Notes under the pieces: generated by a model | What the model saw: the letters and a program-made list of their open reading frames with translations, nothing else | The model's database searches: none | Told to the model about the DNA's origin: nothing | Translations under genes and position numbers: made by a program | From: Myxococcales bacterium | GTDB lineage: Bacteria; Myxococcota_A; UBA9042 | Reading direction: 5' to 3' | Assembly (NCBI GenBank): GCA_009692425.1 | Contig: SHZF01000022.1 | Location: 1-58,947, forward strand | DNA: 58,947 nucleotides | Shown here: positions 1-58,947 of the stretch, piece after piece | How positions within the stretch are numbered: the stretch's first letter is position 1 | Layout: each line of letters begins with the position of its first letter

Positions 1-140
1 CGCTGGGCACTTGCGACGACGGCAACCCCTGCACGACCGACGCCTGCGACGCCAAGACCGGCTGTTCATGGACACCCGCGGCCGATGGCCCTTTGGTCTG
101 CGTCGGAGGCGCCAAGTGCGTGATGGGCTACTGCCCCTGA
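1..140 (+). CDS. C-terminal end of a Cys-rich repeat protein (5' truncated)
   Basis: Reading from base 3, the frame gives 45 residues ending in a TGA at 138-140. It contains one full core of the CDDGNPCTTDACDAKTGC type and ends with a short Cys-containing tail (GYCP). The same core occurs about 36 times in the giant lipoprotein at 26098-33825, so this is the end of a second protein of that kind whose body lies left of the window. Such repeats occur in exported, disulfide-rich surface proteins of deltaproteobacterial lineages. Nothing further can be said about its function. Confidence 0.8.
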   Translation, partial: LGTCDDGNPCTTDACDAKTGCSWTPAADGPLVCVGGAKCVMGYCP

Positions 141-155
141 GGGCTTCAAGTCGCC

Positions 156-182
156 GCGCAAGCGGGCGTGTCGCCCTTGCGC
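156..182 (+). terminator. Hairpin after the Cys-rich protein stop, possible terminator
   Basis: Sixteen bases after the stop at 140, GCGCAAG-c-GGGC pairs with GCCCTTGCGC around a 5-nt loop, an 11-bp stem with one bulged C. No T-run follows, so if it terminates transcription it does not look like a classic intrinsic terminator. Confidence 0.35.
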
Positions 183-288
183 ATCAGCTTCATCGGCGCG
201 GCGACGAGCTTGCTCAGGTCAGCCCCTGACATCCCCTTGCCATGCGGCGAGCCGCCGTAAGGGCCCGTGCAAGAATGAGTCGATTGAG

Positions 289-432
289 ATGTATTCCATA
301 GGGATGAGTGGCACAAGCTCGTCGGCACGGGCCCATGTCGCTGGTTGGGTCGCCAAGCTCGCGGCTGAAGCCGATTCGGCTGGCGACGCGGACGACGGCA
401 TCGTCCCGTCGTTGTTCGACGACGCGGCGTAG
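289..432 (+). CDS. Possible small acidic protein (47 aa)
   Basis: An ATG at 289 (alternative ATG at 304) opens a 47-codon frame ending in TAG at 430-432. The peptide starts MYSIGMSGTSSS and its C-terminal half is rich in Asp and Ala. The only Shine-Dalgarno-like bases are a weak GAG directly before the ATG. It lies in an otherwise gene-poor 720-bp stretch. No family is recognised, and it may be a chance reading frame. Confidence 0.2.
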   Translation: MYSIGMSGTSSSARAHVAGWVAKLAAEADSAGDADDGIVPSLFDDAA

Positions 433-767
433 TGATCGCGCTCGAACTTGATGAATCCAGGCGGGGCCCGCGGTGCTGCCACGGGACGGGTCTGCCCGCA
501 CGGCGGAAAACTGGTCATTTTCCCATTGATCCTGCGCCGCTCTGGGCGTAGCGTCCGGTCCGAGAAGCCCGTTGGCGGGGTGCCTGCGGGAGCGAGGCGA
601 GGCTGAGCGACGGGCGCTGCGAGGTCATGGTGGGTTGGACGCCTTACGCTCCTAGCCCGACCCGATAGCCCAATCGCTGGCGCGGCGCTGGTGGCGATGA
701 ACCTCTCCGCGGGAGCCCGCACCCGGCGCCAGGCCGACGCAGGGAGCGAACCGCCTGTAGCCCCGCC

Positions 768-795
768 TTTACGCCCAAACTTTTCCGCCTACAAT
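768..795 (+). promoter_or_regulatory. Candidate sigma70-type promoter of the ATP-grasp/amine operon
   Basis: TTTACG (768-773) and TACAAT (790-795) are separated by 16 bp. The -10 matches the consensus at five of six positions and the -35 at four. The pair lies 67 bp before the first ATP-grasp start, which has a good Shine-Dalgarno (GAGGAG, 852-857). The same TACAAT hexamer occurs in the candidate promoter at 56218-56247. Confidence 0.4.
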
Positions 796-862
796 CCGCG
801 CGCGCCGCCCGGTCGAACGGCTTGGGCGCGCCACTGGACGCCGTGTCGCCCGAGGAGCCTGC

Positions 863-2209
863 ATGCCCAACGTCACCCGCCGCATCGGCCTGTCGCTCGG
901 CGCCGACATCTGCTGGCCCGGCTGCTACGAAGAAATCGTGCGGCGGCTGCACCTAACGGTGCCCGTCGGCGGCGATCAGGTGAGCTTCGACGTCGAGCGC
1001 GTCAGCGTCGAGCCATTCAACCTGCGCCAGCCCGTCAAGTACGACGTGGTGCTCGATCGGCTCACGCACTGGTTCCAGACGAGCCGCGAGTGGATCAAGA
1101 AGGCCGTCGTGATGGACGACCTCTACGTGCTCAACAACCCGTGGGCGTTGCAATCCATGGAGAAGCACACGACGTACGCGGCGATGATGGCGCTGGGCAT
1201 CAAGGTGCCCGAGACCTGGATGTTGCCGCCGAAATCGTATGACTGGGACGCGCTGCCCGACGCCAAACCGACGCTGCAGCGCTACGCCCGCATGTTCGAC
1301 TTGACGCGCGTCGGCGAGCAGTTGGGCTACCCACTTTTCATGAAGCCCTACGACGGCGGCGCATGGGTCGGTGTGACCAAGATCGACAGCCCCGACGAAC
1401 TGCGGGCGGCGTACGAAGACTCCGGCCGGCGCGTCATGCACTTGCAGCGTGCGGTCTATCCGTTCGACTTGTTCGTGCGCGCCATCGGCATCGGGCCGCA
1501 AGTGCACTGCGTGAAGTACGACCCGGACGCGCCGCTGCACGCCCGCTACGTGGTCGCGTTCAATTTCGTCAATAGCGAGGAGTGGCGGGAGTTGACCGAC
1601 ATCTGCCTGACCATCAACAGCTTCTTCGGCTGGGAGTTCAACTCGTGCGAGTCGCTGCGCAAGGACGGCGAGTTCTTTCCCATCGACTTTGCCAATGCTT
1701 GCCCAGACTTCCAGGTGACGAGCCTGCACTTCCACTTTCCCACGCTCGTCAAGAACATGGTGCGCTGGTCGCTGTTCTGCGCCGCCCACCAGCGCAAGAT
1801 GCGCAAGAACTTGGACTGGGAGCCCTTTTTTGCCATCGCGCGCCAGCAGGACCTGCCCTACCGCGAGAAGCTGCGCCAGTACGCCGCCATCGCCAACGCG
1901 CGGATGGAGACGGACAAGTTCAACGAGTTCTGCGCCACACACCTCGCCCACCTCGACGAAGTGACCTGGGATTTCTTCGGCACTCCGCGCGCCAAGGAAC
2001 TCGTGCAGCAAAAGGTCACCGCGCTGTTTCCGGGCCACGAAGTCGAAAAGTTCACCGAGCATTATTGGGGCCTCCTGCAGTTCTGGCGCAAGTGCGAGCG
2101 GGAACGCCTGGATACGGCGGCGCCTGCGGGCTTGGCGGCCGTGCCGACGCCCATCCGAGGCGCGGAAGTCGGCACACAACCTCTGAAATCAAAAGGTAAA
2201 AAGGCGTGA
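863..2209 (+). CDS. ATP-grasp ligase-like protein A
   Basis: This 448-residue protein has an ATP-grasp fold. The nucleotide-binding Lys lies in FMKPYDGGAWVG near residue 160. The metal-binding acidic/Asn segment is probably FFPIDFANACPDF near residues 271-283. The family joins a carboxylate to an amine or thiol through an acyl phosphate, using ATP. The substrate cannot be told from sequence. The N-terminal 100 residues and the C-terminal extension after residue 290 fit no family I recognise. GAGGAG five bases before the ATG supports the start. A second, different ATP-grasp gene follows 68 bp downstream, and the acyltransferase/amine genes come after that. Two ligases at the head of an amine-oxidation operon suggest attachment of amino acids or other acids to an amine. 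Role inferred; fold fairly secure. Confidence 0.8.
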   Translation: MPNVTRRIGLSLGADICWPGCYEEIVRRLHLTVPVGGDQVSFDVERVSVEPFNLRQPVKYDVVLDRLTHWFQTSREWIKKAVVMDDLYVLNNPWALQSMEKHTTYAAMMALGIKVPETWMLPPKSYDWDALPDAKPTLQRYARMFDLTRVGEQLGYPLFMKPYDGGAWVGVTKIDSPDELRAAYEDSGRRVMHLQRAVYPFDLFVRAIGIGPQVHCVKYDPDAPLHARYVVAFNFVNSEEWRELTDICLTINSFFGWEFNSCESLRKDGEFFPIDFANACPDFQVTSLHFHFPTLVKNMVRWSLFCAAHQRKMRKNLDWEPFFAIARQQDLPYREKLRQYAAIANARMETDKFNEFCATHLAHLDEVTWDFFGTPRAKELVQQKVTALFPGHEVEKFTEHYWGLLQFWRKCERERLDTAAPAGLAAVPTPIRGAEVGTQPLKSKGKKA

Positions 2210-2277
2210 CCGTTGCCGTCTGACGGTTGCGGGTTCGCTTTCGGGCGCCGCACCGGCGCAGATCCGAGGGGTAGAGG

Positions 2278-3498
2278 ATGCATGTCGTGTTCGCCGCGCC
2301 GTTTTTCATGGAGACGACGCTGCGCTTCGTGCGCGCCGTCGCCGAACTGCCGGGCGTGCGCACGACGCTCGTGACGCAGGAGCCCAAGGAGAAGATTCCA
2401 CCGGACTTGCGCGAGAAGCTGGCCGGCTACTGCGGGCTGGACCGGGCGCTCGACGCCGACGCCATCGAGCAGGGCGTGCGCATGCTGAGCCACCGGCACG
2501 GACGGCCGCACCGGCTGATCGGCGCACTCGAACACATCCAGGTGCAACTGGCGCAGGTGCGGGCCGCGCTCGACATCGACGGCATGCGGCCCGAAGCTGC
2601 GAAGAACTTTCGCGACAAGGTGCGCATGAAAGACGTGCTGCGGGCGGCCGGCCTGCCATGCGCGCGCCACCGTCAGCTCGACAGCGAACAGGACGCGTGG
2701 CCGTTCGTTCAGGCCGTCGGCTACCCCATCGTGGTCAAGCCACTGGCGGGCGCGGGGTCGGCCGTCACGTTTCGCTGCGACACGGACGAGGAACTGCGTC
2801 ATGCGCTGGCGTGCGTGCGGCCGAGCTTGCACACGCCGGCGGCGGCCGAGGAGTTCATCGTCGGCGAGGAGCACTCGTTCGAGGTCGCATCGGTCGATGG
2901 CCGGCCAGTGTGGCACAGCCTGACCAAGTACGCGCCGCCGCCGCTCGACGTGATCCGCAACCCGTGGATTCAATGGACGGTGCTGCTGCCGCGCGACATC
3001 TCAGGCCCGGAATGGAACGACGTGCGCACGGCAGGCGTCGCTGCCCTCAAGGCGCTCGGAATGGGCACTGGCATCAGCCACATGGAGTGGTTCCGCCGCA
3101 AAGACGGCAGCCTCGCCATCAGCGAAATCGCCGCGCGCCCACCTGGCGCCCAGATCATGACGATGAACAGCTTTGCTCACGACACCGACATGTACCGCGC
3201 CTGGGCACGGCTGGTGGTGCGCGACGAGGTAGAGGTCGGCCCGCGCGGCTGGGCGGTCGGCACGGCGTACTTCCGCGGCCAGGGTCAGGGGGCCCGCGTC
3301 AAGCGCATCCACGGCCTGGACCGTGCCCAGAAGGACATCGGCCACCTCGTCGTCGAAGCGCGCCTGCCGCAGATCGGCCAGCCGGCGGCGACCAGCTACG
3401 AGGGTGAGGGCTATGCGATGGTGCGGCACCGCGAGACGGCGGTGGTGGAGAATGCTGTGCGGCACCTGATCGAAACGGTGCGGTTGGAGTTGGGGTAG
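2278..3498 (+). CDS. ATP-grasp ligase B (carboxylate-amine ligase type)
   Basis: This 406-residue ATP-grasp protein resembles the biotin carboxylase / L-amino acid ligase branch. It has an N-terminal Rossmann-like part (MHVVFAAPFFMETTLR), the ATP-binding Lys in GYPIVVKPLAGAGSAV near residue 150, the EEFIVGEEHSFEV strand near 200, and the metal-binding SEIAARPPG near 281. A C-terminal domain of about 110 residues follows. Enzymes of this type form amide or peptide bonds with release of ADP and phosphate. GTAGAGG just upstream of the ATG supports the start. It is clearly a different subfamily from ATP-grasp A, so the two are probably not a recent duplication. The specific substrate is unknown; a role in making an amide intermediate for the downstream amine genes is inference. 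Confidence 0.82.
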   Translation: MHVVFAAPFFMETTLRFVRAVAELPGVRTTLVTQEPKEKIPPDLREKLAGYCGLDRALDADAIEQGVRMLSHRHGRPHRLIGALEHIQVQLAQVRAALDIDGMRPEAAKNFRDKVRMKDVLRAAGLPCARHRQLDSEQDAWPFVQAVGYPIVVKPLAGAGSAVTFRCDTDEELRHALACVRPSLHTPAAAEEFIVGEEHSFEVASVDGRPVWHSLTKYAPPPLDVIRNPWIQWTVLLPRDISGPEWNDVRTAGVAALKALGMGTGISHMEWFRRKDGSLAISEIAARPPGAQIMTMNSFAHDTDMYRAWARLVVRDEVEVGPRGWAVGTAYFRGQGQGARVKRIHGLDRAQKDIGHLVVEARLPQIGQPAATSYEGEGYAMVRHRETAVVENAVRHLIETVRLELG

Positions 3499-3652
3499 AC
3501 GCGCCAGCGCGAGGGACGGTGCTGACGGCATCCGCGGATGCGTCGGGCTCGCGACTGCTCGCCCAGGGCCCGCCCAGGGCCCGGCTCGCGCTTGCCGCGT
3601 TCCCCTGTCTCGGCATACGTTTGCGCTCCGCCAGCGGCGGGCTGGAGAGACC

Positions 3653-4606
3653 ATGCCGACCCCGCCGCCGCCCGGCGCCGCCCCCTTCCGCCAAGGCCGC
3701 TTCGAAGACCTGCCCGATCTGCCGCGGCGGCCGCACCCCTATTTCGCGACTGCCGCCCTCGACATTCCGATCGCTTCGGCGGTGCTGGGGCCGATGATTG
3801 TCCACGTGCGGCGTTTTGGCACGGGCCCGCCGGTGCTGCTCGTGCACGGCCTGATGACCAGCAGCTACACGTGGCGCTACGTGCTCGAACCGCTCGGGGC
3901 CCACTTCACCTGCTACGCGCCGGACCTGCCGGGCAACGGGCGCAGTCCGGCGCCGCTGGGACCACGCTGGACGCCCGCCGTGCTGGCGGCCTGGCTGGGC
4001 GAAGTGCAGGCGGCACTCGGCATCCGCGGCTGCCCGGTGGTGGCGAACTCGATGGGCGGCTACCTCGCCCTGCACTGGGCCGAACGCGACCCCGCCGCCA
4101 TGACGAAGCTGGTGTGCGTGCACGCCCCCGGCATCCCGGAGGCGCGGCTCTACGCCCTGAAGGCCCTGCTCGCCGTGCCGGGGATGCAGGCCATGCTGCG
4201 CGCGCTCATTGCTCGTGACCCGGAGCGCTGGGCCCACCGCAACGTGCACTACCACGACGAGTCGCTGAAATCGCGCGAGGAGGCCCGCGAGTACGGCGCG
4301 CCGCTTGCCACCGACACGGGCCGCCGCGCGCTCGTCAAATATCTCGCCGAGACGATGGACGTCGGCGTCATGGGGCCGTGGCACGCGCGCCTGCAAGCCA
4401 AGGCGGCGCGCCAGGAGCCGTTCGCAGTGCCGACGCTGCTGCTCTATTCGGCGGCGGATCCGATGGTGCCGCCGCGCTTCGGCGCTGCATTCGCCGCACT
4501 GTTGCCCGGCGCGCGGCTGGAGCGGTTGCACGGCGCATCGCACTTCGCGCACGTCGATGGCGTGGACGTGTTCGTGCCGCCGGTCCTGGCGTTCCTAGGC
4601 GGGTAG
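3653..4606 (+). CDS. Alpha/beta hydrolase
   Basis: This 317-residue alpha/beta-hydrolase-fold enzyme has the full set of expected elements. The oxyanion-hole segment is LLVHGLMTSS; the nucleophile elbow NSMGG has its Ser at residue 133; the acid is in SAADPMVPP near residue 268; and the catalytic His is in GASHFAHVD near residue 298. The family hydrolyses esters, amides, lactones and C-C bonds, so the reaction cannot be assigned. There is no signal peptide, so it is cytoplasmic. GGAGAG precedes the ATG. It lies between the ATP-grasp pair and the GNAT-nitrilase fusion on the same strand. Since the neighbouring nitrilase domain lacks its cysteine, this is the one obvious intact hydrolase in the cluster and could remove a protecting group (inference). 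Confidence 0.85.
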   Translation: MPTPPPPGAAPFRQGRFEDLPDLPRRPHPYFATAALDIPIASAVLGPMIVHVRRFGTGPPVLLVHGLMTSSYTWRYVLEPLGAHFTCYAPDLPGNGRSPAPLGPRWTPAVLAAWLGEVQAALGIRGCPVVANSMGGYLALHWAERDPAAMTKLVCVHAPGIPEARLYALKALLAVPGMQAMLRALIARDPERWAHRNVHYHDESLKSREEAREYGAPLATDTGRRALVKYLAETMDVGVMGPWHARLQAKAARQEPFAVPTLLLYSAADPMVPPRFGAAFAALLPGARLERLHGASHFAHVDGVDVFVPPVLAFLGG

Positions 4607-4632
4607 CCACCGGTAGCCACCCGTAGCCACCC
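4602..4632 (+). repeat. 10-bp tandem repeat across a stop codon
   Basis: Three near-identical copies of GTAGCCACCC-type units run from the stop codon of the alpha/beta hydrolase into the intergenic space. The copies begin at 4603, 4613 and 4623, each carrying TAG in the same place. Confidence 0.7.
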
Positions 4633-4712
4633 GTGTGGGACTAGCCGCCGACTCGTTTCTTGGGCAAACTCCCGATCTTCCAGCGTCGGAATCGTCTCGG
4701 CCGCGGAGTTTG

Positions 4713-6251
4713 ATGGTCCCCGAATCCCGCGCCCGACTCCTGCTGCGCCCGCTCCAGCGCAGCGACATCGAGGTGGTCAAGGACCTCCAGCGACGCTGTT
4801 TTCCCGGCGTCGACACCTGGACGACGGAGCAGATGGAGAGCCAACTGGCCATCTTCCCGGCCGGCCAGCTGTGCCTGGAGAAGGACGGCGTGCTCATTGC
4901 CACGTCGAGTTCCGTCATCGTCGACGAGGAGGACTTCGGCTCGCACCACACGCACGACGACGTCAGCGACAAAGGGTTCATCCGCAACCACGACCCCGAA
5001 GGCGACACCCTGTATGGGATCGATGTCGCCGTCGACCCGCGCCACCGCGGCGAACACTTGGCGCGGCGTATCTACGAAGCGCGCAAGGAACTGGCGATCC
5101 GGTTGAACCTGCGCGCCATCCTGATCGGTGGCCGCATCCCGGGCTACGGCAAGCACGCCGACCAGATGTCGCCCGAAGAATACGTCCGTCGCTGCGTCCG
5201 CAAGGACCTCAAGGACTCGGTGCTCACCGCACAGCTCGCGCAGGGGTTCGCGATCCGCAACGTGCTGCGCGACTACCTGCCGGGCGACATCGAATCGGCG
5301 GGCTGCGCCGTGTTCATGGAGTGGCTGAATCCGGCCCACCACCCCGAGTCTTCGCAGGCCGCAATCCGCCGTATGCGCGTGGCCGCCGTACAGTACCAGA
5401 TGCGCCCGATCACCCGGTTCGAGGAGTTCGCGACCCAGTGCGAGTTCTTCATCGACACGGCGTCTGAGTACCGCATGGATTTCCTGTTGTTCCCGGAGAT
5501 GCTGACCAACCAGTTGCAGGCCCTCGTCCAGGCCGGCGAATCGTCGGCGACCGCGCGCCGGCTCGACGAGTTCACGCCGCGCTATGTGGACCTGTTCACG
5601 CGCATGGCCATGAAATACAATGTGAACATCATCGGCGGCTCCCACCTGACCGTCGAGTCCGGCAAGCTGTGGAACGTGGCGTCGCTGTTCCGCCGCGACG
5701 GCTCCGTCGATCGCCAGTTCAAGCTGCACATCTCGGCGGCCGAAGCGCGTTGGTGGGGCGTGTCGGCCGGCGACGAAGTGCGCGTGTTCGACACCGACCG
5801 CGGCAAGATCGCGATCCTCATCGGCGACGACGTCGAATTCCCCGAGACCGCCCGCATCGCCGCCGCCAAGGGCGCAAACGTACTGTTCATTCCGTTCAAT
5901 TCGGACATCCGTTCGAGCTACATGCGGGTGCGGTCGTGTGCCCAGGCGCGCTGCATCGAGAACAGCATGTACGCCGTGCTCGCCGGGCCCGTCGGCAACC
6001 TGCCATTCGTCGACGGCGCCGACATCCACTACGGCGAAGCGTGTATCCTGACACCCTGCGATGTGCTGTTCGCGCGCGACGGGGTGGCCGAAGAGGCGAC
6101 CCCCAACGTCGAGACCATGGTGGTGCACGAACTCGACATCGACGTCTTGCGCCGCAATCGGATCGCCGGCAGCGTGCGCACCTGGCTCGACCGCCGCTCA
6201 GACCTGTACGCGGTGCGCTACACTGAGGGCGGCGTGCCGCGCGAAGCTTGA
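4713..6251 (+). CDS. GNAT-nitrilase fusion with catalytic Cys replaced by Gly
   Basis: A 512-residue two-domain protein. Residues about 1-205 are a GNAT acetyltransferase, with the acetyl-CoA loop RHRGEHLARRIY and a long C-terminal segment. Residues about 225-510 are a carbon-nitrogen hydrolase. The nitrilase Glu (LLFPEML) and Lys (RQFKLHIS) are present. The nucleophile position, normally ICYDxxFPE, reads LIGDDVEFPE, with Gly371 where Cys is expected (codon GGC at 5823). Fusions of this order are known as a family (the YhcX type), normally with Cys. Amide hydrolysis by the usual thioester route is therefore unlikely; a binding or regulatory role is possible. A GTG at 4635 would add 26 residues, but ATG 4713 has GGAG five bases upstream and is preferred. 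The next gene begins 2 bp after its stop. Confidence 0.87.
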   Translation: MVPESRARLLLRPLQRSDIEVVKDLQRRCFPGVDTWTTEQMESQLAIFPAGQLCLEKDGVLIATSSSVIVDEEDFGSHHTHDDVSDKGFIRNHDPEGDTLYGIDVAVDPRHRGEHLARRIYEARKELAIRLNLRAILIGGRIPGYGKHADQMSPEEYVRRCVRKDLKDSVLTAQLAQGFAIRNVLRDYLPGDIESAGCAVFMEWLNPAHHPESSQAAIRRMRVAAVQYQMRPITRFEEFATQCEFFIDTASEYRMDFLLFPEMLTNQLQALVQAGESSATARRLDEFTPRYVDLFTRMAMKYNVNIIGGSHLTVESGKLWNVASLFRRDGSVDRQFKLHISAAEARWWGVSAGDEVRVFDTDRGKIAILIGDDVEFPETARIAAAKGANVLFIPFNSDIRSSYMRVRSCAQARCIENSMYAVLAGPVGNLPFVDGADIHYGEACILTPCDVLFARDGVAEEATPNVETMVVHELDIDVLRRNRIAGSVRTWLDRRSDLYAVRYTEGGVPREA

Positions 6252-6253
6252 CG

Positions 6254-6961
6254 ATGGCGGCGTCCGACGCACCGACACCGGACGCAGCCATGTCGGCCGC
6301 CGCACCGTTTGCGGTGCTCGACGATGGGGTCCGCATCGCGCGGACGGGGCCGCAGCACGCTGGCGCGCTCGAGGCGCTCCAGCACCTCGTGTTTCCCACG
6401 CTGGTGGATGTCGAACGGTTCAAGGCGCCCCACTACCTGCGCCACATCGAGTTGTTCCCGGAAGGCCAATTCGTGGCGCTGGACGGCGAGCGGGTCGTCG
6501 GCATGACATCCACGCTCCGGCTCGATTTCGACTTCGCCCACGTCGACCACACCTTTGCCGACGTAATTGCGGGCGGCTGGCTGACGTCCCACCAACCCGC
6601 CGGCGCCTGGCTCTATGGTGCCGACATCGGCGTGCACCCCGATTGGCGCGGCCACGGCATCGCGCGCGCCCTCTACGCCGCCCGCCAGGACGTCGTGCGC
6701 AGGCTGGGGCTCGCGGGCCAGGTCACGGTCGGGATGCTGAGCGGCTTTGGAGCGGTCATGGGCAGGCTGGACATCGCCAGCTACTACGCTGCGGTGTGCG
6801 CCGGCACGCTTGCGGACCCCACCGTTTCGGCCCAACTCCACGTGGGCTTCGAGGCGCGCGGGCTGCTGCGCGGCTACCTGCACGACCCTGTCTGCGACGG
6901 CTGCGGCGCCCTGCTCGTTTTGCCCGCCGACCGTGACATTCCGATCCGGAGACAAAAATGA
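6254..6961 (+). CDS. GNAT acetyltransferase, paralogue of the preceding GNAT domain
   Basis: A 235-residue stand-alone GNAT protein. It carries the acetyl-CoA binding loop HPDWRGHGIARALY and aligns by eye along its whole length with the GNAT half of the fusion just upstream. Shared elements include the ELFPEGQF / AIFPAGQL segment, the GADIGVHP / GIDVAVDP strand, and the tail QLHVGFEARGLLRGYL / QLAQGFAIRNVLRDYL. The pair probably arose by tandem duplication. The family moves an acetyl or other acyl group from CoA to an amine. ATG 6254 lies 2 bp after the upstream stop; TTG 6248 and ATG 6290 are alternative starts. Its end overlaps the aminotransferase start by 4 nt (ATGA). The substrate may be the amine handled by the downstream oxidase (inference). 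Confidence 0.85.
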   Translation: MAASDAPTPDAAMSAAAPFAVLDDGVRIARTGPQHAGALEALQHLVFPTLVDVERFKAPHYLRHIELFPEGQFVALDGERVVGMTSTLRLDFDFAHVDHTFADVIAGGWLTSHQPAGAWLYGADIGVHPDWRGHGIARALYAARQDVVRRLGLAGQVTVGMLSGFGAVMGRLDIASYYAAVCAGTLADPTVSAQLHVGFEARGLLRGYLHDPVCDGCGALLVLPADRDIPIRRQK

Positions 6962-8301
6962 CTACCATCCAACGCATCACTGAGATTCCGGGTCCCAAGG
7001 CCCGCGCCTTGCTCGAACGGCGCGCGCAAGCCGTGACCAGCGCGCTCGGCCGCGCCACCGACGTCGTCATCGATCGAGCGGATGGTGCGCTGATCTTCGA
7101 CGTGGACGGCAACACGCTGATCGACCTCGCCGGCGGCATCGGCATGCTGGCGACCGGCCACTGTCCGCCGCGCGTGGTCGCCGCGATTCAGGCGCAGGCG
7201 GCGCGCCTCATCCATCCGTGCGCGCTGGTGGCGACCTACGAGCCGTACATCGAACTGTGCGAGGTGCTCAACGCGATCACGCCCGGCGATTTCCCGAAGA
7301 AGACGCTGCTTGCCAACAGCGGCGCCGAAGCCGTCGAGAACGCGGTCAAGACGGCGCGCGCCTTTACGAAACGCCAGGGCGTGCTGTGCTTCGAAGGAGG
7401 CTACCACGGCCGCACGCTGCTGACATTGAGCTTGACGAGCAAGTATGGACTTTTCAAGCAGAACATGGGTCCGTTCGCACCGGAAATCTACCGTGTGCCG
7501 GCCCCCGACGTCTACCGGCGCCCGGCGAGCATGACGGAGGACGAGTATGTCGCGTGGTGCTGCAGCCAACTTGAGCGCGCACTCGTCGCGCAGATCGACC
7601 CCACGGCGCTGGCGGCCATCGTCATCGAGCCGGTGCAGGGCGAGGGCGGATTCATTCCCATGCCAGCCGCCTTCTTGCGCAAGATTCGCGAGCTGTGCAC
7701 GGTTCACGGCATCGTGTTCATCGCCGACGAGGTCCAGACCGGGTTCGGGCGCACGGGCACCCTGTTTGCCGTGGAACAGTCCAATGTCGTGCCCGACCTG
7801 ATGGCGACCGCAAAGTCGCTGGGCGCCGGCATGCCGATCAGTGCCACCACCGGCCGCGCCGACATCATGGACGCCACCCACGTCGGCGGCGCGGGCGGCA
7901 CGTACGGTGGCAGTCCGCTGACGTGCGTTGCGGCGCTCGAGGCCATCGGACTGATCCGCGACCCGGCGTTTCTCGCCCATGCCCGTCACCTGGGCGAGGT
8001 GATGCGCCACGAACTCCAGAGCTGGCAGTCGTGGTCGCGTTCGATCGGCGACGTGCGCGGGCTGGGGCCCATGATGCTGATCGAGTTGGTCAGCGACCCC
8101 ATCACCAAGACGCCGGCGCCGGCGCTGACGTTGGCCGCGATCCGGCGCGCGTGTGCGAACGGCGTCGTGCTGATGCGGGCTGGGCTCTACAGCAACTGCA
8201 TCCGCTTCATGCCACCGTTGGTCATTTCCGAGGCTGACCTGCGCGAGGGGCTGGCGGTCGTCGAAGAGGCCCTGCGCTGGGCCGAGGAGCAGACGCCGTG
8301 A
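6958..8301 (+). CDS. Class III PLP aminotransferase (4-aminobutyrate aminotransferase type)
   Basis: A 447-residue class III aminotransferase of normal length. The PLP-phosphate contact region is NSGAEAVENAVKTAR, the PLP-pyridine Asp is in ADEVQTGFGRTG, and the Schiff-base Lys is in ATAKSLGAGMP near residue 286. TYGGSPLTC follows as expected. This subgroup moves amino groups from omega-amino acids such as GABA to 2-oxoglutarate, giving a semialdehyde. An aldehyde dehydrogenase follows directly, overlapping by 4 nt (GTGA), and fits GABA to succinate or an analogous conversion. The ATG overlaps the upstream GNAT stop, indicating translational coupling. Ornithine, acetylornithine or diamine substrates cannot be excluded, so no gene symbol is given. 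Confidence 0.9.
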   Translation: MTTIQRITEIPGPKARALLERRAQAVTSALGRATDVVIDRADGALIFDVDGNTLIDLAGGIGMLATGHCPPRVVAAIQAQAARLIHPCALVATYEPYIELCEVLNAITPGDFPKKTLLANSGAEAVENAVKTARAFTKRQGVLCFEGGYHGRTLLTLSLTSKYGLFKQNMGPFAPEIYRVPAPDVYRRPASMTEDEYVAWCCSQLERALVAQIDPTALAAIVIEPVQGEGGFIPMPAAFLRKIRELCTVHGIVFIADEVQTGFGRTGTLFAVEQSNVVPDLMATAKSLGAGMPISATTGRADIMDATHVGGAGGTYGGSPLTCVAALEAIGLIRDPAFLAHARHLGEVMRHELQSWQSWSRSIGDVRGLGPMMLIELVSDPITKTPAPALTLAAIRRACANGVVLMRAGLYSNCIRFMPPLVISEADLREGLAVVEEALRWAEEQTP

Positions 8302-9815
8302 ATGAACAAGCGCGGAGCGACCCCGCACACAGCGACCCCGGGGCCGCCGCAAGCTACGATCTCGGCAGCCCGGCGCGTCAGTTGATCGACGGCGTGTGGT
8401 GCGACGCCTACGCCGGCGGCCATGGGGACGTCGTGGATCCAGCCACCGAGGACATCGTGGCACGCGTGCCCTTTGGCGGCGCCACCGACGTGAACCGCGC
8501 CATCGCAGCCGCGGCGCACGCGCTGCCGGGCTGGCGGGCCCAGACGGCATACGAACGCGGCGCGGTCCTGCAGCGGGCGGCGGGACTGTTGCGCGAACGG
8601 GCCGAAAAGTTGGGGCGCGTCACGGTCTTGGAGAGTGGCAAACCGCTGGGCGATGCCACGCGCGAGTGGTTGGTCGCCGCAGATTTTTTCGAGTGGTACG
8701 CCGAGGAGGGCAAGCGCGCGTACGGCCATACGATTCCGTCGCGTTCGCCCAGCCGCCGCGTGCTCGTCCTGCACGAGCCGATCGGCGTGGTCGGCGTCAT
8801 CACGGCGTGGAACTTTCCCGCCTACAACCCGGCGCGGGCGGTCGCGGCGGCCTTGGGCGCAGGTTGTACGGTCGTACTGCGTCCGGCGGAACTGACACCG
8901 CTGTCTGCCATGGCGCTGGGTTGCGCGCTGCAAGATGCCGGCCTGCCGAAGGGGGTCTTGAACGTGGTCAACGGCGCCCCGGCAGAAATGGGCCAGGCGA
9001 TGCTCGACCACCCGGCGCTGCGCAAGATCAGCTTCACCGGCAGCACCGCGGTCGGCAAGCTGCTGATGGACGGTGCCTCGCGCACGCTCACACGCCTGTC
9101 GCTCGAACTGGGCGGCAATGCGCCGGTGTTGATCCTGCCCGACGTCGACATCGCCGCCGTCGCCAAGGCCGCCGTCGCCGCGCGCTTTCGCAACGCTGGC
9201 CAGGTCTGCGTGAGCCCGCAGCGTTTTTTCGTAGCGCGCGGCCAACTGGCACGTTTCGAGGAGGCGGTCATCGAGGGCGTACGCAAGCTCAAGGTTGGCT
9301 CTGGCTTCGATCCTGAGGTACGGGTGGGCCCGCTCGCCAGTGGGCGCCACCGTGAGCGCGTCGAGGGGCTCGTGCAACAGGCCACCCGCAGCGGCGCGAG
9401 CGTGCGCACGGGCGGGCGGCGGCCAGCGGAAAGCGCGCGCGGCTTCTTCCTGGAGCCGACCGTGCTGGGCGGTGTCCAAGAAGACATGGCCGTGTTCGCC
9501 GACGAGGTGTTCGGCCCGGTCCTGTGCATGACGGCGTTTGACCAACTCGACGACGCCATCGTGCGCGCCAACCGGACGCCGTACGGCCTCGCGGCATATG
9601 TGTTCACCAACGATCTGGCGGCCGCCATGTATGCCTACGAACGACTGGACTTTGGCATGATCGGCGTCAACGAGTGGACCCCGCAGGCCGTCGAGGCGCC
9701 GTTCGCGGGCCGCAAGGGCAGCGGCAGCGGCCACGAGGGTGGCCGCGAGGGCCTGTTCGACAACCTCGAGACGAAGCTGGTGAGCATCGGCGGCCTGACT
9801 GTGGGAGCGCGCTAG
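8298..9815 (+). CDS. NAD(P)-dependent aldehyde dehydrogenase
   Basis: A 505-residue aldehyde dehydrogenase. The ITAWNFPAYNP cofactor-binding segment, FTGSTAVG loop, catalytic Glu in LELGGNAP near residue 270 and nucleophilic Cys in NAGQVCVSPQ near residue 304 are all present. It oxidises an aldehyde to the acid. The arrangement aminotransferase-dehydrogenase-amine oxidase suggests a succinic-semialdehyde or aminoaldehyde substrate. The start is GTG 8298, which overlaps the aminotransferase stop as GTGA; the nearby ATG at 8302 is out of frame. The first 20 or so residues are an unusual hydrophilic extension. The stop TAG shares one base with the next GTG start. The family is certain; the substrate is inferred. 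Confidence 0.92.
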   Translation: MNEQARSDPAHSDPGAAASYDLGSPARQLIDGVWCDAYAGGHGDVVDPATEDIVARVPFGGATDVNRAIAAAAHALPGWRAQTAYERGAVLQRAAGLLRERAEKLGRVTVLESGKPLGDATREWLVAADFFEWYAEEGKRAYGHTIPSRSPSRRVLVLHEPIGVVGVITAWNFPAYNPARAVAAALGAGCTVVLRPAELTPLSAMALGCALQDAGLPKGVLNVVNGAPAEMGQAMLDHPALRKISFTGSTAVGKLLMDGASRTLTRLSLELGGNAPVLILPDVDIAAVAKAAVAARFRNAGQVCVSPQRFFVARGQLARFEEAVIEGVRKLKVGSGFDPEVRVGPLASGRHRERVEGLVQQATRSGASVRTGGRRPAESARGFFLEPTVLGGVQEDMAVFADEVFGPVLCMTAFDQLDDAIVRANRTPYGLAAYVFTNDLAAAMYAYERLDFGMIGVNEWTPQAVEAPFAGRKGSGSGHEGGREGLFDNLETKLVSIGGLTVGAR

Positions 9816-11185
9816 TGCTGGCCATCAACGGCACGTTCGACGACAACCGCTCGGTCTGGCTTGTTGGCGCTGCGGCCGACGCACCGGCACCTGCGCTCGC
9901 CCAGGACATCGCAGTGGACGTCGCCATCATCGGCGGCGGCTTTACCGGCGTGTCCACCGCGTACCAGATGAGCCGGCGCATGCCGCACCTGGGCATCGCG
10001 TTGCTCGAAGGCCGGCGGCTCGGCAACGGCGCCAGCGGACGCAGCGGCGGCATGATGCTGAACGGCATCACGGTGGCCGACGGCGACCTCGAGGACGAGG
10101 TCCGGGAACACGACCTGACGCACCGGGCCATGGACGCGATCGAGGCCCTGATCGCCGAACACGGGCTCAAGGTGCGGCTGCAGCGCGCCGGCAGTGTCAA
10201 GGTGTGTACGACGAACCGGGCTGCCGAAGAAGCCCACGCCCGGGTCGAAAAGCTGGCCGCGCTCGGCTTGCCCCTACGATTCCTGGCGCGCGGTAAACTG
10301 GATGGCTTGTTGCGTGCGCAGGGCGTGGCCGGCGCGGTGTTCGATGCCAGCGAAGGCGTGATGAATGGCGTGGACCTGATCCGCGCGCTGCGACCGCTGC
10401 TGGTGGCCCAAGGGGTCGCGATCCACGAAGCGACGCCGGTGCTGCAAGTGCGCGAGGGCAGGACGATCGAGTTGACGACGCCGGGCGGCACCGTGCGGGC
10501 CGGCGCCATCGTGCTGGCGACGAACGGCTACACGCCGCGGTTGGGGTACTTTCGCACGGGCCTGCTGCCCGTAATCAGCCACGCCATCGCGACCGACCCG
10601 CTGCCGCCCGAATTGCTGGCCAGCGCGTTCGGCAGCGCCACCGCATTTGCCGACGACAAGCCGCGGCTGGCCTATGCGAGCGTCGATGGCGACGGGCGGA
10701 TCGTGTTCGGCGGCGGCACCAACCACGCCTACGGGTACCAGTTTGGCAACCGCACGGCGTCAAACGTCAGCCTCAATGATGCGGCCGGCCGCGCGTTGTT
10801 GCGCTCCCTGCTTGCGTATTTCCCGGGCCTGGGTGACGTGACCGTACGCCATCGCTGGAGTGGACCCCTGGGACTGACGCTGGCGCGCCACTGCGCGATG
10901 GGCGTCCGAGGCAGCCACAACAACATCTACTATGCGCTCGGCTACAGCGGCCACGGCGTCGTGCTGGCCAACCTCGCTGGCAGCGTGCTGGCCGACCTGT
11001 ACCAGGGCAACCACGACCCGTGGCGGCCGTATGCCTTCTACAACTACCGGCCGCTCGGCATCCCGACGGAACCGCTGCGTTGGCTGGGCTACCATGCGTT
11101 CACGATGGCGACGGGCCACTCGCCGTGGAAGCGGTTGACGGCGCCGGTCCGGATGCCCCAGTTGGGGCGCGGCGGCGGCACATGA
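9815..11185 (+). CDS. FAD-dependent amine oxidoreductase (DAO fold, PuuB-like)
   Basis: A 456-residue FAD oxidoreductase of the DAO/glycine-oxidase fold. The dinucleotide motif VDVAIIGGGFTG begins near residue 31 and is followed by GNGASGRSGGM, characteristic of the group that includes gamma-glutamylputrescine oxidase. The C-terminal FAD contact is GYSGHGVVLAN. Such enzymes oxidise a primary or secondary amine C-N bond, giving an aldehyde and releasing amine or ammonia. The dehydrogenase just upstream would remove the aldehyde. The open frame extends back to 9674 in the dehydrogenase gene, but GTG 9815, sharing one base with the upstream stop, is the sensible start. The end overlaps the next ATG by 4 nt. 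D-amino acid or sarcosine-like substrates are alternatives. Confidence 0.85.
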   Translation: MLAINGTFDDNRSVWLVGAAADAPAPALAQDIAVDVAIIGGGFTGVSTAYQMSRRMPHLGIALLEGRRLGNGASGRSGGMMLNGITVADGDLEDEVREHDLTHRAMDAIEALIAEHGLKVRLQRAGSVKVCTTNRAAEEAHARVEKLAALGLPLRFLARGKLDGLLRAQGVAGAVFDASEGVMNGVDLIRALRPLLVAQGVAIHEATPVLQVREGRTIELTTPGGTVRAGAIVLATNGYTPRLGYFRTGLLPVISHAIATDPLPPELLASAFGSATAFADDKPRLAYASVDGDGRIVFGGGTNHAYGYQFGNRTASNVSLNDAAGRALLRSLLAYFPGLGDVTVRHRWSGPLGLTLARHCAMGVRGSHNNIYYALGYSGHGVVLANLAGSVLADLYQGNHDPWRPYAFYNYRPLGIPTEPLRWLGYHAFTMATGHSPWKRLTAPVRMPQLGRGGGT

Positions 11186-12072
11186 GAATCGTCCAGGTCT
11201 GCCTTGCCGACGACCCCCTGCTGGTCGGCATGCACGCGCTAATGGAGCGCACGTTCGTGGGCCACGAGAACGAACCGTTGGCGGTGACCCAGGCAGAACT
11301 GCGCGACCATCCTGGCCGGCACCTCGTGTTCGTGGCGGTCGATGAAACGACCGGCGCCGTGGTGGGCTATGCGACTGGCGCCATCCTGCCCCTGCTGGGC
11401 CCGGGCGGCGCACCCCTGCTGGGCCCGGGCGGCGCCGCGGGCGAGGCCTTCGTGTGCGGTTGCTACCTCGACCGCGACCCTGGCTACGGTGGCCACAAGC
11501 TCGGCGAGCGGTTGTTTCAGGCGCGGCTGGAGGCGGCGGGGCAGCAAGCGGTCCGTCAGGGCGTCGACCTGGTTGGCTACCTGGCGGAGTGTTCGACGAA
11601 GGAAGGGTTTTTCAACCGCATCGGTGCCCGCCGGCTGTACGTTCGGACCGGCCCGCAGCACTACGCGGAGTTGCCGTACTACCAGCCGCCGATGGTGTGG
11701 GACGCGCACGGCCGCGGCATCAACAAGACACCCGCGGGCGACCAACCGTTTGCCTGGCACGGGGCGCCGGAGCATCTGATGTTTGCGGCGCTGGCCGCTG
11801 CCGAAGTCCCGCAGACCCTGCCGGCGGCGAGGCTGCTGCAGATGGTGCACGGCATGTTCGCGTACAACTCGCGCGACAATGGGTTCCTGACCGATGGCAC
11901 GCCGGAATCGCTGGACCGGCTGAACCGGACGGTCGATGCGTTCGAGGCCGAACTGGCGGCGTTCTTGGCAAGGGCCGAAGATGGCTGCGTCCACCTGCTG
12001 GCCCAGGCGGAGCGCGCAGAGTTGCGGGCCAGCGGCGTCGACGTTCGGGACCATCCTGGCAAGGGGGCGTAG
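11182..12072 (+). CDS. GNAT-like acyltransferase, third in the operon
   Basis: A 296-residue protein. Its first 170 residues look like a GNAT domain: an N-terminal strand with LMERTF, a central FVAVDETTGAVVGYATG strand pair, and the acyl-CoA loop region DPGYGGHKLGERLF. The C-terminal 120 residues are helical and unassigned. Within the GNAT domain a perfect 8-residue duplication (LLGPGGAP then LLGPGGAA) interrupts the fold, matching a 24-bp DNA tandem repeat. ATG 11182 overlaps the oxidase stop by 4 nt, so it is translationally coupled to the amine-oxidation genes. It is not obviously related to the GNAT pair upstream. An acyl-transfer role on the pathway amine is inference. Confidence 0.65.
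   Translation: MRIVQVCLADDPLLVGMHALMERTFVGHENEPLAVTQAELRDHPGRHLVFVAVDETTGAVVGYATGAILPLLGPGGAPLLGPGGAAGEAFVCGCYLDRDPGYGGHKLGERLFQARLEAAGQQAVRQGVDLVGYLAECSTKEGFFNRIGARRLYVRTGPQHYAELPYYQPPMVWDAHGRGINKTPAGDQPFAWHGAPEHLMFAALAAAEVPQTLPAARLLQMVHGMFAYNSRDNGFLTDGTPESLDRLNRTVDAFEAELAAFLARAEDGCVHLLAQAERAELRASGVDVRDHPGKGA
11389..11436 (+). repeat. 24-bp in-frame tandem duplication
   Basis: Two copies of a 24-bp unit (CCCCTGCTGGGCCCGGGCGG followed by CGCM) stand head to tail at 11389-11412 and 11413-11436, differing only at the last base. They encode LLGPGGA(P/A) twice inside the third GNAT-like gene without breaking the frame. Confidence 0.85.
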
Positions 12073-12078
12073 ACGCCG

Positions 12079-12102
12079 CATCAAAGACTCCATCAAAGAC
12101 TC
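12079..12102 (+). repeat. 12-bp perfect tandem repeat
   Basis: CATCAAAGACTC occurs twice without interruption in the short gap between the GNAT-like gene and trmB. It contains no evident start, terminator or operator. Confidence 0.8.
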
Positions 12103-12150
12103 CGCCGCGCATTGTCCGGTCCGACGCACCGCGTTATCCTGCGCGCCCCG

Positions 12151-12930
12151 ATGGCGCAAAAGCCCTTCCACGTCCCCGTTCCCCTGCCCGCCCCCGACGC
12201 TGCGGAAGACCCCCGCGACTGGTTGCGCAAGCGGGCCCTCATCGGCGGCGACCTCGACCAGCGCCGGGCGCACGGCAAGCCGAGCGGCGTCCAGGGCCGC
12301 TGGGTGCTCGACCCCGTGTTCCGGCCCGCCGACGAAGCGACCCTCCGGGCGCACTGCGACCCGACGGACCCGCGGCCCTTGGTGATCGAAATCGGCTTCC
12401 AGTTCGGGCGGTTCGCCACACCCTACTGCCTGTTGCACCCGCACGTCCGCTTTGTCGGCTTTGAGGTCCGCCGCAAGTTCTGCCAGGACGCCTCGGCACG
12501 GCTGGAGCAGTTCGGCGTCACCAATGCGTGGCTGGCGTTGGTCGATGCCCGCGCGCTGCTCTCCGAGGTCGTGGCGCCCGCGTCGGTCGCGGAGCTTTTC
12601 GTGTTTTTTCCCGACCCGTGGTGGAAGCGCGACCAAGCCAAAAAACGCCTGCTGTCTGCCGAATTCGTCAGTGAGGCCGCGCTGCTCATCCGGCTCGGGG
12701 GCCGCCTGCTGCTCAAGACCGACGTGCCCGGCTACGCCGACTGGGCCGAAGCCGTGCTGCGTGGCGAGCCGGCCTTCGACGTGCGCCGCCTTGCCGACCC
12801 AAGTGCCGGCCTGCCGCCGACCCTGCGCGAGGGCCGCTGCCTGCGTTTCGGCACGCCGACCTTTGCCATCGAGGCCCGCCGCCGGCCGTGTGCCGACACG
12901 ATGCCCGCCGACCTCCTTCCCGCTGCCTGA
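12151..12930 (+). CDS. trmB: tRNA (guanine-N7-)-methyltransferase
   Basis: A 259-residue SAM-dependent methyltransferase of the TrmB family, which methylates N7 of G46 in the tRNA variable loop. The SAM-binding motif VIEIGFQFGRFA (usually EIGFGxG), the acidic ribose contact VGFEVRRKF, and the signature FVFFPDPWWKRDQAKKRL, which carries the catalytic Asp and tRNA contacts, are all visible. A non-ATG start at 12112 would add 13 residues; ATG 12151 is preferred. The length is slightly above usual because of an N-terminal extension of about 55 residues before the SAM domain. It is followed 24 bp later by the membrane Fe-S gene and may be co-transcribed with it. Confidence 0.93.
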   Translation: MAQKPFHVPVPLPAPDAAEDPRDWLRKRALIGGDLDQRRAHGKPSGVQGRWVLDPVFRPADEATLRAHCDPTDPRPLVIEIGFQFGRFATPYCLLHPHVRFVGFEVRRKFCQDASARLEQFGVTNAWLALVDARALLSEVVAPASVAELFVFFPDPWWKRDQAKKRLLSAEFVSEAALLIRLGGRLLLKTDVPGYADWAEAVLRGEPAFDVRRLADPSAGLPPTLREGRCLRFGTPTFAIEARRRPCADTMPADLLPAA

Positions 12931-12954
12931 AGCGACCTGACCGGAGCCGCCACC

Positions 12955-15039
12955 ATGCCGACCTACGACCACCGCGCCCCTCTCGTCGCCGTCATGCTGC
13001 TCGTCGCGTTGGGCCTGTTCGGCCGCACGATGTGGCGGCGCTTTGCTGTGCTCCGCAGCGCTCGCCCCGAGACGCGCTGGGATCTCGTGGCGACGCGCGC
13101 CAAGGCCCTGCTGACCATCGGCCTCGGCCAGCAGAAGATGTTCAAGGAGCCGGCGTCGGGCCTGCTGCACGCATTCACGTTCTGGGGCTTCTGCGTTCTC
13201 GGCCTGCGCACCGTGCAGTTGTTCGTCCACGGCTTCGCGCCGGACTTCGCCCTGCCCGCGCTGGTGCAAAGGCCGTACGATGCCGTGGTCGATGTCACCG
13301 AAGTCGTCGTACTGGCGGCGATCCTCGGCTTCTTCTGGCGCCGCCTCGTCGTCAAGCCCACGCGCATCGCGTATTCGGGGGAGGCGCTGCTCATCCTGGG
13401 CTTCATCGGCGGCCTGATGGTGACAGACCTGTGGTACGCCGCCGCTCACTTCGGCGCTCGCCACCTGGCCAATGATGCCGCGGCCTTGCACCACCTCGCC
13501 GCCGCGCCGTTCGCCAACCTGCTGGCAGGCACGCTGCTGGCCGCGGGTTTCGATGCGGCGACGCTGCAACTGCAGGCCGAGGCCAACTATTTCGTGCACC
13601 TGGCGATCATCCTGACGTTCCTGAACTTGCTGCCGATGTCGAAGCACTTCCACGTCATCACGTCGCTGCCCAACGTGTTCCTGTCGCGGCTGGAGCCCAA
13701 GGGCGCGCTGGCGTTGGTGACCGACCTCGAAGCCAGGCTGGAGAAAGAGGAATCTCTCGGGCTGGCCCAGGCCGAAGACCTGAACTGGAAGCAGGTGCTC
13801 GACCTCTACACGTGCACGGAATGCGGCCGCTGCGAGGTGAACTGTCCGGCGTGGCAATCTGGCAAGCCATTGAATCCAAAGATGATCATCCTCGATTTGC
13901 GCGATCACGTGTACGCGCAGTCGGCGGTCGCAAAGGTGGCATCGAGCGGAGGCGTCTCCGCAGAAGCGGCGGGCGCGGGCGAAAAGTCGCTGCCGCCGCT
14001 GATCGCCGGCCTGAACCCCGACGCGATCTGGGCCTGCACCACGTGCCGGTCGTGCAGCGAGCAGTGCCCGGTGATGATCGAACACATCGACAAGATTCTC
14101 GACGTGCGGCGCCACCTCGTGATGACGCGCAACGAGTTCAGCAAGGAGGTGGCGACCACGTTGAAAAACCTGGAGAACAAGTCGAATCCGTGGGGCATGG
14201 CGGCCAACAAGCGCGCCGACTGGATGAAGGGGCTCGCCATCCCGACGCTCGCCGAGTCGCCCAACCCGGAGTGGCTGTACTTCGTCGGCTGCGCGGGCAG
14301 CTTCGACGACCGCGCAAAGCAGGTGACGCTCGCCGTGGTCAAGGTGCTCCAGGCCGCGGGCGTGCCATTCGCAGTGATGGGCAAGAAGGAGAAATGCTCG
14401 GGCGACCCGGCGCGGCGCATTGGCCACGAGTACCTGTTCCAAGAGCAGGCAAAAGAGAACATCGCGACCATGCAAGACGGTGGCGTGCGCAAGGTCATCG
14501 CTTCGTGCCCGCACTGCTTCAACACAATCAAGAACGAGTACCCGCAACTCGGTGGCAAGTTTGAGGTCGTGCACCACAGCGACGTCATCGGCCGGCTGCT
14601 GGCCGAGGGCAGGCTGACGCTGCAGCAAGGAGCCGCGTTGCGCGTCGTCTACCACGACTCGTGCTACCTGGGTCGCCACAACGACATGTACGAGCAGCCG
14701 CGCGAAACGCTGGCGCGCGTGCCGGGTGTGCAGTTGGTCGAGGTCGAGCGCTCGCGCAAGCTGGGCATGTGCTGCGGCGCGGGCGGGGCGCGGATGTTCA
14801 TGGAAGAGAAGATGGGCACGCGCATCAATGACTTGCGCGTCGGTCAGTTGATGGAGGCGCAGCCGCAGGTGGTCGCGGTCGCGTGCCCATTCTGCCTGAC
14901 GATGGTCCAGGACGGCATCAAGGGCAAGGACCTGCAGGACTCCGTCCAGGCGCGCGATCTGGCCGAGATCGTCGCAGATGCGCTGCAGGCCCCGGTGGCG
15001 CCGAGCCCGGAATCTGGCGCAAACGCGAATCCGGGGTAG
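12955..15039 (+). CDS. Membrane-bound Fe-S oxidoreductase (HdrD/GlpC-like, ETF-associated type)
   Basis: A 694-residue protein. Residues 1-245 hold about five or six membrane helices, resembling the nitrate-reductase-gamma-like anchor of this family. Two [4Fe-4S] motifs follow: CTECGRCEVNCPAW near residue 288 and CTTCRSCSEQCPVM near 362. Two CCG-type cysteine domains come after, including CPHCFNTIKNEYP, YHDSCYLGRHNDMY, CCGAGGARMF and CPFCLTMVQDG. Proteins of this layout pass electrons between soluble donors, such as an electron-transferring flavoprotein, and the quinone pool. GGAG about 9 bp before the ATG supports the start. No etfAB lies in this window, so the partner is unknown. The C-terminal 15 residues are low-complexity. 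Confidence 0.88.
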   Translation: MPTYDHRAPLVAVMLLVALGLFGRTMWRRFAVLRSARPETRWDLVATRAKALLTIGLGQQKMFKEPASGLLHAFTFWGFCVLGLRTVQLFVHGFAPDFALPALVQRPYDAVVDVTEVVVLAAILGFFWRRLVVKPTRIAYSGEALLILGFIGGLMVTDLWYAAAHFGARHLANDAAALHHLAAAPFANLLAGTLLAAGFDAATLQLQAEANYFVHLAIILTFLNLLPMSKHFHVITSLPNVFLSRLEPKGALALVTDLEARLEKEESLGLAQAEDLNWKQVLDLYTCTECGRCEVNCPAWQSGKPLNPKMIILDLRDHVYAQSAVAKVASSGGVSAEAAGAGEKSLPPLIAGLNPDAIWACTTCRSCSEQCPVMIEHIDKILDVRRHLVMTRNEFSKEVATTLKNLENKSNPWGMAANKRADWMKGLAIPTLAESPNPEWLYFVGCAGSFDDRAKQVTLAVVKVLQAAGVPFAVMGKKEKCSGDPARRIGHEYLFQEQAKENIATMQDGGVRKVIASCPHCFNTIKNEYPQLGGKFEVVHHSDVIGRLLAEGRLTLQQGAALRVVYHDSCYLGRHNDMYEQPRETLARVPGVQLVEVERSRKLGMCCGAGGARMFMEEKMGTRINDLRVGQLMEAQPQVVAVACPFCLTMVQDGIKGKDLQDSVQARDLAEIVADALQAPVAPSPESGANANPG

Positions 15040-15075
15040 CGTGGCGCGTTCTGCAAGGCCGTGCGTGCGATCCTT

Positions 15076-15116
15076 GGGCGGGAACGGGCGACGGTCGGGC
15101 GGGAACAGGCGACGGC
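15076..15116 (+). repeat. 20/21-bp imperfect tandem repeat before the AsmA-GT51 gene
   Basis: GGGCGGGAACGGGCGACGGT plus C (15076-15096) is followed directly by a second copy (15097-15116) with one substitution and one deleted base. It lies 20-60 bp before the preferred ATG at 15136 and could affect leader folding. Confidence 0.7.
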
Positions 15117-15135
15117 GCGCCGGGGTTTTTGGAAC

Positions 15136-18100
15136 ATGACAGGCAACGGCAGCAAAAGCGGCGGGTTCACTCCCAAGGCACCCGTGCGGCGCGGCGAACC
15201 GCCCGGCCGACCGTGGGGCTGGTACACGCTGGGCGCCCTCGTCGTGGTGCTGGGGGGCGGCGTCGGCGTCGCCACGCTCATGGCGGGCTCGATCGTGCGC
15301 AGCAAGCTCGATCTGGTGGCGAAGGAAGCTGGGCTCGTCGCAGAACTGCAGGACGTCACGGTGCGACCCTGGGGCCGCGCGCGGCTGGCGGGGCTGAAGT
15401 TGAAGCGGCCTGACGGCAGCGCCGTGCTGGCGGCCGATGAGATCGACGCGCAGTTTTCGCCGTGGAAGGCGGCGCTCGGGCGGCGGCGGCCCGAGGCGGC
15501 GACGGTGCGCGGGCTGCACGCGGAACTGGTGCTGCTAGATGGCAAACCCAAGGAACTGCTGGATTTGTATCGGGCGGTGCGGACGGTGTTTCCGAAAAGG
15601 GCGCCGACGGCCGACGACGACGATGCACAGAAGGTCGGCAGCGGCGCGCTCACGCTCGAAGGCGGCAGCGTGTTGGTGCGCGCGCTCGGCAAGGGCGCCC
15701 AGTTCTTGCCCAAGGGCCTGAACGTGCGCGACATCACGGTCAAGGTCGATCTCGCCAATGGGGTTGGCGACGTCGGCGCCCTGGTCGAAGGCGCCGTGAC
15801 GTCGAAGCTAGCGGCGCGGCTCGTGCCGCAAGACGACGGACCCCCGCGGCTGGAGGCGCGCTTCGAACCCGAGTTCCGGCTCACGTTTCCGGCCGATGCG
15901 GGGCTGCCGCTCGGCATCGACGCGCTCGCGATCGGCGGCTTCGGGCTGGACGCGACGGGCCAGGGCGGCATGGAGGACATCGCGCTGCGCCACGGCACCA
16001 CCGACGTCCTGAGCGTCAAGCGCGTGCGCCCAGCGCCGGGAGGATTGGGGCTGCGCGCCGAAGAAATCGCCTTTGCCGTTCCCGATCCGCGTGCGCGCGA
16101 CATGCTTACGCCGGGTCCCGCCAGACCCACCAAGCCGGCCAAGCCCGCTCAGCCCAAGCCCGACGCCGCGGCGAACGCGAAACCGCCGTCGGGGCAGCCC
16201 GTGCCCCCAGTCCAGGCCAAGGAAGCCGGCGCGCGCATCTGGGCGGGCACGGTCGCGCACATCACGGTGGGTGTCGAAGCCAACGAGAAGGCGGAGTTGA
16301 CCCTCGTGGCCCGGCTGGAAAACCTGCGGGTCGCTCTGCCCGGCACGCCGGCGCCGGGTGCGGTGCTGCTGTCGCCTGCCGCCGGACCGCCGCGCGCGGG
16401 GGGTGCCGGAACCGCTGTCGCGCTGCCACCCACTGCGTTGGGCGTCGCCGCCATCGAACGCATCGAACTGCGCACCGACCGCCTGCCGGGCGGCGAGCGG
16501 CCGCTGGACGCGCTCACGCTGCTCAAGATTGAAGGCCCGACGCTCGATGTGCCGTGGCGCGAAGACGCCGTGACCGCGTTGCCGGGGGGCCGCCTGTTGT
16601 GGGGCGCCATCCTGGCTGCCGAGGTCGCCAAACTGCGCCAGCAAGCCGCCGAAGAAGTCGACGACGAGGGCGTCGAAGACCCGAACTTGCCACCCGAAGC
16701 GCGCCGCAAGAAGGTCGAGGAGCGCATGCAGCAGAAACTGCAGGCCGCCGGCCTCTCCCAGCCGGCCGTCCGCCCGGGCAAGGCAGGCAAGGGCAAGGGC
16801 GCCAAGGCTGGCGCCGGCAAGTCCGCAGACCCGCAGGGCGCCGCCGCGAAACCGGCCCTCGCGAACGGAGACGACCGCAAGGCGCCCGGCGCGGCGTCGC
16901 GCTCGGCGGTGGCGGCCTACGTCAAACCGCTGCGGGACCTGCAAGAAGGCCTCGTCGGCGTCGGCGCCGCGGTGCAGCACGCGATCGACCGCGCCAACGC
17001 GCTGCCACGCCTCAAGGTCGAGGTGGTGGGCGGCCGCATCGGCCTGCAGAAGGCCGGGGCCGAAAAGCCGTTTGGCGGGCTGATGAACCTGACCGTCCAG
17101 GGCACCGCCGTGCTGGGCGACGGCACGCGCGGCCTGCTGGTCGGCCTGCAACCGTTTGACGAGGAGCGCGTGTGGGGCGACGTCAAGCTCGATGTCGTGA
17201 CGGGGCCGGGCACGCAGTTGCAGCGCGCGAAACTGTCGATTGACGGCAGCTCGTTCGCGCAGGTGCTGCGCATCGTGAGTTCGAACGTGACCGTGGCCGC
17301 CGACTCCGAGTTCGCGGCCCACCTCGAACTGCGCCTGCCCGAAGGCCGTCTCGAAGTGACCGGCGACTACCTCGTGAAGAAGGTCGGCTTCGACTGGTGG
17401 CGGCTGGCACCCAAGCCGGTCGACATCGCGGAACTGCACGGCAAGGTGTTGGCGAGCGCGAGCAGCGACAAGCACGACCTGCGCGTGGAGTTTCCCGACC
17501 TGACGCTGGGCGCGGCGAAGCTCGTCGTGGTGGCCGAGGCGACGGACCTCGCCGGAAAACACCCGACCGTGCACGTCCGCGCCGAGATGCCGACGCAAGA
17601 CTGCGGGGCGGCGCTGACGGCGATTCCGCCGGGGCTCATCACGACGATCGGCAGCGTGCAGGCCACCGGCGAGTTCCGTTGGCTGGTCGATCTCACGGTG
17701 CCGCTGCTCAACGTCTACAAGGCCGGGCTCGATCTCGAACTGGACGACGCCGCGTGCGAGGTGGCGGCCTTCACGGGCCTTGACGTGGGCGAACTGGCCA
17801 AGGATTTCGTACGGCCCGTCAACGAGAACGGCGTGGTGCTCGAAGACGTGCTGGTCGGGCCCACGTCTGACGCGTGGGTGCCCCTCGCCGACCTGCCGCC
17901 GTGGACGCCGTGGGCGATGATCGCGACCGAAGATGGCGCCTTCTACAAGCACCGCGGCCTGCGCCCGGGCCTGCTGCTGCGCGCGATCCGGCTCGACCTC
18001 GACTACGGCCGCTTCGTGTACGGTGGGTCCACCATCACGCAGCAGCTGGTCAAGAACGTGTGGCTGACGCGGGCCAAGCACCTGAGCCGCAAGTTTGAGG

Positions 18101-18558
18101 AATTGCTCATCGTCTGGCAGATGGAGCGGTCGTATCCGAAGCTGCTCGATGAGCCCGGGGCCAAGCCGGGCGCCCCCCCGGTCGGCCACAAGGGCAAGGA
18201 CCGCATTCTCGAACTGTACGTCAACATGATCGAGTTCGGACCCAAGATCTACGGCGTGCAGCGCGCGGCGCAGGCGTATTTCGGCAAGCCTGCCAAGGAG
18301 TTGACGCCGCTGGAGTCCGCGTTCCTGGCAGCCAACAAGCCGTGCCCGCGCTGTGGCTACGCGCGGTTTTCGAACAAGAAGTGGGACCCGTGGTGGCAGG
18401 AGCGCATGATTGGGATCATGACAAAGATGCGCGACGAGCGCGTGGTGAGCGACGAGCAGTTCCTGGCGGAAGCGCCGTACGTGCCGCGCTTCGTGGGGTG
18501 GCCTTCGACGGTTGCGCCCGTCGATCCTGGGGTGCCGTTGGGCGGGGTGGAGGAGTAG
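15136..18558 (+). CDS. AsmA-like protein fused to a GT51 peptidoglycan glycosyltransferase
   Basis: A 1140-residue protein. An N-terminal anchor helix (YTLGALVVVLGGGVGVATLM) is followed by a long periplasmic region. That region looks AsmA-like (repeated strands with LAGLKLKRPDGSAVL), with a low-complexity Lys/Ala/Gly stretch near residues 530-590. The last 230 residues are a GT51 domain. Motif 1 is EDGAFYKHRG near residue 931, motif 2 GGSTITQQLVKN, motif 3 RKFEELLIVWQMER, and motif 4 KDRILELYVNMIEFG. These are the polymerase motifs that join lipid II disaccharides into glycan strands, and the key Glu of motif 1 is present. There is no transpeptidase domain. GTG 15061 would add 25 residues before the anchor; ATG 15136 is preferred. 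Joining an AsmA-type envelope domain to a glycosyltransferase is unusual. Confidence 0.85.
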   Translation: MTGNGSKSGGFTPKAPVRRGEPPGRPWGWYTLGALVVVLGGGVGVATLMAGSIVRSKLDLVAKEAGLVAELQDVTVRPWGRARLAGLKLKRPDGSAVLAADEIDAQFSPWKAALGRRRPEAATVRGLHAELVLLDGKPKELLDLYRAVRTVFPKRAPTADDDDAQKVGSGALTLEGGSVLVRALGKGAQFLPKGLNVRDITVKVDLANGVGDVGALVEGAVTSKLAARLVPQDDGPPRLEARFEPEFRLTFPADAGLPLGIDALAIGGFGLDATGQGGMEDIALRHGTTDVLSVKRVRPAPGGLGLRAEEIAFAVPDPRARDMLTPGPARPTKPAKPAQPKPDAAANAKPPSGQPVPPVQAKEAGARIWAGTVAHITVGVEANEKAELTLVARLENLRVALPGTPAPGAVLLSPAAGPPRAGGAGTAVALPPTALGVAAIERIELRTDRLPGGERPLDALTLLKIEGPTLDVPWREDAVTALPGGRLLWGAILAAEVAKLRQQAAEEVDDEGVEDPNLPPEARRKKVEERMQQKLQAAGLSQPAVRPGKAGKGKGAKAGAGKSADPQGAAAKPALANGDDRKAPGAASRSAVAAYVKPLRDLQEGLVGVGAAVQHAIDRANALPRLKVEVVGGRIGLQKAGAEKPFGGLMNLTVQGTAVLGDGTRGLLVGLQPFDEERVWGDVKLDVVTGPGTQLQRAKLSIDGSSFAQVLRIVSSNVTVAADSEFAAHLELRLPEGRLEVTGDYLVKKVGFDWWRLAPKPVDIAELHGKVLASASSDKHDLRVEFPDLTLGAAKLVVVAEATDLAGKHPTVHVRAEMPTQDCGAALTAIPPGLITTIGSVQATGEFRWLVDLTVPLLNVYKAGLDLELDDAACEVAAFTGLDVGELAKDFVRPVNENGVVLEDVLVGPTSDAWVPLADLPPWTPWAMIATEDGAFYKHRGLRPGLLLRAIRLDLDYGRFVYGGSTITQQLVKNVWLTRAKHLSRKFEELLIVWQMERSYPKLLDEPGAKPGAPPVGHKGKDRILELYVNMIEFGPKIYGVQRAAQAYFGKPAKELTPLESAFLAANKPCPRCGYARFSNKKWDPWWQERMIGIMTKMRDERVVSDEQFLAEAPYVPRFVGWPSTVAPVDPGVPLGGVEE

Positions 18559-18893
18559 GGGCGGACGGCGGTGGCGCTTGACCCACGCTGGCGATCCTGA
18601 CCCGTTGTGCAAGATCGTCGCACTGAGCCGCCCCGCGCGCGGGCGGCAGTGGCTTGGAAGCGGGTGTTTGGGCTGCGGTTGTGACGCGGGCAAGGGAATG
18701 TGGCCGTTGATCCCGCCGTGACTGTGCTCCGGCTGTTGTGCTGATCGATGCGGCACAACACGTCGTTCGGCTGTTCGTCGCACAGTCGCGGCCCGCACGA
18801 CATCGTCGCACGGCACGCTCAGCGTCCACCTTGCCAGTTTGGACGAATTCGCAGGTCTACGCGGAGTTGCGCTACTGACCGCGTACTTTTCCG
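18559..18893. other. Convergent intergenic region with two hairpins
   Basis: This 335-bp gap lies between the plus-strand GT51 gene and the minus-strand OPT gene. No gene-like frame is convincing. It holds a GC-rich hairpin (18627-18647) and an inverted repeat GTTGTGC / GCACAAC with an 11-nt loop (18735-18759). Neither is followed by a T-run on either strand. Confidence 0.5.
18627..18647. terminator. GC-rich hairpin between convergent genes, possible terminator
   Basis: GCCGCCC pairs perfectly with GGGCGGC around a 7-nt loop. It lies 69 bp past the GT51 stop. It lacks a T-tract, so intrinsic termination is uncertain. Confidence 0.3.
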
Positions 18894-20705
18894 CTACCAC
18901 ACGGCTTTCGTCAGCCCAACTAAGCCCACACCCAGGGCCGCCAGCGAGTCGCCCGCGATCATGCCGCCCCCGACGAGCGCCGTGCTGCTCATGTCTTCGG
19001 GCAGCGCTTCCCCCTCGGCCACGGCCGGGGCGTTCCTCTTCCGGTGCTCCTGCCACGTCTGGATGCCGCTTGTCACGATGCCGCCGGCCGCATACCACAG
19101 GGTCACCGGCAGTTCGACGAACCCACCGAAACTCGACGCGTACGGACTCGGCAGCAGCACGGCGTCGAGGCAGAAGTCGAATGCGAACCCCCGGCGTGAC
19201 TTCTCGATCCACGCGCGGTAGCCGGCATGGCGCTTGATGAGCTTGCGCGCAATCTCCGTCGCCAGGCCCACCGCGATGCCGATCTGCAGCGCCGTCATCA
19301 CGTACGGCTTCGGGTTGGTCAGGCCGCGCAAGGCGCCCACGAACTTGAACGTCATCGCAGACCCCCAGCTCTCGGCGCCGGGCAGGTTCGGGTTGGCGAA
19401 CTGGTCCAACTTCAGCACCGGGTACGCCTGCATGAACACCATCGCGAGGCCGACCGCTAGGAACGCGCCGATCACGATGCCGGCGGCCTGGTAGCGAAAC
19501 TGGATCGTCCGGTTCGTGCCCAGCCGCCACCCCGTCGAGCGGTCCTGCTGCATGTCGACGCCGACCGACGTGCTGACGAGCAGGATGCTGGCCGCGAGCA
19601 GGCCGACGCCCGGCTCCTTCAGGCCGATCGACGCCAGGATGAACACGGTGACGACGAAGGCCGAACTGATCGGGTTGGAGTCCGAGATGCCGGTCGAGAT
19701 GCCGTTGACCATCACGAACAGGAACACGAGGCCCATCGCGACGGCCACGTACAAGGGAGGCGTCTGCAAGATGTCGGTGGCGACGAAGTACAGCGCCACT
19801 CCCCACACGGCGACCCAGGCGAGCAGCTTGCGGGTGTCGGTCTTTTTCCAGTCCTCTTGGGGCGCGGTGCTCACCGCTGCCGGCTGGCGCAGTTTCTTGA
19901 CCGCAAGGGCGCCGATCAGCACGAGGTCGACGATCGCGGCGCCGAGAATCGTCCCCAACGCGAGAATGAACCCGATCTTGCGGAACGGTGCGTTCGCGTC
20001 GAGCCAGCCGATCTCGCGCAGCCACGGTGTCGCGCAATGGCCGATCACGCCGACCGTTGCCCCGGCGATCGCGATGCGCGCCGCCACCACCATGCCCGCG
20101 CCGACCGTCGACGACGACAGGCCAATGTGCTCAACGAACGGCAGTTGCGTCGATGCCACGCCGACCACGAGGCCACCCAGGGTGCCGCCGCCCAACTGCC
20201 CGATGGACTGCTTGAGCAGCTTGATGTCGGTGAGCGCGCGCAAGATGTTCGCCACGGCATAGCCCGACGGGAACATCAGCTGCATCTTGTCGACCAGCAT
20301 CGGCGTGTAGAGCATGCCGACGCCGATGCCGAACATGCCGATGCACAGGAAGTACAACACCAATTGCCACCACGGCGGCTGCGGCAGCCCGAGCCATGCC
20401 ATCGCCTGGATCAGCACGGCCATGCCCGACAGCGACGCCACCGACGCCGCCATCGTCTGCATGTAGTTCGCGCCGTGCTTGCCCTCGGGACCGTAGCCGT
20501 ACGTCACCGCTGAGCCGAGGATGCCAGCGAGCACCTGGCCGCCGACGAAGAAGCCAAGGCTGAAGTTCATGTAGGCAGCGGTGATGCCGCCGAGCACGCC
20601 GAGAATGGGACCGACGCACGCGAGCATGGCGTAGTAGCCCACAGAATCGATGGGCGGCAGCCAGGAGGAGCGCGGGGTCGAAGCGAGAGACTGCGGGTTC
20701 GGCAC
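18894..20705 (-). CDS. OPT-family oligopeptide/metal transporter
   Basis: A 603-residue polytopic membrane protein with about 14 hydrophobic segments. It starts with a short hydrophilic tail and then GYYAMLACVGPILGVLGG. The Gly-rich loops and the NGISTGISDSNPIS segment are as in bacterial OPT transporters. The family carries peptides or metal-chelate complexes into the cell, probably with protons; the substrate here is unknown. The start codon is GTG (complement of 20703-20705), with GAAGG upstream. The leader can fold into a 9-bp hairpin overlapping that Shine-Dalgarno. It is isolated, with a 307-bp upstream gap, and is likely transcribed alone. Confidence 0.9.
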   Translation of the reverse strand: MPNPQSLASTPRSSWLPPIDSVGYYAMLACVGPILGVLGGITAAYMNFSLGFFVGGQVLAGILGSAVTYGYGPEGKHGANYMQTMAASVASLSGMAVLIQAMAWLGLPQPPWWQLVLYFLCIGMFGIGVGMLYTPMLVDKMQLMFPSGYAVANILRALTDIKLLKQSIGQLGGGTLGGLVVGVASTQLPFVEHIGLSSSTVGAGMVVAARIAIAGATVGVIGHCATPWLREIGWLDANAPFRKIGFILALGTILGAAIVDLVLIGALAVKKLRQPAAVSTAPQEDWKKTDTRKLLAWVAVWGVALYFVATDILQTPPLYVAVAMGLVFLFVMVNGISTGISDSNPISSAFVVTVFILASIGLKEPGVGLLAASILLVSTSVGVDMQQDRSTGWRLGTNRTIQFRYQAAGIVIGAFLAVGLAMVFMQAYPVLKLDQFANPNLPGAESWGSAMTFKFVGALRGLTNPKPYVMTALQIGIAVGLATEIARKLIKRHAGYRAWIEKSRRGFAFDFCLDAVLLPSPYASSFGGFVELPVTLWYAAGGIVTSGIQTWQEHRKRNAPAVAEGEALPEDMSSTALVGGGMIAGDSLAALGVGLVGLTKAVW

Positions 20706-20739
20706 GGGTGCACCTTCGGGCGATAGAATGGGCGCACCC
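20706..20739 (-). promoter_or_regulatory. Start-adjacent hairpin that can mask the OPT ribosome-binding site
   Basis: On the minus-strand mRNA, GGGUGCGCC pairs with GGUGCACCC (nine pairs, one G-U) around a 16-nt loop. The 3' arm ends directly before the GUG start, and the Shine-Dalgarno GAAGG spans the loop-stem border. This is a plausible translational control element; it is a fold drawn by eye. Confidence 0.35.
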
Positions 20740-21012
20740 TAGCGCACGACGGCGCGCGGGCCAACTGCCCACGAGGTCTCGAAGTCTCTCAGGGAATCCT
20801 ACGAACCTCTATGGCTGCTCGAATGCGACGAGGTTTGCCTTCTCGACCGGCCGTCGATGTAGCGGCGCACCTTGTCGTGGCAGACCTCGCGCAGCCAAAT
20901 CCACACCGAGCCGGAATTGTTCGTCTCCCACAACGTCGCTACGACGCCGGGCAACCAGCGCGGCGTAGCGACCGCGGGCGAGCCGGGGAGGTTCCAGCGT
21001 GGTGGACCTGGC
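20740..21012. other. Gap between the OPT and CNNM genes, possible gene remnant
   Basis: No promoter for the OPT gene was recognised with confidence. A minus-strand frame across 20799-21116 contains a protein-like stretch (TNNSGSVWIWLREVCHDKV) between Pro/Arg/Ser-rich flanks. The frame runs into the CNNM gene and has no clear start signal. It may be a decayed gene or chance; no family was recognised. Confidence 0.3.
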
Positions 21013-22395
21013 CTACGGTTCCCCGGATCCGGCGGCCCCACGGGCCTCGTCCGCCACGGCGGGAGCGCCACCCTTGCCGAGAGCGCCGCCCGCGCGCGGC
21101 TCAACGCGGACGGCATCGACCGTGCGCGCCCCCGATGCGGTCACCTCGAACACGACGGCGCCTTCGTCGTAGAAAATCTGCACGCCAGGAGCCGGGATGC
21201 CGCCGTACACCAGGCTGACAAGCCCACCGAGCGTCGTCACGTCGTCGGTGATCGGCAGACCCAGGTCGAGGTCGCGGTTCACGTCGCGAATGGGCGTCGC
21301 ACCGTCAACCACGACGCCGCCGGTGGCATCGAGCACGATCCCAGGCCGGGGCGCCTGCAGTTCCGAGCCGATGGGGCCCACCAACTCGGCCATCAGGTCC
21401 TCGGCCGTGATGAGCCCATCGACGCCACCGTGTTCATCGACGACGATCGCCATCTGCACGGCGCGGGCCTGCATCTCGCGCAGCACGTCACCCGCCTTCA
21501 TCGTCCACGGCACGAAGATCGGACGCCGCATGAGCCGCTTCAAGTCGGTCGGCCTACCCTCGACGCGCGCCCGCAGCACCTCGAACGTCAGCACGTAGCC
21601 GACCAGGTGGTCCGGGGCGCCGTCGAAGATCGGTACACGCTCGTGGTGGGCGTCGAGCAGCGTGCGCACCACCGTGTCGGGGTCGGCGGCGAGATCGAGC
21701 GCGACCATCCTGTTGCGCGGCACCATCACGGCGCCCGCGGTCAGCACGCCGAAGTCCATGGCTCGCAGGGCGATGGGGCCCGAGTGCGCATCGACCGTGC
21801 CTTGCCGCACCGCCTCGTCGAGCAGTTGGCGGATTTCGTCGCCCGACAGCTTCGATTCCAGGAACGTCGTGCTGTCGCCCAAGGGCCGCAACACGAGGTT
21901 CGAGGCCCGCGTCAGCACCCACGCCACGGGACCGATCGCCCTGCACAGCCACACCAGCGGCCGCGCCATGCGCAGCGCGTAGGCTTCGGCCGCCCGCAGC
22001 GCCAGCGACTTCGGCACGAGCTCGCCGAGCACCAGCGACAGGAAACCGACGCCGGCCACGACGCCGACGAACGCAATGTCGTCTGCCCAAGGAGCGAGCC
22101 AGCCCAGCTTGCCGATCTGACGGGCGAGCGGAGCAGACAGGTCCTTGCCGGCGAGCGCGGCGGCCGCTCCGGACGCGATCGTGATGCCGATCTGCACCGT
22201 TGCGAGGAAGCGTTCGGGGTTCTCGCGCAGGGCCCGCAGCGCGGCGCCGCGGGCCTTGTCGAGTTCAGCCAGTTCGTGAATGCGGGTGCGCCGCAAGGCG
22301 AGTACGGCGATTTCCGTGCCGGCGAAGACCCCATTCAGGAGTACGAGACCGAGGATGATGGCAAGGTCCGCGATCAGTTCGCTGTCTCCCTGCAA
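21013..22395 (-). CDS. CNNM/CorC-type membrane protein with CBS pair
   Basis: A 460-residue protein of the hemolysin/CNNM family. The N-terminal DUF21 transmembrane domain starts LAIILGLVLLNGVFAGTEIA, then NPERFLATVQIGITIASG and LVLGELVPKSLALR. A pair of CBS domains follows (MVPRNRMVALD; IVVDEHGGVDGLITAEDL), then a C-terminal CorC_HlyC domain (TLGGLVSLVYGGIPAPG). The family is linked to magnesium or other divalent-cation efflux and homeostasis in the inner membrane. The only in-frame start is TTG at 22395, because a TGA lies four codons upstream; the first hydrophobic helix begins within ten residues, which fits. The last 30 residues are a Gly/Ala-rich tail. It follows regA by 78 bp on the same strand. 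Confidence 0.88.
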   Translation of the reverse strand: MQGDSELIADLAIILGLVLLNGVFAGTEIAVLALRRTRIHELAELDKARGAALRALRENPERFLATVQIGITIASGAAAALAGKDLSAPLARQIGKLGWLAPWADDIAFVGVVAGVGFLSLVLGELVPKSLALRAAEAYALRMARPLVWLCRAIGPVAWVLTRASNLVLRPLGDSTTFLESKLSGDEIRQLLDEAVRQGTVDAHSGPIALRAMDFGVLTAGAVMVPRNRMVALDLAADPDTVVRTLLDAHHERVPIFDGAPDHLVGYVLTFEVLRARVEGRPTDLKRLMRRPIFVPWTMKAGDVLREMQARAVQMAIVVDEHGGVDGLITAEDLMAELVGPIGSELQAPRPGIVLDATGGVVVDGATPIRDVNRDLDLGLPITDDVTTLGGLVSLVYGGIPAPGVQIFYDEGAVVFEVTASGARTVDAVRVEPRAGGALGKGGAPAVADEARGAAGSGEP

Positions 22396-22473
22396 CCGCC
22401 CAGGTCAATGTGCCGCGCAGTTGCCGGCCCAGCAGGCGCCAGTTGCGACCGCGCCAGTTTCGGCCGGCGCCGC

Positions 22474-23073
22474 TTACCTGCTTGGCGGGTGCTTGTGCAG
22501 GATGCGCTGCAGCGTCCGGCGGTGCATGCCCATGCGGCGCGCTGCGGCGGAAATGTTCCCACCCGTCTCGCCCAGCACGCGCTGGATGTGCTCCCACTTC
22601 ACGCGATCGGGGCTCGGCGCGCGCCCACCGTCGTCGTCGAGGTGCGTCAGTGGCGGGTGTTCGGCGCGCGTGAACGCCTGCAGGATGTCGTCGGCGTCAG
22701 CCGGCTTCTGCAGGTAGCCATCGGCACCGAGGCGCATGGCTTCGACGGCGGTCGCGAGGCTGCCGAAGCCCGTCAGCACGAGGCAGCGCGTGGTGGGGTC
22801 GATCGCCTTGAGTTCGCGCAGCAGTTCAAGGCCGCCGCGCCCCGGCATGCGCAAATCGATGACGGCAAGTTCCGGAGAGTCCCGCCGCGCTTCCTCGACG
22901 GCCTCCGCGAAACCGGCGGCGGCGCGCGCTTCGAGGCCACGCTGCGAAAACGCCCGCTGCAGCCGCGTGCGCAGGTTGGCGTCGTCGTCGACGATGAGGA
23001 TCGATGCAGCGGTGGCAGCCGGTCGCACGGCAGCGGTGGCAGGTGTGGTCATGAGGTTTACCGCGATGTCCAT
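22474..23073 (-). CDS. regA: Response regulator of the RegA/PrrA/ActR family
   Basis: A 199-residue two-domain regulator. The receiver has the acidic pocket (ILIVDDDANLR), the phosphoacceptor Asp in VIDLRMPG, the switch Thr in VLTGFGSLATAV and the Lys in YLQKPADADDI. A short linker leads to a Fis-type helix-turn-helix, NISAAARRMGMHRRTLQRIL. The segments KWEHIQRVL and MHRRTLQRIL are hallmarks of RegA, the redox-responsive regulator of photosynthesis, respiration and fixation genes in Proteobacteria. Its kinase lies 9 bp upstream on the same strand. ATG 23073 is used; ATG 23052 is an alternative giving a length closer to the family. The identity is strong; the regulon in this organism is unknown. 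Confidence 0.9.
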   Translation of the reverse strand: MDIAVNLMTTPATAAVRPAATAASILIVDDDANLRTRLQRAFSQRGLEARAAAGFAEAVEEARRDSPELAVIDLRMPGRGGLELLRELKAIDPTTRCLVLTGFGSLATAVEAMRLGADGYLQKPADADDILQAFTRAEHPPLTHLDDDGGRAPSPDRVKWEHIQRVLGETGGNISAAARRMGMHRRTLQRILHKHPPSR

Positions 23074-23082
23074 GCCAGCGCG

Positions 23083-24426
23083 TCAGGCGCGCCGACGAAA
23101 AGTTCCTGAATCCCAGACAGGCTCAAAGGGTACGCTGATCAACGCGCGTGTACCAGCCCCCGCCGACGAGGTCAGAGCAAAACTGCCGCCCATCTGTTCG
23201 ACGACCGCCCGCGTCAGGAACAGGCCGAGTCCCATGCCGTCGCCCGGTTCCTTCAGCGTGAAGAAGGGCTCACCGGCGCGCGCCAGCACGTCGGCCGCCA
23301 TGCCCGGGCCATGGTCCTCGACCTCGATGTGGCAGTCGCCGTTGCCTTGCCGCACCCGCACTCGCACGGGCGCACCTGGCGGACTCGCCTGCCGCGCATT
23401 CTTCAGCACACCGGCCACGGCCTGTTCGAGGGAATCGATGGGGACGCGCAGGAACGCCACGTCGACGCCGGGCTGGATGTCGATGTCGGCGTCCGTCAGT
23501 CCGGCAGCGGCGAGCGCACGCTCCAGCAGCACACCGACCGCGATCGGCTCCAGCGCCTCGCCCGGCTTCTGGCCCGCGCGGGCCGCCATTTTGTGGAGAA
23601 TGGTCCGGCAGCGGTCCACTTCGGAGCGCACGAGGCGCACGTCGTCGATGATGTCGGGCGACAGGCCGGCGCTCTCCAGGTGCGTCGCGAGGTCCTTGGC
23701 CACGACCGCGATCGTGCTCAGCGGTGTGGACAACTCGTGCGCGGCGCCGGCGGCCAGGGTGGTCAGTGCGGCCAGGCTGTCGGCTCGCGCGGCCCGGGCG
23801 CGGGCGTCGGCCAACTGGACTTCGCGCTGGCCGAGCGCGTGCTGCACACGGCCAATGAAGTAGACGATGCAGCCCGTGCAAGCACTCAGCGCAACCATCG
23901 ACGCCGCAGCGAGGAGTTGCTGCCCGGCAAGGTCGCCGTGCCGCACCCGGAAGGCGTCCATGTCGATGGGCTGATGCCAGACCGAGACGGCGCCGAGACC
24001 GACCAGTGCCAGTACGCCACACCACACCGCAGTGCGCACGCCGAGCAGCATCGCGGCCACGGCAACGTACACGACGTAGACCGAGGCAAAGGGGTTGAAC
24101 GGGCCGCCCGCGAAGTGGAGCAAGGCCGCCTGCTCGACGATGTCGAACACGAGGAGGCCCAGGAGCCAGCCCGCGTCCGGTGCCACGCTGGTGCGGTTCG
24201 ACCACAACGCGATGGCCTGTGTCGCCGCAAACAACACAAGAAACACCAACAGTGGCAACCAGTTCAGCCCGACACCGACACCAAACGCCGCCACCGCCAT
24301 CACCGCGATCTGGCCCAGAAGGGTCGCCGTGCGCAGCCGCAGGTACCACCCCAGTTGCGTGCGCAACAGCGCCGTGCTCGCCTGCGTGCTCACTAGGGAG
24401 TAGATGTTGGAGGGAGGATTGGACAC
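23083..24426 (-). CDS. regB: Redox sensor histidine kinase of the RegB/PrrB family
   Basis: A 447-residue membrane kinase with about six N-terminal helices. It carries the RegB quinone-site heptapeptide GGxxNPF (GGPFNPF, residues 107-113). The H-box AAHELSTPLSTIAV has phosphoacceptor His230. Cys273 in SEVDRCRTILHKM stands where the redox-active cysteine of RegB is expected. The catalytic domain has the N box (VLKNARQAS), DHGPGMA and GMGLGLFL. In known systems the kinase senses the ubiquinone pool and oxidation of this cysteine. The start is GTG 24426, seven bases after the lpdA stop with AAGGGG upstream; the stop lies 9 bp before regA. The lpdA-regB-regA order suggests one transcript. Confidence 0.92.
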   Translation of the reverse strand: MSNPPSNIYSLVSTQASTALLRTQLGWYLRLRTATLLGQIAVMAVAAFGVGVGLNWLPLLVFLVLFAATQAIALWSNRTSVAPDAGWLLGLLVFDIVEQAALLHFAGGPFNPFASVYVVYVAVAAMLLGVRTAVWCGVLALVGLGAVSVWHQPIDMDAFRVRHGDLAGQQLLAAASMVALSACTGCIVYFIGRVQHALGQREVQLADARARAARADSLAALTTLAAGAAHELSTPLSTIAVVAKDLATHLESAGLSPDIIDDVRLVRSEVDRCRTILHKMAARAGQKPGEALEPIAVGVLLERALAAAGLTDADIDIQPGVDVAFLRVPIDSLEQAVAGVLKNARQASPPGAPVRVRVRQGNGDCHIEVEDHGPGMAADVLARAGEPFFTLKEPGDGMGLGLFLTRAVVEQMGGSFALTSSAGAGTRALISVPFEPVWDSGTFRRRA

Positions 24427-24433
24427 GGCCGCG

Positions 24434-25879
24434 CTACCCCTTGGCCGGCTCGCGCGGCGGGGGTGGCTTCAGTTGATGCAAGGGGTGGCCGAGCGCAGCC
24501 AGGCTTGCCTCGAGCAACGCCTCGGCCATCGTTGGGTGAGCATGCACGATCAGCGCAAGGTCTTCGGCAGTCGCGGCCATCTCGACCGCGTAGCCTGCGG
24601 CCGCAATCAGTTCTGACGCTTCAGCGCCGACCACGTGGACGGCCAGCACAAGACCGGAGTCCGCATCCACGACCACCCGGGCAAAGCCATCGGTTGCGTT
24701 GGCCGTCATGGCCCGCCCCAACGAGCCAAACCCGAACTTGCCGACCTTGACCTTGCGCCCCGCCTTCTCGAGTTCGGCCAGAGACGGCCCGACCGTGGCG
24801 ATTTCCGGGTCAGTGTAGACCACGTTGGGCATCGCCACCTTGTCCATTGCGGCGGCGTGGCCGGCCAGCACTTCTGCCGCGACCTCACCCTCGGCCGACG
24901 CCTTGTGGGCGAGCATCGGGCCGGGCACGATGTCCCCGATCGCGAAAACGCCCGCCGCCCCGGTGCGCTGTTGTTTGTCCACGGCGAGGAAGCCGCGCGT
25001 GTCGGGTTGCAGTCCCACCGACTCCAAGCCCAGGTTCGCCGTATTGGGCCGGCGACCGACCGCGACGAGGACCTTGTCGCAGGGCAACGCGGTCTTCTTC
25101 GGCCCGTCCTTGCCGGCCGTCTCGATCACGACCTCGAGCCGTCCATCGAGCGTGCGCTGCCAGCCGAGTGCTTTCGACGCGACGAGGTGCTTGACGCCGA
25201 GCTTCTTCTGCTTGAGTTCGACCGGGCGCACGAGGTCGGCATCGAGGCCGACGAGCAGGCGGTCCATGAACTCGACGACCGTCACGTCGCAGCCCAAGCG
25301 GGCGTACACGTCGGTCAACTCCAAGCCGATGACGCCGCCGCCGATCACGACCATCGCCTTGGGTACCGAGCCCAGGGCCAGCGCACCCGTCGAGTCGAGG
25401 ATGTCGATGTTGTCGACAGCAAATCCCGCCACGGAGGCCGGTGCCGAGCCGGTCGCCAGCACGACGTTTTTCGTCTCGACGGTCAGCACGCTGCCGTCCG
25501 TCTTGTCGATGTGGACCTTGCCAGGGCCTGCCAGACGGGCGCGGCCGGCGACGTGCTCGACCTTGTTTCCCTTGAACAGGCCGCCGATGCCGCTCGATAG
25601 CTTTGCGGTAATGCCCTCCTTCCAGGCCTGCAGGGCGGCGACATCGACGCGCAGGTCGCCGGCGACGATGCCCATCGCGGCCCCGTCCTTGGCCTTGCGG
25701 TAGGTCTTCGATGCGTGGATCAGCGCCTTGGAGGGAATGCAACCCACGTTCAGGCACACGCCTCCCAGCTTGGCGCTCTCGACGCAAAGCGTCTTGAGGC
25801 CCGCCTGGGCGCAACGGATCGCACACACGTAGCCGCCGGGACCGGCGCCGAGGACGACGACATCATAGACAGTGGACAT
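24434..25879 (-). CDS. lpdA: Dihydrolipoyl dehydrogenase (E3)
   Basis: A 481-residue flavoprotein disulfide reductase. It has the FAD site VVVLGAGPGGYVCA, the redox disulfide in GGVCLNVGCIPSKAL, the NAD site VVIGGGVIGLEL, the second FAD contact GVFAIGDIVPGP, and the interface catalytic pair HAHPTMAEALLE. It reoxidises the lipoyl groups of 2-oxoacid dehydrogenase and glycine-cleavage complexes, producing NADH. GGAGG seven bases before the ATG sets the start. No E1 or E2 gene is adjacent; instead it is followed 7 bp later by regB, an unusual link between NADH production and redox sensing. The last 15 residues are Pro/Arg/Lys-rich. Confidence 0.95.
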   Translation of the reverse strand: MSTVYDVVVLGAGPGGYVCAIRCAQAGLKTLCVESAKLGGVCLNVGCIPSKALIHASKTYRKAKDGAAMGIVAGDLRVDVAALQAWKEGITAKLSSGIGGLFKGNKVEHVAGRARLAGPGKVHIDKTDGSVLTVETKNVVLATGSAPASVAGFAVDNIDILDSTGALALGSVPKAMVVIGGGVIGLELTDVYARLGCDVTVVEFMDRLLVGLDADLVRPVELKQKKLGVKHLVASKALGWQRTLDGRLEVVIETAGKDGPKKTALPCDKVLVAVGRRPNTANLGLESVGLQPDTRGFLAVDKQQRTGAAGVFAIGDIVPGPMLAHKASAEGEVAAEVLAGHAAAMDKVAMPNVVYTDPEIATVGPSLAELEKAGRKVKVGKFGFGSLGRAMTANATDGFARVVVDADSGLVLAVHVVGAEASELIAAAGYAVEMAATAEDLALIVHAHPTMAEALLEASLAALGHPLHQLKPPPPREPAKG

Positions 25880-25983
25880 GGGCAGCCTCCGGCCTGCGCG
25901 CGCGGCCGAGTGCGAAAGGGGCCGGATCGTGCGCGGAGTGAGGTGTGGCGGTCAAGGCCGGGAGATCGGATTTACAAGGACTT

Positions 25984-26012
25984 TGGACAACCCGGGGGTG
26001 TGCCGCTAAGGT
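25984..26012 (+). promoter_or_regulatory. Candidate promoter of the giant repeat lipoprotein
   Basis: TGGACA (five of six to the -35 consensus) and TAAGGT are separated by 17 bp, 85 bp before the ATG at 26098, in the 218-bp gap shared with the divergent lpdA. The -10 is weak. Confidence 0.35.
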
Positions 26013-26097
26013 GACTCTGAACGTGTCCGGTTGCCGGATGCGCTAGGGTCCGGGCCGGTCTGCTGCGCGCCGTGTCAAGCGATGCGTTGAGGTATCC

Positions 26098-29000
26098 ATG
26101 CGGAATGCGAGGTTCGGCGGCGACACGGCAAGGTTGTGCAGCGCGATGGTGTGGGTCGGGTGCGTCCTCGCCGCCGCTTGCTCGAACGACGAGTCGGTGC
26201 CCGGGGCGTCGGTGACGACATCGAAGGACGTCGGCCTCGGCGGCGCCAAGCTCGGTGACGCGATGGGCTTGCTCCCCGATGGCGCCAAGCGCTCGGGCGA
26301 CACGGTCATCACAAACCTGGGCACGGTCGATGCGGGCCCACGGACCGACTTGCAACCTGTTGAAATATCTGTCGAAGATTTGGTCGATGGCGTGTCCGCT
26401 GCCACAGCGACCGATGCGGAACCGGCCGACGGGACCGCGGACATCGACGATGCCGCCTTGCCCGATGCCGCGATGGACACCGATGCCGCGATGGACACCG
26501 ATGCCGCGACGGACACCGACAGCGCGGGCGCCGTCGACGGGTTGACTCCGCCCGACGACGCAACGACCACCGAAGACGGCGCTGGGACCAACGACGCCAG
26601 CGACATGGCATCGGGCGACAGCGACGAGGTGGCCAGCGCCGATGCGGCCACAGGCGACACGGGCGGGATCCCGGGCGACCCGGACGCGGCCGGCGACGCG
26701 GCGCCTGGCGACGCTGCCGCCATCGATGCGGCGACCGACGTCTCGGCGCTGTGCCCGCCCGGCGGCCCGCTGGCCGAAGTGTGCGACGGAGCCGACAACG
26801 ACTGCGATGGCGCAACGGACGAACTGCCGGCGGACGGTGTCCTGTGCGATGACGGCAATCCGTGCACGAACGACACGTGCGGCGGCGCCGATGGCTGCAA
26901 GTCCGCCCCCGCCGCGTCGCCCTGCAACGCTGACAACAGCGCGTGCACGCAAGGCGATGCGTGCAAGGACAGCCTGTGCCTGCCGGGGACGGCCACAGTG
27001 TGCGACGACCAGAATCCTTGCACAGCCGACACGTGCGACAAGGCGACCGGTGCTTGTGTGTTCGCGGGCGCGCCCCAGGACGGTCAGCCCTGCGACGCCG
27101 ACGGCAGCGTGTGCACAGTCGGCGATGCCTGTGCGGGCGGCAAGTGCGCGCCGGGGCCCGGCAAGAACTGCGACGACGGCAATGCGTGCACCGACGATCC
27201 GTGCGACCTGGCCGGCGGGTGCGCCAACGTCGGCAACGCGAAGCCGTGCGAAGACGGCAACGGCTGCACCCAAGGCGACACCTGCAAGGACAAGTCGTGC
27301 GTGGCCGGCACCACGAAGGCCTGCGACGACGGCAGTTCGTGCACGGCCGATGCGTGTGACGCAAAGACCGGGGCGTGCGCGTTCGATGGCGTGCCGTTCG
27401 AGGGCAAAGCGTGCGACGCCGATGGCAGCGGCTGCACCGACGGCGACAGTTGCAAGGCCGGTAAGTGCACCGCCGGAGCCGCCAAGAGTTGCGACGATGC
27501 CAACCCGTGCACCGACGACTTGTGCGATGCCAAGGCCGGCTGCGCCTCCGTCGCGAACAAGGCTCCGTGCGAAGACGGCAACGCCTGCACGCTGGTCGAC
27601 GGTTGCAACGACAAGGTGTGCAGCGCTGGCGGCGCCAAGCCGTGCGACGACAAGAACCCGTGTACGGCCGACGGCTGCGACATCAAGACGGGGGCGTGCA
27701 CGGCGACGGGCGTTCCGGTCGAGAACGACCCGTGCGACGCCGATGGCAGCGGGTGCACCCAGGGCGACGCGTGCAAGGCGGGCGTGTGCAAGGCCGGCGG
27801 GGCGCTGGCCTGCGACGACGGCAACCCGTGCACCGACGACGCCTGCGACCCGAAGTCGGGCTGCACGGCGACCCCGCACGGCAAGCCTTGCGACGACGGC
27901 AATGTTTGTACCACGGGCGAGGTGTGCGGTGCGGGCAAGTGCACGGGCGGCGCGAGCGTGTGCGAGTGCCAGACCGACCAGGACTGCGCGGGCGCAGGTG
28001 GCGGCGACAAGTGCACGGGCGCGTTCGAGTGCGACAAGGCGAGCGCGCCGTTCCAGTGCAAAGTCATGCAGGGCACGCCGGTGGTGTGCCCGACGGCCAA
28101 CGACACCGCGTGCGGCAAGAACACCTGCCAACCCGGGAACGGCACGTGCGCGGTCGCCGCGATCAATGAAGGCAAGGCTTGCGACGCCGATGGCAGCGTG
28201 TGTACGTCGAGCGATACGTGTACGGCAGCGCAGTGCGTTGCCGGCACCAAGGTGGACTGCGACGATGCGAACCCGTGTACCGATGACGCGTGCGACCCCA
28301 AAGCGGGCTGCACACACGCGGCCAACACGGCGGCGTGCGATGCAGACGGCGACGCGTGCACGCTGGCCGATGCTTGCCAGGCGAAGGCCTGCCTCGCGGG
28401 GGCGCCCAAGACCTGCAACGACGGCAAGGCTTGCACCCAGGATGGATGCAACAAGAAGTCCGGCGCGTGCACGTTTGACGGTGCGCCGCAGGACGGCAAG
28501 GCCTGTGACGCCGACGGCAGCTTGTGCACGGTGAGCGACGCGTGTGCGGCCGGCACGTGTGTGCCCGGCGCCGCGCTGGCGTGCGACGACAAGAACGGCT
28601 GCACCGACGACAGTTGCGACCCCAAGGCAGGGTGCATGCAGAAGGCGAACACGGCGGCGTGCGATGCCGACGGCAATGCGTGTACGGCTGCGGACACGTG
28701 TGCCGGCAAGACGTGCGTGGCCGGCCCCGACAAGGTGTGCAACGACGCCAACCCGTGCACGGCAGACAGTTGTGACCCGAAGACGGGCGCGTGTGTGTTC
28801 TCCGCGCCGCCGCAAGACGGCAAGGCGTGCGATGCGGACGGCAACGTGTGCACGGTCGGCGACGCATGTGCGGCGGGTGCGTGCGTGGCGGGCGCGGCGC
28901 TGAAGTGCAACGACGGCAACGTGTGTACCGACGATGCCTGCGACGCGAAGGCCGGTTGCACGGCAGGCGCGAACACGGCCGCGTGCGACGCCGACGCCAG

Positions 29001-32000
29001 CGCGTGCACGGCCGACGTGTGTGCGAACAAGGCTTGCACAGCGGGAGCCCCCAAGGCTTGCAACGACGCGAATCCGTGTACCGCAGACGCGTGCGACCCC
29101 AAGACCGGCAACTGTTCGTTCGACGCCGCCGCGCAGAACGGCAAGGCGTGCGACGCCGACGGCAGTGCGTGCACGGCGGGCGACGCCTGCACGGCGGGGG
29201 CGTGCAAGGCGGGCGCGGCGCTGGTGTGCAACGACAGCAATCCGTGCACCGACGATGCGTGCGACGCGAAGTCGGGCTGCACGGCGAGCGCGAACACGAA
29301 AGCGTGCGAGGCCGACGGCAGCCTGTGCACGGTCGATGCGTGTGCCGCGAAGGCGTGCGTGGCGGGCACGGCCAAGGTGTGCAACGACAGCAATCCGTGC
29401 ACGGTCGATGCGTGCGTGGCGGCGTCGGGGGAGTGCGTGTTCGATGGCCTGCCGCAGGAAGGCAAAGCGTGCGACGCCGACGCGAGCGCATGTACCGTCG
29501 GCGACGCCTGCAAGGCGGGCGCGTGCAAGGCGGGCGCGGCGGCCAACTGCGAAGACTCGAACGGCTGCACGACGGACACGTGCGACGCGGGCACGGGCTG
29601 CCAACACGCGGCGAACAATGCTCCGTGTGATGCCGATGCCAGCGCGTGTACGGCCGACGTGTGCGCGAACAAGGCGTGCGCGCCCGCTGCACCCAAGGTG
29701 TGCGACGATGCCAACCCGTGCACGACGAACGACTGCACCCCGGCGACGGGGGCGTGCACGTTCACGAACAACACGGCGGCATGCACGGACAACAACGCGT
29801 GCACGGCGGGCGACGTGTGCGCGGGCGGCGCGTGCCAGTCCGGCGCGGCCAAGTTGTGCAACGACGGCAAACTCTGCACCGACGACGGCTGTGACAAGGC
29901 CAGCGGTGGGTGCACCGTCGCCAACAACACGCTGCCGTGCGACGACAGCGACGCGTGCACTGCCGGCGACACGTGCGGGTCGGGAGCGTGCGCCTCTGGC
30001 ACGACCAAGGTGTGCTTCGACGGCAAGGCCTGCACGAACGACAGTTGCGACAAGGCCACGGGCGCCTGCGTGTTTGCCAACAACACGGCGCCGTGCAACG
30101 ACGGCGACCTGTGCACTCCAACCGATGCGTGCGCCGCCGGCGCGTGCGTCGCGGGCAGCCCCAAGGCGTGCAGTGACGGCGACGCGTGCACGCTCGACGG
30201 CTGCACGAAGGCGACGGGAGCGTGTACGTTCGCGCCCATCGTGGGCTGCGGCGGCAACTGTGCCCAGGCGGCTGACTGCAACGACACGAACGGCTGCACC
30301 ACGGACGCTTGTTCCGCCGGCATGTGCACGTTCACGCCGAACACCGCGACCTGCGACGACGGCGACAAGTGCACGCCAACCGACACCTGCGCCGCCGGCG
30401 TGTGCGTGGCAGGTGCAGCGCAGGTGTGCTCCGACGGCAAGGTCTGTACCGACGACGCATGTACGACGGCGACCGGTGTCTGCACGTTCACCAACAACAC
30501 GGCGGCGTGCGACGACGACTCCCTGTGCACGGCCAACGACAAGTGCACAGGCGGTGCGTGCGCGGCAGGCGCGCCCAAGGTCTGCACCGACGGCAAGGTC
30601 TGCACCGACGACAGTTGCACGGCGGCGACGGGCGCGTGCGTGTTCTCCAACACCAGCGCGGCATGCGACGACGGCAACGGCTGCACGCTCAGCGACGTGT
30701 GCAGCGCAGGCGCGTGCCAGGCGGGCGCGGCCATGGCCTGCAACGACAGCAAGGCGTGCACGACCGACTCGTGCGACGTGGCTTCTGGGAATTGCGTGTT
30801 CGCCAACAATTCAATAGCTTGCGACGACGGCAACGCGTGCACCACGGGCGACACGTGCTCCGGCGGGGCGTGCACGGCGGGACCGGACAGAAACTGTGAC
30901 GACAGCAACCCGTGCAGCGACGACTCGTGCAATGCGGCGACAGGCTGCGTCAACGCAGCCAACACGGCGGCGTGCAACGCAGACGGCAATGCGTGCACAG
31001 CCGACGTGTGCAGCGCAAAGTCGTGCGTGGCCGGCGCACCCAAGGTCTGCAACGACAGCAAGGCGTGCACGACCGACTCGTGCGACACGGGCACCGGCAA
31101 CTGTGTCTTTGCCAACAACGCGGCCTCGTGTGACGACAACAACGCGTGCACGCTGGGCGACGCCTGCTCGGGCGGCGCGTGCGTGGCGGGGGCGGCAAAG
31201 AACTGCGACGACAGCAACCCGTGCAGCGACGACTCGTGCAACGCGGCGACGGGCTGCGTCAACGGGGCGAACACGGCGGCGTGCAATGCCGACAGCAATG
31301 CGTGCACGACCGACGTGTGCAGCAACAAGGCGTGCCTCGCCGGTGCGCCCAAGGTGTGCGACGACAGCAATGCGTGCACGACCGACTCGTGCAACACGGG
31401 CACGGGCGCGTGCGTGTTCGCCAACAACTCGGCCAGTTGCGACGACGGCAGCGCGTGCACGCTGGGCGACGCGTGCTCGGGCGGTGCGTGCCAGCCGGGC
31501 CCGGCGAAGAACTGCGACGACGGCAACGTCTGCTCCAACGACTCGTGCAACCCGACCAGCGGCTGCGTGAATGCGGCGAACGCGGCGGCCTGCAACGCGG
31601 ACGGCAACGCGTGCACACCCGACGTGTGCAGCAACAAGGTGTGCACGGCGGGCGCTCCCAAGGTTTGCAACGACTCGAACGTGTGCACGAACGACTCGTG
31701 CGACACGGGCAGCGGCAACTGCGTGTTCGCCAACAATTCCGCATCGTGCGACGACGCCAACGGCTGCACGCTCAGCGACGCTTGCTCCGGTGGATCGTGC
31801 GTGCCGGGCACGGCGAAGGTGTGCAACGACTCGAACGGCTGCACGAACGACAGTTGTACGGCGCCGGGCGGCGCGTGCGCGTTCGTCAACAACACGGTGG
31901 GCTGCAACGCCGACAGCAACGCATGCACTCAGGGCGACGCGTGCGCGGGCGGCTCTTGCGTGGCCGGCACGCCCAAGGTCTGCAACGACACGAATGGCTG

Positions 32001-33825
32001 CACGAACGACAGTTGCGACACGGTGAGCGGCAACTGCGTGTTCACCAACAACTCGGCCAGTTGCGACGACGCCAACGGCTGCACGCTCGGCGACGCCTGC
32101 TCGGGCGGCGCGTGTGTGCCCGGCACGGCCAAGGTGTGCAACGACTCGAACGGTTGCACGAACGACGCGTGCACGGTGCCGTCGGGTGCGTGCGCGTTCA
32201 CGGACAACACGGCGGCGTGCAATGCCGACGGCAACGCGTGTACCCAGAGCGACGCGTGCTCCGGCGGAGCGTGCGTGGCCGGCACGCTCAAGGTCTGCAA
32301 CGACTCGAACGGTTGCACGACAGACAGTTGCGACGCGGCCAGCGGCAACTGCGTATTCACCAACAACTCCGCGACGTGCGACGACAGCAACGGCTGCACG
32401 CTGGCCGACGCCTGCACGGGCGGCGCTTGCGTACCGGGCTCGCCGAAGACGTGTACAGACGCCACGGTCTGCACGACCGACGCGTGTTCGGCGCCGAGCG
32501 GGACCTGCACGTTCACGAACAACACCCTGGCGTGCGACGCCGACGGCAAAGCCTGCACGCAGAGCGATACCTGCACGGGCGGAGTTTGCGTGGTCGGTGC
32601 CCCCAAGAACTGCGCCGACGCCAATGCGTGCACGACCGACGCCTGCACGGAACCCGCCGCGGCGTGTGCGAACACTGTCGTAGCCGACATGACGTCGTGC
32701 GGTGCGAGCCTGTTCTGCCAGACCGGCGTGTGTGCGCCATGCAAGCTCTACGCCAAGAACATGACGACGCAGAACAACAGCGATCTCGAAGCGGTGACGG
32801 CGTTCGGCACGGGCTTCCTGTACGCGGGCACCAAGGCGGTCGCGGGCGTCGGCACGCAGGGCTGGCTCATCGCGATCGACGTGACCGGCGCCACGACGTT
32901 CGAGAAGTACTTCGGCGCTTCGAACGACGACGCGTTCCACGACATCGCGGCCGATGGCGCCGGCAACTTCTACCTGGCCGGCTCACGCCACTTCGGCGGC
33001 AACGGCAACCGCAACGGCTGGCTCGTCAAGGTGGATGCCGCGGGCACCCAGCTGTGGGAGCAGACGACGGGCGGCGTTCGCCCCGACGAGTGGCGCGCGG
33101 TGCAGGTGTTGGCGAACGGCGACGTGCTGGTGGCCGGCTACGAGCGCTCGAACGCCGCAAACGATTTCCACGGTTGGGCGGCGCGCTACACCGCCGCGGG
33201 TGTCAAGTCGTGGGAGACGAGCGTGCCGGTACCGTCGCGCGGCGAATTCTATGACGCGGTCGAAAACGCGGACGGGTCGCTGGTGCTGTACGGCTACTCG
33301 CAGGTCACCCCCAACAACCGGCAGGGCTGGCGCCAGAACATGACGGCGGCGGGCGTGGCCGGCTCGCAGTTGTTCTACGGGTTGGGCAACAACGACGAGT
33401 TCCGCGGCGCCAAGCGGTTGGCCAATGGTACGACGATCGTGGTCGGGTTCATCCACAACGGCAGCGACGACGGCTGGGTGCTCCAACTCGACGCGGCCGG
33501 GGTGGTGGTCTGGCAGAAGACGACGCTGGGCGACGGCAGCAACGCCGACCAGTTCGACGATGTGGCGGTGCTGCCGGACGGTTCGGTCGTCGTTGTCGGC
33601 ACGAAAGACCCGGCGGGCGGCGTGCCGGCGCAACCGTGGGCGATGACGTTCACAGCCACGGGGACACAGGTTCTCGACTTACTGTACCCGGGCTCCGGCA
33701 CCTCTTCGGGCTACCTGCTCGGGGTCGCCGCAGCGAGCGACGGCGGGTTCGCAGCGGCGGGGCGCCTGAGCGGCCTAGGGTACGCGCTGCGGGCACGGTC
33801 GACTGGCGGCGTCACCTGCCCGTAG
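26098..33825 (+). CDS. Giant Cys-rich repeat lipoprotein with C-terminal beta-propeller-like domain
   Basis: A 2575-residue exported protein. A signal peptide ends in a lipobox (VLAAAC, Cys28). Residues 29-215 are an Asp/Ala/Thr/Gly-rich linker with short repeats. Near 222-245 lies a MopE-like motif (EVCDGADNDCDGATDE). From about 246 to 2214 there are some 36 cores of the CxDxxxCTxDxC type by my count. Each is paired with a second Cys half, so the unit averages roughly 55 residues. The final 360 residues look like a six- or seven-bladed propeller of GW-VxxDxxG strands ending in TCP. The cysteines probably form disulfides, and the Asp-rich units may bind metal ions (inference). GAGG before the ATG supports the start. 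Its exact role is unknown; a surface or adhesion structure is likely. Confidence 0.88.
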   Translation: MRNARFGGDTARLCSAMVWVGCVLAAACSNDESVPGASVTTSKDVGLGGAKLGDAMGLLPDGAKRSGDTVITNLGTVDAGPRTDLQPVEISVEDLVDGVSAATATDAEPADGTADIDDAALPDAAMDTDAAMDTDAATDTDSAGAVDGLTPPDDATTTEDGAGTNDASDMASGDSDEVASADAATGDTGGIPGDPDAAGDAAPGDAAAIDAATDVSALCPPGGPLAEVCDGADNDCDGATDELPADGVLCDDGNPCTNDTCGGADGCKSAPAASPCNADNSACTQGDACKDSLCLPGTATVCDDQNPCTADTCDKATGACVFAGAPQDGQPCDADGSVCTVGDACAGGKCAPGPGKNCDDGNACTDDPCDLAGGCANVGNAKPCEDGNGCTQGDTCKDKSCVAGTTKACDDGSSCTADACDAKTGACAFDGVPFEGKACDADGSGCTDGDSCKAGKCTAGAAKSCDDANPCTDDLCDAKAGCASVANKAPCEDGNACTLVDGCNDKVCSAGGAKPCDDKNPCTADGCDIKTGACTATGVPVENDPCDADGSGCTQGDACKAGVCKAGGALACDDGNPCTDDACDPKSGCTATPHGKPCDDGNVCTTGEVCGAGKCTGGASVCECQTDQDCAGAGGGDKCTGAFECDKASAPFQCKVMQGTPVVCPTANDTACGKNTCQPGNGTCAVAAINEGKACDADGSVCTSSDTCTAAQCVAGTKVDCDDANPCTDDACDPKAGCTHAANTAACDADGDACTLADACQAKACLAGAPKTCNDGKACTQDGCNKKSGACTFDGAPQDGKACDADGSLCTVSDACAAGTCVPGAALACDDKNGCTDDSCDPKAGCMQKANTAACDADGNACTAADTCAGKTCVAGPDKVCNDANPCTADSCDPKTGACVFSAPPQDGKACDADGNVCTVGDACAAGACVAGAALKCNDGNVCTDDACDAKAGCTAGANTAACDADASACTADVCANKACTAGAPKACNDANPCTADACDPKTGNCSFDAAAQNGKACDADGSACTAGDACTAGACKAGAALVCNDSNPCTDDACDAKSGCTASANTKACEADGSLCTVDACAAKACVAGTAKVCNDSNPCTVDACVAASGECVFDGLPQEGKACDADASACTVGDACKAGACKAGAAANCEDSNGCTTDTCDAGTGCQHAANNAPCDADASACTADVCANKACAPAAPKVCDDANPCTTNDCTPATGACTFTNNTAACTDNNACTAGDVCAGGACQSGAAKLCNDGKLCTDDGCDKASGGCTVANNTLPCDDSDACTAGDTCGSGACASGTTKVCFDGKACTNDSCDKATGACVFANNTAPCNDGDLCTPTDACAAGACVAGSPKACSDGDACTLDGCTKATGACTFAPIVGCGGNCAQAADCNDTNGCTTDACSAGMCTFTPNTATCDDGDKCTPTDTCAAGVCVAGAAQVCSDGKVCTDDACTTATGVCTFTNNTAACDDDSLCTANDKCTGGACAAGAPKVCTDGKVCTDDSCTAATGACVFSNTSAACDDGNGCTLSDVCSAGACQAGAAMACNDSKACTTDSCDVASGNCVFANNSIACDDGNACTTGDTCSGGACTAGPDRNCDDSNPCSDDSCNAATGCVNAANTAACNADGNACTADVCSAKSCVAGAPKVCNDSKACTTDSCDTGTGNCVFANNAASCDDNNACTLGDACSGGACVAGAAKNCDDSNPCSDDSCNAATGCVNGANTAACNADSNACTTDVCSNKACLAGAPKVCDDSNACTTDSCNTGTGACVFANNSASCDDGSACTLGDACSGGACQPGPAKNCDDGNVCSNDSCNPTSGCVNAANAAACNADGNACTPDVCSNKVCTAGAPKVCNDSNVCTNDSCDTGSGNCVFANNSASCDDANGCTLSDACSGGSCVPGTAKVCNDSNGCTNDSCTAPGGACAFVNNTVGCNADSNACTQGDACAGGSCVAGTPKVCNDTNGCTNDSCDTVSGNCVFTNNSASCDDANGCTLGDACSGGACVPGTAKVCNDSNGCTNDACTVPSGACAFTDNTAACNADGNACTQSDACSGGACVAGTLKVCNDSNGCTTDSCDAASGNCVFTNNSATCDDSNGCTLADACTGGACVPGSPKTCTDATVCTTDACSAPSGTCTFTNNTLACDADGKACTQSDTCTGGVCVVGAPKNCADANACTTDACTEPAAACANTVVADMTSCGASLFCQTGVCAPCKLYAKNMTTQNNSDLEAVTAFGTGFLYAGTKAVAGVGTQGWLIAIDVTGATTFEKYFGASNDDAFHDIAADGAGNFYLAGSRHFGGNGNRNGWLVKVDAAGTQLWEQTTGGVRPDEWRAVQVLANGDVLVAGYERSNAANDFHGWAARYTAAGVKSWETSVPVPSRGEFYDAVENADGSLVLYGYSQVTPNNRQGWRQNMTAAGVAGSQLFYGLGNNDEFRGAKRLANGTTIVVGFIHNGSDDGWVLQLDAAGVVVWQKTTLGDGSNADQFDDVAVLPDGSVVVVGTKDPAGGVPAQPWAMTFTATGTQVLDLLYPGSGTSSGYLLGVAAASDGGFAAAGRLSGLGYALRARSTGGVTCP
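26860..32690 (+). repeat. Coding tandem array of Cys-rich units
   Basis: Nucleotide-level repetition of a roughly 165-bp unit encoding CDDGNPCTDDxC-type cores runs through most of the giant lipoprotein gene. Units diverge by synonymous and conservative changes, with runs of closer similarity toward the 3' side (30730-32440), suggesting recent local duplication. The array creates very long open frames on the opposite strand. Confidence 0.8.
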
Positions 33826-33873
33826 CGTGATTCGGCACGTTGGAGCCGGGCGGCACGTTGACGCCGGCCGGCA

Positions 33874-34302
33874 TCAGGGAGCGGCCTCGTTGTCCGGTCC
33901 CATGCTTGCGCCATCGGCGAGGCGGCGGCCGACGAACGCGGCGACCGTAGAGCGATCATTGTCGCCCAGGTCGAGAAACCGCACCGCCAGTCCGTGCGAG
34001 AAGCCGCGCACCCGGCGGGCACCCACGACTTCGCCGCGCACGGCAATCAGGCGGTCGGACTCAGGCAGCGAGAACTCGAGTTCGATGAAGCGCCTTTCGA
34101 GCGCATTGCGCAGCGAGTACGAGTGGCTTTCGATGAAGATGCCGGACTCGGACAAGTTGGTGGCCGGGTGCACGAACAAGCGGTCGCCGTCGCGCTCCTG
34201 GACGAACAAGTCCACTGCGACGCGGCGCGCCGAGCGCCGGTCTTGATCGGAATCGCCGTCGCCAATCGGGAGAGGGGGCGGGAAGGAATCGAGCTTGTGC
34301 AT
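33874..34302 (-). CDS. PilZ-domain protein
   Basis: A 142-residue protein that is essentially one PilZ domain. The RRxxR-type c-di-GMP motif is QDRRSARRVAV near residue 17, and the second motif is NLSESGIFIES near 47. PilZ domains bind cyclic di-GMP and control motility, secretion or polysaccharide. The frame is open to 34392, but ATG 34302 has GGAG six bases upstream and is preferred. It stands alone, convergent with the giant lipoprotein, 48 bp from its stop. Both signature motifs look intact, so ligand binding is likely. The partner is unknown. Confidence 0.88.
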   Translation of the reverse strand: MHKLDSFPPPLPIGDGDSDQDRRSARRVAVDLFVQERDGDRLFVHPATNLSESGIFIESHSYSLRNALERRFIELEFSLPESDRLIAVRGEVVGARRVRGFSHGLAVRFLDLGDNDRSTVAAFVGRRLADGASMGPDNEAAP

Positions 34303-34612
34303 GGCCGGCTCCACTGCCTTGCAGCGAATGAACGCGAACGACGGGTTCAGCGAGGGGGCAAGAGGATAAAGGAGAGGACCCACCAACGTCAACGGGATTT
34401 TTCGCGACCGGCGGAAGGGGGCCTTGCGTCACGAGGTGCGGCGTGCTATCCATCTCCGCGTTGGGCTGGCCGTGCGCCGGCGCCGCGTTCCTCCGCCCGA
34501 GGCCTTGCAGCTTCGGCACCGTGCGGCAGCGAGAAAGCGTTGGCGACTTGCGCAGGCAAGAAAGCGTTGGCGACTTGCGCAGGCAAGAAATCGTTGGCAA
34601 ACGGCGCGTTCC
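34303..34612. other. Leader region of tRNA-Ala with tandem repeat
   Basis: This 310-bp gap between the divergent PilZ gene and the tRNA contains a weak promoter-like pair (TTGCGT 34424-34429, TATCCA 34447-34452, 17-bp spacing) and a 27-bp tandem repeat just before the tRNA. No coding frame is convincing. Confidence 0.4.
34533..34598 (+). repeat. 27-bp tandem repeat directly upstream of tRNA-Ala
   Basis: Two perfect 27-bp copies (34533-34559 and 34560-34586) and a degenerate third part copy (34587-34598) share GAAAGCGTTGGCGACTTGCG followed by CAGGCAA. Each carries TTGGCG, a possible -35-like hexamer. The array ends 14 bp before the tRNA 5' end. Confidence 0.85.
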
Positions 34613-34685
34613 GGGGGTGTAGCTCAGCTGGGAGAGTACCTGAATGGCATTCAGGGGGTCACGGGTTCGATCCCCGTCACCTCCA
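34613..34685 (+). tRNA. tRNA-Ala (anticodon GGC)
   Basis: A full cloverleaf is visible. The acceptor stem pairs GGGGGTG with CACCTCC and includes the G3-U70 pair, the alanine identity element. The D arm is GCTC-AGCTGGGA-GAGT; the anticodon stem CCTGA/TCAGG encloses ATGGCAT with anticodon GGC; the T arm is ACGGG-TTCGATC-CCCGT. The discriminator is A, and CCA is not encoded. A strong terminator follows at 34723. Confidence 0.97.
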
Positions 34686-34722
34686 CCCGGCGGCAGGAAG
34701 GCAGCGCGCTCGACACGACCAA

Positions 34723-34752
34723 GGGACCGGACGCAATGTCTGGTCCCTTTTT
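34723..34752 (+). terminator. Rho-independent terminator of tRNA-Ala
   Basis: GGGACCGGAC pairs with GTCTGGTCCC (ten pairs, one G-T) around a 5-nt loop and is followed by five T residues. It lies 38 bp after the tRNA. Confidence 0.92.
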
Positions 34753-34895
34753 CGTTTTTGCGCCACGCGCCTCCCCGAGTCGCCCTGGTGCGCCAGAATC
34801 CACCACCGACTCCCGGCAGAGCTGCGCCGAAGGCGGCGGATCGGGTGCGGCTCGGCCTTTGTCGGCGCCCCGTGTGCGTGCTAGAAGTCCCCTTC

Positions 34896-36227
34896 ATGAC
34901 CGTCACCGCTGCTGCAACGTCGCCGCCCGCCCCTACGGACCGGCGGATGCGCGCCTGGCGCTGGAAGGTATCCCTCGCCACCTGGCTCTGTTACGTCGGC
35001 TACTACTTTCCGCGCAAGCCCTTCAGCATCGTCAAAGGCGACCTCGGCACCGCGCTGCACTTCGATTCCGAGATGCTCGCGTGGATTTGGACGACCTACC
35101 TCATCGCGTACACCATCGGGCAGTTCGTGTCAGGCGCCGTCGGGCCGCGGTTCGGACCCCGGCTCATGCTGCTGGTCGGCATGGGGGTCTGCGCCGTGAC
35201 GGCGGTTGCGACCAGCTTCGCCAACCAGTTTGCGTGGTTCGTGACGCTGATGGCCGTGCTCGGGCTGTTCCAGGCCACGGGTTGGTCGAACGCGGTCGGC
35301 ACGATGGCCGCTTGGTTCCACCGCGGCGAACGCGGCACCGTGATGGGCGTCTGGTCCACCTGCTTCCAGGTCGGCAATGTCGCTGCGGCCGTGCTGGCCT
35401 CGTGGGTGCTGGGCTGGGCCGGATTCCGCGCGCCGTTCACGGCCGGCGCGCTCGCCATGATGGTCGTGTGGGTGGTCGTCTACTTCTACCAACGCAACCG
35501 CCCCGAAGACGTCGGTCTGCCTCCCGTGCGCGACCCGGCCGCAGCGCGCCCTGCCTCCGACCCGGCGACATCGGTTGACCCCACGGCGTCCCGCGCAGAA
35601 CCATCTGACGGCCCCGTGCGCTGGGACACCTCGACGTGGATCACCGTGCTGCTCGTGGGCGTCGCGTACTTCGGCATGAAGTTCATCCGCTACGCGCTGG
35701 ATTCGTGGGCCCCGTACTTCCTCAAGCTGAACTTCGGCCTGAGCGGCGAGAAGGCCGGCTACGTCTCGACCCTGTTTGGCATCGCGGGCATCGTGGGCGT
35801 GGTCGCGTCGGGCTGGGTGAGCGACCGCTGGTTCGGTGGGCGCCGGGCGTTGCTGAGTTTCGTGATGATCCTCGCGACGCTGGCGGCAACGTTGGCGATG
35901 TTTACGGTGGGAACGACGGGCGTCGTGGCCTTTTCTGCCACGATAGCGCTGGTCGGCTTTGCCCTGCACGGTCCCGACGCCCTGCTGACCGGCGCCGGCG
36001 CGATGGACATCGGCAAGGGCCTCGGTGCCGTGCGGGCCGCTGGCATCATCTCCGGCATCGGTTCAGCGGGCTCGGTCGTCCAAGAGATTTTCATCGGCAA
36101 GCTCTACAAGTCTTCCGGCGGCGACATCGCGCCAGTGCTGGTCAGCCTGTTCGGTGCGGCGTTGCTGGCGACGGTGTGCATCGGCACGATCGTGTGGCGC
36201 AACCGCCGCGGGCTGTCGGACGTGTAG
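34896..36227 (+). CDS. MFS transporter, organophosphate:phosphate antiporter (GlpT/UhpC type)
   Basis: A 443-residue major facilitator with about 12 helices. The first helix region reads YVGYYFPRKPFSIVK, matching the YYxxRxxF motif of GlpT/UhpT/UhpC proteins. A cytoplasmic loop after helix 6 is Pro/Ala/Asp-rich. The family exchanges glycerol-3-phosphate or hexose phosphates for phosphate, or acts as a sensor. glpD lies 5 kb downstream, making glycerol-3-phosphate a fair guess, though the genes are not adjacent. The open frame extends back into the tRNA; ATG 34896, preceded by GAAG, is the proper start. Its stop is 3 bp from the end of a convergent gene. Confidence 0.88.
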   Translation: MTVTAAATSPPAPTDRRMRAWRWKVSLATWLCYVGYYFPRKPFSIVKGDLGTALHFDSEMLAWIWTTYLIAYTIGQFVSGAVGPRFGPRLMLLVGMGVCAVTAVATSFANQFAWFVTLMAVLGLFQATGWSNAVGTMAAWFHRGERGTVMGVWSTCFQVGNVAAAVLASWVLGWAGFRAPFTAGALAMMVVWVVVYFYQRNRPEDVGLPPVRDPAAARPASDPATSVDPTASRAEPSDGPVRWDTSTWITVLLVGVAYFGMKFIRYALDSWAPYFLKLNFGLSGEKAGYVSTLFGIAGIVGVVASGWVSDRWFGGRRALLSFVMILATLAATLAMFTVGTTGVVAFSATIALVGFALHGPDALLTGAGAMDIGKGLGAVRAAGIISGIGSAGSVVQEIFIGKLYKSSGGDIAPVLVSLFGAALLATVCIGTIVWRNRRGLSDV

Positions 36228-36230
36228 CCG

Positions 36231-36860
36231 TCAGGCCGCAGGCACGCGTCCGCGCAGCGCGTCTGCCAGCGCCAACGTCGCGCCGATCACGGAGCGGCCG
36301 ACGCCAGCCAGAGACGGCGTCGCAGTCGGGAGCGCCCACAGCGTGCTGCGCGTTGGCGCGGCCTCGGGGTCCAGGCGTTCGAAGACTGCGGCGACCACGC
36401 CGAGCGCTGCGGCAAGTTCGAACAATGCGATCGGCGACGGGCGTTCGACCAACGCCGCTGGCGCCGCGCAGTAGCGAATGCCCGTCGCCCTGGCCAACTG
36501 CCACACCATTTCTTCTGCGGCGGCCGGCGTCGTGCCGGCACTCCAGGCGAGCGGGACCTCGTGCAGGTGGGCGAGCGTGTTGCGTACGACCTGCTGGGCG
36601 CGCTCGAGGTCGGCCGCGTGCGTGGCGAGGTCGGGGTCGTACTCGGCCAAGGCACGCCCGGCAACGTGGCGGTGCAACTCAGCCAGCGCCGGCAGCAATT
36701 CGACGTATACGGCAGCCGCGGCTGCGACGTGGGCGGTCGCGGCAGCCCAGGCAGGGTGCCCCAGGTCGAGGGCGCCCGGGCGCGCGGCGCGGTCCAGTTC
36801 AGCGGCGGCGGCCTGCCAAGCTGCGGCGGCGCGCCCTTCGAAATCGGGTTCCAAGGCCAT
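36231..36860 (-). CDS. Helical protein of unknown function, last gene of the pseudokinase group
   Basis: A 209-residue Ala/Leu-rich protein, probably all helical, without a signal peptide or membrane segment. No family is recognised. GGGAGGA five to six bases before the ATG is a strong ribosome-binding site, supporting real expression. It follows the pseudokinase gene by 27 bp on the same strand, so the two are probably co-transcribed and may work together. The Ala bias could reflect base composition, but the codon pattern is that of a true gene. Confidence 0.7.
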   Translation of the reverse strand: MALEPDFEGRAAAAWQAAAAELDRAARPGALDLGHPAWAAATAHVAAAAAVYVELLPALAELHRHVAGRALAEYDPDLATHAADLERAQQVVRNTLAHLHEVPLAWSAGTTPAAAEEMVWQLARATGIRYCAAPAALVERPSPIALFELAAALGVVAAVFERLDPEAAPTRSTLWALPTATPSLAGVGRSVIGATLALADALRGRVPAA

Positions 36861-36887
36861 GACCGTCCTCCCTAGTTGGCTACAATC

Positions 36888-38246
36888 CTATGGATTGCTT
36901 TCGAAAAGTACGCGGGGTGCGGGCCGCGGCGGCGGAGGCGCGGGCGGAGGCGCCGATCGGACCCGCTCCGCTTCGCGAAAGCTCCGCTCCATGCGCTCGG
37001 TGCGATGAATGCCAATGGCGGCGATGACAAACGCAATCAGGCACAAGACCGTCACGAGTACGAGGCGGGCCAGCAGGTTGCGGCCCCGTTGTTCGGCGCG
37101 CGCCCGCGACAAATCGCGTTCGGCATCGAGGCGGGCCAGCGCAGCCCGCACGCGCGGGTCACCAGTTCCGGGCACGGGCGCGGCCCCCATTGCCCCACCT
37201 GGGTCCACTGCGGCACCCATGGCAGCGGCGACGCGCGCCACCTTCGCCGAAGACGAGCGCGCTCCTACAGCCACTGCGTCGCCGGCCGGGCCAAAGCGGT
37301 CCTCGTAGCGCGCGGCCCCGGCATACGCTGCAAGCGGCACGAGCGCCGATCCGATCGCCCACGGCGCGAGCACCCGCACGCCCTCGACGAGTTGTGTCGG
37401 GCGCCCCTCGCACGCTGCCTGCAGGCACGCTGCCAGGTCAGCCAGCGCGCCCGCCCGCGCCCATGGCGTCGATGCCATGCCGCGCCCGATGACGCTGCCG
37501 AGATTGGGCACCGCGGTGTCCAACGCCTCCAGGTCCTCGTGCACGGGCCCGCGCCCAGCCAGGTGGCGCACGAGCCCCGCTGTCGGCGCGGCGTGGACGT
37601 GGCGGTGCAGCGCGGTCCACGCGACGAGCGCGCACAAGCTGTAGGTGTCGCTGCCCGCGGTCGGAGCCTGGCCTTCGAGCACCTCGGGCGCCACGACTTC
37701 CGGAATTCCGAACAACTGGCCCCACGCCGACGCGTCGGAAACCGGCAACGCACCGCGCGCCAACGCGACGATGAGCGGCAGGCCGACGGCGTGCAGGCGC
37801 ACGGTCGCCACGCCGTCGGCTCCCGGCGGGCACAAGAACGCGAGTTCAGGCTGCAGGTTGCCGCAGCACAGTTTGGCCGCGTGCGCCTCCAACACCCCGC
37901 GCACCGCGTCCAGCCACAAGGAGCCCAACAGGGCCGCACTCGTGGGGCGTGCGCGCGGCACCACCTCGCCCAAGTGACTGCCGCGCGGCAGTGCGCACGC
38001 CAGCCGCAGCACGCGGGCCTGGCCGCCGCTGCGCACGCCGAGTTCCGCCCGGATGGCCCCCGCGAGCGCCGGGTTGTGCAGTTCGCGCCAGCGGTCGGCC
38101 AATCCCAAGGCGGCGCTCGGGTCCGCGGTGTCGAGCGTGACCTCGAGCGCGAGTTCGGCTCCCGTGTCCGTGTCGAGCGCGACCGCGTGCCCCCAGTCTG
38201 CCGCAATGAGCAGCCGGGGCGCCGACCCCGCGCCGCGCCCTCTCAT
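36888..38246 (-). CDS. Membrane-anchored pseudokinase (Ser/Thr-kinase-like)
   Basis: A 452-residue protein whose first 300 residues track a bacterial Ser/Thr kinase in order. VALDTDTGAELALEV corresponds to the VAIK strand, with Lys replaced by Glu. HAAKLCCGNLQPELAFL corresponds to the HRDLKPEN loop, with His, Arg and the catalytic Asp lost. RLHAVGLP stands at DFG, with Asp lost. GIPEVVAPEVLEGQAP matches the APE segment, and SDTYSLCALVAWTAL matches the DVYSLG helix. All catalytic residues are therefore absent while the fold is kept. One transmembrane helix lies near residues 400-425 (LVLVTVLCLIAFVIAAIGI), followed by a short Pro-rich tail. ATG 38246 overlaps the upstream aldolase stop by 4 nt. 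A scaffold or ligand-sensing role is inferred. Confidence 0.8.
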   Translation of the reverse strand: MRGRGAGSAPRLLIAADWGHAVALDTDTGAELALEVTLDTADPSAALGLADRWRELHNPALAGAIRAELGVRSGGQARVLRLACALPRGSHLGEVVPRARPTSAALLGSLWLDAVRGVLEAHAAKLCCGNLQPELAFLCPPGADGVATVRLHAVGLPLIVALARGALPVSDASAWGQLFGIPEVVAPEVLEGQAPTAGSDTYSLCALVAWTALHRHVHAAPTAGLVRHLAGRGPVHEDLEALDTAVPNLGSVIGRGMASTPWARAGALADLAACLQAACEGRPTQLVEGVRVLAPWAIGSALVPLAAYAGAARYEDRFGPAGDAVAVGARSSSAKVARVAAAMGAAVDPGGAMGAAPVPGTGDPRVRAALARLDAERDLSRARAEQRGRNLLARLVLVTVLCLIAFVIAAIGIHRTERMERSFREAERVRSAPPPAPPPPRPAPRVLFESNP

Positions 38247-39034
38247 CCGCGACTCCGCGCGCCGAACCGCTCGAGCACCGCTGCAACGACGCGGGCCTCT
38301 TCCACGCCGCCGGGGCCTTGTCCGGTGGGTTCGGGTGCTGGACAGGCCTTGGCTGTGTCGCGGTAGGGCGGCGCCACGGGGTGCGCGATCGCATACAGGC
38401 GGTCGACTTCGCGCGGAGGGATCGGCACGGCGCCGCCCATCATCCGCACCGTGCAGTAGATGAGCGCGGTGTGCTCCAACGCATCGAGACGCCCCAGCGC
38501 GCCGTCGAGGTCCGCCCCGAGCGTCACGGAGCCGTGGCGCTCCATCAGGATCACGTCGTAGCACGCCAAGTATTCGCCCAGCGCCGCGGGCACGTCTGGG
38601 GTGGTCGGCGTGGTGTAGGGCGCGGTCGCGATCTGGCCGCAGGCGAACACGACCTCCGAGACGAGCACTTCGCTCAGCCGGCCACCGGCGAGCTGATAGG
38701 CGATGGCCAGGGGCGGATGGGCATGGATGACGGCGTGCACGTCCGGTCTGCGCCGGTACGCTTCGAGGTGCAGCGCAATTTCGCTCGACGGCTTGCGCTG
38801 CGCCCCACCAGAGCCTCGCGTTGCCAGCGGCCGGCCCGCCAGGTCGGTGATCACGATGTCTTCGGGTCGCAGCCGCCCCTTGTGGACGCCAGACGGCGTG
38901 GTCGCGATGCGATCGCCCGCCAGGCGCACGCTCAGGTTGCCGTCGGTCGCACCCGAAAGGTGGCGCTCGTAGATTTCGCGCGCCGTCGCCGCGATCGCTT
39001 GGCGGGCGGCAGCTTCGTCTAGGGTGCGGCGCAC
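38243..39034 (-). CDS. Class II aldolase/adducin family protein
   Basis: A 263-residue protein of the fuculose-phosphate aldolase fold. It has GNLSVR, TPSGVHKGRL, the catalytic acid in SSEIALHLEAY, the zinc ligands of HAHPPLA, and the third His in MERHGSVTLG. The family carries out retro-aldol, epimerase or dehydratase steps on sugar phosphates. The open frame reaches 39124, inside the neighbouring gene, but GTG 39034 has GAGG six bases upstream and avoids the overlap. The last 40 residues after the core are an extension of unknown use. It leads a tightly coupled group with the pseudokinase. Confidence 0.85.
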   Translation of the reverse strand: MRRTLDEAAARQAIAATAREIYERHLSGATDGNLSVRLAGDRIATTPSGVHKGRLRPEDIVITDLAGRPLATRGSGGAQRKPSSEIALHLEAYRRRPDVHAVIHAHPPLAIAYQLAGGRLSEVLVSEVVFACGQIATAPYTTPTTPDVPAALGEYLACYDVILMERHGSVTLGADLDGALGRLDALEHTALIYCTVRMMGGAVPIPPREVDRLYAIAHPVAPPYRDTAKACPAPEPTGQGPGGVEEARVVAAVLERFGARSRG

Positions 39035-39063
39035 GGGCGGCCTCGCGCGTGGGGGCAAGTCGG

Positions 39064-39498
39064 TCAGCGGTTCCGGTTCGCGGCGAACTCCTTCCCGGTG
39101 AACGAGAACGCGTCGATCTTCCAACTGTTGCCCACCTTTGCCAAGGCGACGTCATAGCGCGTCCCGATCGCCTTGTCGCCCATCCGGCGCAGTTTCACGA
39201 CTGCGCGGTCGCCATCGACGTCGACTCCCTCGACGTTTTCCGTCACGAGGTAGTAGTACGGGTGGCGCGCTGAGGAACGCACGTCGTCGGCGCGCGCCAA
39301 CGCGAGCAGGCCAGCCATGAGCGGGCGAGAATCGTCGGTGAATCCATCAAGAAATCCAGCCTCGTCGCCCAGCATCGCACACGACGCGGTGCGCAGGAAT
39401 GCGTCGCCGGGGCTCTCGGAGTACAGGAACTTCCAATAGACAAACGCGGCGCCTGCAATCAGGGCCAGCACGAGCAACGTCACCAGGAGTTTCTTCAC
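39064..39498 (-). CDS. Small exported or membrane-anchored protein of unknown function
   Basis: A 144-residue protein with an N-terminal hydrophobic helix (LLVTLLVLALIAGAAFVYW), followed by a soluble domain. The domain ends in DVALAKVGNSWKIDAFSF, reminiscent of small lumazine-binding/NTF2-like domains that close with a WKID strand; this is only a resemblance. The start is GTG 39498, the last member of a 20-bp tandem array in which each upstream copy reads as a GTG-initiated 7-codon frame. It is followed 29 bp later by the aldolase gene. Confidence 0.65.
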   Translation of the reverse strand: MKKLLVTLLVLALIAGAAFVYWKFLYSESPGDAFLRTASCAMLGDEAGFLDGFTDDSRPLMAGLLALARADDVRSSARHPYYYLVTENVEGVDVDGDRAVVKLRRMGDKAIGTRYDVALAKVGNSWKIDAFSFTGKEFAANRNR

Positions 39499-39570
39499 GG
39501 CACACGACTCTTCTTCACGGCAGACGACTTTTCTTCACGGCGGACGACTTTTCTTCACGGCGCACGACCT
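39491..39570 (-). repeat. 20-bp tandem array of overlapping micro-ORFs into a gene start
   Basis: Four 20-bp units run head to tail. On the minus strand, each of the three upstream GTG triplets opens a 7-codon frame: MKKSRPP, MKKSRLP and MKKSRVP. Each ends in a TGA that overlaps the next GTG as GTGA. The fourth GTG is the start of the 144-residue gene (MKKLLVT). The unit is 20 bp, so successive starts lie in different frames. Whether any micro-ORF is translated is unknown. Confidence 0.85.
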
Positions 39571-39626
39571 GGGCGGGCACGACCCACCGCGCGCTTGCGA
39601 TCGTGCGGCGCGACTCGGCTGCGGCG

Positions 39627-40046
39627 CTACTCAGCAGCAGGAGGACGCAGGTTGGCATAGAACGCATCCATGTCGAGCAGGTCAATGCGCCACTGGCCTT
39701 CGACCAGACGCATCGGCACGCTCACCTTGCGGTTGCCCTGCACGACCACCACCTCCGCCCGGCGACCGCGCTCGATCGCCTCCTTGACCTCACCCTTTGG
39801 CAGCAGCGCGGGCGATGGCTTGCCGTCGCGCAACACCCGAAAGGCGCGCCCCGACTGGCTGACGACGCCCGGCGCTGCTTCGAGCAGGGTTCGCGAGCGC
39901 GGTTCGAGCAGGTCAAGGAACGCGGCGTCATCGCGCGACTGCAGGGCCTGGCGGGCGTTGCCGTACACGATCTCCGGCGCATCGCGGCAGGCGACCAGCG
40001 CGAACAAGGCGAGCGACATGGCAAGGGGCAGGCGGGCGGCGTGCAT
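39627..40046 (-). CDS. Small lipoprotein of unknown function
   Basis: A 139-residue lipoprotein with signal peptide MHAARLPLAMSLALFALVAC; the acylated Cys is residue 20. The mature part starts RDAPEIVYGNARQALQSRDD and ends with a strand pair containing VEGQWRIDLLDMDAF. This resembles the WKID-type ending of the 144-residue protein that follows on the same strand, so the two may be distant relatives with an NTF2-like fold (inference). The frame opens to 40115, but ATG 40046 starts a proper signal peptide. Confidence 0.75.
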   Translation of the reverse strand: MHAARLPLAMSLALFALVACRDAPEIVYGNARQALQSRDDAAFLDLLEPRSRTLLEAAPGVVSQSGRAFRVLRDGKPSPALLPKGEVKEAIERGRRAEVVVVQGNRKVSVPMRLVEGQWRIDLLDMDAFYANLRPPAAE

Positions 40047-40144
40047 GACGGCTCGGCACGTCGCACGCCGGTGCGGCGAAGTCAAGCTCACGGGGCGACG
40101 GTCTCTGCGCGTCATCTCATCGAACCGGCACTGCGGATGGCACG

Positions 40145-40173
40145 TTGCCGTCGGCGCGCCCCTGCCCTACAGT
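40145..40173 (+). promoter_or_regulatory. Candidate promoter of the deoxynucleoside kinase-glpD group
   Basis: TTGCCG (40145-40150) and TACAGT (40168-40173) are exactly 17 bp apart, each four of six to consensus, in the divergent gap before the kinase start at 40199. The position argues against the in-frame TTG at 40145 being a start codon. Confidence 0.5.
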
Positions 40174-40198
40174 CACCCGGCCGCCGCGGAGCCTCGCT

Positions 40199-40954
40199 GT
40201 GCCATCCCCATCGCCCGCATTGCAGCGCCCGTCGCCTCAACGGCTACACGTCGTCGATCCGCGCCCCCCGGAGGCAGCGCTGCTGGGCCGCGCCCGCTTC
40301 GTCGCCGTTGCGGGCAACATCGGCGCCGGCAAGTCGACGTTGACGGCGTGGTTGGCGGCCCAGTTCCGCATCCAGCCGTTCTACGAGTCCAACGACGCCA
40401 ACCCGTACCTGACTGATTTCTATGCCGACATGGCGCGGTTCGCGTTCCACAGTCAGATGTACTTCCTGTCAGCGAAGTTCCGCGCTCACCTCGAATTGGC
40501 GCGCTGTCTCGGGGCCGATCCGCAGACCGTGTTCGTGCAGGACCGCACGATTTACGAAGACGCCGAGATTTTCGCGCGCACCCTGCACACCCGGGGCGTG
40601 ATGGACGCCCGCGACTTCCAGACCTATCTGGCCATGTACGAGGGGATTCGCGCGGCGCTGCCCAAACCGGACCTGCTCATTTTCCTGCGCTGTTCGCTGC
40701 GTGGCCTGCACCGCCGCATCGCCGCACGCGGCCGGCCGGAAGAGCAGGCGATCGACCCCAAGTACCTCGGCGCGCTCCAGCGGGCCTACGAGGCGTGGTT
40801 CGAGCGCTACGATCTCGGCCCCAAGATGGTCATCGAGACCGAGCAGTTGGACTATCTCGCGGACGTGTTCGACCGCCAGGACCTCGTGAGCGCGATTGAT
40901 GCCATGCTCGGTGGGCGCGCCCAAGCCTTTGCGCCCGCACCCCGCGCCGACTAG
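40199..40954 (+). CDS. Deoxynucleoside kinase
   Basis: A 251-residue kinase of the deoxyadenosine/deoxyguanosine/thymidine (dNK) family. It has the P-loop GNIGAGKST, the substrate-pocket FESND-like YESNDANPY, the DRTIYEDAEIF motif (DRS/E type) and the LID arginines in SLRGLHRRIAARGRPEE. It phosphorylates deoxynucleosides for dNTP salvage in the cytoplasm. GTG 40199, with GGAG seven bases upstream, is preferred over TTG 40145, which coincides with a -35-like box. The preference among dA, dG, dC and dT cannot be read safely. glpD follows within about 50 bp. Confidence 0.88.
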   Translation: MPSPSPALQRPSPQRLHVVDPRPPEAALLGRARFVAVAGNIGAGKSTLTAWLAAQFRIQPFYESNDANPYLTDFYADMARFAFHSQMYFLSAKFRAHLELARCLGADPQTVFVQDRTIYEDAEIFARTLHTRGVMDARDFQTYLAMYEGIRAALPKPDLLIFLRCSLRGLHRRIAARGRPEEQAIDPKYLGALQRAYEAWFERYDLGPKMVIETEQLDYLADVFDRQDLVSAIDAMLGGRAQAFAPAPRAD

Positions 40955-41005
40955 CATTCTGCGGCTCGTACGCGGGTGTCCATCCCTTTCGCAGCGACCC
41001 ACGCC

Positions 41006-42691
41006 ATGGCCTTCTCCCTCCGCGAGCGCCCTGCGCTGGTCGACCGCCTCCGCAGCGGGGTGTTCGATCTCCTCGTGGTCGGGGGCGGCGTGACCGGAGC
41101 CGGCGTTCTGCGCGACGCGGCGCTGCGCGGGCTCAAGGTGGCCTTGGTCGAACGCGGCGATTTTGCGTGCGGCACTTCGTCGCGGTCGTCCAAGTTGGTC
41201 CACGGCGGCCTGCGCTACCTCGAGATGGGCGACGTCGCGCTGGTGTTCGAGGCCGTGCGCGAGCGCCAGCGGCTGATGAAGCTGGCGCCGCACCTCGCGC
41301 GTCCGCAGGCGTTCCTGTTGCCGGTGTTCCGCCCGCGCCGGCGCCACAGCATCTTCGCGCTCGACATCGGGCTCACGCTCTACGACATGCTGGCCGCATT
41401 CGCAGGCGTGCTGCGCCACAAGGCCGTGCGTGCGCGCGGGCTGCGCAAGATGGAACCGCTGCTGAAACGCGATGACCTGCAGGGGGGCGTGCGGTACTAC
41501 GATGCGATGACCGACGATGCCCGCCTCGTGTTGGCCAATGTGCGTGATGGCGTCGAGGCGGGGGGTGTCGCCGTGTCGCGCGTGAGCTTCGTCGAGCCAC
41601 AATTCCGCCAAGGGCGGTTCGTCAGCGCGCTCGTCAAGGACGAGTGGACCGGTGACATGATGCGCGTCGCTGCCCACGGCCTCGTGCTGGCCGGTGGACC
41701 TTGGACCGACGACCTGCGCGGACGGATCGGCGCCAAGGCGGAACTCCGCGCGTTGCGGCCATCGAAGGGTGTGCACATCGTCGTCACGCGCGACCGCCTG
41801 CCGCTGAGCCAGGCGGTGATGATGACCGCCGCCGACGGTCGTATCGTCTTCGCGCTGCCGTGGAGCCACGCCACCGTACTCGGCACAACCGACACGCCGT
41901 GGGACGGCCCGCCAGACGATCCGCCGACGACGCTGGAGGATGCGCGCTACCTGCTCGACACCGCGAATGCCCACTTCGATCCACCCGGCGGTCCCTTGGC
42001 ACCGACCGACGTCGTTTCGAGCTGGGGCGGCATCCGACCGCTCGTCGCCGCGGACTCCTCTAGCACGTACAACGCCTCGCGCGAGCACCTCGTGGCGACG
42101 GACCCACGCGGCATCGTGACGATTTCTGGCGGCAAGCTGACGACCTACCGCGTCATGGCCGAAGAAGCACTCGACGCAGCGATCTCCCTGTTGCCGCCAG
42201 GTCGCGCGGCAGCGGCACAGCCTGGGCGGACGCAGACCCTGCCGTTGCCGGGCGCGCGTACGATTGCGGGGCGCCACCGCGCGCTCGAAGAAGTGGCGAC
42301 CCGACTGCACGACCAGCACGGGATCGACCCGGCATTGGCGACCCTGCTGGCGCAACGCTATGGCGACGAGGCCGCCGCCGTGGTTGCGCTGGCCCGCGAG
42401 GAGCCCGATGGTCTGGTCCCCGTCGTCGCGGGGGCTCCCGTCGTGTGGGGCGAACTGCGCTGGGCGGCGCAGCACGAGATGGCGCTGAGCCTGGTGGATG
42501 CCGCCGTGCGCCGCACCCCGTTGTACTATACGGTGGGCGTCCGGCTGCACGATTGCGCCGACGAGATCGCGCGGCGGTTTTGTGGCTGGTTGGGGCTGCC
42601 GGCCGACCGGGCCCCGGAACTCGCCATCGAATTGCGCCAGCACATCGACCGCCACGCCATCCTGGCACGCGAGACGCCCCATGCCGCGTGA
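41006..42691 (+). CDS. glpD: FAD-dependent glycerol-3-phosphate dehydrogenase
   Basis: A 561-residue flavoenzyme of the aerobic GlpD family. It has the FAD site DLLVVGGGVTGAGVLRDAAL, the signature DFACGTSSRSSKLVHGGLRYLE, a central FALPWSHATVLGTTDTPW, the GGKLTTYRVMAEEA segment and a C-terminal helical domain. It oxidises glycerol-3-phosphate to dihydroxyacetone phosphate and passes electrons to quinone at the inner membrane. ATG 41006 is preferred; GTG 40976 would add ten residues. The stop overlaps the next gene by 11 bp. With the OPA antiporter at 34896 and class I aldolase at 45644 it fits glycerol-3-phosphate use feeding the triose pool. Confidence 0.93.
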   Translation: MAFSLRERPALVDRLRSGVFDLLVVGGGVTGAGVLRDAALRGLKVALVERGDFACGTSSRSSKLVHGGLRYLEMGDVALVFEAVRERQRLMKLAPHLARPQAFLLPVFRPRRRHSIFALDIGLTLYDMLAAFAGVLRHKAVRARGLRKMEPLLKRDDLQGGVRYYDAMTDDARLVLANVRDGVEAGGVAVSRVSFVEPQFRQGRFVSALVKDEWTGDMMRVAAHGLVLAGGPWTDDLRGRIGAKAELRALRPSKGVHIVVTRDRLPLSQAVMMTAADGRIVFALPWSHATVLGTTDTPWDGPPDDPPTTLEDARYLLDTANAHFDPPGGPLAPTDVVSSWGGIRPLVAADSSSTYNASREHLVATDPRGIVTISGGKLTTYRVMAEEALDAAISLLPPGRAAAAQPGRTQTLPLPGARTIAGRHRALEEVATRLHDQHGIDPALATLLAQRYGDEAAAVVALAREEPDGLVPVVAGAPVVWGELRWAAQHEMALSLVDAAVRRTPLYYTVGVRLHDCADEIARRFCGWLGLPADRAPELAIELRQHIDRHAILARETPHAA

Positions 42692-43559
42692 CGACGACAT
42701 CGACGGCGCCGGACTGCCGCCCATCGAAGCCGTTGCCGAGATCGTCGGGGCCGCGAGCGCGCTGGCTCGCGATCTGATCAGCAAGCCGCTGGATACGCAT
42801 ACGAAATCGGACGACTCCCCAGTCACTGCGATCGATCTGGCCGTCGATCGCATGCTGCAGGTCGAATTGACGCGGCTGTTCCCCGCGGCGGCGTGGCTGA
42901 GCGAAGAGACGGCCGATCGGCCCGAGCGGCACGCAGCGCAGTGGCTGTGGGTGGTCGATCCGATCGACGGGACGCGCTCGCTGGTCGCCGGCAGGCCGGA
43001 GTTCTGTGTGTCGGTCGCCTTGGTGCGGGCGCCGTGCCCGCGCACACCGCGCGGCGAGCCGGTCCAGGGCGTGATCGACAACCCGATGACCGCGGAGCGC
43101 TTCATCGCCACCCGCGGCCAGGGCGCCTTCGATGCCGGGGGGCGCCGCCTGCACGTGGCATCGTCGGCCATGCGGCGTGCCGACGCGCCGTTGCGGCTGC
43201 TGTTGTCGCGGTCGGATCACGCGATCGGCCTGTGGCACGGCCTGCTTACGCCGGCGCACGAGTGGCGCACGATGGGCAGCCTCGCCTACAAGATGGGCCT
43301 TGTCGCCACCGGCGCCTGGGATGGCCACGCGACGCCGACGGCGCGCAGCGAGTGGGATGCCGCTGCCGGCCTGCTCGTGCTCGAGGAGGCAGGCGGGCGG
43401 GCGTCGGACCTGCACGGGCGCTCGCTCGCGTTCAACCAGGCCGTGCCGGTGTATGCGGGCATGGTCGTTGCGCGCGCCGATGCATTCGACGAGGTGCTGG
43501 CGCTCGGGCGCAGGGTCGCCGAGGCTTGGGCGCGACTGCCGCAGCCACCCGCAGGTTGA
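42681..43559 (+). CDS. Inositol monophosphatase-family phosphatase
   Basis: A 292-residue lithium-sensitive-type phosphatase. The metal-binding residues are in LSEETAD, DPIDGTRSLVAGRPEF and SEWDAAAG, in the expected order. The family includes inositol monophosphatase, fructose-1,6-bisphosphatase and 3'(2'),5'-bisphosphate nucleotidase (CysQ); the DxxDGT-xxxxGxxxF pattern does not decide between them. ATG 42681 overlaps the end of glpD by 11 bp, so translation is probably coupled. A role on a sugar or nucleotide phosphate is certain only in outline. Confidence 0.85.
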   Translation: MPRDDDIDGAGLPPIEAVAEIVGAASALARDLISKPLDTHTKSDDSPVTAIDLAVDRMLQVELTRLFPAAAWLSEETADRPERHAAQWLWVVDPIDGTRSLVAGRPEFCVSVALVRAPCPRTPRGEPVQGVIDNPMTAERFIATRGQGAFDAGGRRLHVASSAMRRADAPLRLLLSRSDHAIGLWHGLLTPAHEWRTMGSLAYKMGLVATGAWDGHATPTARSEWDAAAGLLVLEEAGGRASDLHGRSLAFNQAVPVYAGMVVARADAFDEVLALGRRVAEAWARLPQPPAG

Positions 43560-43644
43560 GCGGGCCCCAAGGCTGTGGTTTGATGGCGTGGACGACCGTC
43601 GGACCCAGCGGCGGAAACTCCGGCCGAACAAGGCGCGGAACGAC

Positions 43645-43695
43645 GGCATGAACGGCATGAACGGCATGGACGGCATGGACGGCATAAACGGCATG
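43645..43695 (+). repeat. 9-bp tandem repeat carrying successive in-frame ATGs
   Basis: Five complete copies of GGCATGRAC, one with ATA instead of ATG, and a final partial copy leading into ATGAAG. Starts lie at 43648, 43657, 43666, 43675 and 43693. Confidence 0.85.
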
Positions 43696-43908
43696 AAGCG
43701 AACGCTGCGCAGGCTCGGGATGGCTGGGGTGTTGGTTGTCGCGTTGGGCGCTTGCGACCGGCCGTGCCGGCAACTTGGCGAACAGCTCTGCGTGCGTGCG
43801 GGCAGCGACGACTCCCAATGTGATCGCTGGAGGGACCGGGTCAAGCGAGTGGCCGAATCGACCTGCGAAGCCGGCCTGCGCATCCTCGACCGCGAACGCG
43901 CGCGCTGA
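43648..43908 (+). CDS. Small Cys-containing lipoprotein with repeated start codons
   Basis: A short lipoprotein of 86 residues if read from ATG 43648, or 71 from ATG 43693. The shorter form begins MKRTLRRLGMAGVLVVALGAC, a standard lipoprotein signal peptide. The extra N-terminal part consists of 3-residue units (NGM, DGM, INGM) from a 9-bp tandem repeat, each with an in-frame ATG except one ATA. GGAAC before 43648 is the only Shine-Dalgarno-like stretch. The mature 51 residues carry four further cysteines (CDRPCRQLGEQLC, CDRW, TCEAG) and a basic helix. No family is recognised. Confidence 0.7.
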   Translation: MNGMNGMDGMDGINGMKRTLRRLGMAGVLVVALGACDRPCRQLGEQLCVRAGSDDSQCDRWRDRVKRVAESTCEAGLRILDRERAR

Positions 43909-43986
43909 ACGGAGCGCCGTCATCGGCGGGCGCACCACGGCGCGAGAACCGGGGCGCCTAGGGCTCCAGCAGCAAGGGGAATCACG

Positions 43987-45537
43987 GTGGACGCCAACGA
44001 CGAACTGCGCCTGCGCGGGCCGCGGTTGCTGTGGTGGGCGCTGGCGGCGGCCGGGATCGTGCTGCCGTTGCTGTTGGCCATGACCGGCTCGGCACCCGAC
44101 GATGCGACGACCGGCGTGCAACTCTCCGTGCGCATGCGGACCTTGCTGTGGCGAGCGCAGGCACAATTCGGCCCGACGGACCCGGCCGATGCACGCCCGC
44201 CCGGCGCGCGCGCCAGAGGCCCCGCAGCGGCCCCCGGCGCAGAACCGATACCGACTGATCTGGTTGATCTTTTTGAGCTGGCTCGGACAGCCGATGGGCT
44301 CCCCGCGCTGACCCCTGCTGCGCCAGGGCGCCCGCGCATGCAAGCGGCAGAACTTGTCGTCGCGCACGCGTTCGCCACCCGCGCGGATGCAGCGGCACGT
44401 ATTCTGGCGCGCCAGATTGCTACGCCCAGCGCTGACCTGCGCGCCATTCTCGTCGTCCTGGCCACCGCGCCGACGGCCACCGCGCCCACGGCCACAGCGC
44501 CGACCGCCTCTGGGGTGCCGGCACACCTGGCCGACGCGGCTGACCACGTGCTCGGCCGTCGGTTCGGCGCCCCGTGGGGCTCCTACTTGCGCGACCGGGT
44601 GCGGGCACGCGTGCTGCAGGCGACCGGACGCAATGACGATGCGCGTCCGATCCTGAAGGCACTGCACACGGCCGACGGTCGCATGGCAGCCGCCTTCGTC
44701 ACCGTCGTGCAGGTGCTCGCGCTGGCCGCCGTCATCGGCTTGGGCCTGCTCGCGGTCGCGCTCGTGCGCAGCAACGTGGCACGCCGACGCGGTGAGCCGC
44801 CGTGGCAATGGCTGCGGGGGCGCTACCCCGGGTTGCCGCCGGGCCCCGCTTACCTCGCCGACCCGCTCGTGCCGGCGCTCGGGCTGTCGACCTGGCTCGT
44901 CGGCTATGCGGGCGCCGCGCTGCTGGTGGCGTCACTGCCCGGCGAGCGGTTTCCGGCCGGCCTCGCGACGCTTTTCCAGGCGGGCACCGGCATCCTGCTG
45001 GCCCACGCCGTGATCCACGCATTTGCCCACGACCAGCCTGCGCTCGCGCGCGCCGCCCGTTTCGGCGCGACCGACGGCCCATCATTCTGGCAGGCCAGCA
45101 CGGCCGCCCTGCGCGCGTGGTGCGTGCTGTTGCCGGTGGTCGCTCTGGCCTTGTTGGCGAGCGCGCTGCTGTTCGGCGGTGACGGCAACGCCCATCCCGT
45201 GGCCCGCTACCTGCTCGACGACGCAGACCCGGTCCAGTTGGGCGCCCTCGGCTTGGCGGTGGCGGCGGGCGCCCCACTCGGCGAAGAACTGCTTTTCCGC
45301 GGCTTTCTTTACCGCGTGCTGCGCCAGCATTGGGGGCCGGGCCGCGCGCTGGCGGCAACGGCGCTCGGCTTCGCGGCGCTGCACATGGCTCCGCAGGCGC
45401 TGATCCCCTACACGCTGCTCGGGCTGGCATTCGGCCTGGTCTACGAGTGGACGGGCTCGCTGTGGGCGTCGATCGTGCTGCATGGGCTGTGGAACCTCGG
45501 CGTCTTCGCACTCCTCGGACTTGTGGTGTTGTCGTAG
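43987..45537 (+). CDS. CPBP-family intramembrane metalloprotease
   Basis: A 516-residue membrane protein. An N-terminal helix (LLWWALAAAGIVLPLLLAM) is followed by about 190 mostly soluble residues including a TAPTATAPTATAPTAS repeat. Seven or so further helices then carry the CPBP (Abi, Rce1-like) motifs: GEELLFRGFLYRVLR (EExxxR), FAALHMAP (FxxxH) and LHGLWN near the C-terminus. These residues form the metalloprotease site that cleaves within or next to membrane segments, often CaaX-like or bacteriocin-related. AAGGGGA before GTG 43987 supports the start. The long soluble insertion between the first helix and the protease core is unusual. Confidence 0.87.
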   Translation: MDANDELRLRGPRLLWWALAAAGIVLPLLLAMTGSAPDDATTGVQLSVRMRTLLWRAQAQFGPTDPADARPPGARARGPAAAPGAEPIPTDLVDLFELARTADGLPALTPAAPGRPRMQAAELVVAHAFATRADAAARILARQIATPSADLRAILVVLATAPTATAPTATAPTASGVPAHLADAADHVLGRRFGAPWGSYLRDRVRARVLQATGRNDDARPILKALHTADGRMAAAFVTVVQVLALAAVIGLGLLAVALVRSNVARRRGEPPWQWLRGRYPGLPPGPAYLADPLVPALGLSTWLVGYAGAALLVASLPGERFPAGLATLFQAGTGILLAHAVIHAFAHDQPALARAARFGATDGPSFWQASTAALRAWCVLLPVVALALLASALLFGGDGNAHPVARYLLDDADPVQLGALGLAVAAGAPLGEELLFRGFLYRVLRQHWGPGRALAATALGFAALHMAPQALIPYTLLGLAFGLVYEWTGSLWASIVLHGLWNLGVFALLGLVVLS

Positions 45538-45554
45538 GCGACGTGGTCGGCCCG

Positions 45555-45583
45555 TTGCCTTCGCCCCGCAATCCCGCTACGTT
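45555..45583 (+). promoter_or_regulatory. Weak candidate promoter of the class I aldolase gene
   Basis: TTGCCT and TACGTT are separated by 17 bp, 61 bp before the aldolase start. The -10 is poor; the spacing is the main support. Confidence 0.25.
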
Positions 45584-45643
45584 CCGCGTCCCAACCGGGT
45601 TCGCATCCCCTGCCGGATTGCACGCCCCCTGCCGGAGGAATCC

Positions 45644-46564
45644 ATGGCCCTCAGCCCGCGCGTCGCCGCCATCCTGTCCTGGTACGCATCCGACAACCCC
45701 GGCACGCGCGCCAACCTCGTGCGAATGCTGAACCATGGCCGCCTCGGCGGCACCGGCAAGATGGTGATCCTTCCGGTAGATCAGGGCTTCGAACACGGCC
45801 CCGCTCGCTCGTTTGCGCCGAATCCGGCCGGCTATGACCCGCACTACCACTTCCAACTCGCGCTCGACGCCGGCTGCAACGCCTACGCGGCGCCGCTGGG
45901 CCAAATGGAAGCGGGTGCAGCCGATTTCGCAGGCCAGGTGCCGCTCATCCTCAAGCTGAACAACTCCGACTCGCTGCTCGGCTCCACCGATCCGTGCTCT
46001 GCCGTGACCGGTTCGGTGGCCGACGCGCTGCGGCTGGGCTGTGCGGCGATCGGCTACACGATCTATCCCGGCTCAAGCCACCGCAACCAGATGTACGAAG
46101 ACCTGCGCGAACTGACCTCCGAAGCAAAGGCCAAGGGCCTCGCAGTCGTGACCTGGTCGTATCCGCGCGGCGCGGGGCTGTCGAAGGCGGGCGAGACGGC
46201 GATCGATGTCGTCGCGTACGCGGCCCACATCGCGGCCCAACTCGGCGCCCATGTCGTCAAGGTCAAGCCGCCGACCGCGCACATCGAGCAGGATGCAGCG
46301 CGCAAGGTCTATGAAAAACACGGGATTCCGGTCGGAACGATGGCCGAACGCGTGCGCCATGTGGTGCAATCGACCTTTGGCGGTCGGCGCATCGTGATCT
46401 TCTCGGGCGGCGAGGCGAAGAGCGAGGCGGACATCCTCGCGGAAATCCAGGGCATCCACGACGGCGGTGGCTTCGGGTCGATCATGGGGCGCAACGCGTT
46501 CCAGCGGCCGCACGCGGATTCGGTGGCGCTCTTGCACCGGATCATGGATGTGTACGCGGGGTAG
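45644..46564 (+). CDS. fbaB: Class I fructose-bisphosphate aldolase (DhnA/FbaB type)
   Basis: A 306-residue aldolase of the archaeal-type class I family. It has the substrate-phosphate segment LPVDQGFEHGPARSF, the LKLNNSDSL strand, GYTIYPGSS, the Schiff-base Lys region HVVKVKPPT, and the FSGGEAKSE and GGGFGSIMGRNAFQR phosphate-binding loops. It cleaves fructose-1,6-bisphosphate to two triose phosphates without a metal. The ATG at 45644 has an excellent GGAGGAA four bases upstream; a longer frame to 45482 lies inside the protease gene. Terminator-like inverted repeats follow at 46566-46619. Confidence 0.93.
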   Translation: MALSPRVAAILSWYASDNPGTRANLVRMLNHGRLGGTGKMVILPVDQGFEHGPARSFAPNPAGYDPHYHFQLALDAGCNAYAAPLGQMEAGAADFAGQVPLILKLNNSDSLLGSTDPCSAVTGSVADALRLGCAAIGYTIYPGSSHRNQMYEDLRELTSEAKAKGLAVVTWSYPRGAGLSKAGETAIDVVAYAAHIAAQLGAHVVKVKPPTAHIEQDAARKVYEKHGIPVGTMAERVRHVVQSTFGGRRIVIFSGGEAKSEADILAEIQGIHDGGGFGSIMGRNAFQRPHADSVALLHRIMDVYAG

Positions 46565-46565
46565 T

Positions 46566-46619
46566 CCGACGCAGGTACCGACGCATCGAACGCTCGATGC
46601 GGTTGGCGTGCGTCGGTTT
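46566..46619. terminator. Nested inverted repeats between fbaB and the CocE gene
   Basis: GCATCGA pairs perfectly with TCGATGC around 4 nt (46583-46600). An outer arm CCGACGCA (46566-46573) pairs with TGCGTCGG (46609-46616), followed by TTT. This gap separates convergent genes, so it may terminate fbaB and perhaps both. Confidence 0.6.
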
Positions 46620-46658
46620 CATCTTCCCGACCCGACTTGTCAGGAGTTCGCCGGATTT

Positions 46659-49043
46659 TCAGAACTTCGCCGGCACATTGTCCAACGCCACGTACGGCCG
46701 ACACTGCTGCCCGCGCAACGAGGGACACGGAGGCAGCGGCTTGCCTGCGGGCACCTCGACTCCTGCCAACACCGGCAGCGCCACGCTCGACGGGTACGCC
46801 GCCGTGTGCGCAATGTCGTACGCCACCGGGTGCGGAAACGGCAACAGGTCGAAGCGCCAGTCCACCCGGCTGTCGCCCGGCGTATCGACCGCGATGCGGA
46901 TGCGCGAGCCCTTGCGAAACGGGTGGGCAAAACCCGCGAGGCCGACGCGCGCGAGTTGCCACGTTCCCACCGGCAACGGCACGGCATCGGCGCCCAGCAA
47001 CGTCGGCTGCGGCCATAGTTCGGTCGAAGCGGGCGTCAGCTTGCGGTAGCTCGCCCGCAGCCAGCCGCTCTGCACGTAGCGCTCCTGGCCATCGGGCCGC
47101 ACCTCGCTCAGGTTGACCTCGAGGTCGGCGTCGGTGACGTCGGTCGCGGTCGTGCGCACATAGAGGTCGACACTGCCGGTGCCGAGCATGACGAGGTCCT
47201 GCTCCAACGGCGCGGTCACGAATGCGGCCTCGTGACCTACGAGCGGCGGCTTCCAATCGTACTGCGCGTTTGCCTTCCACAGGTTCGAGGCGCCGAGGCC
47301 ACGTTCGCCGGCCTTGGGATCCAGCGCAAAGCGCGACGCGGCGGCCGTCGCCGTCGGGGCGCTCGGCAACAGCGCTCCCTCAGCGCCGAAGTACCAGCGC
47401 TGGGCCTTGACCTGCGGTGCCGGCCAGCCCGCGAACGAGAGCGTAAAGTGTCCCTGGGGTGCGCCGAGAGGAGCCAACGCGCCGTTCTCAAAGATGACCT
47501 GCAATTCTGGCTCCTTCTCCCAGGCGGCCTTCGCTTCCTCCCAAGACTTCGCCGCCGTCCAACGGTCCGGGGGCAGCGCGAGAGACGCGGCGAACACCTG
47601 GGTCGTGAAGTTCGGGATGAGCACGCCCATCATCGCGGGAAAGCTCGGCTTCTTTCGCGCCACGTAGAGGTCGAGGAACGCCTTCCACTCCGCCATCACC
47701 TGCGGCGCAAAACCGTCGGAGTGGACACCGTTGTAGACGATGAAGCGGCGGTTGGGCGCGGCCTTGAACTGGTCGAGCAGCGTATGGAAAAACGGCCCGG
47801 TCTGCTCGTCTTGCCACGCGCACGCCAGGAATACGGGCACCTGAATTTCGCCGGCCCACGCGCTCGGATTCAGCGGCACGATCACGTCGGCCTTGTAGTA
47901 CGCAGGGTTCTTGGCCTGCTCGACGTTATTGACGCGCTGATCGTGCAAGAGCTGGTTCTCCTTGCAAACGACGTCACCCTTGTCGACCTGGGCCTGCTCC
48001 CACCCCTGGCCGTAGGGCGCCGCCTTGGCGAACACGTGGCTGATCCAGTTCAATGCGAAGCCGCTGTTGAGGATGCCGCCGGGGACCAAGGTTGTCGCCG
48101 TGTTGCCGATGACGCTGAGTGGCGTGATCGCGGCCAGGCCGGGTGGCCGCATGCGGGCCACGAACAGTTGCGTGATGCCGGGGTACGACAGGCCCGTCAT
48201 GCCAACCTTGTGGTGCGCGACCCACGGCTGGGCGGCGACGGTCTCGATGACGTCGTAGCCGTCGAGCAACTGCAACTCCTCGAAGTAGTCGTACGCACCG
48301 CCTGAGCAGCCCGTGCCGCGGATGTTGACGCTCACGGTCGCGTAGCCAGCGACCGCCGCGACCATCGCGCTGGCGTCGGATGGCGCGTTGCACAGCACGG
48401 GCAGCACGTCGCACAGGCTCGCCTGATCGCCCGAGACGAGCGCCTTGCCGGGTCGCGCCGGGTCGTAGCCGGAGTAGTTGACGATCGTCGGGTACGGGCC
48501 AGCGTCGGCAGGCCCGGGCAGCGTGGCGAAATAGGCGAGGGTGGTGCCGTCGCGGGTCTTCAGATAGCCGGTGCCGGACAGGATTTTCTGGTCCGCGTAG
48601 AAGGACGGTGGTGGCAGGCTGCTGGCCGCGGCGATCACGTCGATCCGCGACGAATAGGCCGCCGGCGCGGGCGCGACCGAATGGACGCGATAGCCTTGGC
48701 CCGGCACGACTTTGCGAAACACGAGGCTGCCCCATTTGTCGGCCGCGCCCTGGGCCACCGCAGCGCCGTCCGCATTGCGCAAGGCGAGCGCTTGTTGCGG
48801 TGCGGCGTGCGTGACGAAAACCTGGCCGATGCTGCCGCGCGCGACGAACGCGGCGGTGCCGTCCGACGCACGCCCGGTGTCGGCACGCGCATCCTTGCCC
48901 GCAGCGGTGTCAGGGCCGGCCGAGTCACCCGCATCGGACCGCGCGCTGCCGTCGCCGCTCGCGTCCGTGTTGGCCTCTGGCCGCGCCGTACAGTGGACCA
49001 GCAGCAGGGCGGTGGTGGCGACCGCGAGCTGTCGAATGGTCAT
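46659..49043 (-). CDS. CocE/NonD-family hydrolase lipoprotein (X-Pro dipeptidyl-peptidase S15 type)
   Basis: A 794-residue lipoprotein: signal MTIRQLAVATTALLLVHC, then a 45-residue Asp/Ala/Ser/Gly-rich linker, then the hydrolase. The core has VNYSGYDPARPG, the nucleophile elbow GMTGLSYPGITQ, an acidic residue in ACAWQDEQTGPFF and the His in YNGVHSDGF. A C-terminal jelly-roll ends in RIAVDTPGDSRVDW. The family cleaves X-Pro dipeptides, cocaine-like esters or acylated antibiotics. The frame opens to 49292, but ATG 49043 starts the signal peptide. The linker is of the same style as in the giant Cys-rich lipoprotein, so both are probably surface-displayed. The substrate is unknown. Confidence 0.87.
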   Translation of the reverse strand: MTIRQLAVATTALLLVHCTARPEANTDASGDGSARSDAGDSAGPDTAAGKDARADTGRASDGTAAFVARGSIGQVFVTHAAPQQALALRNADGAAVAQGAADKWGSLVFRKVVPGQGYRVHSVAPAPAAYSSRIDVIAAASSLPPPSFYADQKILSGTGYLKTRDGTTLAYFATLPGPADAGPYPTIVNYSGYDPARPGKALVSGDQASLCDVLPVLCNAPSDASAMVAAVAGYATVSVNIRGTGCSGGAYDYFEELQLLDGYDVIETVAAQPWVAHHKVGMTGLSYPGITQLFVARMRPPGLAAITPLSVIGNTATTLVPGGILNSGFALNWISHVFAKAAPYGQGWEQAQVDKGDVVCKENQLLHDQRVNNVEQAKNPAYYKADVIVPLNPSAWAGEIQVPVFLACAWQDEQTGPFFHTLLDQFKAAPNRRFIVYNGVHSDGFAPQVMAEWKAFLDLYVARKKPSFPAMMGVLIPNFTTQVFAASLALPPDRWTAAKSWEEAKAAWEKEPELQVIFENGALAPLGAPQGHFTLSFAGWPAPQVKAQRWYFGAEGALLPSAPTATAAASRFALDPKAGERGLGASNLWKANAQYDWKPPLVGHEAAFVTAPLEQDLVMLGTGSVDLYVRTTATDVTDADLEVNLSEVRPDGQERYVQSGWLRASYRKLTPASTELWPQPTLLGADAVPLPVGTWQLARVGLAGFAHPFRKGSRIRIAVDTPGDSRVDWRFDLLPFPHPVAYDIAHTAAYPSSVALPVLAGVEVPAGKPLPPCPSLRGQQCRPYVALDNVPAKF

Positions 49044-49167
49044 CTTGAACCTCGCATCGCACGGCGGAAGGGCACCGTGGGGGCCGCACAATACGGGGTC
49101 GCGAAGGTGGCGGCCAGTGATTCCGAGGCCCCGGGGGATTCCGCGCCGCGCCCCCGCTCGCCCGGCG

Positions 49168-50400
49168 CTACCCCGGCAGCCCGCCGCGGCGCTGCAAGCG
49201 CTGGGCCGCCGATCCCGGCACGCGGACCGTAAAGCGCGCGCCGCCGAGCCCTGGCGCCTCTCCCACGTGGAGGGTTCCGCCGTATGCCTCAATCGTGCGG
49301 CGACTCACCGCCAGACCCAGCCCCCAACCGGCCTGCGCTGCGGTGCCGGGCCCGCCGGACTTTGTCGTGAAGAGTTCTTCGAAGACCCGCTCACGCAAGG
49401 CCGCCGGTACGCCGGGCCCGTCATCGTCGACGTGCACGCACACGAAGGCGCCCTCGCGTGACAGCCGCAGGCGCACCTGGCCTGCGCGCTGGGTGGCGTC
49501 CGCGGCATTGAGGATCAGGTTCAGCAGGACCTGCTCCAGGTGGCTGGCCGAGACGTCGGCAAGGTGCGGGTCGCCCGTGGCATCGACGCCAAGGTCCAAG
49601 GTGCGAGCGCGCGGGTGGCGCAGGGCCACCTCTTCGACCCGGCTGGCAACGGCGAGCGCGTCACAGGGCTGGTCCTCCCCGCGCGTTCGTACCAGGCCCG
49701 GCTCGCTCAGGTCCTGCAGCATCGTGCCGATGCGGGCCACGGCAGCGTCCATCTGGTCGAGGCAAGCTACGTGCGCGGCCACCGGGGCACCTGCTGCGTC
49801 GAGGTTGCGCAGGTGCTCGATCGACCCTTGCAGGAGCGCCAGAGGGCTGCCAACCTCGTGTGCGATGCCCATGCCGACGCGGCCGACTAGCGCCAGACGA
49901 TCGGAGAGTTCCAGGTGCACGCGGGCCACTTCGCCATCCTCGACAAGCCCGCGCGCCGCTTCCAGTCTCGACGCCGCGCCGACCTGCTCGGCTTGCAGGG
50001 CGCGGCGATAGGTCTGGAGTGCCTCGGCCAACCACTGCACTTCGTCGCCGGTGGGGCGCGGCAGCGCAGGGTCCGCCGCGGCTGCGCGTACCGTGCGCTC
50101 CAGCGGACTTACCACCCACAAGTGGAGCCCGGCGACCGCAACGCCGAGCGCGATCAGCGCACTGGCCCCAGCGGCCATCACCAGCACCCAGCGCGCGGCC
50201 CGGCGCTCCAGTTCAAGCCCGACCACGGCGTCGGCGCTCGGCGTGCCGGTTGCCAGCGCGTGCACGCCAGCGCCGACAGCGCGGTCGAGCACGAAAACCG
50301 CGGCGGCAGTGCTGAGCAGGGCGGTCAGCAGCACGGCCCCGGCCAACGCGGCGTGCGAGCGGCGCCGCAAGGAGATGCCGCTCACACCGACCCCAACCAT
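49168..50400 (-). CDS. Membrane sensor histidine kinase
   Basis: A 410-residue kinase. Two transmembrane helices (ALAGAVLLTALLSTAAAVFVL and WVLVMAAGASALIALGVAVA) flank a short periplasmic loop of about 40 residues. A HAMP-like region, the H-box RVGMGIAHEVGSPLALL, the N box LNLILNAADAT, DDGPGVP and GWGLGLAVSRR complete it. The short loop suggests it senses within or near the membrane. Its end region overlaps the prepilin peptidase stop by 19 bp at the gene start; GTG 50385 is an alternative start. No response regulator is adjacent. Co-transcription with the prepilin peptidase hints at pilus or secretion control (inference). Confidence 0.87.
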   Translation of the reverse strand: MVGVGVSGISLRRRSHAALAGAVLLTALLSTAAAVFVLDRAVGAGVHALATGTPSADAVVGLELERRAARWVLVMAAGASALIALGVAVAGLHLWVVSPLERTVRAAAADPALPRPTGDEVQWLAEALQTYRRALQAEQVGAASRLEAARGLVEDGEVARVHLELSDRLALVGRVGMGIAHEVGSPLALLQGSIEHLRNLDAAGAPVAAHVACLDQMDAAVARIGTMLQDLSEPGLVRTRGEDQPCDALAVASRVEEVALRHPRARTLDLGVDATGDPHLADVSASHLEQVLLNLILNAADATQRAGQVRLRLSREGAFVCVHVDDDGPGVPAALRERVFEELFTTKSGGPGTAAQAGWGLGLAVSRRTIEAYGGTLHVGEAPGLGGARFTVRVPGSAAQRLQRRGGLPG

Positions 50401-51242
50401 GCCTGCACACGGGCGTCAAACATGCGGTGCAGCAGCAGCCACTGCAAGGCGCCCAGCGCGAGGAACGGGCCGAACGGCACGGCAAGGTGCCGCACGCTCG
50501 CCAGGCCGCGCTCGGCCACCGCCCGACCACGCGTCGCAGCGTGAAAGCCCAGGGCAAACAGCAGTCCCTGCAGCGCAGCGAGCAAGAGGACCGCAGGCAA
50601 TGCACGCAGCCCCAGCGTCGCCCCGATCGCGGCGAGCAGCTTGATGTCTCCCGTGCCCAGCCCCTCGCGGCCAGTCGCGCGGGCGTACGTCCACTGCAGG
50701 GTGAACAGTCCGATGCCGCCCGCCAGCGCACCGCTCCCCGCCTGCACCCACGGCACTCCGCGCAGATCGCCGACGGCAAACGCCAGCGCGAGCCCCATCA
50801 ACACGAGCGGCAGCGACAGCGCATCGGGCACCAGAAACGTGTCGGCGTCGATCAAGGCGATGGCCACCAACGCGTACGCAAAGGCGAGTTCTCCTCCCAC
50901 GACGACGCCGGCCTGCCAGGGCGCGAGGTCTCCTTCGAGCCAGGCAGGCAGCCACGGCCAGACGACGGCGAGCGTGAGCGCGGCCACGACGGCTTCTACG
51001 ACAGGATAGCGCCACGATATCGGGGTTTTGCAGTGAAAACACCGGCCGGCGAGCGCGGCCCACGACAAGATGGGCACGTTCTGCCATGCGGTGATCGGTC
51101 GCTCGCAGGTCGGGCAGCGGGAGCGCGGCCGCACGACCGAAAGGCCGCGAGGCACGCGGTAGACGACCACGTTCAAGAAACTACCCCACAGCGCCCCCCA
51201 CGCGAGGACGAAGGCGGCGATCTGGGGCAGTGCGGCATCCAC
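50382..51242 (-). CDS. pilD: Prepilin peptidase (type IV pilus / type II secretion)
   Basis: A 286-residue inner-membrane aspartic protease and N-methyltransferase. It opens with [14 protein letters not shown]. The zinc-binding cysteines are in RCPTCERP and RCFHCKTP, and the catalytic aspartates in [12 protein letters not shown] and [12 protein letters not shown]. About seven to eight helices are visible. It cleaves the leader of type IV prepilins and pseudopilins and methylates the new N-terminus. GTG 51242 is taken as the start because the protein begins with the first helix ([18 protein letters not shown]); the open frame runs back over rpmH/rnpA on the other strand without gene-like sequence. 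No pilin gene is in the window. Confidence 0.92.
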
Positions 51243-51417
51243 GAGGGTCCAGTGTAGCCCGGATCGCGCGGAACGGCACGTGGCAGGAGAATTTGGCGCT
51301 AGCCAACCTCGTGCACCTGCCCTACACTGCTCGCCCCGCGTCGATCGGCCCGCGCCGCGTCGAACGCTCGATCGAGTCCACCGGCGCCCGACGCCCGTGG
51401 CGCCTGAGGAGGCAATC

Positions 51418-51567
51418 ATGAAGAAAGGACTCCGCAATCCCAGCAACACCAGCCGCGCGCGCACCCACGGGTTCCGCGCCCGCATGTCCACAAAAGGCGG
51501 CCGCCAGGTGATCGCCGCCCGCCGCGCCCGTGGCCGCAAGCGCCTCGCCCTGCAAATCGCGCGATGA
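51418..51567 (+). CDS. rpmH: 50S ribosomal protein L34
   Basis: A 49-residue basic ribosomal protein. The signature [18 protein letters not shown] and RRARGRKRL are typical of L34. The N-terminus ([10 protein letters not shown]) is divergent from the usual MKRTYQPS. AGGAGG seven bases before the ATG is a near-perfect ribosome-binding site. It heads the conserved rpmH-rnpA-yidD-yidC-jag cluster; rnpA begins 6 bp downstream. dnaA, often found upstream, is replaced here by the divergent prepilin peptidase. Confidence 0.96.
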
Positions 51568-51573
51568 CGCCAG

Positions 51574-52032
51574 GTGGCGCCCACGGCCCCAGACCCAGCG
51601 CTCAAGGCCTCGCACCCTGCTCCCACGGGACAGGCCTTGCCGTCGGGTCGATTCGGACGGCGCGATCGGCTCCAGAGCCAACTGGAGTTTCGCGCGGTCA
51701 TGCGCAAGGGTCGCCGCGCAAGGGGCGCGCATTTCGTCGTGATTGCGATGCGTTCGACATTTCCGCACTGTCGCATCGGGCTGGCGGTGGCCAAGGCAGC
51801 GGGGGACGCCCCCCAGCGTGCCCGGCTGCGGCGCCTGTTGCGCGAAGCGTTTCGCTCGCTGCGCGACCTGTGTGCGGTGCCGTCCGATCTCGTCGTGATC
51901 GCGCAGATCCCCTGGCCGGGCGCTCGACTCGCTGGCGTGCAGGCCGAACTGGCCAGACTCGGCAGCCAGCTTCGCCTGTGGTCGCAAGCCACCGCCGAGA
52001 ATGTCGCGGCCGATTCTGCGGCTCCTTCCTGA
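51574..52032 (+). CDS. rnpA: Ribonuclease P protein component
   Basis: A 152-residue basic protein. The RNR-region helix reads DAPQRARLRRLLREAFR, and RIGLAVAKAAGDA precedes it, matching the usual GLxVSKKVGxAVxRNRxKRxLREAFR pattern with the first Asn replaced by Ala. It helps RNase P RNA cleave precursor tRNAs. The N-terminus is extended by about 25 residues relative to most RnpA. The start is GTG 51574; a later start near SGRFGRRDRL cannot be excluded. yidD begins 8 bp after its stop. Confidence 0.9.
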   Translation: MAPTAPDPALKASHPAPTGQALPSGRFGRRDRLQSQLEFRAVMRKGRRARGAHFVVIAMRSTFPHCRIGLAVAKAAGDAPQRARLRRLLREAFRSLRDLCAVPSDLVVIAQIPWPGARLAGVQAELARLGSQLRLWSQATAENVAADSAAPS

Positions 52033-52040
52033 GCGTCTGC

Positions 52041-52334
52041 GTGCCACAGCCTGTCCTAGACCCTGGAATCGCGCGCGCGCTCGACAGCGTGCGGCCTCCG
52101 TCGGCGGTGGCCCGACTCCTGCTTGCGGTGGTCGGCCTGTATCGGCATCGGCTGTCACCGTTGTTGCCGCCGGCCTGCCGCTTCACACCGTCCTGTTCGG
52201 CCTACGCGACCGACGCGCTGGAGCGCCACCCCTTGCCGCGCGCCCTGAGCCTGACGGCTTGGCGCCTGGCGCGCTGCCAACCTTTCAGCCGGGGCGGTCA
52301 TGACCCCGTGCCGCTGCCGCGCACCCAGGCCTAG
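52041..52334 (+). CDS. yidD: Membrane protein insertion efficiency factor
   Basis: A 97-residue protein with the YidD signature YRHRLSPLLPPACRFTPSCSAYATDAL and a C-terminal RLARCQPFSRGGHDPVP. The conserved Cys residues of FTPSCSAY and RCxP are present. It assists YidC-dependent insertion at the inner face of the membrane. The start is taken as GTG 52041, 8 bp after rnpA; the frame is open farther upstream. yidC follows 21 bp later. Confidence 0.93.
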   Translation: MPQPVLDPGIARALDSVRPPSAVARLLLAVVGLYRHRLSPLLPPACRFTPSCSAYATDALERHPLPRALSLTAWRLARCQPFSRGGHDPVPLPRTQA

Positions 52335-52355
52335 CCGCTGCGCTGTGAATTGCCG

Positions 52356-54248
52356 ATGACTACCTCTCCTGTCGCGTTCTTGGCCGCCGCCCTTGCCGTG
52401 CTCGGGCTCGCCAATCTGGCGCTGGCGGCACCTCCGGCACCTCCGGCGCCTTCGGCACCTTCGGCACCTTCGGCACCTTCGGCGCCGTCCGCGCCCGTCC
52501 CGACCGCCGCGCCGCTGGTGACGCCCGCGGTGGTGCCTGCCTGTCGCCCGGGCGTGGCTCCGTTGATCATGCAAACGGCCAAGGCGCGGTTTGCGATCTC
52601 GCCGTGCAGCGGCGGCCTGGAGTCGGCGCGACTGCTCGATGCGCAGTTCCGGATGCCCCAGCGGCACGCTCCGCTCGCGGCGCCGACCTGGGCGCAGGCA
52701 AAGTGGCAGCCGGGAGCGCTTGAACTCGTCGAGACGTGGGACGCGAAATGGGACCCCTTTCGCGACACGCTCGACATGGCGGGCCTCGCGGCGGTGAAGG
52801 CTCGTGCGCTCGACCCCGCGGGCGCCGGCCGCGAGGTGGACCTCGTTACCTTGCAGCGGCAGGCGCCCGTCTGGGGCGTCGTGGCGCAAAGCGACACGTC
52901 CGTCACGCTCGTGTGGCCTGACCCGCGCGCTTGGGCGGCGCCAGTTCACGTCGAGAAGACCTGGTCCAAGCTCGGTGCCGACCGGCCCTATGGCCTCAAG
53001 GTCGACGTCACGGTCTGGAACCTGGGCGCGACCGCAGCGCGCCTGCAACTCGTGCACGAAGTCTCCACCTTTCAGGACCCGGCGGTGTCCGTCAGCTGGA
53101 TCGACTCGCTCGCGGGGCCGGGCGACATGAAGGGAGCGTCGTACCGGCTCGGCGAAGACACCGTACGCCACGACATGCCCGCGCTGGCCGAAGCTGAAGC
53201 CGAGGACCGCACCGGCAAGGGCGCACCGGCGTGGGTGGGCGTGGGTTCCCGCTACTTCCTGCTGGCGTCGGCCCCGCTGGCTGGCGTCGAGTCGGGTGCA
53301 GACGTGGGCATCGAGGGGCTCGGCAACGGGGTCGTGCGTGGCCGCGTCAGCCTGCCGGCGGTGTCGGTCGAGGGCGCTCCGTCGGGTTGCATCCCCGCAT
53401 GGCACGCCGACGCCGCGACGCGCCCGGGCTGCGATGCCAAGGAGCGGCGCCACCGCACGGTCCTCTCCTACGACGTCTACGGCGGACCCAAGGCCGCCGA
53501 GCAACTCGAGCCGGCCGGTCATCACCTCGTCGACGCGATCGACCTGGGCTGGTTCGGCGCGATCGCCATGCCCATGACCGGCGTGCTGAAGTGGGCGCAC
53601 GGCTGGAGCGGCAACTGGCCGTTCGCCATCTTCCTGCTGACCCTGATCGTGCGCGTCCTGCTCTGGCCGCTGACAGGCAAGTCGCTGCAGTCGATGCGCA
53701 AGATGCAGACGCTCAAGCCTGAGATGGATCGCCTGCGGGCGGAATTCGAGGCGAGACAGACGAAGTTCGGCAAGGACAAGGTCGATCCGCAAGAGCTCAA
53801 CCGCGCCACCTTCGATCTGTACAAGAAGCACGGCGTCAACCCGTTTGGCGGCTGCCTGCCGATGCTGTTGCAGATGCCGATCTACATCGCGCTGTACCGC
53901 ACAATCCTGTCGTCGGTGGACTTGTTCAACCAGCCGCTTTTCGGCTGGATCGGCGACCTGACGCAAAAGGACCCGTACTACGTGCTCCCTGTCCTGCTCG
54001 GCGGCGTGATGTTTGTGCAACAGAAGCTGACTCCCCAGCCTGGCCAGGACCCGGCCCAGCAGAAGATGATGCTGTACTTCATGCCGGCGCTGTTCACGTT
54101 CATGATGCTGGCGCTGCCGTCGGGGTTGACGCTGTACATCCTTGTGAACACGCTGCTGGGCATCTTGCAGACCTTCCTCGTCAACCGCGCGATGCCGGTG
54201 AATACGGGCGCGCCAGCGGCGTCCCCCCGGCAGTCGGAGACCAAATGA
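52356..54248 (+). CDS. yidC: Membrane protein insertase
   Basis: A 630-residue YidC of the Gram-negative type. A leading hydrophobic segment (VAFLAAALAVLGLANLALA) looks like a cleavable signal peptide. It is followed by a SAP-type repeat (PSAPSAPSAPSAPSAP), then a large periplasmic P1 domain (residues about 70-400). The insertase core follows, with NWPFAIFLLTLIVRVLLWPL carrying the conserved Arg of the hydrophilic groove, then GGCLPMLLQMPIYIALYR and the later helices. It inserts and folds inner-membrane proteins, with or without Sec. ATG 52356 is preferred over TTG 52350. The stop overlaps the jag start by 4 nt (ATGA). Confidence 0.95.
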   Translation: MTTSPVAFLAAALAVLGLANLALAAPPAPPAPSAPSAPSAPSAPSAPVPTAAPLVTPAVVPACRPGVAPLIMQTAKARFAISPCSGGLESARLLDAQFRMPQRHAPLAAPTWAQAKWQPGALELVETWDAKWDPFRDTLDMAGLAAVKARALDPAGAGREVDLVTLQRQAPVWGVVAQSDTSVTLVWPDPRAWAAPVHVEKTWSKLGADRPYGLKVDVTVWNLGATAARLQLVHEVSTFQDPAVSVSWIDSLAGPGDMKGASYRLGEDTVRHDMPALAEAEAEDRTGKGAPAWVGVGSRYFLLASAPLAGVESGADVGIEGLGNGVVRGRVSLPAVSVEGAPSGCIPAWHADAATRPGCDAKERRHRTVLSYDVYGGPKAAEQLEPAGHHLVDAIDLGWFGAIAMPMTGVLKWAHGWSGNWPFAIFLLTLIVRVLLWPLTGKSLQSMRKMQTLKPEMDRLRAEFEARQTKFGKDKVDPQELNRATFDLYKKHGVNPFGGCLPMLLQMPIYIALYRTILSSVDLFNQPLFGWIGDLTQKDPYYVLPVLLGGVMFVQQKLTPQPGQDPAQQKMMLYFMPALFTFMMLALPSGLTLYILVNTLLGILQTFLVNRAMPVNTGAPAASPRQSETK

Positions 54249-54955
54249 GCGCAGAGGCGGCCAATCCCGGAGTCCCCATCACCGACGACGCGACGCCTGC
54301 AGGTCCCATGACCGACGCCGCGACGCCTGCAGGTCCCTTGGCCGCCGCCGCTGGTGCCGATGCCGACGGCGAGGACGACGGCGAGCAGAGTTCGATCCGC
54401 CTCGACATCACGATCGACGAGAAACTGGCGACTGCGGACGCTGTGTGTCGGCGCCTGTTCGAACTGTTGGGCTACACCGCGCCCGGGGTGCAGGTGCGCC
54501 TCGAAGAGGACCAGATCGTCGTGCACCTCGACGGTGTCGATGCGGCAGCCACACAGTCGGGCGACACGCGCGTGCTCGAGTCGGTGCAGTTCGTGCTCAA
54601 CAAGGCGGTCAATCGGTGGGCCGCCAAGCGCACGCGGCTCTCACTCGATGCCGAGGGGTTTCGGCGCCGCCGGCCCGAGGGGCTCGATCGCGTCGCCCAT
54701 CGCCTGGCCGAGAAGGCGCTGCTGCTCGGCAAATCGATCGCGGTGGGGCCCATGGGGCAGGGAGACTTGCGATTTCTTTCTGCACAGTTGCAGCGCATAC
54801 CGAGCGTCATCGTGCAGCCGTTCAGCGGACCCGATCGGCGGCGCCTGCTGATCCAGCCGGCGGTGGCACCGGAGCCGGGCATCGAGCCTGCGGACATCGA
54901 CGCGGCCGGCCAACCGGGCGGTTTTCGGCGCAACCGACGCCGCCGGCGCCACTGA
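54245..54955 (+). CDS. jag: Jag/KhpB-type RNA-binding protein (KH and R3H)
   Basis: A 236-residue protein. An acidic, low-complexity N-terminus (residues 1-50) contains a 10-residue duplication TDDATPAGPM/TDAATPAGPL. A type II KH-like domain follows (VQVRLEEDQIVVHLDG; FVLNKAVNR), then an R3H domain with the signature RRRPEGLDRVAHRLAEKA. The family binds RNA and, in Gram-positive bacteria, affects cell division and envelope synthesis; it normally sits directly after yidC, as here. The Jag-N domain found in many homologues is not visible. The C-terminus is Arg-rich. Its ATG overlaps the yidC stop. Confidence 0.9.
   Translation: MSAEAANPGVPITDDATPAGPMTDAATPAGPLAAAAGADADGEDDGEQSSIRLDITIDEKLATADAVCRRLFELLGYTAPGVQVRLEEDQIVVHLDGVDAAATQSGDTRVLESVQFVLNKAVNRWAAKRTRLSLDAEGFRRRRPEGLDRVAHRLAEKALLLGKSIAVGPMGQGDLRFLSAQLQRIPSVIVQPFSGPDRRRLLIQPAVAPEPGIEPADIDAAGQPGGFRRNRRRRRH
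54281..54340 (+). repeat. 30-bp in-frame tandem duplication in jag
   Basis: Two 30-bp copies (54281-54310, 54311-54340) differ at two positions and encode TDDATPAGPM and TDAATPAGPL in the flexible acidic N-terminus. Confidence 0.85.
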
Positions 54956-55021
54956 CAGCCGCTGCGGTCGAGCGCCAAGCTCTGGATTCGAGAGCCGCTT
55001 CGGCCGACCGCCCGCGCGCAG

Positions 55022-55582
55022 CTATTTCTTGTTCAACTGATCCAAGTAGCGCGACAGGTCTTCGACCAGGGCGGCCATTTCGCGCCCGAACTGGTTGTCC
55101 TGCTCGCCCCACGAGACGATTGCGCCCTCGCGCTGCTCCTCCGACTTCGCCTTCTTGAGCGAATCGACCAGCTTCTCCGTCGCCTCCGCGTAGCGGCCCA
55201 GCGTCGTGCGCAGCGACTCGTGGATTTCGCCCAGCTTGCCGTCGGGCTTGCCGTCGCTGCGCGAGAGTTCGTTGGCGGCGGCTGCGAGGCGGCGGATTTC
55301 GGGCAGCAGATCGTCCTTGAAGCGGAGCTGCATCAAGTCGGGGTTCTCGAGCGCATACAGTTCTTCGCGCGATCGGTTCATCGCCGTCAACGCCGGGCGC
55401 GCTTTCTCCAGGAACGACTTGTAGTGGCGGACGCCGTCGATGTCCTTGCTCTGGCACCCGCCGGCCAACACGGCGCACGCCGCGAGCAACAGCAAGGCGC
55501 CCCGTCGCAGTTTGACAGGGACCGTGGTAGACGGTTCCGCGCCAGCGTGGGTCGGCGCAGGCAGCAGATTGGCGTCGAGCAT
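55022..55582 (-). CDS. Helical lipoprotein of unknown function
   Basis: A 186-residue protein. An unusually long leader precedes the lipobox (ALLLLAACAVLAGGC, Cys near residue 43). The mature part is highly charged and helical, with coiled-coil-like heptads from SFLEKARPALTAMNRSREE to the C-terminus (LSRYLDQLNKK). No family is recognised. No start codon lies closer to the hydrophobic core, so ATG 55582 is used. It is convergent with jag and divergent from the VOC gene, so it is probably transcribed alone. Confidence 0.75.
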   Translation of the reverse strand: MLDANLLPAPTHAGAEPSTTVPVKLRRGALLLLAACAVLAGGCQSKDIDGVRHYKSFLEKARPALTAMNRSREELYALENPDLMQLRFKDDLLPEIRRLAAAANELSRSDGKPDGKLGEIHESLRTTLGRYAEATEKLVDSLKKAKSEEQREGAIVSWGEQDNQFGREMAALVEDLSRYLDQLNKK

Positions 55583-55677
55583 GGGCGGCTTCGCGGGGCA
55601 CGCGCAGGCAGGCGCGCAAGCCGGTCGAGCCTAGCGGCGCGGCCGTACGTTGTCGATGGTCCGTCGAGGAGGTCGCC

Positions 55678-56109
55678 ATGGCCGTGCCCCCGATCGCGCC
55701 GTTTGGCGTCCATCATGTCGCGGTGCAGTGCCACGACCTGCCGACGATGGTGCGTTTCTATGAACGCGTGCTGCGCCTGCGCGTCGAACGGCGCTGGCCT
55801 TCGGAGCGACCCGGCGAAGAAGGGCAGGATCGCAGCGTGTGGTTGCGCACCGGCACTACAGTCATCGCGCTGGAGTCGTGCGAGGGACTGCCTCAACCGC
55901 CACCATGGCGCAGTAGCGCCGCCGGCCTGCACCTGGTGGCCTTCGAGATCGCGTGGCAGAACCGTGCGGTGTGGCTCGATCACCTGCGCCACTGCGGCGT
56001 AGACGTCGCGTTCGAGAGCCCCTGGACGATCTATGTGCGCGACCCAGAGGGCAATCGGGTGGGCCTGTCCCACTTTCCGTTTGGTCAGGATGGGCAGCGC
56101 GCGGCATGA
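55678..56109 (+). CDS. VOC-fold (glyoxalase/dioxygenase superfamily) protein
   Basis: A 143-residue single VOC domain. Its start FGVHHVAVQCHDLPTMVRFYERVL carries the first metal-ligand His; the second module has AGLHLVAFEI and IYVRDPEGNRVGLSHF. Members bind a divalent metal and act on small thiol adducts, dihydroxy aromatics or antibiotics. The C-terminal Glu ligand in RDPEGN is present. GAGG is found 9 bp before the ATG. The substrate is unknown; the neighbours give no clue. Confidence 0.85.
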   Translation: MAVPPIAPFGVHHVAVQCHDLPTMVRFYERVLRLRVERRWPSERPGEEGQDRSVWLRTGTTVIALESCEGLPQPPPWRSSAAGLHLVAFEIAWQNRAVWLDHLRHCGVDVAFESPWTIYVRDPEGNRVGLSHFPFGQDGQRAA

Positions 56110-56217
56110 CGCAGCAGATATGAAACTGCGTGAACGACTCGTGGCGGGTAAGCGCGATGGGCGCGGCCGCGCGTCGAATGTTGCGACATCCCGCGTTGTT
56201 CGATCGCGGGCTGCCGG

Positions 56218-56247
56218 TTGCGGACGCGCGCAGCACCGGCCTACAAT
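56218..56247 (+). promoter_or_regulatory. Candidate sigma70-type promoter of the second pseudokinase gene
   Basis: TTGCGG and TACAAT are separated by 18 bp, 46 bp before the ATG at 56294. The -10 hexamer with its preceding CC is the same as at 788-795. Confidence 0.5.
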
Positions 56248-56293
56248 AGCTGCCCCGCGCCTGGCCCGTGCCGCGTGAAGGATTGGAATCGGA

Positions 56294-58947
56294 ATGAGTG
56301 AAGGTCGCCTCGCCCAACGCTTCCGCGTGCTCCGCAGCCTGGAAGAAAGCAAGCTCGGTACACTGCATCTGGCCCATGACGAGGTCGCAGATTCGCCGGC
56401 GCTCGTCCTCGTGCTGGGCGCCAAGGCCACGGCCGACGCCGCCACGCTCGATGCGATCGTGCAGGAGAGCGCTCAGGTTGCGTCCAGCCCTGACGTCCTG
56501 CTCACCTACGCCTGCGGCCACACCGACGGGTCCGCCTGGCTGGCCACGGAAGCCGTGCCGGGGCTGTTGCTCGACGAGGTGATCCGGCGCAAGGACAAAC
56601 TGGATGGCGGCCAGATCGTCAGCGTCGGACTCAGCCTAGGTCGGGCGCTCGCGGCGTTGCAGGATAGCGCCGTACAGCATCTCGATCTCGGGCCGCATCG
56701 CGTGTGGGTGGAGGGCGAGGGGCTTCAACATGGCGAGGGGCTCCAGACCGGCGCGGCGCGCGTGTTCGGCCTCGGCTGGCACCGGCTGTTGCCGCCGTAC
56801 CATGCGGGAGCGCTAGCAGACGGGTTTTACGGCGCCGCGGAATTCTTGCCGGCGGAGCTGTGCAAGTCGATGGCCGCGACGCCGACGGCCGACGTGTATT
56901 CGGCGGCCCTGACGATCTGGGCGCTGACGGCCGGCAAGCCGCCGTTCACGTCGAGCCAGCCGCTGATGACGATCAAGCGACAGGCGGTGGAAAAGCCGCT
57001 GCGCCTCGACCTCGTCAAGCCAGCGCTCAAGGGTGTCAAGGACATTCAGGCCTGGCTGGCAGACGCGCTTGACAAGGACCCGGCGAAGCGCCCGCAGGCG
57101 ACCGCGTGGTTCGAGGCGGCGGTCGAACTGGCGGGGAGGATCGCACCCGAGTTGACCGAGCGGGCCGTCGAAGTTCCGGCCGGCCGGGATTTTCGATTGG
57201 GCGACGGCAGCGGGACCGTGCGCATGACGACGCCGTCAGCGGCCGACCTCGCAGCCGCACGCGCCGAGTCGGATCGGCGCGCTGCCGAACAGGCGGCGGC
57301 CGACGCAGAGCGGCAAGCCAAGGACGCGGAGCGGGCGGCCACGGAATCGGCTTCGGCCGAAAAGGCCAACGCAGACAAGGCGGCTGCCGATGCTGCCAAA
57401 GCTGCGGCGGATCGCGCCGCGGCCGACAAGAGCGCCTCGACCGCAGCGCCCGCCGCCAAGGGCACGCTCGGCTCGGAAGACCAGACGCGCGTGCACGCGG
57501 CGATGCCGGCCGAAGACGAGGACGACGACGACGGGCGGGACGGTCGCGGCAACCGGCGCAACAAGAAGAACAAGAAAGGCCAGTTGGTCCGCACCGAACA
57601 GCCGGGCAGCGCAACTGACGCGGGCAAGCCGGCCCTGACCCCGGACGCTTCGACCAAGACCGCTCCCTCGCTTCCGGATCCCAAGGCGACGGGCGCGAAG
57701 GCAGTCGGCGCCCCGACCGAGGGCGGCAAGCCCGTACTGCCGGGCCAGCCGTCGATCATCGTCAAGAACGCGGCCGGGGTCGATGCCCGGCAGGTCAAGC
57801 GCCCGATGACCGAGCGCACGATGCGGGTCGAGTTGGCGGAGAGCGCCTTCTTCACCGACAAGCAGGAGCGCGTCGGCAAGGAACTCCACGAACAGGCCCC
57901 ACCTGTCCCGACTTCGGGCGGCGTGCCCAAAGGCGTGATCTTCGCCGTGGGCCTGTTTGCGGCCACGATGATGGGCGTGGCGGCCTACCTCGTGTCGCAG
58001 CAAGCGCCGGACAAACCACCGACTCCGCCTGACGAAGCGGCAGGCGCCGACGACCCTGGCACTTCACCCTCGGATCCAGTCAACGCGCCCTCGGGGCCGG
58101 TCGCTGCACCCGGCCAGGCCGCCGCGGAACTTGCCCCTCCGGCACCGCTCGCGCCCGTCCCAGCCGCTGTCGACCCCACGGCGCCGCCTGCCACGCCTCT
58201 GGACCCGGCCGCCGTCCCGGTAGCTGACACGGGTGTCATGCCCGCGGCAGTCGGCGCGCTTGGGTCGACCGAGGAGGCGCGGAAACTCGACATGCAACGG
58301 CTCGTCGACGAAGGAATGGCGCTGCTCGACAAGGACCCGAAGGCCGCGATTGCAAAAGCAGAAGCGGCGCTGGCCATAAACCCCGGCCATGCTCCTGCCG
58401 AGCGCCTGAAGAAGATGGCGCAGGCCGAACAGGACAAGCTCAACGTGGCGGCCGAAGCCGCGGGCGCCGAAGCGAAGGCGCGGCTCGACGCCGAGGCGAA
58501 GGCTGCCGCCGAGAGGGCGACTGCGGACGCCAAGGCATCGGCCGAAAAGGCTGCGGGCGAGGCCAAAGCTTCGGCAGAGCAGGCCGCCGCGGAGGCCAAG
58601 GGTGCCGCCGCAAAGTCCTCCGGCGACTACAAGGCACGCCAAGACGCCGAAGCCAAGGCGGCCAAGGAAGCGGCGGGTCGGGAAGCTGCCGAAGCGAAGG
58701 CGCGCAAGGCTGCGGAAGCCAAGGCCGCCAAGGACACCGCTGCCGCCACCGCGCGGGCCCATGCCGCTGACGAAAAGGCCGCACGCGACCGGGCTGCGAA
58801 GGAAGCCGCCAAGGAATCGGCTGCGAAGGCGGCGGCGCAGAATAAGGCCCGCAAAGATGCCGACGCCAAGGCAGCAAAGGCCGCACCGAAGCCCCCTGCT
58901 GCCGCGCCCAAGCCGCCCGCCCCGACCCCGACGCCGCCAGCCAGACC
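56294..58947 (+). CDS. Pseudokinase with membrane helix and long Ala/Lys/Glu region (3' truncated)
   Basis: The frame runs 884 codons to the window end with no stop. Residues 1-280 follow a Ser/Thr kinase: FRVLRSLEESKLGTLHLA (glycine-loop region), ALVLVLGAKA (VAIK strand without the Lys), QHLDLGPHRVWV (HxD kept, Lys and Asn of KPEN lost), VFGLGWHR at DFG (Asp lost), GAAEFLPAEL (APE), ADVYSAALTIWALTAGKPPF and LDKDPAKRPQA. Catalysis is thus unlikely, although the HLD Asp remains. An Ala-rich coiled region, an acidic/Lys patch, and a membrane helix near residue 550 (GVIFAVGLFAATMMGVAAYLV) follow. Next come a Pro/Ala linker, a TPR-like segment (AIAKAEAALAINPGHAPAE) and a long Ala/Lys/Glu helix. 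A sensing or scaffolding role is inferred. Confidence 0.82.
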   Translation, partial: MSEGRLAQRFRVLRSLEESKLGTLHLAHDEVADSPALVLVLGAKATADAATLDAIVQESAQVASSPDVLLTYACGHTDGSAWLATEAVPGLLLDEVIRRKDKLDGGQIVSVGLSLGRALAALQDSAVQHLDLGPHRVWVEGEGLQHGEGLQTGAARVFGLGWHRLLPPYHAGALADGFYGAAEFLPAELCKSMAATPTADVYSAALTIWALTAGKPPFTSSQPLMTIKRQAVEKPLRLDLVKPALKGVKDIQAWLADALDKDPAKRPQATAWFEAAVELAGRIAPELTERAVEVPAGRDFRLGDGSGTVRMTTPSAADLAAARAESDRRAAEQAAADAERQAKDAERAATESASAEKANADKAAADAAKAAADRAAADKSASTAAPAAKGTLGSEDQTRVHAAMPAEDEDDDDGRDGRGNRRNKKNKKGQLVRTEQPGSATDAGKPALTPDASTKTAPSLPDPKATGAKAVGAPTEGGKPVLPGQPSIIVKNAAGVDARQVKRPMTERTMRVELAESAFFTDKQERVGKELHEQAPPVPTSGGVPKGVIFAVGLFAATMMGVAAYLVSQQAPDKPPTPPDEAAGADDPGTSPSDPVNAPSGPVAAPGQAAAELAPPAPLAPVPAAVDPTAPPATPLDPAAVPVADTGVMPAAVGALGSTEEARKLDMQRLVDEGMALLDKDPKAAIAKAEAALAINPGHAPAERLKKMAQAEQDKLNVAAEAAGAEAKARLDAEAKAAAERATADAKASAEKAAGEAKASAEQAAAEAKGAAAKSSGDYKARQDAEAKAAKEAAGREAAEAKARKAAEAKAAKDTAAATARAHAADEKAARDRAAKEAAKESAAKAAAQNKARKDADAKAAKAAPKPPAAAPKPPAPTPTPPAR

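Follow-up and report, generated by a model that had tools for sequence, protein, structure and literature searches.

A 20-bp tandem array spanning the GTG start of a small membrane protein gene in a Myxococcales bacterium, with three stop/start-overlapping 7-codon micro-ORFs

Within the window, by which we mean the whole 58,947-nucleotide stretch of DNA that was analysed (contig SHZF01000022.1), the start codon of a gene for a 144-residue protein lies inside a tandem array of 20-bp units, and each of the upstream copies opens a micro-ORF that ends on the start of the next. Comparison with orthologues indicates that the gene's own initiation region was duplicated in tandem within one lineage. 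We favor the reading, with a probability of roughly 0.65, that it is a slippage product tolerated through a ribosome relay and not a dedicated control device. The features of the locus are as follows.

39627-40115, minus strand: upstream lipoprotein-like gene (longest ORF; the codon-usage caller puts the start at 40046)
39569-39626, minus strand: leader remnant from the upstream stop to the array, with no sigma70-like promoter or terminator found in the region
39490-39568, minus strand: tandem array, 3.95 copies of the 20-bp unit GTCGTnnGCCGTGAAGAAAA, 79 bp, start codon inside
39535-39558, minus strand: micro-ORF 1, GTG AAG AAA AGT CGT CCG CCG TGA, encoding MKKSRPP
39515-39538, minus strand: micro-ORF 2, GTG AAG AAA AGT CGT CTG CCG TGA, encoding MKKSRLP
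39495-39518, minus strand: micro-ORF 3, GTG AAG AAG AGT CGT GTG CCG TGA, encoding MKKSRVP, its TGA overlapping the GTG of the gene
39064-39498, minus strand: gene for the 144-residue protein (codon-usage gene call), with an N-terminal membrane helix and an alpha+beta domain in a predicted model

Structure of the array and the genes around it

TRF reports the array on the minus strand with a period of 20, 4.0 copies, 91% matches and a score of 123. Read from 39568 to 39490, the copies are GTCGTGCGCCGTGAAGAAA, AGTCGTCCGCCGTGAAGAAA, AGTCGTCTGCCGTGAAGAAG and AGTCGTGTGCCGTGAAGAAA, followed by CTCCTG, and they are identical to one another at 17-19 of 20 positions. Each unit consists of approximately 11 nt of leader followed by GTG AAG AAR, and the fourth copy is the start region of the gene itself (GTG AAG AAA). 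The preliminary description had counted three 20-bp units. Its micro-ORF pattern, GTGAAGAARAGTCGTNNGCCGTGA, does match exactly three times on the minus strand (39518-39495, 39538-39515 and 39558-39535) and nowhere else in the 4.94-Mb genome, in which the reversed pattern gave 0 matches; the repeat, however, has four copies, the fourth being the gene's start region. What had been overlooked is the position of the unit across the gene's own start. The GTGA-overlapping 7-codon ORFs themselves were found as described, on the minus strand, which had not been named: the three upstream GTGs each open an ORF encoding MKKSR[P/L/V]P, and every TGA overlaps the following GTG. With TGA stops at -59, -39, -19 and +1, the array closes all three reading frames, in each case at a GTG.

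The assignment of the fourth GTG, at 39498, as the start of a 144-residue exported or membrane-anchored protein is backed by orthologue alignments. In 20 orthologues, 19 from the same family and 1 from another family of the class, the alignment begins at residue 1 or 2, and nearly all show, at the corresponding position, an ATG, GTG or TTG with AAR AAR directly behind it; in a few (L007 and L008) the start lies one codon farther out. Since the orthologues start at the homologous place, the called start is supported. A Pfam search with the protein returned no match, and there were weak matches to NTF2-like folds and to the NCBIfam Rv0361-like family, the latter under that family's cut-off. The protein is a widely conserved small membrane protein and not a recognised surface antigen.

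A homologue of the lipoprotein-like gene, the stop of which is at 39627, lies just upstream in 17 of the 20 orthologues. The intergenic gap of the pair in orthologues is often 9-40 nt. In a distant relative (L024) the upstream stop overlaps the start by 4 nt as ATGA, and in L014 a TAG stands approximately 21 nt ahead of the start, as read from the sequence, the scripted gap value of 489 being an artefact. Here the gap is 128 nt, 60 nt of which are extra units. Given the conserved upstream neighbor, the short gaps in relatives and this contribution of the units to the gap, the two genes are probably an operon in whose junction the array has grown. They form a conserved pair of small exported or membrane proteins (39627-40115 and 39064-39498, minus strand), both without a Pfam family. 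A gene on the opposite strand (39399-40343, plus strand) was considered and rejected; codon usage and orthologues favor the minus-strand genes.

Origin of the array and of its stop/start overlaps

The preliminary description had proposed that homologues be checked for the array, and 0 of the 20 orthologues has a repeated unit upstream of the start. Their start region is single-copy, and the leader is unconserved, so just the GTGAAGAAR half of the unit is recognisable. A chain of three GTGAAGAAR units was found only at this locus among 52 class genomes. Because all 20 orthologues start homologously and none has the array, it represents a lineage-specific tandem duplication of the gene's own initiation region. 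This comparison covers other genera, and the array has been seen in one genome, whose nearest named relatives are uncultured Myxococcales and Deltaproteobacteria. As in a duplication by slippage, the copies stand head to tail and their source is single-copy in relatives; the outermost copy runs on into the leader. An origin by slippage is well supported. Pairs of copies show 1-3 differences in 20 bases, so the array is of some age, and there could be a reason for its retention.

A rival reading is that the array is a set of DNA or RNA binding sites for a regulator, iteron-like or TAACTGA-like, with the ORFs incidental. Direct repeats just before starts have been proposed as regulator sites in Beggiatoaceae (PMC4679880). 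However, the unit is found at this locus only in the genome, it contains coding sequence of the gene, it is missing from the orthologues, and Rfam gave no match at the gathering score. We consider a binding-site array most unlikely.

The overlaps between the micro-ORFs follow from simple arithmetic. Whenever a start is written RTGA and is copied in tandem at a spacing of 3n+2, a TGA falls in frame with the previous start. The start here reads GTGA and the unit is 20 bp (3n+2), and therefore self-terminating, coupled 7-codon ORFs arise automatically, whereas a random unit length would give them 1 time in 3. Since the overlap arises in this manner, coupling alone is no evidence of design. A 3n+2 unit together with an RTGA or TGATG start would represent a harmless route for start-codon duplications, yielding self-terminating ORFs that pass to the next start.

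Start signals and a possible ribosome relay

The outermost GTG, which opens micro-ORF 1, is preceded at 8 nt by an AGGT. Its anti-SD energy, -6.3 kcal/mol, equals or surpasses that of 70% of called genes. The inner three GTGs have an anti-SD energy of -3.7 kcal/mol (43% of called genes), and the median for random sequence is -3.0. The AGGT could be a secondary site, the ancestral form of the first copy being either AGGT or AAGT.

A scenario consistent with these signals begins with slippage or a similar event that would have copied approximately 11 nt of leader and the first three codons to four copies. As in any tandem duplication, the original upstream context would then stay with the outermost copy and the body of the gene with the innermost. 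Most ribosomes would load at the outermost GTG, the sole one with an AGGT at 8 nt, and some would be passed down the three stop/start overlaps by termination-reinitiation to the gene for the 144-residue protein. Thanks to this relay the cost of the duplication would be small, and it would be tolerated with no regulatory role needed. We infer this loading and hand-down, and hence the tolerance. A relay along the micro-ORFs is plausible because 13 of 14 native ATGA and TGATG stop/start pairs proved coupled in experiments (PMC6728339), and because the MIRU elements discussed below are analogous (PMC12548453). The inner GTGs may also initiate on their own.

Nearly as likely as the relay is that the micro-ORFs are unused. 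The same duplication would then be a passive leftover, in which ribosomes initiate at the gene's GTG in copy 4, either directly or on an mRNA whose 5' end lies in or near the array, and the micro-ORFs have no effect; if transcription were to begin inside the array, the relay would be moot. Consistent with this, the energies of the inner starts are close to those of random sequence, weak SD sites are also present at many other genes of this genome, the TGA/GTG overlap is a matter of arithmetic, and the RNA fold is no stronger than that of shuffles (z = 0.69). On the other hand, the sole above-average SD-like site sits before the outermost GTG, and a search restricted to sigma70-like promoters and terminators found none in or near the array. 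We regard an unused array as a serious possibility of somewhat less than even odds, and retain the tolerated, relayed duplication as our preferred reading.

Occurrence in the genome and comparison with known systems

The genome carries a high load of tandem repeats, into which a duplication of this kind fits. In a sample of 2.60 Mb, approximately half of the genome, with 1853 genes from a codon-usage scorer and computed gene starts, TRF found 1071 arrays, and an order-2 Markov control had 285; at scores of at least 100 the numbers were 133 and 0. Because the control gives none at this score, the array is not a product of chance. Non-3n arrays over starts were not enriched in the 2.60 Mb (12 seen versus 10.7 expected from intergenic density), and another 20 non-3n arrays of 14-30 bp with at least 2.8 copies are intergenic or sit where genes end. 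Periods of 3n+2 and other non-3n periods were in a ratio of 9:3 at starts and 21:19 between genes (p = 0.15). A post hoc subset that copies the start codon gave 7:0 (p = 0.02), a bias that we do not claim, as 3 of the 7 are without coupled ORFs and several of the starts are computed only. In other respects the array at 39490-39568 would pass as one ordinary repeat among the many of this genome.

These results bear on the suggestion, made in the preliminary description, that changes in copy number tune translation. Here, slippage would alter the number of coupled starts and hence the output of the exported protein, as at a contingency locus. The copy number of tandem arrays can indeed change, and repeats between promoter and start codon alter the expression of Moraxella uspA1 and uspA2 (PMC4679880). 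Against this, the array is known from one genome in a comparison limited to other genera, its copies have already diverged to an extent that lowers slippage, and its target, a widely conserved small membrane protein, is no recognised surface antigen. A tuning role finds no support here, since none of the 20 orthologues carries the array, the overlap is automatic and start-spanning arrays are not enriched, and we judge it improbable.

The same arrangement was found at two unrelated genes in the surveyed half of the genome. At the first (L126, G000:C45, 12119-12069, minus strand), a 20-bp unit in 2.5 copies covers the TGATG stop/start junction at which a ferredoxin-like gene meets a TPR lipoprotein gene, and the duplication adds one coupled 6-codon ORF; in several relatives this type of junction is single-copy, the ferredoxin-like protein ending near RRWDDK. 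At the second (L182, G000:C74, 5835-5878, plus strand), a 23-bp duplication of ATGAAGGTCGGAGACACCCCAGC (1.9 copies) with an ATGA start stands before a 1295-codon gene, named kinase-like by eye, and the first copy forms an 8-codon ORF ending in a TGA that overlaps the ATG of the gene. Both arose independently of the array at 39490-39568. Together with that array they provide natural cases, with two or four starts at unrelated genes, for measuring serial reinitiation through micro-cistrons. A bolder idea, that relay leaders of serial 6-8-codon coupled cistrons are recurrently built in this genome by selectable 3n+2 tandem amplification of gene starts, with copy number setting translation of the downstream gene, strikes us as quite improbable.

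Other repeats are present in the window. A 9-bp array of the GGCATGAAC type (43643-43697, plus strand, 6 copies) extends in frame into the beginning of a conserved 71-residue lipoprotein (MKRTLRRLGMAGVLVVALGACDRP..., 43693-43908), giving it several in-frame ATGs. A nearly perfect 27-bp tandem repeat of 2.5 copies (34532-34598, plus strand) ends approximately 15 nt before a tRNA-Ala(GGC) at 34613-34687, and a long called gene (26146-33825, plus strand) contains many Cys-rich repeats of approximately 156-159 bp (TRF arrays 28484-32650).

A literature search, with subscription journals mostly outside its reach, found no report of serial micro-ORFs that arose by duplication of a gene's own start. 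The MIRU elements of mycobacteria, which are roughly 46-100 bp long, are the closest precedent. On insertion at a gene's start, their ORF becomes coupled to that gene at -4 nt (Supply et al. 1997, as described in PMC12548453), likely with minimal impact on the gene's expression (PMC12548453). Like MIRUs, the array places short repetitive units and small ORFs with a -4 nt (NTGA) overlap at start codons, and MIRUs have likewise been proposed to keep the downstream gene expressed. Unlike MIRUs, which are dispersed at many loci and apparently mobile, the 20-bp unit derives from the gene's own start, occurs at this locus alone and resides in a host that is not a mycobacterium.

Coupled uORFs (PMC6728339; the iraD uORF, PMC5574718) resemble the micro-ORFs in that the stop of the uORF lies on or directly beside the next start, so that an upstream ORF could deliver ribosomes. 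Those cases, proved by experiment, involve one ORF or complete genes, whereas here there are three near-identical, putative 7-codon ORFs in series. The nearest repeat arrays at starts are the TAACTGA arrays of Beggiatoaceae and cyanobacteria, which often stand in place of an SD site (PMC4679880). They too are tandem repeats that abut starts and close all three frames, but their heptamer is common to many genes, whereas the unit here is private and contains the start codon. Finally, the intergenic minisatellite-like arrays of the same genome share with this array units of 14-30 bp, approximately 3-6 copies and a locus-specific sequence; they lie between genes or at stops, whereas the array at 39490-39568 spans a start.
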